Part shown: positions 1-38,835 of the stretch, piece by piece
How the letters are laid out: each line of letters opens with the position of its first letter
How positions within the stretch are numbered: position 1 is the first letter of the stretch
Assembly (NCBI GenBank): GCA_003155695.1
Contig: PMDZ01000011.1
Coordinates: 18,299-57,133 of the forward strand
DNA from: Candidatus Nomurabacteria bacterium
GTDB lineage: Bacteria > Patescibacteriota > Minisyncoccia > Phycocordibacterales > UBA9973
DNA: 38,835 nt
Direction: 5' to 3'
The notes under the pieces: generated by a model
Database searches by the model: none
Told to the model about the DNA's origin: nothing
The model's input: the letters and a program-made list of their open reading frames with translations, nothing else
Program-made: the position numbers and the translations under genes

Positions 1-332
1 CAACCGGAGCATATTTATATAATTTAGATACTTCTATTCTCGAGCTTGGCAAACACGAAACCAAATCGAAAAATACTTTGGAAAATCAAGTAAGTTTATA
101 TGCCACCCCGGTTCCATTTATAGTTGGGGCGGAGAGTAAGCCGAAAAATTTTACGGCTTGTTCACTCCTGCGAGGTGATTTGAACTGCGATAACCATGTC
201 AACCTCATTGATTTTTCCATTATGGCTTATTGGTACAAGAGGACAAATCCTCCACAGATAGTAGATTTAAGCGGTGACGGCAAGATTACTTTGACGGACT
301 TCAGTATATTAGCATTTAATTGGACTGGCTAA
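1..332 (+). CDS. C-terminal end of a surface protein with type I dockerin repeats (5' partial; frame is open from base 3)
   Basis: Frame open to the window edge (TGAYLYNLDTSILELGKHETKSKN...). Two dockerin-like Ca-binding loops: DLNCDNHVNLID and DLSGDGKITLTD, each followed by FSI-A. Confidence 0.75.
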   Translation, partial: TGAYLYNLDTSILELGKHETKSKNTLENQVSLYATPVPFIVGAESKPKNFTACSLLRGDLNCDNHVNLIDFSIMAYWYKRTNPPQIVDLSGDGKITLTDFSILAFNWTG

Positions 333-380
333 ACCACAGAAGTAGCCGCCCGATTCACGAAGTGAATTTAGGGGTAATGT

Positions 381-1277
381 ATGAAAATAAAAAAATTAAA
401 AATTATATTAATACTTCTCTTTTTTATCCTGAATTTATTTCTGGCAAGTAAAGTATTTGCCGCGACTCTAACTTTGAATCCTTCCAAGGAATCCCTGGGG
501 ATAGGGGAACAGTTCTATGTGGATTTGATGCTAGACCCGGAAGGGCAATCAGTAAATACAATTAGAGGTAGCGTCTCATTTGCAAGCGATAAAGTTTCTT
601 TCGTAAGGGTTGAGGATGGTAAATCACTGGTTAATTTATGGGTAGAGAAACCAAAATTGGAGGGGAACACTATTGGCTTTGCCGGAGTAATTTCCAATGG
701 ATTTGACGGGGTGATTGACCCATTCAACCAAAGTCATAAATTACCGGGATTGATAATTCGTTTGATATTCGAAGCCGAAAATCCCGGGCAAGTCGATTTC
801 TCAACCTCGACATTTTCCTTAAATCTAAATGACGGATTGGGGACGGAAATAGAAGCTCCTTCAGCAAATAGTTCTGTAAATGTTGGTGATTTCTCAAATA
901 TATTAAAATATAAAGCGAGTGGTAATGGAACTCCGGAGTTGGAAGCTTATATAACGCGTGACCCGAATATTTATAACAATAAATATGTCCTCGTTTTCAA
1001 GGCCAACGATAAGGGAACAGGCATAAAAAGTGTTATGATAAAAGAAGGAGGAAGTAGCTGGAAAGAAATAGAGAGCCCTTATCTCCTCAAAGACCAATCC
1101 CGTCACAGTAATATTTCTTTGCAGGCTATGAATTTTTCCGGAGCGGGAGTTTCCATAAATATCAACGGAATTCCTTATGATTGGATATCACTAATCAGGA
1201 TTGCAAGTGTAATCATCACTATTATCGTAGTATTATCCGTTTTAATTATCAAAAAGAAATATGCGAATAAAAAATAA
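381..1277 (+). CDS. Cohesin-domain-like secreted protein with C-terminal TM anchor
   Basis: Signal peptide; cohesin-like segment LTLNPSKESLGIGEQFYVDLMLDPEGQSVNTIRGSVSF...GFAGVISNGF...LIIRLIFEAENPGQVDFSTS; C-terminal TM followed by KKKYANKK. Confidence 0.7.
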   Translation: MKIKKLKIILILLFFILNLFLASKVFAATLTLNPSKESLGIGEQFYVDLMLDPEGQSVNTIRGSVSFASDKVSFVRVEDGKSLVNLWVEKPKLEGNTIGFAGVISNGFDGVIDPFNQSHKLPGLIIRLIFEAENPGQVDFSTSTFSLNLNDGLGTEIEAPSANSSVNVGDFSNILKYKASGNGTPELEAYITRDPNIYNNKYVLVFKANDKGTGIKSVMIKEGGSSWKEIESPYLLKDQSRHSNISLQAMNFSGAGVSININGIPYDWISLIRIASVIITIIVVLSVLIIKKKYANKK

Positions 1278-2214
1278 AAATTTATATTTCTCTTTATTTT
1301 TTTTATTTTTTATAATATCTTTTTTTATCGATATAAGTAAAGTTTCCGCGGCAACCGCCAGCTTTTCTCCCGCATCCGGAACCTATAATGTCGGCGATAC
1401 TATAAAAGTAAGGGTTCTAGCAACAAGCGATAGATCGATCAATGCTTTTTCCGCCAATGTCTCTTTCTCCAAAGATATTTTATCGTTAACGTCAATTTCT
1501 AAAAGTTTATCACTAATAGATTTGTGGCCTCGAGATGCGGTCTATTCAAACAGCGATGGATTTGCGAATTTTGAGGGAGTAATGCTCAACGGTTACACCG
1601 GAAATGCCGGCAATATAATAACTTTGATTTTTAAGGCAAAAGCAGTAGGAACAGCATCTATCCGTTTTACAAACGTTTCAATATTGGCAAATGATGGTAG
1701 TGGTACGGATATTTTTTTGGGTGGGTTGTCCACAGGAACTTTTAATATAGAGAAAGCCGTTGCAGTTGCAAATGTTGAGAAAAAAGCACCGACGCCGACC
1801 CCCGCTTGTATAAATACAAATACCGGAGTACCGGAACCAACCATTTCCTGTATTGCAATAAATGCAATAGATAAAATTAAGGAAGTTGAGGTTGCCAATA
1901 ATTTACCGAACAATTCACTTGTCGTAACTCTCGCTATTATTTTTATAATTATACTTAGTCTTATAACAATTTATTTGTTTTATTTTATTTTTAGAATTAA
2001 AAAATATTTTAAAAATAAATTATTCAAAACCGAAGATATCATAAATAAAAATTTCAAAAATCTGGAAAAAGATATTGAATTAAAAGAAATAAATCTGAAG
2101 AAATCGAAGGGGGTTAAAATTGGCAGGGAACAAGAAGATGATATCTTGGAAGAAGTCGCAGATACCGAAGAGAAGATTATCAAAGAAGTCGAGAAAATTG
2201 AGGATGAAATATGA
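1261..2214 (+). CDS. Cohesin-domain-like membrane protein with cytoplasmic charged tail
   Basis: Signal peptide; ASFSPASGTYNVGDTIKVRVLATSDRSINAFSANVSFSKDILSLTSIS cohesin-like; TM then coiled-coil-like tail. Start overlaps the preceding stop. Confidence 0.7.
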   Translation: MRIKNKNLYFSLFFLFFIISFFIDISKVSAATASFSPASGTYNVGDTIKVRVLATSDRSINAFSANVSFSKDILSLTSISKSLSLIDLWPRDAVYSNSDGFANFEGVMLNGYTGNAGNIITLIFKAKAVGTASIRFTNVSILANDGSGTDIFLGGLSTGTFNIEKAVAVANVEKKAPTPTPACINTNTGVPEPTISCIAINAIDKIKEVEVANNLPNNSLVVTLAIIFIIILSLITIYLFYFIFRIKKYFKNKLFKTEDIINKNFKNLEKDIELKEINLKKSKGVKIGREQEDDILEEVADTEEKIIKEVEKIEDEI

Positions 2215-3563
2215 TTAATTTTTTAAAAAAGAAAATTTTCATTTTATCTATTTTAGGCTTGTTTCTAATACCCTTTTTTTCATTTGCGCAGTCGGTAATA
2301 AATTTGGATGGCCCATCTCTTTTACCTAAAGCTGAAATTTTTACTAGTCCACACACGGGAGATTTCTTGGAAGACTCAACTTTTGAGGTTCCTATTTATA
2401 TAAACACGGAAGGCAATAGTATAAATACCATAAATATAAAATTAAATTTTGACCCGTCCAGGTTATCTATTATAAAACCTTCGGGGGGAAAATCGATTTT
2501 TGGAATTTGGCTTGAACCCCCGAGTTACGATAATAAAGCCGGAACGGCTAGTTTTGTTGGGGTTATTCCTAATGGTATAGTTACAAGTTCGGGACTTATT
2601 GCCACAATAACCTTCAAGGCTATTTCTGTCGGTGAAGCCAGAATTAATTTAACCGATTATACAAGCGCCAATCTTAATGATGGAGTAGGGTCTAATGTTA
2701 AATTAAGTTTAAACGGGTCGTTTTTGACTATTAGTCCTATAACTCCGGAGGGGGTAATGATTTATTCCGATACTCATCCATATCAAGACCATTGGTATAA
2801 CAACAATTCTCCCATTTTGAAGTGGGATTCGCCACCAGGAATAAATGGTTACAGTGTTTTAATCGATTTAAATCCCGGAACCATTCCCCCGATTACAATA
2901 AATACCGATAATTCTTCCATTTCTTATGAAAATTTGAAAGATGGGGTTTGGTACTTCCATGTCAGAGCAAATATAAATGGAGTCTGGGGTAATACTTCAC
3001 ATTTTCAAATAAAAATCGATACGAATCCTCCGGCTTTTTTCACCCCGACTGTTAATACCATAAAAGATAATTCCAATTCAAGTAAATATTTACTTTCATT
3101 TATTACGACGGATTCATTATCAAGTGTGGACCATTATGAAATCGGTATTTTGGATAAAGACCAGGAGAATAATTCTTCTCCTATCTTTGTCCAAACAGAA
3201 AGTCCGTATCTGGTATCAAACGCAAGCAAAAATATACATGTAATAATCAGAGCTTTCGATAATGCCGGAAATATTCGTGAAGCGTCCATTGATCTTTATC
3301 CGGGTGTTAATCTAATCATCGCTCTTAAAAAATATGCTTTATATTTATTTATAATTCTGACCTTCCTTCTTCTTCTCGAACTCATACTGCACTATCTTTT
3401 CGGTCATCATATTATCGACCATGTCAAAAAAATGTTTCTTATTTTCAAAAAGATTTCCTCCGATGATAAAAAATATGAGAAAATCGAAGAGGAGATAAAC
3501 GAAGTTGATAATCCCGTTAATCCTACCGTTCCCGTTCCTCCAAATAATGAAGAAAAACCTTAA
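2211..3563 (+). CDS. Cohesin-domain-like membrane protein with additional beta-sandwich/FN3-like region
   Basis: PIYINTEGNSINTINIKLNFDPSRLSIIKPSGGKSIFGIWLEPP... cohesin-like; C-terminal TM; ATGA overlap with the upstream gene. Confidence 0.68.
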   Translation: MINFLKKKIFILSILGLFLIPFFSFAQSVINLDGPSLLPKAEIFTSPHTGDFLEDSTFEVPIYINTEGNSINTINIKLNFDPSRLSIIKPSGGKSIFGIWLEPPSYDNKAGTASFVGVIPNGIVTSSGLIATITFKAISVGEARINLTDYTSANLNDGVGSNVKLSLNGSFLTISPITPEGVMIYSDTHPYQDHWYNNNSPILKWDSPPGINGYSVLIDLNPGTIPPITINTDNSSISYENLKDGVWYFHVRANINGVWGNTSHFQIKIDTNPPAFFTPTVNTIKDNSNSSKYLLSFITTDSLSSVDHYEIGILDKDQENNSSPIFVQTESPYLVSNASKNIHVIIRAFDNAGNIREASIDLYPGVNLIIALKKYALYLFIILTFLLLLELILHYLFGHHIIDHVKKMFLIFKKISSDDKKYEKIEEEINEVDNPVNPTVPVPPNNEEKP

Positions 3564-3671
3564 AATATAAGGCCTATAAAAGGCTTTTTGCCCTTTATTT
3601 TTATCTAAAAATTTGCTATAATGAAAGGAGTAATTGCCCGATATTAGAGGGTATTTTACATTATTATTACA

Positions 3672-5768
3672 ATGAAAAAAGATGATAAAAAAGACAAAAA
3701 AGAAGTAAAATATGGAGCCGAGCAAATATCGGTTCTTGAAGGACTTGAGCCGGTTAGACGCCGTCCGGGGATGTATATAGGTACTACCGGAGTTGAAGGA
3801 TTGCACCATTTAATTTGGGAAATTTTCGATAACTCACGGGATGAAGCCATGGGTGGATTCTCTGACCACATTGAAGTGGTTCTCTTGCCGGATAATTCGG
3901 TCCGTATTGTCGATAACGGTCGTGGTATTCCTGTTGGAATTCATTCCAAAACAAAAGTATCGGCACTTGAAACGGTCATGACGACACTTCACGCCGGAGG
4001 AAAATTCGGCGGGGAAGATAGTGGTTACAAAGTTTCCGGAGGTCTTCATGGAGTCGGAGCCTCGGTTGTCAATGCGCTTTCTATTTACACAAAAGCTGAA
4101 GTTCACGTTGATGGAGGAAAATATGTTCAGGAATATTCTCAAGGGAAACGCAAAGCTTTAGTTAAAAAAGTTGGTTCTTCCAAACTCCACGGTACAATAA
4201 TCTCTTTCAAGCCTGATGAAGAAATATTTAAACTTGCCAAGTTTGATTTGGAAACAGTCTTGAATCATTTGCGTCAGCAAGCATATCTGGTCAAAGGTTT
4301 AAGGATAGATATATTGGATGCACGCGAATGGGATGGGGAAAAAGGAAAAAAAGATTTCAATGATATTTTTTGGTTTAGAGAACTTGAACTTGAGATACCG
4401 TCAACGACTTACTATTTTGAGGGAGGGCTGATATCTCTGGTAAAATTTTACAACAAAAGCGAGAAGCCTATTCACTCTACTGTATTCTATGTTGAGAAAG
4501 AATTGGATAATGTCGGAGTCGAGATTGCTCTGCAGTATGTCGATGATATAAATTTTGATATTTTGCCTTTTGCCAATAATATTTACACCGGTGAAGGAGG
4601 TACTCATGTCACCGGTTTCAAGACAACACTCACTCGTGTTTTGAATACATATGGCAAAAAGAATAATTTAATTAAAGAACTTGATGGTGGTTTTACCGGA
4701 GACGATGTTCTGGAAGGCTTAACGGCTGTCATATCAGTCAAGCTTCGTGAAATTCAGTTTGAGGGGCAAACTAAGGCTAAACTCGGTTCTCCTGAAGCTC
4801 AAGGTGCTGTCTCAACTGTCTTTGGCGATGCATTTTCGGCTTTTCTTGAGGAGAATCCAGATGAAGCCAAGTCTATAATAAGTAAATCCCTGCTTGCTCT
4901 TCGGGCTCGCAAAGCGGCCAAAGCGGCCAAAGACTCGGTTCTGCGTAAAGGAGCGCTTGAAGGCATGACTCTTCCGGGCAAACTTGCTGACTGCCAGGTA
5001 AAAGATGCCTCTTTGGCCGAATTATTTATTGTCGAGGGAGATTCGGCAGGAGGTACAGCTAAAATGGGTAGAGATAGAAAAACCCAAGCTATTCTTCCTC
5101 TTCGTGGAAAAATTTTGAATGTTGAACGTGCACGACTGGATAGAATGCTCGGCAGTGAACAAATAAAAAATCTTGTTATTGCCATGGGGACTTCTATCGG
5201 TGACACTTTTGACCTCGAGAAAATTCGTTATCACAAAATAATTATTGCCACCGATGCCGATGTGGACGGAGCCCATATTCGAACTCTGATTCTAACTTTA
5301 ATGTATCGATACTTCCGACCGATTCTTGATGCCGGTTATGTTTACATTGCCCAGCCGCCACTTTTCAAAATAAAAAGAGGCAAAGAAATCATGTATGCTT
5401 ATTCCGACCAGGAGAGAGACAAACTTCTCGGGAAAGATGCGGCTGTGCTTTCAGAATTGCTTGCCGAATCGGCAAACGAATCCGCCGACACCGAAGGCTC
5501 CAGCGAAGAAATAGAAGAAGAGGAAGAGACAAAAGACAAAAAACAATCTAGCAAAATTCATGTTCAGCGATATAAAGGTTTGGGAGAAATGAATGCCGAG
5601 GAACTTTGGGAAACAACGATGGATCCGGCCAAACGTGTTCTAAAACAGGTAGCCATAAACGATGCCGAAGTTGCGAATAAAGTTTTTGAAATGTTGATGG
5701 GTTCAGAAGTTCCACCACGCAAAACTTTCATCCAATCCAACGCCAAAATGGCAAACTTGGATTTCTAA
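3672..5768 (+). CDS. gyrB: DNA gyrase subunit B
   Basis: GLEPVRRRPGMYIGTTGVEGLHHLIWEIFDNSRDEA; VEGDSAGGTAKMGRDRKTQAILPLRGKILNVE; QRYKGLGEMNAEELWETTMDP. Acidic insertion before the QRYKGLGEM motif. Confidence 0.95.
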   Translation: MKKDDKKDKKEVKYGAEQISVLEGLEPVRRRPGMYIGTTGVEGLHHLIWEIFDNSRDEAMGGFSDHIEVVLLPDNSVRIVDNGRGIPVGIHSKTKVSALETVMTTLHAGGKFGGEDSGYKVSGGLHGVGASVVNALSIYTKAEVHVDGGKYVQEYSQGKRKALVKKVGSSKLHGTIISFKPDEEIFKLAKFDLETVLNHLRQQAYLVKGLRIDILDAREWDGEKGKKDFNDIFWFRELELEIPSTTYYFEGGLISLVKFYNKSEKPIHSTVFYVEKELDNVGVEIALQYVDDINFDILPFANNIYTGEGGTHVTGFKTTLTRVLNTYGKKNNLIKELDGGFTGDDVLEGLTAVISVKLREIQFEGQTKAKLGSPEAQGAVSTVFGDAFSAFLEENPDEAKSIISKSLLALRARKAAKAAKDSVLRKGALEGMTLPGKLADCQVKDASLAELFIVEGDSAGGTAKMGRDRKTQAILPLRGKILNVERARLDRMLGSEQIKNLVIAMGTSIGDTFDLEKIRYHKIIIATDADVDGAHIRTLILTLMYRYFRPILDAGYVYIAQPPLFKIKRGKEIMYAYSDQERDKLLGKDAAVLSELLAESANESADTEGSSEEIEEEEETKDKKQSSKIHVQRYKGLGEMNAEELWETTMDPAKRVLKQVAINDAEVANKVFEMLMGSEVPPRKTFIQSNAKMANLDF

Positions 5769-5799
5769 TAAAAAACCCTCCGTTGGAGGGCTTTTTATT
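5767..5799 (+). terminator. Bidirectional intrinsic terminator between convergent gyrB and thrS
   Basis: AATAAAAAACCCTCCgttGGAGGGCTTTTTATT hairpin with flanking A/T tracts. Confidence 0.9.
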
Positions 5800-5802
5800 A
5801 TT

Positions 5803-7548
5803 TTAATTTAAAGTTTTTTCGGAGATTTCTTTTTTGAGTCTTTCTAAGAATTTTTCTACTGTGATTCCTTCCAGCTTTTCCGTTCTCCCTTCAACCGTTA
5901 TAACCTTGGCCTCTTTCTCTTTGTCACCGATAACGATTACATAAGGAACTTTTTGCATTTTAGCGGTTCGGATTCTTTTGCCGAGAGATTCATTTGAATC
6001 GTCTAATTTTACACGGATATCTTTTTCTTTCAGAGTCTCATAAACCGAATCGGTATATTCCTTCTGGTGTTCGGAAATAGGCAAGACAACAACTTGGACA
6101 GGGGAAAGCCAAAGTGGGAAAACTCCTGCTAAATGTTCGATAAGAGTAGACAAAAATCTTTCAATCGAACCCATAACGGCACAGTGAATCATGACAACTT
6201 GCTCTTTTTCACCTTTTTCATTAATACAAGTTAGTCCGAAGTTTTTCGGCATATTAAAATCAAGTTGAATTGTTGCGACTTGGAGAACTCTACCAATGGA
6301 GTCATGTGAAATAAAATCTATTTTAGGTCCATAAAATGCGGCTTCTCCCGGGCCGTCAATCCAGTTAGCTCCTTTTTTCTCCATCAAACTTTTTAATGAT
6401 TTTTCTGCCTTTTCCCAAACTTCCTTGTCTCCTAAATATTTCTCCATATGAGCTTCATCATGACGGGACAATCGTAATTGCAGTTTGAATCCGAAAGAAT
6501 TATAAAAAGTTTCTATAATTTCCCAGATATCCATTACTTCTTTTTCTATTTGGTTTTCCCGGCAGAAAACATGAGAATCATCTTGAGTTATCGAAAGAAC
6601 CCGTGAAAGACCGGATAATTCTCCCGATTGCTCATCTCGATATACCATAGTTGTTTCGGCATATCTTTGAGGCATATCCTTGTAACTATGAAGCTCGGAA
6701 TCGAATATCTGGGTATGATGCGGACAATTCATCGGCTTCATTGCGTATATATGATCTTCTCTGGTATGTATTTTAAACAAATCATCAGCAAATTTTGCCC
6801 AATGTCCTGAAGTTTCGTAGAGTTCTTTTTTGGTAATGTGAGGAATTGTTACTTTCTGATAACCTTTTGGTTTACGAAGTTCCCATATATAATCGTTCAA
6901 TAATTCTCTTATTATTGTTCCTTTCGGTGTCCAAAGAGGAAGACCTGCACCAACCAAATCGGAGAAAACAAATAGTCCCATTTCTTTGCCGATTTTTCTA
7001 TGGTCGCGTCTTTTAGCTTCTTCTTGCTGAAAAATATAAGCATCAAGTTCTTCTTTGGTATTAAATGCCAGACCGTAGATACGAGTCAGCATTTTATTTT
7101 TCTCGTCTCCGCGCCAATAAGCTCCGGCAATGCGTTCGAGTTTAAATGAGCCGTCTTTGATGTCTTTCATATTTCCGATATGGCCTCCTCGGCAAAGGTC
7201 GGAAAAATTCCCTGAAGTGTAGACTGTAATTTCTTCACCCTTTTCGGCGATTTCATTTATAAGTTCAATTTTGTATTCATTCCCGGCGAACATTTCGAGA
7301 GCTTCCTGTTTGGTCAAAACTTTCTTTTCGAAAGTTGTCCAAGTCTTCGCTAGTTCCTTCATTTTAGATTCAATTTTGGCTAAATCGGCATCGGTAATTT
7401 TACCTGCTACATCCACATCATAATAAAAGCCATTATCAACGGCTGGGCCTAAGGTTATCTTTGAACCAGGGTAAAGCTCCAATATTGAGGCACCTAATAA
7501 GTGGGAGAGCGAATGACGCAAATGCATTAATTTTTCGGTGTTTTCCAT
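5803..7548 (-). CDS. thrS: Threonyl-tRNA synthetase lacking the N-terminal TGS domain
   Basis: HSLSHLLGASILELYPGSKITLGPAVDNGFYYD; CRGGH; MKPMNCPHHTQIF; class II motifs; anticodon-binding C-terminus. Confidence 0.95.
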   Translation of the reverse strand: MENTEKLMHLRHSLSHLLGASILELYPGSKITLGPAVDNGFYYDVDVAGKITDADLAKIESKMKELAKTWTTFEKKVLTKQEALEMFAGNEYKIELINEIAEKGEEITVYTSGNFSDLCRGGHIGNMKDIKDGSFKLERIAGAYWRGDEKNKMLTRIYGLAFNTKEELDAYIFQQEEAKRRDHRKIGKEMGLFVFSDLVGAGLPLWTPKGTIIRELLNDYIWELRKPKGYQKVTIPHITKKELYETSGHWAKFADDLFKIHTREDHIYAMKPMNCPHHTQIFDSELHSYKDMPQRYAETTMVYRDEQSGELSGLSRVLSITQDDSHVFCRENQIEKEVMDIWEIIETFYNSFGFKLQLRLSRHDEAHMEKYLGDKEVWEKAEKSLKSLMEKKGANWIDGPGEAAFYGPKIDFISHDSIGRVLQVATIQLDFNMPKNFGLTCINEKGEKEQVVMIHCAVMGSIERFLSTLIEHLAGVFPLWLSPVQVVVLPISEHQKEYTDSVYETLKEKDIRVKLDDSNESLGKRIRTAKMQKVPYVIVIGDKEKEAKVITVEGRTEKLEGITVEKFLERLKKEISEKTLN

Positions 7549-7605
7549 ATCCCATATAATAACACAATAATTAATCCTAAGAAACCCTTATAATTGAAGT
7601 TGCAT

Positions 7606-7627
7606 TTTAATAGAAAATCGGTATACT
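7606..7627 (+). promoter_or_regulatory. Predicted rpmF promoter; -10 ends 6 nt before the ATG
   Basis: TTGCAT-N16-TATACT immediately upstream of ATG 7634. Confidence 0.5.
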
Positions 7628-7633
7628 ATTCAT

Positions 7634-7843
7634 ATGGTTATACGAATGAGGAGTACGCATTCCCACACAGGGAATCGAAGGTCACATCATGCTTTGAAAG
7701 CATCTCTTTTTACTACGTGTTCAAACTGTGGTGAGAAGAAAGAGACCCATATAGTTTGTAAACATTGTGGTTTTTACAATGGACGAAAAGTTTTGGATGT
7801 GGTTAAAAAAGTAGAGAAAAAGCAGGCAAAAAAGAAGAAATAG
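7634..7843 (+). CDS. rpmF: 50S ribosomal protein L32
   Basis: MVIRMRSTHSHTGNRRSHHALKAS...CSNCGEKKETHIVCKHCGFYNGR zinc ribbon. Confidence 0.93.
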   Translation: MVIRMRSTHSHTGNRRSHHALKASLFTTCSNCGEKKETHIVCKHCGFYNGRKVLDVVKKVEKKQAKKKK

Positions 7844-7906
7844 GTTCTAGTTTTTAGGTTCTAAAAATTATTTCTAGAAGCTGGAAACTAGCCCCTAATT
7901 AATTTT

Positions 7907-8818
7907 ATGGCAAACAGGCACCTTTCACGTTCAATAGTTCTTCAAACCCTCTTCGAGTGGGATTTCGCTGTCTCAAAAGACGCGGACACGGAAGAAATGC
8001 TTGAGCGCAATATTGAAGAATTTGGTCCAGGCCTTGATGATTCAAACTTTATGTCGGAGCTCTTTCAAGGTGTAATCAAGAAGAAAGCGATTATTGACGA
8101 GATTATTGAAAAAGCCGCCCCCGATTGGCCCATAGACAAAATCTCAATAGTTGACCGCAACATTCTTCGTATCGGATTATATGAATTGCTTTTCGGCGAC
8201 CGTGCCCAAGTCCCACCGAAAGTGGCGATTAACGAGGCCATTGAACTGGCAAAAAGTTTCGGCGGAGAAAATTCGAGTAAATTTATCAATGGAGTCCTTG
8301 GTGGAGTCTATAAAGAGATAGGCGAGCCCGGTAAAGACGAAGTCAGCAAGAAAAACAAACATTTTGAAACTGACCCGGCAAAATTCCCGATTGAGAAAAA
8401 AGCCGGGGCGGTTGTTTATGCAATTCACAACGATGAAATAAATTTTGCTTTCGTACATGACGTTTTTGGTTATTGGACTTTATCAAAAGGAGGTATCGAA
8501 GAGAAAGATAATGAAGAAGAAGGGGCTGTAAGGGAAATTAAAGAAGAAATGGGTCTTGATATTAAAATCAAAGAATTACTTGGACGTAACGAATATATCG
8601 CTTGCCATCCGGAAAAAGGGAAAATACGAAAACAGGTTGTATTCTTTCTGGCAAAATCAGAGTACACAGATATTGTCCTTGAAAAAGGAACCGGAGGTCT
8701 TGATGATGCCAAGTGGTTCAAACTTGAAGAAGTCCCAAATCTAAAAATGTACGACAATATGATTCCGCTTTTGACCAAAGCCATAGAAATTTTAACCAAG
8801 CCCACATCAGCCAATTAA
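7907..8818 (+). CDS. nusB: NusB antitermination factor fused to a C-terminal Nudix hydrolase domain
   Basis: N-terminus NusB (RHLSRSIVLQTLFEWDF...ISIVDRNILRIGLYELLF...VPPKVAINEAIELAKSFGGENSSKFINGVLGGVYKE); C-terminus Nudix-like box GGIEEKDNEEEGAVREIKEEMGL. Confidence 0.9.
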   Translation: MANRHLSRSIVLQTLFEWDFAVSKDADTEEMLERNIEEFGPGLDDSNFMSELFQGVIKKKAIIDEIIEKAAPDWPIDKISIVDRNILRIGLYELLFGDRAQVPPKVAINEAIELAKSFGGENSSKFINGVLGGVYKEIGEPGKDEVSKKNKHFETDPAKFPIEKKAGAVVYAIHNDEINFAFVHDVFGYWTLSKGGIEEKDNEEEGAVREIKEEMGLDIKIKELLGRNEYIACHPEKGKIRKQVVFFLAKSEYTDIVLEKGTGGLDDAKWFKLEEVPNLKMYDNMIPLLTKAIEILTKPTSAN

Positions 8819-8819
8819 C

Positions 8820-9515
8820 ATGATAGACTTTTCACAATTCGAAAAAAAGACAAATATTATATTTAATGATAAAAAGCTTCTGGAACAAGCATTTATTCAC
8901 CGTTCATATATAAATGAAAATACCGGGTCGCAATTATCGCACAATGAACGTTTGGAATTTTTGGGAGACGCTGTTCTCGAACTTATCGTCACCGATTATT
9001 TATACAACAAATATCCCGACCAAGATGAGGGGAGTTTGACTGCTTATAGGTCATCGCTCGTTAATGCGATTATTATCGGAGAAGTGGCTATGGACATCGG
9101 AATGAATGAATATTTGCTTCTTTCAAAAGGTGAGTCCAAAGATGTCGGCAAAGCTCGAGGCTATATTCTCGCCAATACTTACGAAGCCTATGTCGGAGCA
9201 GTCTATCTTGACCGCGGATACGATGTAGCCAAAGATTTCATCGCGGGGACACTTTTCGGAAAGATTGAAGCTATCGTGGCCAAGAAATTATGGCGAGACC
9301 ACAAGAGTTTAATTCAAGAAAAATCTCAAGAATATTTAAACGTCACCCCGAACTATAAAGTTTTGAGTGAAGTCGGACCAGACCACGATAAACATTTCAC
9401 TATCGGAATATTTTTCGGAGACGAACTGGTTGCCGAAGGCAAAGGTAAATCAAAACAAGAAGCCGAGCAAGAAGCCGCGCGCGGTGCATTAGAAGTTAAG
9501 GAGTGGCTTGATTAA
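8820..9515 (+). CDS. rnc: Ribonuclease III
   Basis: NERLEFLGDAVLELIVTDYLY signature; C-terminal dsRBD (GKGKSKQEAEQEAARGAL). Confidence 0.95.
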   Translation: MIDFSQFEKKTNIIFNDKKLLEQAFIHRSYINENTGSQLSHNERLEFLGDAVLELIVTDYLYNKYPDQDEGSLTAYRSSLVNAIIIGEVAMDIGMNEYLLLSKGESKDVGKARGYILANTYEAYVGAVYLDRGYDVAKDFIAGTLFGKIEAIVAKKLWRDHKSLIQEKSQEYLNVTPNYKVLSEVGPDHDKHFTIGIFFGDELVAEGKGKSKQEAEQEAARGALEVKEWLD

Positions 9516-11790
9516 AATGACTCTCAAATCTATTGAGCTAACAGGTTTTAAATCATTCGGAAAGAAAAGCGTTGTGGCTTTCACCACACCGATAACTTCT
9601 ATTGTCGGGCCAAACGGTTCGGGCAAATCAAATATTGTCGAAGCAATACGTTTCGTCCTTGGGGAACAGTCAATGAAGTCTCTTCGCGGGAAAGGCGGAG
9701 TTGACCTTATTTTCAAAGGCTCAAAAGGAATGTCATCTTCCAATCGGGCTCAAGTCCAAATCACTTTCGACAATACAAATAAAATTTTTTCTTTTACGAA
9801 TAGCGGACTTGGAGTCTCACTTGATTACGATGAGATAGTACTTGGCCGAGAAGTTTTTGCCGATGGCTCGAACAAATACTCTATCAATCATACAGAAGTT
9901 CGTCTGAAAGATATTGTTGACTTGTTGGCCTCGGTAAATATCGGAAGTTCCGGGCACCATATCATTTCCCAAGGAGAATCAGACCGAGTTCTTAATGCTT
10001 CCAATAAAGAGCGTCGAGGTATGATTGAAGATGCTCTTGGTTTACGAGTTTACCAATTCAGAATTAAAGAATCGGAAAGAAAACTGGAAAAAACACTTAT
10101 CAATATCAAGGAGGTTCAAGCCCTTCGACGCGAGATTGCTCCTCATTTGGCATTTTTGAAAAAGCAGGTCCAAGTTGTGGAGAGGGCACGCCAAATGCGA
10201 GACGAGTTACGCGAACTTTATAAAACTTATCTTTCGAAAGAGGGGACATATATAAATAATGAAACCAAAAGATTGGGTGATTTACGTCGGTCATTAAATG
10301 ACAAAGGCTCATCACTTGATTCTCGGATTGAAGAATTACAAAAACGAAATAATGAGAATAAACCCAACGACGTCTATTCCAAAGAAATAGAAGAATATGA
10401 AAATAAAGTTTCTGATATTCGAAATACAAAAAATGAATTAGTCCGCAAGCTTGGCCGCATCGAGGGAATTTTAGAAGGTATTGAACATCAGTTTTCCAAG
10501 GTCAAAGAAGTTAAAACTAGAGTTATCGAAGAATCGGAATGGCGGATTTTTATCAATGATATATCAACTCGCATCGATGAAGCTATCAAAATAGAAGATT
10601 TGCCGAATGTTATCGAGGCTTTGAAGAATATCAAGTCGCACCTGGAAGGATTTTATAAAAATAAAGATACGAACGAGAAAGAAAATATTTCTTTGGAAGA
10701 CAATCCTGAATATAAAGAGATGAAAAATTCCAAAGATGAGATTCAGAAAGAGATAGAAAAAATGGAAAGCGGAGAGAAGGAAATAGAGGATGCAATCGGA
10801 GGATTAAAACAGAAAGAAGTTGAAAACCAGGCCTCGTATCGTAATAGCGAGAAGATACTCTATGAACTTCTTCGTGAGAAAAATGAAGTGACCTCAAACT
10901 CACATTCGCTTAACTTTGAAGAAGAAAAACTTTCAATGATAAAAAGTGCGTTTGAAATGGAACTCTCTGAAGCCGGAGTTCTAATTGGTAGAGAAATAGT
11001 CGATTTTGCCAAAGAAAAAGTCGAAGGGGAAATTAATCGGATCTCTCAGGAAGAACTACGGAAGAAGATTGAACGCATAAAAATTAAGATTGAAGATGCC
11101 GGCTCCGGTTCAGGCAACGATGTAATGAAAGAGTTTGAAGAGACGGCTGAACGTGATGCATTTTTAGGAAAAGAAATTGAAGATCTGAATAAAAGTATCA
11201 AAGATTGCAATCTTCTTATTCAGGAATTGAAAGAAAAATTGGATACGGAATTTAAAACCGGGGTTGAAAAAATCAACAAGCAGTTCCAGGAATTTTTCGC
11301 TTTGATGTTTGGCGGTGGTGGAGCCTTTCTTTCAATCACCATGGAACACAAAAAACCGAAGAAAAACGACGAATCAATAGAAGAAGACGAAGAGACAGAG
11401 GAAGAAGATGAGGAAGAAAACGAAATCGGTTTCGAGCGCGGCATTGAGATAAACGTCAACTTGCCTCACAAGAAAGTCAAAGACTTACATATGCTCTCCG
11501 GAGGGGAAAGGTCTCTGACCTCCATCGCTCTTTTGTTTGCCATTTCACAAGTTAACCCGCCACCATTTCTAGTCCTCGATGAGACGGATGCGGCGCTCGA
11601 TGAAGCCAATTCCCGCAAATACGGAAACATGCTAGAAAACCTTTCCAAATATTCTGAGCTTATCGTCGTCACTCACAATCGCGAAACCATGTCACGAGCC
11701 GATGTCCTCTACGGAGTGACCATGAGCGCCGAAGGTGTCTCCAAACTTCTCTCCATTCACCTTGAAGATGCTACCTCATACGCGAAATAA
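9508..11790 (+). CDS. smc: Short SMC-family ATPase, apparently without hinge
   Basis: Walker A GPNGSGKSN; signature LSGGERSLTSIALLFAI; Walker B PPFLVLDETDAALDEAN; only 760 aa with short coiled coils. Confidence 0.88.
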   Translation: MIKMTLKSIELTGFKSFGKKSVVAFTTPITSIVGPNGSGKSNIVEAIRFVLGEQSMKSLRGKGGVDLIFKGSKGMSSSNRAQVQITFDNTNKIFSFTNSGLGVSLDYDEIVLGREVFADGSNKYSINHTEVRLKDIVDLLASVNIGSSGHHIISQGESDRVLNASNKERRGMIEDALGLRVYQFRIKESERKLEKTLINIKEVQALRREIAPHLAFLKKQVQVVERARQMRDELRELYKTYLSKEGTYINNETKRLGDLRRSLNDKGSSLDSRIEELQKRNNENKPNDVYSKEIEEYENKVSDIRNTKNELVRKLGRIEGILEGIEHQFSKVKEVKTRVIEESEWRIFINDISTRIDEAIKIEDLPNVIEALKNIKSHLEGFYKNKDTNEKENISLEDNPEYKEMKNSKDEIQKEIEKMESGEKEIEDAIGGLKQKEVENQASYRNSEKILYELLREKNEVTSNSHSLNFEEEKLSMIKSAFEMELSEAGVLIGREIVDFAKEKVEGEINRISQEELRKKIERIKIKIEDAGSGSGNDVMKEFEETAERDAFLGKEIEDLNKSIKDCNLLIQELKEKLDTEFKTGVEKINKQFQEFFALMFGGGGAFLSITMEHKKPKKNDESIEEDEETEEEDEEENEIGFERGIEINVNLPHKKVKDLHMLSGGERSLTSIALLFAISQVNPPPFLVLDETDAALDEANSRKYGNMLENLSKYSELIVVTHNRETMSRADVLYGVTMSAEGVSKLLSIHLEDATSYAK

Positions 11791-11795
11791 AATAT

Positions 11796-11836
11796 AAAAT
11801 GTCACGCAAGCAAAATTCGCGTGGTATTTTGTTTTT
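11796..11836 (+). terminator. Intrinsic terminator after smc
   Basis: AAAATGTCACGC-aagcaaaattc-GCGTGGTATTTT (12 bp with two G:U) then GTTTTT. Confidence 0.75.
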
Positions 11837-11864
11837 AGCATAATTGGCCTAAGTGTGATATAAA
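11835..11864 (+). promoter_or_regulatory. Predicted promoter of small membrane protein 1
   Basis: TTAGCA-N18-TATAAA. Confidence 0.55.
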
Positions 11865-11900
11865 AAGAGTAAATTCAAATAATAACTAATAATTACAGCC

Positions 11901-12092
11901 ATGAAAAAGAAAACATTTTTAGGGGCTGTAATGTCGTTAATTTGCAGTCCTTCCTATGGGGTAAAAACCATAATAAAACCTGGTTCCGATTTTTATGCCG
12001 ATGCTATGATTTTTGGGGGTCTCGCCGTTATATTTATTGTAGTTATAGTTTCAGGCGTTAAGATTCGTAAAAAATTATGGAAAAAACAATAA
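11901..12092 (+). CDS. Small secreted/membrane protein, unknown function (63 aa)
   Basis: Own promoter and terminator; MKKKTFLGAVMSLICSPSYG signal-like, TM (AMIFGGLAVIFIVVIVSGV), basic tail. Confidence 0.6.
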   Translation: MKKKTFLGAVMSLICSPSYGVKTIIKPGSDFYADAMIFGGLAVIFIVVIVSGVKIRKKLWKKQ

Positions 12093-12119
12093 AATGCGCA
12101 GATTTTGTCTGGGCATTTT
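12091..12119 (+). terminator. Terminator-like hairpin after small ORF 1
   Basis: AAAATGCgCAGA-ttttg-TCTGgGCATTTT. Confidence 0.55.
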
Positions 12120-12122
12120 ACA

Positions 12123-12152
12123 TTGACAAATCAAGTAAAATCGTGATATAAT
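12123..12152 (+). promoter_or_regulatory. Strong consensus promoter of small membrane protein 2
   Basis: TTGACA-N18-TATAAT; overlaps the ORF-track ATG at 12151, so the true start is 12208. Confidence 0.75.
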
Positions 12153-12207
12153 GAGGAAAATTTTTGAAACGACATTTTGTTATTTATATAATTTAAAATT
12201 TACAGTT

Positions 12208-12540
12208 ATGAAAAAGAAATTATTCTTTGTTTTAGTACTGTTACTTATCTGTTCTATGGTTTACAGTCAAATTGGTAAGTTAAATCCCACCGAAGCCCAA
12301 AAGGAAACCCTAGGAGTGGTCCATTTGCTTGTTATTATTGTGACTGGATTTCTGATTCTCGGTCTTATCCTTGGTTGGATTCAAGAGAATAACAGAAAAA
12401 AATCGTCGGATCGATTTAATTTCAAAAGGACTGTTATTTTTAATCTGATAAAACGTGCTGTAGAAAGCATAAAAAGAAAATCAAAAGGTAGGTATCCGAT
12501 TAAGAAGGCTCAGCACGACAGAATGTGGATAGAACAATAG
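12208..12540 (+). CDS. Small membrane protein, unknown function (110 aa)
   Basis: MKKKLFFVLVLLLICSMVYSQ signal peptide, TM (VVHLLVIIVTGFLILGLILGWI), basic C-terminus. Confidence 0.65.
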   Translation: MKKKLFFVLVLLLICSMVYSQIGKLNPTEAQKETLGVVHLLVIIVTGFLILGLILGWIQENNRKKSSDRFNFKRTVIFNLIKRAVESIKRKSKGRYPIKKAQHDRMWIEQ

Positions 12541-12559
12541 TATTTAAATTTTTTCATTT

Positions 12560-12589
12560 AAGCCCGTTACATGCAACGGGCTTTTTTTT
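12560..12589 (+). terminator. Intrinsic terminator
   Basis: AAGCCCGTTacatgcAACGGGCTTTTTTTT. Confidence 0.9.
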
Positions 12590-12610
12590 ATTGGTTATCC
12601 ACATTTTATT

Positions 12611-12639
12611 TTGATTTTTTGATATGAGAATGTTATAAT
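12611..12639 (+). promoter_or_regulatory. Promoter of a short ~165-nt transcription unit
   Basis: TTGATT-N17-TATAAT. Confidence 0.65.
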
Positions 12640-12645
12640 GTAAGT

Positions 12646-12812
12646 CAACTTTAAATACTGTTGAGGATGAAAAACAAAAATGTTCTTTGCTCATTTGAGC
12701 AGACGAAAAACGAAGCTTTGGCAGCTTCAGTAAACAACAGCCGGAATAATCTATAACGTGCAGACGACTTAAAAAAAATGGAAAAAGGGTAGCTTATAAA
12801 CTGCCCTTTCAT
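12646..12812 (+). ncRNA. Candidate structured small RNA (or 29-aa sORF mRNA, MKNKNVLCSFEQTKNEALAASVNNSRNNL, 12667-12756)
   Basis: Promoter upstream and hairpin AAAGGGTAG-cttataaa-CTGCCCTTT downstream; internal helices CTGTTG/CAACAG, TGCTC-attt-GAGCA, GAAGC-tttggca-GCTTC. Confidence 0.4.
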
Positions 12813-12831
12813 TTTGCCAATTTTTTAATTT

Positions 12832-13677
12832 TTATTTCAAAAATTCAGTGATAGTTAAACCCGAATCTTTTATTTCTTTTGCTTTTTCGATGCCTAGATA
12901 GCGGTAATGCCACGGTTCGGATTTGTAACCGGTAATACTTTCTTTACCGAGCGGATAACTTTGAATAAAGCCATAAAGATAGGCATTTTCTTTCAGCCAA
13001 TCACTTTCTGGTGTTTTATAAAAATCACCCGAAGCCGAAGCATAATCTATTGAGGATGAAGTGACATCGACAGTTGTTCCGAGTTGATGTTCGGAGTATC
13101 CTGGTTTGGCGAGAGATATCAAGGCATCGGCTTTTCCACTATTTACGGCATTATTAAATAAAATTTTTTGAGTTTCGTATGTTCTGAAAGCGGAACTGGC
13201 TTTGATAGAATATCCATCTTCTTCGGCATCATCTATCATAGATAGAAAAGAATTCTTTGCGATCTCCACTAAGCAAACCCCCTTTTTTGTACTTGACCCT
13301 TCATCTAACTCTTCCAAATCTTCAGGTATATATCTCGGGTTTGGCAATCCGACTTCTTGCCCGATATTAAGTAGTGACATATCTTCATATTCTTCTTCAT
13401 CTTCTTTTTCAGGTATTGGACAAGCGGTAGGTACCACTTTATTTTTCACTTTTTTTTCTACAATTTTTTCTTTATTTAAAATCTTTTCAGGTTGAATATT
13501 TTTATCAATTGGAATTATTTTTGGGTCATCCTCTTGTAAATTACTAACTTGAGCAATTTGATTATCACTATTGATATTACGAATTTTATTGACAGAAAAG
13601 ATTCCAACAAAAAAAATTATTATTAATATAAATATTGATATTAAAATAATTTTGATATCATTGTATTTCATAGTCAA
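12832..13677 (-). CDS. D-alanyl-D-alanine carboxypeptidase, VanY/M15 family, membrane-anchored
   Basis: ASSAFRTYETQ, GYSEHQLGTTVDVT and EPWHYRYLG M15B motifs; N-terminal TM. Confidence 0.88.
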   Translation of the reverse strand: MTMKYNDIKIILISIFILIIIFFVGIFSVNKIRNINSDNQIAQVSNLQEDDPKIIPIDKNIQPEKILNKEKIVEKKVKNKVVPTACPIPEKEDEEEYEDMSLLNIGQEVGLPNPRYIPEDLEELDEGSSTKKGVCLVEIAKNSFLSMIDDAEEDGYSIKASSAFRTYETQKILFNNAVNSGKADALISLAKPGYSEHQLGTTVDVTSSSIDYASASGDFYKTPESDWLKENAYLYGFIQSYPLGKESITGYKSEPWHYRYLGIEKAKEIKDSGLTITEFLK

Positions 13678-15619
13678 TCGTTTTTTTATTCATATCAGCA
13701 TTTGCAATCCTAAACTTAACCTTATCTCCGAGAGTGTATTTCTTATGACTTTTTCTCCCGCGGATACTCATTCCTTCTTTGTCGAAAATATAATAATCAT
13801 CTTTCAAATCTCTCATCCTGACCATTCCTTCACATTTAGTTTGTTTATCCTCTATATATAGGCCCCATTCTGTCACTCCTGTAATTATACCTTCGTATTT
13901 TTCGCCGATACGCTTGGACATATATTCCACCTGTTTGTATTTGATTGAAGCGCGTTCGGCTTCAGCAGCTTCCTTTTCTCTATTTGAAGCTTCCTGACAC
14001 ATCTCTTCATATTCAAACCACCTCTCTTTTGGTATAGGTTTATTTTCCAAGAAATCGGCAAGGAGACGATGTACAATAACATCGGGATATCGGCGAATAG
14101 GGGAAGTGAAATGAGTATAATATTTGAAACCAAGCCCCCAATGGCCAATATTTTTTGTCGAGTAAATAGCCTTGGCCATGGTGCGGATAATGGCGCTGTG
14201 AATAGTATCGCGAATTGGGCTGTGTTCAAGTTTAACTATAAGAGCATTTATTTCCTCTGATGGGATTATGCCATTTATCAGTCTGACTTTGTGGCCGAGC
14301 CTTTTTAAAAAACTGGCTAAATCTTTTATTTTTTCTTTGTTTGGAAAATCGTGCACTCGATAGAGGAAGACGCTTTGTGTCCCGTCTTTTCTTCTCGACA
14401 TATGTTCGGCGACACGACGGTTAGCAAGAAGCATCAACTCCTCAATCAATTTATTTGTATCACCCCGCTCTTTGACATATACGGATAGGGGAACACCATT
14501 ACTGTCTAATTTGAATTTTACTTCCTCCTGCTCGAGAGATATGGCTCCTTCGTCAAAACGTTTCTTTAGGAGTTTCTTGGCGATATTATTCAGAGTAGAA
14601 AGCTCTTCAAAAAAAGTTCCGTGCTTGTTGTCCAAAATTTTTTGGGCTTCCTCGTATGTAAATCTTTTATCGGAGTGAATTATCGTTCGCCCAAACCATT
14701 CTTTGTGGATTGTGCCATTTTTATCCAATTCAAATATAACCGAAAAAGTCAGTCGGTCAACCTGCGGATTCAAACTGCATATACCATTTGAAAGTTCTTC
14801 CGGAAGCATTGGGATAGTCCTATCGACAAGATAAACCGAAGTTCCGCGGTGTCGCGCTTCTATATCCAAGTCGGTGCCCAGTTTTACATAGTGAGAGACA
14901 TCGGCAATATGAATACCGACTTCATAATGACTACCACCCCCAACCCCCTCCTTGGAAAAGGAGGGGAGCTTGCGGAAAGATATGGCGTCGTCGAAATCTT
15001 TAGCATCCTCCGGGTCAATAGTGAAAGTTGTTGAACTTCTCATATCACGCCTACTCTTAATATCTTGCTCTGTAATACCCAATTGAGAAACTTTTTGCGC
15101 TTCGTTTAGGATAAATGGAGGGAATGTGGAATTGAAACCTTTCTCAAGGGCGATAGCTTCCATTTCGGCATTATGTTCCATCGGCATTCCGAGAACCTTC
15201 GTGACTTCTCCGACAGGAGCTTTCTTGGTATCAAGCCATAGGGTGATGGTGACAAAAACTTTTTGTCCAATCTTGGCCCCATTTAATTTATTCTCCGGGA
15301 TTATAATATCGGAATACATTTTCAAATCGGAAGGGATAAGAAAGTATGTGTCATTTTCTTTCTCCAGAACTCCTCCATAACCCTTTTTCGAACGATTCAG
15401 TATTTTAACAACTTCACCACTTAAAGTTCCATCTTTCTTTTTCGGGTGCAATAATACGACAACCGTATCACCATTACAAGCAGTTTTAAGAAAGCTATGG
15501 TCTATTTCGATAACTTGATTTTCTTTATTTAGGCGGACACTCCCGGTTCCTTTATGGGTAATGTTTATTATTCCTTCAATATTTCGGCTCGAATTTTTGT
15601 TGTTTCTCGTATCTTTCAT
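13658..15619 (-). CDS. rnr: Ribonuclease R (RNB-domain exoribonuclease)
   Basis: TIDPEDAKDFDDAISF, GIHIADVSHYV, HRGTSVYLVDRTIPMLPEELSNGICSLNP, HFTSPIRRYPDVIVHRLL, S1 domain. Confidence 0.94.
   Translation of the reverse strand: MKDTRNNKNSSRNIEGIINITHKGTGSVRLNKENQVIEIDHSFLKTACNGDTVVVLLHPKKKDGTLSGEVVKILNRSKKGYGGVLEKENDTYFLIPSDLKMYSDIIIPENKLNGAKIGQKVFVTITLWLDTKKAPVGEVTKVLGMPMEHNAEMEAIALEKGFNSTFPPFILNEAQKVSQLGITEQDIKSRRDMRSSTTFTIDPEDAKDFDDAISFRKLPSFSKEGVGGGSHYEVGIHIADVSHYVKLGTDLDIEARHRGTSVYLVDRTIPMLPEELSNGICSLNPQVDRLTFSVIFELDKNGTIHKEWFGRTIIHSDKRFTYEEAQKILDNKHGTFFEELSTLNNIAKKLLKKRFDEGAISLEQEEVKFKLDSNGVPLSVYVKERGDTNKLIEELMLLANRRVAEHMSRRKDGTQSVFLYRVHDFPNKEKIKDLASFLKRLGHKVRLINGIIPSEEINALIVKLEHSPIRDTIHSAIIRTMAKAIYSTKNIGHWGLGFKYYTHFTSPIRRYPDVIVHRLLADFLENKPIPKERWFEYEEMCQEASNREKEAAEAERASIKYKQVEYMSKRIGEKYEGIITGVTEWGLYIEDKQTKCEGMVRMRDLKDDYYIFDKEGMSIRGRKSHKKYTLGDKVKFRIANADMNKKTIDYEIQ
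14932..14974. repeat. Palindromic repeat-like insertion inside rnr
   Basis: accacccccaacCCCCTCCTTggaaAAGGAGGGGagcttgcgg; encodes LPSFSKEGVGGG between conserved RNase R segments. Confidence 0.7.
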
Positions 15620-15646
15620 AATTAAGAGTATAGCATAAAATTTAAG

Positions 15647-15675
15647 TTGATTATTTTGAGTGATTATGGTAGGAT
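15647..15675 (+). promoter_or_regulatory. Predicted rpsP promoter
   Basis: TTGATT-N17-TAGGAT; -10 only ~10-16 nt upstream of the candidate ATGs. Confidence 0.6.
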
Positions 15676-15691
15676 ACTTTCACGTATGTTA

Positions 15692-15991
15692 ATGATAAGA
15701 CTACAACGAATAGGGCGCAAGAATGATGCCGCTTTCAGAGTGCTTTTAACTGATTCCAAGAATTCGGCCAAGAGTGGTAGATTCAAAGAAATTTTGGGTT
15801 CATATAATATAAAAAAAGGAGAAATATTATTCAAGGCCGACCGCATCACTTACTGGATAGGGAAAGGTGCGCAAGTCTCGGACACCGTTCATAATTTTCT
15901 CGTTCATCAGAAACTGATTGAAGGCAAAAAGAAGAATGTCTTATCGAAGAAATCTCCGACCAAAGCTCGCAAAGCACTAAAAAAATCGTAA
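15692..15991 (+). CDS. rpsP: 30S ribosomal protein S16 (start 15686 or 15692; the 15647 start overlaps the promoter)
   Basis: MIRLQRIGRKNDAAFRVLLTDSKNSAKSGRFKEILGSYN. Confidence 0.93.
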   Translation: MIRLQRIGRKNDAAFRVLLTDSKNSAKSGRFKEILGSYNIKKGEILFKADRITYWIGKGAQVSDTVHNFLVHQKLIEGKKKNVLSKKSPTKARKALKKS

Positions 15992-16004
15992 AAATATAAT
16001 CCAT

Positions 16005-16088
16005 AAAAGACGCAATATTAAAGTTTTCTTCGCGCTTTACCCCAAAGGGGCCCTACGCGACTCAGAAAATTTCAATATTGCGTCTTTT
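16005..16088 (+). terminator. Long compound hairpin downstream of rpsP
   Basis: AAAAGACGCAATATT ... AATATTGCGTCTTTT (15-bp perfect stem) with nested TCGCG/CGCGA and CCCCaaaGGGG. Confidence 0.8.
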
Positions 16089-16181
16089 CTATTGCAAAAG
16101 AAAGGAATTATATGTTATAATAAAAATGAGCAGTTTGTAGTCGGTACACTGCATGAATTTAAGAATAATACTAAAAGATAT

Positions 16182-16523
16182 ATGTCAGACGATAAAGCGT
16201 TTTTAGAGTATATTGTAAAGGCATTGGTTGATTATCCAGATGATGTGAAAATCGACCGAACGGTAGACGAAATGGGGGTCCTTATAACTATGACGGTTAA
16301 CGCCGCAGATATGGGCAAGATAATCGGTCGTCAAGGCAACACGGCAAAAGCAATCAGAACTCTTTTGCGAGTTATCGGTATGAAAAATAATGCTCGAGTT
16401 AATCTAAAGATTAACGAACCGGAAGGTGGAAAGATTGAAAATCCTGGAGCACCAGTTTCAACATCAAGTAGTGAATCATCCAAGTCGGTTGATGCAGCAC
16501 TGGAAGACTTGAAGGGGATCTAA
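16182..16523 (+). CDS. khpA: KH-domain RNA-binding protein (KhpA/YlqC-like)
   Basis: FLEYIVKALVDYPDDVKI...ADMGKIIGRQGNTAKAIRTLLRVIG; ATG at 16182 preferred over the ORF-track start 16092. Confidence 0.88.
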   Translation: MSDDKAFLEYIVKALVDYPDDVKIDRTVDEMGVLITMTVNAADMGKIIGRQGNTAKAIRTLLRVIGMKNNARVNLKINEPEGGKIENPGAPVSTSSSESSKSVDAALEDLKGI

Positions 16524-16550
16524 GAATTTTCAATTAAAAAATACAAAAAA

Positions 16551-16583
16551 AGAAAAGCCCCGGCCTTTGGCCGGGGCTTTTCT
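16551..16583 (+). terminator. Intrinsic terminator after khpA
   Basis: AGAAAAGCCCCGGCCtttGGCCGGGGCTTTTCT, 15-bp perfect stem. Confidence 0.92.
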
Positions 16584-16600
16584 TGTGCTAATATGTTTTT

Positions 16601-17314
16601 ATGAGATTTCATGTCATTACATTATTCCCAGAAATGTTCGATTCCTATCTCAAGGAGTCTATTTTGGGACGAGCCATAAAAGAAAAAAAAATTTCTGTTT
16701 CTTTTACAAATCCTCGCAAATTTGTGACAGGGAAATATAAAAAAATCTGGCCAGACGGCAATATCTCGGCCCAAGTAGATGACCGACCTTATGCCGGTGG
16801 TCCGGGAATGGTCATGATGGCCGAACCGATAATAAAAGCTGTTGAAACAACTTTGAGAAAAATTAAAAATTATGAATTAAGAATTAAAAATTCTAAAACC
16901 AAAAACCCAAAACCAAAAACCTTAATCATTAATTTCGTTCCAAGTGCAGAAAAATTTGATACAAAAATAGCAAAAAGTATAGTCGGAAAATATACAGATA
17001 TAATTATGATTTGTGGCAGATACGAGGGAATTGATGCTCGGGTGGATAAAATTTTAAAGACAAAAAAGTTATCAATAGGGGATTATGTTCTAACCGGTGG
17101 AGAAATACCGGCCATGGTCCTGATTGATTCCATCTCCCGTCAAATCGAAGGTGTTCTTGGTAATTTCGATTCCCGCGAAGAAGAACGAACCTCATCGAGA
17201 GAAGTTTATACCCGTCCGGAAGTGTTGATACATAAAGGTAAAAAATATAAAGTACCAAAAGTTTTACTTTCAGGTGACCACAAAAAAATAGAGGAATGGA
17301 AAAAAAGTAAATAA
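16601..17314 (+). CDS. trmD: tRNA (guanine-N1)-methyltransferase
   Basis: MRFHVITLFPEMFDSYLKESILGRA; DDRPYAGGPGMVM; ICGRYEGIDARV; SIGDYVLTGGE. Confidence 0.95.
   Translation: MRFHVITLFPEMFDSYLKESILGRAIKEKKISVSFTNPRKFVTGKYKKIWPDGNISAQVDDRPYAGGPGMVMMAEPIIKAVETTLRKIKNYELRIKNSKTKNPKPKTLIINFVPSAEKFDTKIAKSIVGKYTDIIMICGRYEGIDARVDKILKTKKLSIGDYVLTGGEIPAMVLIDSISRQIEGVLGNFDSREEERTSSREVYTRPEVLIHKGKKYKVPKVLLSGDHKKIEEWKKSK
16858..16921. repeat. AT-rich degenerate repeat inserted in-frame in trmD
   Basis: AAAATTAAAAATTATGAATTAAGAATTAAAAATTCTAAAACCAAAAACCCAAAACCAAAAACC; encodes KIKNYELRIKNSKTKNPKPKT. Confidence 0.65.
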
Positions 17315-17337
17315 TCTTAATTTTTTGCGGTTTTTTC

Positions 17338-17366
17338 TTGACAAATTTATTCGAATAGTATAGGAT
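17338..17366 (+). promoter_or_regulatory. Predicted rpoBC promoter
   Basis: TTGACA-N17-TAGGAT, ~150-nt leader. Confidence 0.75.
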
Positions 17367-17372
17367 AGTACT

Positions 17373-17524
17373 CAGATTGAAAAGATTGAGTCATGGCAAA
17401 TCAGTCACTAGTTTATTAAGTTTTTAACTTAACTTGTGTTAAAAAACAATATTGCCAGTAATTATAAATAGATCACAACAATAAGGTTTGGTCGCCTTAG
17501 TGTTTTTTTGTTATTATTTTATCC
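17373..17524 (+). promoter_or_regulatory. Structured rpoB leader with terminal terminator-like hairpin
   Basis: TGGCAA(17394)/TTGCCA(17452) encloses GTTTTTAAC/GTTAAAAAAC; ACAATAAGG..CCTTAGTGT followed by TTTTTT at 17478-17509. Confidence 0.5.
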
Positions 17525-20500
17525 ATGAAAAAAACAACCGGACACGAGAAGAAGTATTTTGCCCGTTATAAGAAGCCACTCATCCCATTCCCGAATCTGA
17601 TCGAGAACCAATTAACTTCATTCAGTTGGCTGGTTGAGTCGGGGCTCAAAGAAGTATTCAAAGAATTTTCTCCCATTAACGACTACTCGGAAAAGAAATT
17701 CCAATTGGATTTCACTTCTTTTGTGCTTTCCGAACCGAAATTCGATGAAGAATACACGAAGGTAAACAAATTAACTTATGAAGGAAATCTCAAGGCTCGC
17801 GTCAAACTTTTGAATAAAGGTATAGGAACTTCCAAAGAGCAAGAAATATTTATGGCTGATGTCCCATTAATGACCAAACATGGAACATTCATCATCAACG
17901 GGGTAGAGCGTGTTATTGTCCCGCAATTGACCAGAAGTTTCGGAGTCTTTTTTACCGAACAAGAATTAAAGACCAAACTTTACTTTGGCGCCAAAATAAT
18001 ACCGGCTCGTGGAGTCTGGATAGAAATCGAATCCGATACTGATGGAGCTATATATGTCCGAGTGGATAAAAAGCGCAAGTTTTCTGTCGCCTCACTTCTC
18101 CGAGTCCTTGGACTTGAAAAAGACGAAGCGATAATTAAAGCCTTCAGTGGACTATCCGCTTTCCCAGAAGAGACTCTCAAAGCTATCAAAATTTCTCTTG
18201 AAAAAGACCCAGCCAAAACAATGTCCGATTCATTTATTGAGATATATAAACGTCTCCGTGACGGGGACTTGGCAACTTCCGAGAATGCCCGTGAATTTAT
18301 CACTACACTCCTTTCTCCCGAGCGATATGACCTTTCTCCTGTCGGGCGATTCCGATTCAACAAACGTTTTGAAAAAAGTATGGATGATAAGGAAATGGAA
18401 CGTCGTACTATTTCGGCCGATGATATTGTCAGTATTGTCCACAATATTGTTGTCTTGAACAATACCTTGCATGCCAAAGCCGACGATATCGACCACTTGG
18501 GTCAGCGTCGTGTCCGTTATGTCGGAGAAATGATTCAACAGAAATTCCGCATGGGAATGTCACAAATCAAGAGAAATATCCAAGACCGTATGTCGACCAT
18601 CGATGTCGGAACGACTCTTCCAATTCAAATTATAAATCAGCGTCCGCTTCAGGCCCGCATTAAAGAATTTTTCACCGCCAACCAGCTATCACAATTCATG
18701 AACCAGGAAAATGTCATGGCTGAACTTGAACACTTGCGCCGACTCTCGGCCCTTGGTCCCGGCGGACTGACTCGTGAACGTGCCGGACTTGAAGTTCGTG
18801 ATGTCCACACATCGCACTACGGCCGCGTTTGTCCAATTCATACTCCGGAAGGTCCGAACATCGGATTGATCTTGAACCTTTCGACTTATGCTCGGGTTAA
18901 TGAATTTGGAATTATTGAAACTCCTTACGTTAAAGTTAAAGACGGTAAAATTACTTCCGAAGTTGTTTATTTAAACGCACTGGAGGAAGAAAAGTACAAC
19001 ATTGCCCATGCTGGAATTGATTACGATGATAAAGGAAACATTATTGATGATAAAGTTGAAGCTCGTATCAAAACAAAACCGGGAATGATTTCAAAAAGTG
19101 AAATTGATTTTATCGATGTTGCGACCAACCAAGCTTTCTCGATTGCCACCTCAATGATTCCATTCCTCGAGCACGATGACGCGCACCGAACTCTCATGGG
19201 TAGCAATATGCAGAAGCAGGCGTTGCCTTGTGTTGTACCTGAGATACCGCTTGTCGCTACAGGAATGGAGGAGTTAGCAAGTCGTGATTCCGGACGTTTG
19301 GTTATATCCGAAGTAAATGGTGTTGTTTCTTATGTCGATGCTAAAAAAGTAACGGTTAAAGATGATAAAGACAAAGACCATGTTTACCCACTTATTAATT
19401 TTTCTCGTACGAATAATTTCTCAATGTTTCATCAACGCCCGAGTGTCTCAATTGGAGATAAAATTAAAAAAGGTGAAATTCTGGCAGATACAAGTACGAC
19501 GGACCACGGTCAAATTTCACTTGGGCAGAATGTTCTTGTTGGATTTATGTCCTGGGGCGGAGCCAACTACGAGGATGCCATAATTTTGTCGGAAAAGCTT
19601 GTAAAACAAAGTAAATTTACCAGTATCTATGTTACCGAATTTATCTGCAATGTTCGTGATACCAAATTGGGTCCGGAGATAACGACTCGCGATATTCCGA
19701 ATGTTGGAGAAAATAAACTGAAAGACCTTGATGAAGATGGAATAATAGTCATTGGAGCCGAAGTTAAAGAAAATGATATCCTTGTCGGTAAAATTACACC
19801 AAAAGGTGAGACCGAACTGACACCGGAAGAAAGATTGCTCCGCTCAATCTTTACCGAAAAAGCCCGCGATGTTAAAGATACTTCACTCCGACTTGAACAC
19901 GGTAAGCAGGGAAGAATTATCGGAGTTAAAATATTCTCACGTGACCTGGGTCACAATCTCGAATCGGGTATTATAAAAAGAATTGTTGTGGAAATTGCTC
20001 AGCTCCGAAATATTTCTGTCGGAGACAAATTAGCCGGACGCCACGGAAACAAAGGTGTTATTTCGGTTATCCTTCCGGAAGAAGAAATGCCATACATGGC
20101 CGACGGAACCTCGATAGATATCATTCTTACACCACTTGGAGTGCCTTCTCGTATGAACTTGGGTCAGATTCTTGAAATGCATTTGGGTTATGCGGCTCAT
20201 ACTTTAGGTTATCAAGCAATTGTTCCGCCATTTTCATCGGCTACAGTTCCGGAAATCAAAGCCGAGCTTGTAAAAGCCGGTATGCCGGAAAGTGGCAAAG
20301 TCACTCTTTATGACGGACGTACCGGAGATGCTTTTGACCAGGATATTGCCATCGGTTATATGTACTTGCTCAAACTTCACCACATGGTTGAAGATAAATT
20401 GCACATGCGTTCTATCGGTCCATACTCTCTCATTACTCAGCAACCTCTTGGTGGTAAAGCTCAGGGCGGAGGACAGCGTTTCGGAGAAATGGAGGTCTGG

Positions 20501-20710
20501 GCGCTTGAAGGTCACGGCGCTGCTTATACACTACGCGAAATGTTAACTATTAAGTCTGATGATATTGTCGGTCGTTCACAAACATTTGATGCCATTATTA
20601 AAGGTCACCCAATCGGTGAACCGAATGTCCCAGCTTCGTTTAATGTCCTTCTGAACTATCTCCGAGGTCTTGCATTAGATGTCGATTTGAAAAAGCCCGG
20701 GAGTAATTAA
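17525..20710 (+). CDS. rpoB: DNA-directed RNA polymerase subunit beta
   Basis: GTFIINGVERVIVPQLTRSFG; SQFMNQENVMAELEHLRRLSALGPGGLTRERA; GGKAQGGGQRFGEMEVWALE. Confidence 0.98.
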   Translation: MKKTTGHEKKYFARYKKPLIPFPNLIENQLTSFSWLVESGLKEVFKEFSPINDYSEKKFQLDFTSFVLSEPKFDEEYTKVNKLTYEGNLKARVKLLNKGIGTSKEQEIFMADVPLMTKHGTFIINGVERVIVPQLTRSFGVFFTEQELKTKLYFGAKIIPARGVWIEIESDTDGAIYVRVDKKRKFSVASLLRVLGLEKDEAIIKAFSGLSAFPEETLKAIKISLEKDPAKTMSDSFIEIYKRLRDGDLATSENAREFITTLLSPERYDLSPVGRFRFNKRFEKSMDDKEMERRTISADDIVSIVHNIVVLNNTLHAKADDIDHLGQRRVRYVGEMIQQKFRMGMSQIKRNIQDRMSTIDVGTTLPIQIINQRPLQARIKEFFTANQLSQFMNQENVMAELEHLRRLSALGPGGLTRERAGLEVRDVHTSHYGRVCPIHTPEGPNIGLILNLSTYARVNEFGIIETPYVKVKDGKITSEVVYLNALEEEKYNIAHAGIDYDDKGNIIDDKVEARIKTKPGMISKSEIDFIDVATNQAFSIATSMIPFLEHDDAHRTLMGSNMQKQALPCVVPEIPLVATGMEELASRDSGRLVISEVNGVVSYVDAKKVTVKDDKDKDHVYPLINFSRTNNFSMFHQRPSVSIGDKIKKGEILADTSTTDHGQISLGQNVLVGFMSWGGANYEDAIILSEKLVKQSKFTSIYVTEFICNVRDTKLGPEITTRDIPNVGENKLKDLDEDGIIVIGAEVKENDILVGKITPKGETELTPEERLLRSIFTEKARDVKDTSLRLEHGKQGRIIGVKIFSRDLGHNLESGIIKRIVVEIAQLRNISVGDKLAGRHGNKGVISVILPEEEMPYMADGTSIDIILTPLGVPSRMNLGQILEMHLGYAAHTLGYQAIVPPFSSATVPEIKAELVKAGMPESGKVTLYDGRTGDAFDQDIAIGYMYLLKLHHMVEDKLHMRSIGPYSLITQQPLGGKAQGGGQRFGEMEVWALEGHGAAYTLREMLTIKSDDIVGRSQTFDAIIKGHPIGEPNVPASFNVLLNYLRGLALDVDLKKPGSN

Positions 20711-20733
20711 TAGCATAAATATTATACAATCAT

Positions 20734-23700
20734 ATGAAAACAATTGATACAACAAACTTTGACAGAATAGCGCTAAAACTGGCATCGCCGGAAACCATTA
20801 AGGAATGGTCTTATGGAGAAGTGACCAAACCTGAAACCATAAACTATCGTACCGGACGAAGCGAGCGCTCGGGGCTATTCGACGAGAGAATTTTCGGTCC
20901 GGAAAAAGATTACGAATGTTATTGCGGTAAATATCGACGTATAAGATATAAGGATATTATTTGTGAAAAGTGTGGAGTTGAAGTTACTCGCTCAATAGTA
21001 CGTCGTGAACGCATGGGGCATATCGAACTTTCTTCGCCAGTTGCACACATTTGGTTCTTGCGAGGAGTTCCTTCTAGAATGTCCGTACTTCTCAATATTT
21101 CCGTCAGTGATTTGGAAAAAGTTATATATTTCGCCGGTTATATAATTACGAATGTTTATGCCGAAGAAAAAGAAGGAATAATCAAAAATCTCGAAAGTGA
21201 ATTCAAGGCAAAAATAAAAAGTGTCGGAGTCGAAGAGGATAAAGAAAAGTTAAAAGAACTTTTGTTGAATACCAAAAAAGAAATTAACGAAATAGTTCCG
21301 GGAAAAGTTCTGAATGAAATCGCTTACCACCACTTTGGCCTAAAATACGGAAGTTGCTTTGAAGCCAGTATCGGAGCCGAAGCGATTTACACCTTATTTA
21401 AGAATATGGATTTAGCGAAGCTTAAGATTGAAACCGAGAATATAGTTTCCAAATCTTCCAATATTGACCGCGAGAAATTGGAAAAAAGATTATCACTTAT
21501 TCGTTCAATGCTTCACTCCGGCATTCGCCCGGAATGGATGTTCCTGACTATTATTCCGGTTATTCCTCCAGCTCTTCGTCCGATGGTAGCACTTGATGGT
21601 GGACGTCACGCTACCTCGGATTTGAACGACTTGTATCGCCGAGTCATAAACAGAAATAATCGTTTGAAAAAATTAAAAGAAATCGGCGCTCCGGATGTCA
21701 TTCTTCGAAATGAAAAACGTATTTTACAGGAAGCTGTCGATGCTCTTATCGATAACTCGATTGCCAAGCAAAACGATTCACAGGCAGTTTCTTCATCTCA
21801 AAAACGAGCTCTTAAATCTTTATCTGACAATCTAAAATCAAAACAAGGATTATTCCGTCAGAATTTGCTAGGTAAGCGTGTCGACTACTCCGGCCGTTCG
21901 GTTATCGTTGTCGGACCTGGACTCAAATTGCATCAATGTGGTTTGCCGAAGCACATGGTTCTCGAACTTTTCAAACCTTTTGTCATTTCAAAAATATTGG
22001 AAACCGAGCTGGCTTTCAATATTCGTGGAGCCAATCGTTTGATAGAAGAAGGAATTCCCGAAGTCTGGGCGATACTTGAAGAAGTTATTAAAGGGAAATA
22101 TGTTCTGTTGAATCGTGCCCCGACTCTTCACCGGTTGGGAATTCAAGCTTTCCATCCTATTCTTATTGAAGGAAATGCTATCCAGGTGCATCCGCTTGTT
22201 TGTGCCGGATTTAACGCCGACTTCGATGGAGACCAGATGGCCGTCTATGTTCCGCTTTCCGATATGGCCCAAATGGAAGCTCGCGAATATATGGCTTCAA
22301 ATAAAAATTTATTGAAACCACAAGATGGTTCGCCAATTGTGATGCCGAAAATGGATATAATTCTTGGTTGTTATTGGATGACTAAATCAGTTGACGGTGA
22401 AAAAGGTGAAGGCATGGCTTTTGCCAGTCCGAACCAAGCCATTACGGCTTTTGATTTGGGAGTCATTACTTTCCGCGCCAAGATTAAGGTCTTGGGTACC
22501 GATAAAATCAAGTACAATACATTTGGAAATAAACCATTTGAAACGACAGTTGGAAAATTATTCTTTAACAGTATTTTTCCGGATGATTTTCCTTATATAA
22601 ATGAAGAAATAAATATTAAGAGAATGTCTCTGCTTGTCGACGAACTTATTGTTCATCATGGGATAGATGAAACTCCTAAATATTTGGATAAAATTAAAGA
22701 TTTTGGTTACCAATATGCGACTTATTCGGGAGTCACTTGGGGAATTGATAATGTCAAAGTGCCTGAAGGTAAAGCTGAAATCGTCAAGAAGTTCCGCAAG
22801 GAAGAGGAAATAGTTCGAGGACAATTTGACGATGGACTTCTTTCCGAAGAAGAACAATATCAGAAAGTTATTGAAATATGGGAACATGCCAAGAAAGAAA
22901 TAGAGAAACTTATTCCGCAAAGTCTTGACCCTCGTAGTTCTACATATGACCTGGTATTCTCAGGTGCCAGAGGAACGATGGGAAGTTTGGTTCAGATGTG
23001 TGGAATGAAAGGTTTAATTGTGAATACTTCGGGAGAAACGCTCGACTTCCCGATTATTCCGTCATACATCGAAGGATTGTCACCACTTGAATACTTCATT
23101 ACGACTCACGGTTCGCGTAAAGGTGCCGCCGACACTGCCCTAAATACAGCTAAAGCTGGTTACCTGACACGTCGTTTGGTGGATGTCGCTCAAGATGTGG
23201 TTATTACCGAAGAAGATTGTGGAACAAAAAATGGCAAGAAAATCGTCGTTGTTGATGGAGTCTTTGCCAAATATATTCATGGGCGAGTTTTACTTGCGGA
23301 CATCAAGGATAATGAAGGCAAGACAATGTTTAAGAAGGGATCATTAATCACAAAAGAAAACGCCAGACTTTTGGAAAAATCAGGAATCAAAGAAGCTTTC
23401 GTCCGCACACCATTATCTTGCGAAACTGTTCACGGAATTTGCCGAAATTGTTACGGTCTCGATTTGGGACGAAACTGCATGATTGAACTTGGACAAGCAG
23501 TTGGAATTATTGCTGCTCAAGCTATCGGTGAACCAGGAACGCAGTTGACGCTTCGTACTTTTCACGCTGGAGGTGTGGCGACAGTGGACATCACGACTGG
23601 TCTTCCTCGTGTTGAAGAAATTTTCGAAAGACGTACACCAAAAAATCCAGCGATTATTGCAATGACTGATGGAGAAGTTGTAAACGTTGTCGATAATGGA

Positions 23701-24363
23701 ACAGATAAATTGATTAAAGTTCTTTCCGATCTCAAGTCCGATAATAAAGCTGGAGGAAAAAATGGAAATGAAGTTGAATATACAATTCCTGCTCGACGTC
23801 AGATTTTGGTAAAAATCGGAGCCAAGGTTAAAAAAGGCGATTTGTTAACCGATGGTTCAGCCGATATCAATGAAATTGTGAAATACGGCGGTAAAGAAAT
23901 GGCCGAGGAATATATTGTCAATGAAATAAATAAAGTTTACGATTTGCAGAGTGCTTCAATTTCCAGAAAACATATTGAAATAATTATTCGCCAGATGTTC
24001 TCGCGCAAAAGAATTAAAGATGCCGGAGATACAGCTTTTTCACCCGGAGAAATCGTTGAAAACATTGAGTTAATTGAAGAAAATGAAATTATCGAGAAAG
24101 AAGGCCATGGCAAGAAAGCTGAAGCTGGAACAATCGTACTCGGTATTACCGAAGTCTCGCTTACAACAAAGAGTTGGTTGTCTGCCGCTTCATTCCAAAA
24201 TACCAACCGAGTCTTAATCAATAATGCCATTCGTGGCGGAATCGATAATCTCCGAGGTCTGAAAGAAAATGTTATCATCGGTAATCTCATCCCAGCTGGT
24301 ACCGGTTTCGGAGTCAAACGTAAAAAAGTAGTTGAAGAAGAAAAAGACGAGTCGGGTCAATAG
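20734..24363 (+). CDS. rpoC: DNA-directed RNA polymerase subunit beta'
   Basis: CYCGKYRRIRYKDIICEKCGVEVT; NADFDGDQMAVYVPLS; CETVHGICRNCYG. Confidence 0.98.
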   Translation: MKTIDTTNFDRIALKLASPETIKEWSYGEVTKPETINYRTGRSERSGLFDERIFGPEKDYECYCGKYRRIRYKDIICEKCGVEVTRSIVRRERMGHIELSSPVAHIWFLRGVPSRMSVLLNISVSDLEKVIYFAGYIITNVYAEEKEGIIKNLESEFKAKIKSVGVEEDKEKLKELLLNTKKEINEIVPGKVLNEIAYHHFGLKYGSCFEASIGAEAIYTLFKNMDLAKLKIETENIVSKSSNIDREKLEKRLSLIRSMLHSGIRPEWMFLTIIPVIPPALRPMVALDGGRHATSDLNDLYRRVINRNNRLKKLKEIGAPDVILRNEKRILQEAVDALIDNSIAKQNDSQAVSSSQKRALKSLSDNLKSKQGLFRQNLLGKRVDYSGRSVIVVGPGLKLHQCGLPKHMVLELFKPFVISKILETELAFNIRGANRLIEEGIPEVWAILEEVIKGKYVLLNRAPTLHRLGIQAFHPILIEGNAIQVHPLVCAGFNADFDGDQMAVYVPLSDMAQMEAREYMASNKNLLKPQDGSPIVMPKMDIILGCYWMTKSVDGEKGEGMAFASPNQAITAFDLGVITFRAKIKVLGTDKIKYNTFGNKPFETTVGKLFFNSIFPDDFPYINEEINIKRMSLLVDELIVHHGIDETPKYLDKIKDFGYQYATYSGVTWGIDNVKVPEGKAEIVKKFRKEEEIVRGQFDDGLLSEEEQYQKVIEIWEHAKKEIEKLIPQSLDPRSSTYDLVFSGARGTMGSLVQMCGMKGLIVNTSGETLDFPIIPSYIEGLSPLEYFITTHGSRKGAADTALNTAKAGYLTRRLVDVAQDVVITEEDCGTKNGKKIVVVDGVFAKYIHGRVLLADIKDNEGKTMFKKGSLITKENARLLEKSGIKEAFVRTPLSCETVHGICRNCYGLDLGRNCMIELGQAVGIIAAQAIGEPGTQLTLRTFHAGGVATVDITTGLPRVEEIFERRTPKNPAIIAMTDGEVVNVVDNGTDKLIKVLSDLKSDNKAGGKNGNEVEYTIPARRQILVKIGAKVKKGDLLTDGSADINEIVKYGGKEMAEEYIVNEINKVYDLQSASISRKHIEIIIRQMFSRKRIKDAGDTAFSPGEIVENIELIEENEIIEKEGHGKKAEAGTIVLGITEVSLTTKSWLSAASFQNTNRVLINNAIRGGIDNLRGLKENVIIGNLIPAGTGFGVKRKKVVEEEKDESGQ

Positions 24364-24367
24364 AATC

Positions 24368-26107
24368 ATGCAAGCACAAAATAAAATTTGTCAAAATTGC
24401 ACAAAAGACTTCACAATAGAGCCAGATGATTTTGGATTTTATGAAAAAATAAAAGTACCACCACCGACATTTTGCCCGGAATGTAGATTACAACGGCGAA
24501 TGACTTGGAGAAATGAAAGAATTTTGTATAGAAGTAATTGTAATTTATGTGGGAAAAGTACTTTAACAACATTTAACCCAAAATACAAAATATATTGTCA
24601 TTCATGTTGGTGGTCTGACAAATGGGATCCTAAGGATTATGGCCGAGATTATGATTTTTCAAAACCATTTTTTGAACAGTATAAGAATTTTCTTTCCCAG
24701 ACCCCATTATGCGGATTATTTAATATAAATCAGATTAATAGTGAATATTGCAATTACACATATGAATCAAAAAATTGTCATTTGAATTTTGCTAGTGATA
24801 TGAATGAAGATACTGGGTATCTGTATCATTCAATAGAAAATAGAAATTCTTATGATATGCTAGGTTCCCGTAAAAATGAAAATTGTTATGAGCTAATGGA
24901 TTGCGAAGGGTGTTATGGAAGTAATAATTTAACTTTTTGTGATGGTTGTATAGATTCTAAATATTGTTACGATTGCAATAATTGTTCTAACTGCCTTGGT
25001 TGCTATGGTTTAAGGAATGCAAAATATTATATATTTAATGAAAAATTTACTCAAGAAGAATATAAAGAAAAAATCAATACATTAAATTTAAATACAAAAA
25101 GTGGTAGTAACTTATTAAAAGAAAATTTTAACCAACTGATAATTAAATATCCTCGTAAGTTTATTACTTCAAAGCATATTACGGATTGCACAGGAGATTA
25201 TTTAAAAAATGCACAAAATTGCAAAATTTGTTTTGACATTGAGGGTCCAGCTAAAGACTTAAAATATTCGACATATGGAGTTACAAAAATAGAAAATATT
25301 CAAGATGCATATGGTTTCGGAGTAAATGTAGAAGATTGTTATGACGTACTAGGAGCAGGAGACAATGTTCAAGAAATTATGTTTTCTTGTTACACATTTA
25401 GTGGTTCTTTCGACTGCAGTTATTCTTGTTTTTCCAATAGTTCGTCAAAATTATTCGGATGCATTAGCGTTAAAAATGGAAAATATATGATCCTTAACAA
25501 ACAATACACTAAAGAAGAGTATGAGAATTTAGTCCCCAAAATCATCAAACACATGTCCGATATGCCATATATAGATGAAAAGGGTAGAATATACAAATAC
25601 GGAGAGTTCTTCCCAACCGAGCTAAGTCCATTCTGCTACAATGAGACAATAGCAGAGGAGTACTTCCCATTAACCAAAGATGAAGCTATTAAGCAAGGTT
25701 ACAAATGGAAAGACAAAGAAGACAGAAATTACAATATAGATATATATAATAAAGATATTCCTGATAACATAGCTGATATAACAGACGATATCATCAATAA
25801 AGTCATAGAATGTGCCCATAAGGGTGAATGTAACCAACAATGCACCGAAGCTTTCAAAATCATTCCTGAGGAACTCCAATTCTACCGCCGGATGAATCTA
25901 CCAATCCCCAGACTCTGTCCCAATTGTCGTCATTATGAACGTCTATCCCAACGTAATCCTCTTAAACTCTGGCATAGACAGTGTATGTGCGATAAAACCA
26001 CCCATAACCACGAAGGCAAATGCCCAAATGAATTTGAAACCAGCTATGCCCCAGAGAGACCGGAAATTGTTTATTGTGAGAAATGTTATCAACAAGAAGT
26101 GTACTAA
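24368..26107 (+). CDS. Large Cys-rich multi-zinc-ribbon protein of unknown function
   Basis: CQNCTKDFTIEPDDFGFYEKIKVPPPTFCPECRLQRRMTWRNERILYRSNCNLCG...YCHSCWWSDKWDPKDYGRDYDFSKPFFEQY, many CxxC/CYxC repeats; second zinc-ribbon module near the C-terminus. Confidence 0.8.
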   Translation: MQAQNKICQNCTKDFTIEPDDFGFYEKIKVPPPTFCPECRLQRRMTWRNERILYRSNCNLCGKSTLTTFNPKYKIYCHSCWWSDKWDPKDYGRDYDFSKPFFEQYKNFLSQTPLCGLFNINQINSEYCNYTYESKNCHLNFASDMNEDTGYLYHSIENRNSYDMLGSRKNENCYELMDCEGCYGSNNLTFCDGCIDSKYCYDCNNCSNCLGCYGLRNAKYYIFNEKFTQEEYKEKINTLNLNTKSGSNLLKENFNQLIIKYPRKFITSKHITDCTGDYLKNAQNCKICFDIEGPAKDLKYSTYGVTKIENIQDAYGFGVNVEDCYDVLGAGDNVQEIMFSCYTFSGSFDCSYSCFSNSSSKLFGCISVKNGKYMILNKQYTKEEYENLVPKIIKHMSDMPYIDEKGRIYKYGEFFPTELSPFCYNETIAEEYFPLTKDEAIKQGYKWKDKEDRNYNIDIYNKDIPDNIADITDDIINKVIECAHKGECNQQCTEAFKIIPEELQFYRRMNLPIPRLCPNCRHYERLSQRNPLKLWHRQCMCDKTTHNHEGKCPNEFETSYAPERPEIVYCEKCYQQEVY

Positions 26108-26121
26108 TATAAATTATAAAA

Positions 26122-27885
26122 ATGAATTCACCGGTTCAAAAAATTAAAGAGAGACTGTCTATCGTTGATGTTATTTCTTCATATATGAAAGTGGAAAAGG
26201 CCGGGAAGAATTATAAGGTCAAGTGCCCATTCCACAACGAGAAGACCCCGTCATTTTTCATTTCGCCGGAGAGGGGGAGTTACTATTGTTTCGGTTGTAG
26301 CGCAAAAGGAGATATTTTCTCTTTTGTTGAGCATTTTGAAGGGACAAATTTCTTGGGAGCTTTGAAAATTCTGGCTGAACGTGCCGGAGTAGAACTCTCT
26401 TCATATAGAAGCGAACAGAAAGACAAAACGGCTATTTTTTATGAGATTATGGAGGAGGCTACTGCGTATTATGAAAGGATGTTCGTTGACAACAAGGAAG
26501 CCAGAAGTTATCTTTTGAATCGTGGTCTCAATGATTCTACGATCCAATCTTTCCGAATCGGTTATGCCCCTGAATCTTGGACGGCTGTATATGAATATTT
26601 AACCAAGAAGGGTTACAGAAAAGAAGATATTGAGATTGTCGGCTTAATCAAGAAAAAGGATGACAGATTTTATGACCGTTTCCGTGGCCGGATAATGTTT
26701 CCAATAAACGATTCAAGTGGCAGGGTTATTGCTTTCTCCGGCCGTATCTTTAAGAAGATAGACAGCGGCTCTTCTATTGAAGAAGCCAAATATCTGAACA
26801 GTCCTGATACGCCGCTATTTAATAAATCAAATATTTTATTTGGGCTCGACAAAGCCAAGAGTTCCATTCGCAGCCGAAATTATAGTGTTGTCGTCGAAGG
26901 CCAGATGGATTTGATTTTGTCCCACCAGGCTGGATTCACAAATACTGTCGCGGTTTCCGGCACGGCTTTCACCGACTCAACAATTGACAGTGAATCGAAA
27001 ATTAACAATCTCGGATTGGTTCGACGCCTTTCCCCCAATATTATTTTTGCCTATGATGGCGATGAAGCGGGGATACGGGCAGCCAGTCGCTCGGCAATGA
27101 TTGCGCTCTCTCTTGATATGCAAGTTAAGGTAGCAATGCTGCCTGGCGAAAAAGACCCGGCGGATATAATTCTCGAAGATTCAAATAAGTGGAAAGACAT
27201 AATAAAAAATTCGGTAAATATTATCGGTTTCCATTTGGATAGAATTTGTCGAGCCGGGACGGACATAAGAGCCAGAGGTAAAAAAATCAGAGAAATAATT
27301 TTCCCATTTTTAATAATGATAAATAGCTCGATCGAGAAATCCGCCTATATTAATGAGATTCATTCTAAAACTGGAATTTCCGAAACCGCCATAATAGAAG
27401 ACTATAAAAATTACGAGAAAACACAGAAATCCGACGAAAATTTAGTTAAAGACAAGATAGGTGATGTTAAGGATATGAGCTCTCGTCGTGATAATCTGGA
27501 AAAAAGATTGTTCGGTATAATTTTCTGGAAGAGAGGAGACGAAGAACAATCAAAAGCTATTGATGATTTAATAACTTTATTTAAAGAAGACATTGGAGTT
27601 GAAGATTTCCAAAAAATGCTTGATTTATATGAACCTTTTTCCGAAACGCTGGCATTTGAGGCTGAAATGTGGTACAGTGACAAAATTGATGCACTTATTA
27701 AAGATGCCAAAGAAATTATTCTCAATTTGGAAGAAGAAGTTTTCCGTGAAGAGGCTGCCTCGTTGATGGCAAGGATTAATCAGAAAGAACAAAATAAAGA
27801 AAAAGAGAATTTTGAATCGGATCTCAAGAATTACCAAAAAATAGTCGAAAAAATAGAGAATATTAAAAACCGAAGGTCAAAATAA
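26122..27885 (+). CDS. dnaG: DNA primase
   Basis: [36 protein letters not shown] zinc finger; [15 protein letters not shown] and AYDGDEAG. Confidence 0.96.
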
Positions 27886-27890
27886 TTTCT

Positions 27891-29234
27891 ATGGTAAAAA
27901 AGAAAAGAAAAAAAATACCAGCCCGCAATGCTTCGCATAGCAAAGTAGGAGGGAAAAAGAAAATGAAAGTCAATAAAAAAATTGCTAAGAAAAAAGCAAA
28001 GGTTAAAAAAGTTAGTAAAAAATCTTTTAAAAAAGTCAAAAAGAGTGAAAAAAAAGTTTCATCTAAAATCCATAAGAAAGTTAAAAAAGTATCAAGAAAA
28101 AAGAAAGCCCACAATAAAAAAATTCATTTGTCCGGTGCCAAGAAATTATCTCTGGAAAAGAAACTTCAAGAATTGGAAGAAAAATCAGATAGCATTATCG
28201 AAAAGGGTAAAAAGAGAGGATTCATAACTTATGACGAAATAATAAAAATATTCCCCGACATTGAGAACAATATTCTTTTCCTGGACGAACTTTATGAGAA
28301 ATTGTCGGTCGCTGGCGTTGATGTTCTTGAAGGAGGAAATCTTCTTGATGTCGATGGTGATACCGACAAACTTGCACTCAAATATAGTAAAGATTCTCAG
28401 ACATATGATTCCATTCAAATGTATTTGAAAGAAATCGGCCAGTACCCGCTCATCCCGGCCTCTGAAGAGAAAAATCTGGCTTATCGTATTGAAAAAGGTG
28501 ATATGGAAGCCAAGAATCTACTTGCTCGGGCGAACCTTCGTCTCGTTGTTTCTATTGCAAAAAAATATGTTGGTAGAAGCTCCGACCTGACGCTTCTTGA
28601 TTTGATTCAAGAAGGGAATTTGGGTTTATTCAAAGCTGTCGAGAAATTCGACTGGACCAAAGGTTACAAATTCTCCACCTATGCGACTTGGTGGATACGT
28701 CAATCCATAACCCGTGCTCTTGCCGACCAGTCCCGCACTATCCGTATTCCTGTCCACATGGTTGAAACTATTTCCAAATATAAACAAGTTGTCCGCCGAT
28801 TGTCTCAGGACCTTGGACGTGAACCGCTTGTCGAAGAAATTGCTACTGAAATGAATCTGGAAGTTGAGAAAATTCACATTATCGAACAAATCAATCAAGA
28901 GACTGTTTCTCTTGAACAACCGATAGGGGATGATGATGAGAAATCTACCCGTGGCGAATTTATTCCCGATGATAAAATTCTTCGACCAGACCAGGATACC
29001 TCAAGACGAATTCTGTCGGACCAGATAAAGGAAGTTCTCGACACTTTAAATCCGAAAGAAAGGAAGATTTTGGAATTACGTTATGGGCTGATGGATGGTA
29101 TTCAACATACACTCGAAGAAGTAGGGCAAGAATTCGGCGTGACTCGTGAACGAATCCGTCAGATTGAAGCCAAAGTCCACGAAAAACTCCGCAACAACGA
29201 AAAAATCGTTCGATTGAGAAATTACTTTGATTAA
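27891..29234 (+). CDS. rpoD: RNA polymerase primary sigma factor with Lys-rich N-terminal extension
   Basis: [56 protein letters not shown]-terminal [20 protein letters not shown]-terminal ~85 aa polybasic. Confidence 0.96.
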
Positions 29235-29269
29235 CTAAAAAAGACCAGGCATTGCCTGGTCTTTTTTAG
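29235..29269. terminator. Bidirectional terminator between rpoD and the convergent DsbA-like gene
   Basis: CTAAAAAAGACCAGGCattGCCTGGTCTTTTTTAG. Confidence 0.92.
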
Positions 29270-29280
29270 TTTGTAAAATA

Positions 29281-30021
29281 TTACAAATTATCAGCGGCTG
29301 GAGCCTGTGTGGGTGCAATAAGATTAAAAAGTAAATCAGAATATTTCCAGTAGGCATCATTACCTTTTATTTTAGCAACACATTCGGCAGCAATTAACTT
29401 GGTTATTGAATTGTGTATTGGCCAGTTGCGGTATACCCAATTTACACCACCGTTTGAATCATTAACAACTTGCTCCAATATTGGTTGGAATCTTGCACAA
29501 TAAGGACACTCAAAGTCCGAATATTCTATTATTGTCACAGGAGCTGACGGATTTCCAAAAATATGATCGGTTGTCGGGTCGACTGGAGGAACATCTCCGG
29601 TATATTTTGTCGTGACTTTTCCGGCTGTTACTTCAGCGACTAACTTTTTCACATTATCAATTGTATCTGCTCCACGAATTTCTGTTTTTGCTCCATTTGT
29701 ACCGACGACCACACTATATGGTGTGCCTCTTTGATCGGCAGGAACATCTTTCATAGCAGCTTCCGCGCTTGCCTGAATTTTTGTACCTAAAGCGGATGTA
29801 TCGGTGCTGTTGACACATTCAGTAAGTTGAGCCTTTGATACTCCAACTTGCTCCGATAATGTTTTTGGTGCTGCTGGAGTCTTACTTCCATGATTAGTAA
29901 GTAATATACCTATTAACACAATGACTCCGGCAATGATGATTGCCACTGGAGTTGTAATCTTTGGTGTTGGTTGTTGCTTTACTGGATCTTGTTGCACTTC
30001 AATTGGTTTATTATTTTCCAT
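29281..30021 (-). CDS. Membrane-anchored DsbA-like thioredoxin-fold protein, apparently circularly permuted
   Basis: TM anchor; the segment resembling a DsbA C-terminal half (QVGVSKAQLTECVNS...RGTPYSVVVGTNGAKTEIRGADTIDNVKKLVAEV) precedes the N-terminal half (DHIFGNPSAPVTIIEYSDFECPYCARF...WVYRNWPIH...AAECVAKIKGNDAYWKYSDLLF). Confidence 0.85.
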   Translation of the reverse strand: MENNKPIEVQQDPVKQQPTPKITTPVAIIIAGVIVLIGILLTNHGSKTPAAPKTLSEQVGVSKAQLTECVNSTDTSALGTKIQASAEAAMKDVPADQRGTPYSVVVGTNGAKTEIRGADTIDNVKKLVAEVTAGKVTTKYTGDVPPVDPTTDHIFGNPSAPVTIIEYSDFECPYCARFQPILEQVVNDSNGGVNWVYRNWPIHNSITKLIAAECVAKIKGNDAYWKYSDLLFNLIAPTQAPAADNL

Positions 30022-30135
30022 TCTTTATAAGCAAGGAATATTATATTCCTGACGCTTTTGATTAATTTAATAAATTCGACATTGATTAATGTTTTTAAGT
30101 ATAGCACATCTTCGTCAAAAGAAAAAAATATGATA

Positions 30136-30163
30136 TTGAAAAATATAGGGAATATGCTATACT
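30136..30163 (+). promoter_or_regulatory. Predicted promoter of GT2 gene
   Basis: TTGAAA-N16-TATACT with extended TG; -10 ends 11 nt before the ATG. Confidence 0.55.
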
Positions 30164-30174
30164 GAAACCCAACC

Positions 30175-31440
30175 ATGCATTCGACATATACCATTATCTT
30201 TTATGTTTTTTCTTTTATTTCTGTCTATGTGCAGATATTTTTTTTACTGACCTTTTTTGAGAAAAGAAAAAAGATTGTTCAGCATGGAGATATTATGGAA
30301 CTTAAATATTATCCGACAGTTACTATCGCCGTTCCGGTCTACAACGAAGAAGCGACCATTGCGAAAACAGTTAAATCGCTTCTGGCCCTCGATTATCCGA
30401 AAGATAAAATAAAAATATTTATTGTTGACGATGGAAGTAAGGATAACACCGTGGGTGTCGTTCAAGAGTTCAAAGATAATCCGAATATTGTTATTTTGCA
30501 GAAAGAAAATGGTGGAAAACATACGGCCGTTAATTTGGCTCTGATGAGAACAGATTCAGAATTCTTTGGATGTCTTGATTCCGATTCGCTTGTTCACCCC
30601 CAAGCTCTTAAACGCATAATGAGTTATTTCCAAAATGACGGAAGGACAATGGCTGTTGCTCCGTCAATTATTGTTTATGATCCGAAGAATGTTCTTCAAT
30701 ACGCCCAAAGTGTAGAATATGATATGTCCATTTATACCAAAAAAATGCTTGGATTCATGGGTGGAATTCACGTGGCTCCCGGACCGTTCTCAATTTTTAG
30801 GAAAAAAGTTTTTGATGAATTGGGCCTATATAGGAAAGCTCACAATACCGAAGACCAGGAAATAGCATTGCGGATGCAAGAACATGGATATAAGATTGAC
30901 CATTGCCCTGACGCCTATGTTTATACAAATTCACCGGATTCGGTTATGAAACTTTATCGCCAGCGCTTGAGATGGATATATGGTTTTATCAAAAATCTTA
31001 TCGATTATAAACGACTATTATTCAGAAAAGAATATGGGACAGTGGCACTTTTCACATTACCGTCAGGAATAATTTCTATTTTTGGAGTTATTTTTCTTTT
31101 TGTTAACATAGTTGCGAATATCATTAAATTTATCTACAACAAGATAATTCAAATACAAACTATCGGCTTCAGTCATATTTTCAGCCTACATTACAAGTTT
31201 GATTGGTTTTTTCTTAATACGAAAGCAGCATTGTTTTTCTCCGTAATTCTGTATATACTGGTCATTGTGTCCGTAGTGATTGGTAAAAAATTAGCAGGCA
31301 AATCAAAGTTTTCTTTTTCGATTTTTTATTTTGTTATAATCTACAGCGTTATTGCGCCGTTTTGGATGCTTAGGGCCATATATAATGCCATTATTTCCAA
31401 AGAATCAAACTGGGCCATGGAGCGTCGAGTCATTAAATAA
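30175..31440 (+). CDS. Membrane glycosyltransferase family 2 (processive type)
   Basis: VTIAVPVYNEEATIAKTVKSLLALDYP; IFIVDDGSKDNT; DSDS; TEDQEIALRM; RQRLRW (QxxRW); C-terminal TMs. Confidence 0.9.
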   Translation: MHSTYTIIFYVFSFISVYVQIFFLLTFFEKRKKIVQHGDIMELKYYPTVTIAVPVYNEEATIAKTVKSLLALDYPKDKIKIFIVDDGSKDNTVGVVQEFKDNPNIVILQKENGGKHTAVNLALMRTDSEFFGCLDSDSLVHPQALKRIMSYFQNDGRTMAVAPSIIVYDPKNVLQYAQSVEYDMSIYTKKMLGFMGGIHVAPGPFSIFRKKVFDELGLYRKAHNTEDQEIALRMQEHGYKIDHCPDAYVYTNSPDSVMKLYRQRLRWIYGFIKNLIDYKRLLFRKEYGTVALFTLPSGIISIFGVIFLFVNIVANIIKFIYNKIIQIQTIGFSHIFSLHYKFDWFFLNTKAALFFSVILYILVIVSVVIGKKLAGKSKFSFSIFYFVIIYSVIAPFWMLRAIYNAIISKESNWAMERRVIK

Positions 31441-31448
31441 CGAATATT

Positions 31449-32195
31449 ATGCATCAACACGAACCAAACGATTGGAAAAAATATGTTATTGTGCTGTTTA
31501 TAACTACTGCGATATTTGTATCCGGATTGTGGTTTTCGAGTTATTTAGGCAACAAAAAAATTGACCAACTTAAAACTGTCGAGGGTTCAATCTCGCTTGA
31601 CTTGATGTCGTCCGAAACTCAGTTCTCTTTGATGGGGGAGTTGTCTTGCAAAGACGTCTCAACTACGGTTTTGTCTTCGGAATTAAATTCATTAGCCGAC
31701 AAGATAACATATAGCGAGAATAATATCGGAAACAACAATACCGATGTCATAAGTTTGAAAAAATATTATTCACTTCTTGAAATAAAAGATTATCTGCTGA
31801 TGAAGCAAATTACTCAAAGATGCGGGCAGAAATCCGTCTTCATTCTTTATTTCTATAAAAACGATAATTGTAACGATTGTACGAAGCAAGGTTATGTTTT
31901 GACGAGTCTCAGGGAGACGTACCCGAACCTCCGTGTCTATTCTTTCGATTACAATCTTGATGTTTCGGCGATAGATGCCATGAAATCGATATATAAAGTT
32001 CCAGATAATTTGCCGGCTTTGGTTATAAACGGCAAAGTCTATTCCGGTCTTCAAAATGTGGACGAAATAGTCAAAAATTTCCCTGAACTAGAAACCATCA
32101 AAGTTGATGTTCCAACTACTCCATCAACCACGACCCCAAAATCAACAACTAAAACAACGACAAAAACGCCAGCTCCGACGGTGAAAACAAATTAA
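31449..32195 (+). CDS. Membrane-anchored thioredoxin-like protein with CxxC and Thr/Pro-rich tail
   Basis: SVFILYFYKNDNCNDCTKQGYVLTSLRETYPNLRVYSFDYN...NLPALVINGKVYSG; N-terminal TM. Confidence 0.7.
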   Translation: MHQHEPNDWKKYVIVLFITTAIFVSGLWFSSYLGNKKIDQLKTVEGSISLDLMSSETQFSLMGELSCKDVSTTVLSSELNSLADKITYSENNIGNNNTDVISLKKYYSLLEIKDYLLMKQITQRCGQKSVFILYFYKNDNCNDCTKQGYVLTSLRETYPNLRVYSFDYNLDVSAIDAMKSIYKVPDNLPALVINGKVYSGLQNVDEIVKNFPELETIKVDVPTTPSTTTPKSTTKTTTKTPAPTVKTN

Positions 32196-32218
32196 TTGAA
32201 CCGCTTCTCAGACTCGAA
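32196..32218 (-). repeat. Duplicated 3' end of tRNA-Thr (partial)
   Basis: TTGAaCCGCTTCTCAGACTCGAA matches TTGAgCCGCTTCTCAGACTCGAA at 32274-32296 (22/23). Confidence 0.85.
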
Positions 32219-32276
32219 TAGTTCCGATATCTTTCTGACTAGGTTTGAGCTTAAACAATATTTAGTTTTCTATTTG

Positions 32277-32349
32277 AGCCGCTTCTCAGACTCGAACTGA
32301 GGACCTTCGCTTTACAAAAGCGTTGCTCTACCAACTGAGCTAAAGCGGC
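32277..32349 (-). tRNA. tRNA-Thr (anticodon TGT)
   Basis: Reverse complement GCCGCTTTAGCTCAGTTGGTAGAGCAACGCTTTTGTAAAGCGAAGGTCCTCAGTTCGAGTCTGAGAAGCGGCT; 7-bp acceptor, T-arm TTCGAGT, loop TTTGTAA; CCA not encoded. Confidence 0.93.
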
Positions 32350-32768
32350 TTATTATTCTCTTCTTCGTGTTCACGTCTGACTTTTTCTTTGGTGTGACGG
32401 ATTTTGGCTTGCAATTCAAGCTTGGCTCTTTGAACAAAGGTATATTTTTGCGAATTAACTTCTGCTTCTTTTTCTTTACTACTTTTGAAAAGGTTGTAAA
32501 CTTTAGGCCAATTTTTCACACCCCATTTTTTTACTTTCGTATAAATTATAAACCAATACTTTACAACTACCAAGACAATCCATTGAACTAAATATTTAGC
32601 TAAATTTAACAGAATTTTTTCGACATGACGAAAATACATTTCGGGAATTAATTTGTGAGGAGGAGTTTCGGGTAGAGCGCGTAATGTTTTTATTTGCCAA
32701 GCCCGATAATAGAGCATTACAAATGCTAAAATTACGGCTATAAAAAAAAGAATGATAATTATTCCCAT
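32340..32768 (-). CDS. Small membrane protein with basic cytoplasmic tail, unknown function
   Basis: MGIIIILFFIAVILAFVMLYYRAW TM; a later hydrophobic segment; ORF-track start 32810 overlaps tsf, so 32768 is preferred. Confidence 0.6.
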   Translation of the reverse strand: MGIIIILFFIAVILAFVMLYYRAWQIKTLRALPETPPHKLIPEMYFRHVEKILLNLAKYLVQWIVLVVVKYWFIIYTKVKKWGVKNWPKVYNLFKSSKEKEAEVNSQKYTFVQRAKLELQAKIRHTKEKVRREHEEENNKPL

Positions 32769-32769
32769 A

Positions 32770-33555
32770 TTATTTAATCGATTCGAAAACGAAAGAAACC
32801 AACTTCGCATTGTTATTTTTAAGCAAAGTCCCGACTGTTATATCTCCATTTTTGATATACATCTGGTCCATAAGTGTCTGCTCTTTAAAGTAAGTTGAGA
32901 TTTTTCCTTCAAGCATTTTCTTTTTAATTTCTTCAGCCTTGTCCGATTCTGCAACTTCTTTTTCGAAAACCTCAATAACTTTTTTCTTGTCCTCATCGGT
33001 TATTTCTTCGGCAGTGGTGAAGGCTGGCTTCATAGCAGCAATATGCATAGCGATATCGCGAGCTAATTCTTTTGTGCCGGATGCAAGGGAGACAATGACA
33101 GCGCTTTTATTATTGTGAACATAATTACCGATAATAGGGCCTGTTAACTCTTCGACTTTTCCAAGTTCGATTTTTTCTCCGACTTTTTGGACTATCTCAT
33201 TTATCATATCGAGAGATTTGGATTTCATCGTCTCAATTCCTTCTTTAACTGCCATATCGGCAAGCTTATTTGCCAGATTTACAAAGTCGGCATTTTTTGA
33301 AACGAAATCCGTTTCGGTGTGAAGCATAAGCAATAATGTTTTATCGCCATTTTCTTTGACGACGACAATGCCGTCTTTGGCATTACGGTCAGCTTTTTTC
33401 ATAGCAATAGAACTCGACTTTTTCTTCAGGATAATGAGAGCTTTTTCCATATCGCCACCTGCTTCCTCAAGTGCGTTCTTGCACTGCATTACCGAGACTC
33501 CGGTAGCATCTCTTAATTTTTTAACTTGTTCCGCTGTTATTTTTATTATAGACAT
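32770..33555 (-). CDS. tsf: Elongation factor Ts
   Basis: VKKLRDATGVSVMQCKNALEEAGGDMEKALIILKKK; HTETDFVSKNADFVNLA. Confidence 0.95.
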   Translation of the reverse strand: MSIIKITAEQVKKLRDATGVSVMQCKNALEEAGGDMEKALIILKKKSSSIAMKKADRNAKDGIVVVKENGDKTLLLMLHTETDFVSKNADFVNLANKLADMAVKEGIETMKSKSLDMINEIVQKVGEKIELGKVEELTGPIIGNYVHNNKSAVIVSLASGTKELARDIAMHIAAMKPAFTTAEEITDEDKKKVIEVFEKEVAESDKAEEIKKKMLEGKISTYFKEQTLMDQMYIKNGDITVGTLLKNNNAKLVSFVFESIK

Positions 33556-33571
33556 ATTTTTTGAAAAATTA

Positions 33572-34276
33572 TTATTTAGTTGCTAAAGGTGTTCCACTTG
33601 CTCCTTTCGTATATGCATCTTTTATTTTTCCGAGGAAGAAAGTAACACTGGAAACTGAGGCATCATTCGCAACGATAGGGTACTCAATTTGTTTTAAATT
33701 GCAGTCCGTATTTAAAAGAGCAATAATAGGGAGTTTCATTTTTTTGGCTTCGGTTACGGCGATGTGCTCCTTCTTTGGGTCAACGACGAATATGGCATCG
33801 GGAGTCTTGGTTATACCGACAAGCCCTTGAAAATTCTTTGTCATATCCTCCATTTCTCTGTCAATCAAAAGTCTTTCTTTCTTGGTGTATTTATCAAGTC
33901 CACCTTTTTCTTTTTGCTCTCGAAGATCCAATAATTTTAATATTCGTTTCTTGATTTCAGGGAAGTTTGTCAATGCTCCGCCAACCCAGCGTTCGCCGAC
34001 ATAAGGCATATTAAGAGCCAGGGCCGTCTCGATAATTTGTTGTTTGGCTTCAGGTTTTGTTCCAACGAACAAAATTGTTTTTCCCGTTGAGGCAAATTTA
34101 GAAACTGCTTCCACAGCTTTTTGCAGCAACTCTTCAGTTTTTTCAATATTGATAATATCTACTCCACTTTTTGTCGCAAAAACATATTGTGATGTTGATG
34201 GATGACGACGACTTTTTGAATATCCGTAATGAACACCGGCACGAAACATTTCTTCAATAGTATTTTGTGTACTCAT
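33572..34276 (-). CDS. rpsB: 30S ribosomal protein S2
   Basis: MFRAGVHYGYSKSRRHPSTSQYVFATKSGVDIINIEKT; GERWVGGALTNFPEIKKRI; PDAIFVVDPKKEHIAVTEAKKM. Confidence 0.96.
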   Translation of the reverse strand: MSTQNTIEEMFRAGVHYGYSKSRRHPSTSQYVFATKSGVDIINIEKTEELLQKAVEAVSKFASTGKTILFVGTKPEAKQQIIETALALNMPYVGERWVGGALTNFPEIKKRILKLLDLREQKEKGGLDKYTKKERLLIDREMEDMTKNFQGLVGITKTPDAIFVVDPKKEHIAVTEAKKMKLPIIALLNTDCNLKQIEYPIVANDASVSSVTFFLGKIKDAYTKGASGTPLATK

Positions 34277-34413
34277 TTTCTATGATTAATTAATTATCCC
34301 CGTCGAAGGGGAGGTTTATAAACGCTCCGTTTTTAAGCATTCCAGCTCGCCCGACCATAGGCCTAGGGCTTTTTACAAGGGTCTTTAAAATTAAAAAATC
34401 CCTCACGGAACGT
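34277..34413 (-). promoter_or_regulatory. Structured 5' leader of rpsB-tsf
   Basis: RNA strand: ACGUUCCGU...ACGGAGCGU closes a junction containing AGGG..CCCU and GCCC(UA)GGCC-UAU-GGUCGGGC hairpins; downstream CCCCuucgacGGGG. Confidence 0.6.
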
Positions 34414-34419
34414 ACAAAC

Positions 34420-34448
34420 ATACTACCAGAAAAACCATTATTTTGCAA
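34420..34448 (-). promoter_or_regulatory. Predicted rpsB promoter
   Basis: Minus strand TTGCAA-N17-TAGTAT; 7 nt downstream is the first base of the leader closing helix. Confidence 0.6.
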
Positions 34449-34468
34449 ATTGAATTTTTTCAAATTCT

Positions 34469-34495
34469 ACTAGGCAAGACCTAGTCGGTTTATCT
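34469..34495. repeat. Left flanking repeat of the 483-aa ORF
   Basis: ACTAGGCAAGACCTAGTCGGTTTATCT; related to 35991-36017 and, inverted, to TAAAACCGACTAGG at 35982-35995. Confidence 0.6.
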
Positions 34496-34543
34496 AAGTA
34501 TAGCAACCTAGATTTTGAGGGGTAAAAATGATAATATCTATTC

Positions 34544-35995
34544 ATGAAAGGATTTGAACAAAAGGTTATAAAAACAGATAATCTTGATAATATCCCAAAT
34601 AAAGAAAAGCCAGCTACAACAATTGAAATAAATGGTATCCGTATTGAGGTTAAAAAAGAAAATTTTGAATACTCGGAACAAATTCAAAAAGAAACTGGAA
34701 TTTTGGGGTATGAAAGATTTGTTATAAATAAAGAAAATTTAATTGATTTTATCAAAAAAGATTTTAAAAAAGAATTTGGAATTGATATAGAACAAAAAGG
34801 ATTTACCAATATAGATTCTCTTGATGATTTTAAAGAAAAGTCAAAAAAAGAATATGAGCAAGAATGTCAAAAAATCAGAAGTCGATATGGTAGCGATTCA
34901 AAAGAATGTAAAGAATTTTTTGAAAGCACCGAGAATAAAATTTACTCAAAAATAAGAAATTTAAACACCGATACTTGTTATAAAATTATTCGTGTACTTT
35001 CTAACCAAGAATATCCGGACAGATGTTTTACCCACGAAATCGGATTTGATTACGGCAAGGAACAAAAAGAAAATTTCAAAAAAGAACTTGTAAAAAACAA
35101 ATTTTTTATTCAAAAAATTTATGATATTGATTCAATAAAAGAAAAGGCAAGAATAGAATCACCCCAAAAAATATTTAATGCCATAGGCAATCTCGAAGGT
35201 GAAATTAGGTCAGACATAACAATTTTTGATAAAAAAACGGGAGAAAAGATTAATTCTAATCAATCAGTTCTTATTGCGGAACTTGCTAAACCAGAATATT
35301 TTGAAGGAATAAAAAATGGTGATTTATTTGCCTGCACCCCTAATTCTGGTTTTAATGTTTCAACAGGAAAGTTTTTTCTTCCACCAAATATTAAATTATC
35401 AAATGAGATACCATCATTTGGTTTTTCTATGAAAGAAAATTTTTTTAATAAATATCTAAATAAAGCTCTAGATATTTACACAAAAGAAATAAAGGGTTTT
35501 GATTTTAAAAAAGAAAAAAAAGAAAAATATAAACATATATACAATCATGGAATTAATTCTTTAATAAAGGAATTAATTTTTTCAGATAACTCTATCCAAA
35601 ATATATTTAAAAGAATTTTTAATCAGGAAGAAAATCAATGGTTTAAACCCTTTATCATTCAAAGTTTTGATAGTTTTTGGAATGATTTTTCAAAAATTGT
35701 GAATGATGTTATTAAAAAACTAGAAACACAACATAATATAAAAATTTTAGATTATATAAAGGAACGAAATTTTAAAAAAGAAAAAAATGATGATAGTTAT
35801 AATTTTTCTGAGTGGTTAGATCCTGCAGGGATATTTGGACTTGAAGGAGAGCTACGATTACCTATTTTTATTGGTCGTGATGATATTCCTCAACTTTGTT
35901 GGGGTCACGCAAAATATGCTCATTTTATGAGTCCAAAGGGCTTTAATTTTATTGAATTCAAACACGCCGATCATTTACCTAGTAAAACCGACTAG
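34544..35995 (+). CDS. Uncharacterised 483-aa protein
   Basis: Long Lys/Asn-rich ORF, no recognised domain; its stop codon lies inside the right flanking repeat. Confidence 0.7.
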   Translation: MKGFEQKVIKTDNLDNIPNKEKPATTIEINGIRIEVKKENFEYSEQIQKETGILGYERFVINKENLIDFIKKDFKKEFGIDIEQKGFTNIDSLDDFKEKSKKEYEQECQKIRSRYGSDSKECKEFFESTENKIYSKIRNLNTDTCYKIIRVLSNQEYPDRCFTHEIGFDYGKEQKENFKKELVKNKFFIQKIYDIDSIKEKARIESPQKIFNAIGNLEGEIRSDITIFDKKTGEKINSNQSVLIAELAKPEYFEGIKNGDLFACTPNSGFNVSTGKFFLPPNIKLSNEIPSFGFSMKENFFNKYLNKALDIYTKEIKGFDFKKEKKEKYKHIYNHGINSLIKELIFSDNSIQNIFKRIFNQEENQWFKPFIIQSFDSFWNDFSKIVNDVIKKLETQHNIKILDYIKERNFKKEKNDDSYNFSEWLDPAGIFGLEGELRLPIFIGRDDIPQLCWGHAKYAHFMSPKGFNFIEFKHADHLPSKTD

Positions 35996-36017
35996 GCAAG
36001 ACTTAGCAGTTTTTCTC
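35982..36017. repeat. Right flanking repeat of the 483-aa ORF
   Basis: TAAAACCGACTAGGCAAGACTTAGCAGTTTTTCTC. Confidence 0.6.
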
Positions 36018-36022
36018 GTTCA

Positions 36023-36061
36023 TTTTACCCAGCTTCTGCTATCGCACTTTTTAGATAAAAG
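36023..36061. repeat. Left direct repeat flanking the Cas2-like gene
   Basis: TTTTACCCAGCTTCTGCTATCGCACTTTTTAGATAAAAG. Confidence 0.75.
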
Positions 36062-36077
36062 TTGTATAATAAGGTAT

Positions 36078-36569
36078 ATGAGTGTAGAAAAAGAAATTCT
36101 TGAATATTTAAACAAAAAGAAATCGGTACTTAAATACAAAGGTACAAGAGTTGGTTTTATGGGATTACCAGATTTTAATTATTACAAATATCAAACACTT
36201 GCAAATAAATTTTCTGTTCTTCATAAAAAGGGTTTAATTAAGAAAATGCCCGATGGAGAATATATTATAACAACTAAAGGGAAAATATTTTTAGAAAAAG
36301 GAAAAGATATTTTGAGAAAATTTAAAACAGATAAAGATGAAAATTCTCAGAAAGATTTATTAATTGTTTATGATATAGAAGAGAATAAAAAAAGGGAAAG
36401 AGACTGGTTTCGTCGTCATTTAAAAAAGTTTCACTTTATAATGATCCAAAGAAGTGTTTGGGTTGGACCGTCACCACTTCCTAAAGAATTTTCAGATTAT
36501 CTAAAAGAAATAGAATTAGGAGGTAATTTAAAAACATTCAAACTCGCAAGAGGGTATGGAGAGAAATAA
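36078..36569 (+). CDS. Winged-helix + Cas2/PaaX-like ferredoxin-fold protein
   Basis: N-terminal wHTH-like (TLANKFSVLHKKGLIKKMPDGEYIITTKGKIFLE); C-terminal DLLIVYDIEENKKRERDWFRRHLKKFHFIMIQRSVWVGP typical of PaaX/Cas2-like domains. ATG at 36078 preferred. Confidence 0.8.
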   Translation: MSVEKEILEYLNKKKSVLKYKGTRVGFMGLPDFNYYKYQTLANKFSVLHKKGLIKKMPDGEYIITTKGKIFLEKGKDILRKFKTDKDENSQKDLLIVYDIEENKKRERDWFRRHLKKFHFIMIQRSVWVGPSPLPKEFSDYLKEIELGGNLKTFKLARGYGEK

Positions 36570-36570
36570 C

Positions 36571-36609
36571 TTTTACCCAGCTACTGCTATCGCGCGTTTC
36601 AGGTAAAGA
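36571..36609. repeat. Right direct repeat flanking the Cas2-like gene
   Basis: TTTTACCCAGCTACTGCTATCGCGCGTTTCAGGTAAAGA, begins 1 nt after the stop codon. Confidence 0.75.
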
Positions 36610-36659
36610 CAAATGTTGTTTTTGATAAATAGAAATTCAAAAAATTAAAATATTCGAAA

Positions 36660-36688
36660 TTGTAAAAAAGCTATTTTTAGGGTAATAT
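36660..36688 (+). promoter_or_regulatory. Predicted proS promoter
   Basis: TTGTAA-N17-TAATAT, 11 nt before the ATG. Confidence 0.55.
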
Positions 36689-36699
36689 GGGTCATATAT

Positions 36700-37947
36700 A
36701 TGAAACAATCACATTTGTTTACTAAAACCAAAAAAGAAAGCCCGACAGACGAGGTTGCTCAGAATGCCGAGCTTTTAATTAAGGCTGGATTTATTAATAA
36801 GGAAATGGCGGGAGTCTACTCTTATTTGCCTCTCGGGCTTCGAGTAATCAAGAAAATCGAAAATATTATAAGGGAGGAGATGGACGCAATTGGCGGGCAA
36901 GAAATGAAAACTTCCATACTTCAAAATAAAGAAATCTGGGAAAAGTCTGGAAGGTGGAGTGACAAAGATATTGATATTTGGTTCAAAACAAAATTTAAAA
37001 ATGGAGGAGAAGTTGGCCTATCTTTTACCAATGAGGAAGCTTACGCCAATATTTTAAAACAATATATAAGTTCATATAAAGACTTACCGGTTTATCCTTA
37101 CGATTTTAAAAGTATTTTCAGAAATGAAGCCAGAAGTAAATCTGGAATTTTAAGAGGCAAAGAATTTTACTGGAAAGCACTTTATTCTTTTTCAAAAAAT
37201 GAGGAAGGGCATAATGAATTTTACGAAAAGGCAAAACTTGCATATAGAAATATTTTTCAAAGAGTTGGCATTGGACATTTAACATATATAACTTTTGCTT
37301 CTGGGGGATCATTTTCAAAATTCTCACATGAATTTCAAACAGTTACTGGAGCTGGAGAAGATACGATATATATTGATGAAGACAAAGGTATTGCGGTAAA
37401 CAAAGAAGTTTATGAAGATGAAGTCCTAAAAAACTTGGGTCTTGAAAAGGATAGATTAATCGAAAAAAGAGCCGTAGAGGTCGGGAATATTTTTTCACTT
37501 GGGACAAGATTTTCGGAGCCTTTTGACTTGAAATATAAGGATGAAAATGGAGAAGAAAAATTAGTGGTAATGGGCAGTTATGGTATTGGGCTTGGAAGAC
37601 TAATGGGAACGATTGTTGAATCTCTTTCAGATGGCAAGGGAATTATTTGGCCGGAATCTGTGGCCCCATTTAAAGTGCATTTACTTTCTTTAGGAGATGA
37701 TGACAAAACAAATTCCGAAGGAGATAAACTTTATGAAAATCTATCGGAAAAAGGAATTGAAGTTTTGTATGATGATCGCCGCGATGTTTCGGCCGGAGAA
37801 AAATTTGCCGACTCCGACCTCATCGGGATTCCTTATCGTGTGGTTGTTTCGAAACGAAGTCTCAATGACGGAGGTTTTGAAATTAAGAAAAGAACGGAGG
37901 AAAAAGGGAAAATAGTTTCGTTTGAAAAATTAACAGAAGAATTTTAA
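36700..37947 (+). CDS. proS: Prolyl-tRNA synthetase (short form without editing insertion)
   Basis: AGVYSYLPLGLRVIKKIENIIREEMD; FRNEARSKSGILRGKEFYWKALYSF; GSYGIGLGRLMGTIVE. Confidence 0.93.
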   Translation: MKQSHLFTKTKKESPTDEVAQNAELLIKAGFINKEMAGVYSYLPLGLRVIKKIENIIREEMDAIGGQEMKTSILQNKEIWEKSGRWSDKDIDIWFKTKFKNGGEVGLSFTNEEAYANILKQYISSYKDLPVYPYDFKSIFRNEARSKSGILRGKEFYWKALYSFSKNEEGHNEFYEKAKLAYRNIFQRVGIGHLTYITFASGGSFSKFSHEFQTVTGAGEDTIYIDEDKGIAVNKEVYEDEVLKNLGLEKDRLIEKRAVEVGNIFSLGTRFSEPFDLKYKDENGEEKLVVMGSYGIGLGRLMGTIVESLSDGKGIIWPESVAPFKVHLLSLGDDDKTNSEGDKLYENLSEKGIEVLYDDRRDVSAGEKFADSDLIGIPYRVVVSKRSLNDGGFEIKKRTEEKGKIVSFEKLTEEF

Positions 37948-38059
37948 AAATACGTTGGCTGAACCCTTGCGCAGGCTGTCGAGCCGAGCAGAGAAAATTT
38001 TCAGCAGAAAATTATTCGTGGTGAAGACAATATATTTTTAAAATTCTTTATAATACAAA

Positions 38060-38835
38060 ATGTTTAAAAAATTCTATGAAATGTTTTCGAATGATATCGG
38101 GATAGATCTGGGAACTGCCAATACTTTGGTCTATTTGAAAGGTCATGGAATTGTCATTAACGAACCATCGGTAGTTGTTGTGAACCAGAAGACCGGTCAA
38201 ATTATTGCCGTCGGAGTTGAGGCCAAACAAATGCTTGGTCGGACCCCGGGCCATATCCGCGCCGTTCGGCCGATTGTCGACGGAGTAATTTCCGATTTTG
38301 AAGTTACCGAAGAAATGATAACTTATCTGATTAACAAAGCCGAAAAAATATCGAAAAAATTTATTCGCCCCAGAGTTATCGTCGGAGTCCCGACCGGTGT
38401 TACCAATGTTGAAATCAGGGCGGTGGAAGATGCAACTCGCTCGGCCGGAGCTCGGGAAGTTTATATCGTCGAAGAGCCGATGTCCGCGGCTATCGGCATA
38501 CGATTGCCAATCAAAGATGCCGTCGGTTCGGTTATCGTAGACATCGGAGGTGGAACGACTGATATTGCTGTCATATCACTTTCGGGAGTTGTCTGTTCGA
38601 AAAATATAAAAATTGCCGGAGACCTTCTGAATATAAATATCATTAACTACATGAAAGATGAGTTCAAACTTTTAATCGGCGAGAGAACAGCCGAGAATAT
38701 TAAGATTGCTATTGGCGGTGTGATGGAGGGTGAGCCGATGGAAGCGGAAGTCAGAGGCCGAGACTTGGTCACCGGGCTTCCTCGTCAAGTCATTGTCACG
38801 GATTCCGATATTCGTGAAGCTATCATGCCTTCAAT
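38060..38835 (+). CDS. mreB: Rod-shape-determining protein MreB (3' partial)
   Basis: FSNDIGIDLGTANTLVYLKGHGIVINEPSVVVVN; IVEEPMSAAIGIRLPI; VDIGGGTTDIAVISL. Confidence 0.96.
   Translation, partial: MFKKFYEMFSNDIGIDLGTANTLVYLKGHGIVINEPSVVVVNQKTGQIIAVGVEAKQMLGRTPGHIRAVRPIVDGVISDFEVTEEMITYLINKAEKISKKFIRPRVIVGVPTGVTNVEIRAVEDATRSAGAREVYIVEEPMSAAIGIRLPIKDAVGSVIVDIGGGTTDIAVISLSGVVCSKNIKIAGDLLNINIINYMKDEFKLLIGERTAENIKIAIGGVMEGEPMEAEVRGRDLVTGLPRQVIVTDSDIREAIMPS

Follow-up and report, generated by a model that had tools for sequence, protein, structure and literature searches.

The window analyzed here (the whole stretch of 38,835 nucleotides from Candidatus Nomurabacteria) contains a gene for a membrane-anchored DsbA-like oxidoreductase whose two halves stand in exchanged order. 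The question raised by this locus is whether a complete DsbA domain has been circularly permuted in nature and, if it has, whether the event occurred once or repeatedly. The first-pass annotation, made from the sequence alone, had claimed that the half which normally ends DsbA comes first, after a transmembrane (TM) anchor, and is followed by a linker and the CPYC half, with the cis-Pro loop (GTP) thus preceding the active site; because both complementary halves were seen once each, it read the protein as a true circular permutation and not a truncation or tandem duplication. Every part of this claim held: the quoted segments and their order are found exactly in the translation of the reading frame, the loop lies ahead of the active site (Table 1), the succession of anchor, second half, linker and CPYC half is recovered by half profiles and by the AlphaFold2 (AF2) model, and half-profile mapping finds each half once only. 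Two results go beyond it, namely that permutation of this disulfide-forming enzyme appears to have recurred in Patescibacteria, a group with tiny genomes, and that the same locus holds a canonical-order DsbA in relatives.

The chain begins with a short, presumably cytoplasmic tail and a hydrophobic anchor and continues with the part that ends DsbA (...KTLSEQVGVSKAQLTEC...RGTPYSVVVG...VKKLVAEV), here called the B half, which comprises a shortened helix 5, helices 6 and 7, the cis-Pro strand, the last strand and the last helix. After the linker comes the part that starts DsbA (DHIFGNPSAPVTIIEYSDFECPYC...WVYRNWPIH...AAECVAKIKGNDAYWKYSDLLF), the A half, with the first strands, the CPYC helix, the third strand and the first helices of the helical domain, followed by a 10-residue tail. 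An extracytoplasmic location is inferred from the hydrophobic N-terminal helix alone; the same type of anchor precedes the canonical-order DsbA of related genomes (L024, L025 and L026). An inverted repeat sits between the stops of dsbA and the convergent sigma-factor gene, and since these stops are only ~47 bp apart in all, there is no room for a leftover gene copy.

Table 1. Features of the permuted dsbA gene and its product (positions in the window).
Feature	Position	Strand	Basis or remark
Circularly permuted dsbA, membrane-anchored product	29281..30021	-	246 aa, stop included in coordinates, ATG start
N-terminal transmembrane anchor, residues 25-42	29896..29949	-	AF2 helix 25-42
B half, residues 53-133, equivalent to C-terminal half of normal DsbA	29623..29865	-	half-profile match, E 3e-11
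Cys69, B-half partner of predicted second disulfide	29815..29817	-	co-occurs with Cys214
Thr100-cisPro101, catalytic cis-Pro loop (GTP)	29719..29724	-	invariant in alignments A1 and A2
Linker, residues 134-150, old C-terminus to old N-terminus	29572..29622	-	
A half, residues 151-236, equivalent to N-terminal half of normal DsbA	29314..29571	-	half-profile E 2e-33, Pfam, AF2
Active site CPYC, residues 172-175	29497..29508	-	sequence; CxxC invariant in alignment A1
Cys214, A-half partner of predicted second disulfide	29380..29382	-	co-occurs with Cys69
New C-terminus, residues 237-246	29284..29313	-	low-pLDDT tail; break site between helices 4 and 5, helical domain
Inverted repeat with flanking A/T runs, probable shared terminator	29236..29268	.	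read from sequence

The exchanged order was established with half profiles prepared from 21 canonical-order DsbAs, one for the CPxC half (A) and one for the cis-Pro half (B). In the window protein they match in reverse, B at residues 58-133 and A at residues 148-236 (E values as in Table 1, calculated for a nominal database of 100,000; these matches are numbered stop-to-stop, one residue ahead of ATG numbering). Scored with the complete canonical profile, the native protein yields two partial domains of 38.7 and 126.1 bits; rotated in silico, it yields a single domain that spans profile positions 4-180 of 183 and scores 181.5 bits, and shuffling of the B half in the rotated protein gives at most 137.8 bits (200 trials). 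Pfam covers the A half only (Thioredoxin_4, positions 4-87 of 165), and this half is over the cut-off for both PF13462 (64.9 bits) and PF01323 (30.8 bits). Each of the 69 permuted ORFs identified gains in best-domain score when rotated (by a minimum of 29 and a median of 52 bits), and their profile coverage rises from 0.51 to 0.97; the linker joining their halves has a median length of 15 aa (range 8-36). No tandem architecture (A-B-A-B, B-A-B or A-B-A) occurs among 193 two-half ORFs. Long frames in three genomes (G357, G108 and G297) were considered as tandem intermediates and rejected, since they turned out to be canonical genes extended at the N-terminus or by read-through. The window protein lacks the linear A-then-B order of the DsbA family and so counts as a permuted homologue of that family rather than one of its canonical members. 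Natural circular permutation calls for complementary halves, each present once, in exchanged order and with the full fold retained; the window protein satisfies this criterion, with the fold known from model prediction.

A structure prediction had been proposed as a check by the first-pass annotation, and its outcome is supportive. AF2, run on 14 permuted sequences, predicts a single domain of high confidence (block-mean pLDDT above 90 across approximately residues 51-230). The elements of the permuted model (H55-58, H63-72, H75-89, E102-107, E112-116 and H121-133, then E153-156, E162-168, H173-188, E193-199, H206-219 and H221-235) map one to one, rotated, onto those predicted for a canonical relative, L079 (E79-82, E88-94, H99-114, E119-125 and H135-164, then H173-182, H187-196, H200-212, E220-224, E230-234 and H239-251), with the break falling in or just before L079 helix 173-182. 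The helical domain inserted in the thioredoxin fold has the same set of elements in both models, and CPYC is placed at the start of helix 173-188, as the DsbA family requires. Foldseek, which respects chain order, finds only partial DsbA-type matches to the permuted model in the PDB (~100 columns, about half of the model; best E 1.5e-3), whereas the canonical control matches over its full length (~200 columns; best E 4.7e-11; 203 matches at E <= 0.001), as would be expected if the protein is a circular permutant. The permuted protein is thus predicted to form a single complete DsbA fold with rotated connectivity, a prediction that rests on the order of elements, without three-dimensional superposition.

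The catalytic features are retained in the permuted order. CxxC is kept in 68 of the 69 permuted ORFs and the TP of the cis-Pro loop in every one (69/69), the latter judged by sequence without inspection of the cis geometry itself. Equivalents of Cys69 and Cys214 are both present in 189 of 193 sequences and both absent in 4, and no sequence has one only (p = 2e-8 for co-occurrence, a value that is not strict because the sequences are related). In Wolbachia alpha-DsbA1 a second disulfide in the helical domain slows the reaction with its DsbB (PMC3839904), and by analogy a disulfide of the Cys69-Cys214 type is inferred to staple the two halves together in either topology. As for a partner, the genome of the window protein encodes a DsbB (45.4 bits against a cut-off of 22.1), as do 122 of 147 family genomes, whichever DsbA topology they carry; a search of the window protein's genome for VKOR as the oxidant partner found none. 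The permuted protein is the only classical CPxC DsbA in its genome by PF13462. Thiol oxidase activity is accordingly not shown but inferred, from the intact CPxC and cis-Pro motifs and the genomic DsbB, without biochemical data. Two further features of the same genome were noted. A small anchored thioredoxin-like gene carrying an FWCPHC motif stands ahead of its DsbB gene, L188 (G000:C6), the two probably forming one operon, and L002 (G000:C8:86284-86703) codes for another DsbA-like protein, divergent and of canonical order, that has a CYAC motif and several hydrophobic helices.

Homologues sharing this order, another check that had been suggested, were found: a full-length permuted-order match is present in 21 of the 24 genomes of the window's genus, and half-profile order picks out the 69 distinct permuted ORFs, which are spread over at least 16 families of the phylum. 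Beyond the genus, permuted genes are also present at the level of family, order, class and phylum (named examples being Candidatus Nomurabacteria, Colwellbacteria and Uhrbacteria), as well as in a single-contig genome (G001) and on a 704-kb contig (L037). The permuted order and its conservation are therefore shown. Several members of this collection, or of its surroundings, depart from the usual form. L027 (G016) and L028 (G022) are second permuted paralogues in which the usual anchor gives way to a start resembling a signal peptide and a spacer resembling a coiled coil; L063, L152 and L155 form a divergent permuted group with a long linker between the halves (~35 aa); and L010 (G011:C24, near 8178-8891) has an in-frame TGA in place of a Gly codon (QV*VNK versus QVGVNK) in an otherwise intact permuted gene, which is likely a point change or a sequencing error. 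In Peribacteraceae, L103:2055-4907 encodes a 951-aa protein in which a canonical DsbA domain is combined with repeated beta domains and, at the C-terminus, surface-layer-like repeats.

The genomic setting offers a direct comparison of the two orders. Genes in the window run rpoB, rpoC, dnaG, a sigma-70 gene, dsbA (on the opposite strand), a gene for a family 2 glycosyltransferase (GT2), a Cys-containing thioredoxin-like gene, EF-Ts and S2; the first two are genes which we take to be rpoB and rpoC from their size and position. The block from rpoB to S2 is conserved through the genus. Within genus g24 the same slot holds a canonical gene in one genome (L184, G072) and a permuted gene in another (L086, G099), the adjoining sigma-factor genes being 94% identical; likewise canonical L175 (G137) and permuted L174, L173 and L176 share the slot, with sigma-factor identity of 90-98%. 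In three genomes that branch inside the window's genus (G007, G015 and G023) the slot is occupied by a DsbA of canonical order that carries this type of anchor too; it is not sister to the permuted one, and the slot has therefore probably been swapped there. Permutation in place within the window's own genus was considered and is unsupported, as the permuted genes do not have the slot's canonical genes as their closest kin. A window-type permuted DsbA (L132/L204) is found at the same slot in G094, of another genus, and falls within the clade of the window's genus on the gene tree, which probably reflects gene transfer or a slot swap. The rpoD-dsbA-GT2 slot thus likely displays both permutation and replacement. 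No link of the dsbA locus to defence systems was found. Two neighbors were also noted: a 248-aa anchored protein (31449-32195, +) with a CNDC motif in a thioredoxin-like setting, which has no Pfam match and retains synteny with dsbA and GT2 throughout the genus, and a 591-aa frame between rpoC and dnaG (24332-26107, +), likewise without a Pfam match and absent or moved in several relatives.

For phylogenetic analysis, trees were built after rotating all sequences to one common order. The permuted/canonical label requires 23 changes on a tree of 139 rows. A careful tree of 68 rows brings this down to 13 (bootstrap 12-15), and branches with good support force no fewer than 7 of those. A single permuted clade is rejected (AU test, p = 5.9e-5), as is a single clade of the main, early-cut break-site type alone (AU, p = 6e-6). 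The one-clade constraint is rejected for each half separately too; single-half phylogenies are short in columns, so that only this test was taken from them. Two well-supported groups mix the orders, L049, L086 and relatives with canonical L184 and L185 (100/98) and permuted L173, L174 and L176 with canonical L175 (100/99), and one and the same canonical sequence is closest to both the A and the B halves (L184 for the L086 group, L175 for the L173 group), with the exception of L172, whose A half is about equally near L185 and L184. The two orders are related by descent, being same-slot orthologues that interleave in the tree. The main break lies between helices 4 and 5, at nearly the same position in most permuted ORFs; in L173, L174, L176 and L149 it lies one helix later, leaving helix 5 on the A side, and there are therefore at least two break sites. 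The tree is unrooted, and topology changes do not by themselves tell gain from loss; the permuted order is taken as derived because the canonical order is common to all the matched solved DsbA-type structures and the Pseudomonadota rows. Support is weak for many deep branches of the DsbA tree, which leaves the count of events uncertain, and recombination between copies could mimic some of them. Repeated topology changes on the gene tree are shown; that they represent several apparently independent permutations in Patescibacteria, mostly at the helix 4/5 loop, is very likely as part of the explanation that follows.

The explanation that best accommodates these results, and that is very probable as a whole, is that the window protein is an anchored extracytoplasmic thiol oxidase of DsbA type and a natural circular permutant (anchor, B half, linker, A half) of ordinary fold and recurrent origin. 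Its chain would end in the old middle of the helical domain, and with an ordinary DsbA shape CPYC and the cis-Pro loop would meet as usual. It would most likely oxidize cysteines of exported proteins and be re-oxidized by the DsbB encoded elsewhere in the genome, a partnership that is inferred. The route from a canonical-order dsbA was probably a tandem duplication within the gene, after which the outer halves were lost; this too is inferred, no intermediate having been found, an absence that does not exclude the route. Patescibacteria would have undergone this on more than one occasion, for the most part at a single tolerant loop that separates helices 4 and 5, and in the family studied the permuted gene would have been carried in one conserved slot. 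A bolder reading, toward which the evidence tips only slightly, is that at least 7 independent topology changes used a preferred loop and a second site, often in the same slot, with anchoring through the helical domain maybe selected; if true, one enzyme in one lineage would furnish a natural replicate series of protein topology change.

Of the alternatives, the one that survives best holds that permutation is adaptive: anchoring through the helical domain would turn the active site relative to the membrane and favor DsbB or particular substrates. This is possible, in that the anchor stays N-terminal while its attachment point on the domain moves, and in that fixation has been repeated at one loop; however, DsbB is present with either topology, and permuted and canonical genes replace each other in the same slot, which fits a near-neutral exchange (near-neutrality being itself inferred, not shown). 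That permutation took place just once, in an early ancestor of the Patescibacteria, with later vertical loss and horizontal transfer explaining all permuted copies, is unlikely. The near-identical break site of most copies, the weak support of deep branches and the clear occurrence of slot swapping by transfer (the window-type gene of G094) speak for it; against it stand the AU rejections of one clade, for all permuted genes, for the early-cut type and for each half, the different break site of L173, L174, L176 and L149, and the two supported groups in which permuted and canonical genes are nearest relatives. Moreover, horizontal transfer moves genes across genomes but does not interleave topologies within a gene tree. 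It is very unlikely that the halves do not fold together in one chain and instead form a domain-swapped dimer, or that the product is a degenerate, non-catalytic anchor protein. Circular permutants can domain-swap, and the new linker is short in some copies (minimum 8 aa), but the single-chain AF2 model is of high confidence, CPxC, cis-Pro and the paired Cys residues are conserved, and no other classical CPxC DsbA is found in the genome by PF13462. An assembly or binning artefact or a chimeric gene (misassembly was the concern raised by the first-pass annotation, and independent assemblies rule it out) is all but excluded: most relatives are metagenome-assembled genomes, but the 69 distinct ORFs come from many independent assemblies, including single-contig G001 and the 704-kb contig, with active-site and Cys positions conserved in both halves.

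Recurrent permutation, the preferred reading, gives these genes a wider use. Natural circular permutations are usually viewed as single old events, and their origin and neutrality are therefore hard to test. Here close relatives carry both topologies in the same slot (beside sigma-factor genes of 90-98% identity), with several apparent events and two break sites, and this contrast makes mechanism, tolerated break sites and functional cost directly testable; patescibacterial DsbA is thus a natural test case of protein rewiring, the swap often taking place in the same gene slot. Because half of each permuted DsbA escapes linear profiles and sequential structure search, these proteins are likely annotated as truncated.

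The closest known system is the DsbA family (PF13462/PF01323; Wolbachia alpha-DsbA1, 3f4r/3f4t; B. subtilis BdbD, 3eu3), with which the permuted protein shares CPxC, cis-Pro, the thioredoxin fold with helical insertion and a membrane-side oxidant, DsbB, in the genome, and, with alpha-DsbA1, the extra Cys pair in the helical domain (PMC3839904). Unlike that family it has its halves swapped in linear order and new termini in the helical domain; linear profiles and sequential structure searches extend over no more than half of its length. Random permutants of E. coli DsbA have been engineered (Hennecke, Sebbel and Glockshuber 1999, J Mol Biol 286:1197; cited in PMC3281007 and PMC12667903); they likewise have relocated termini in the DsbA domain, and functional variants exist among them, so the fold tolerates permutation (Hennecke 1999, cited in PMC3281007). 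In contrast to these laboratory-made proteins, the patescibacterial ones are natural, conserved and recurrent. In the open-access literature searched (subscription papers being outside its scope) no natural permutant of DsbA or of the thioredoxin fold was found, only engineered DsbA. Within that literature the kind of event is known, while the enzyme, the recurrence and the same-slot contrast appear to be new. Recurrent natural circular permutation is known from DNA methyltransferases (Jeltsch 1999 and Bujnicki 2002, cited in PMC3320104), where permutation through internal duplication and loss of the outer halves has been described (PMC3320104); as with patescibacterial DsbA, rearrangement has been repeated within one enzyme family. 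Duplicated or partial intermediates are documented for the methyltransferases (PMC3320104) and none was seen for patescibacterial DsbA, but DsbA, unlike the methyltransferase case, presents permuted and canonical orthologues in one genomic slot among close relatives.
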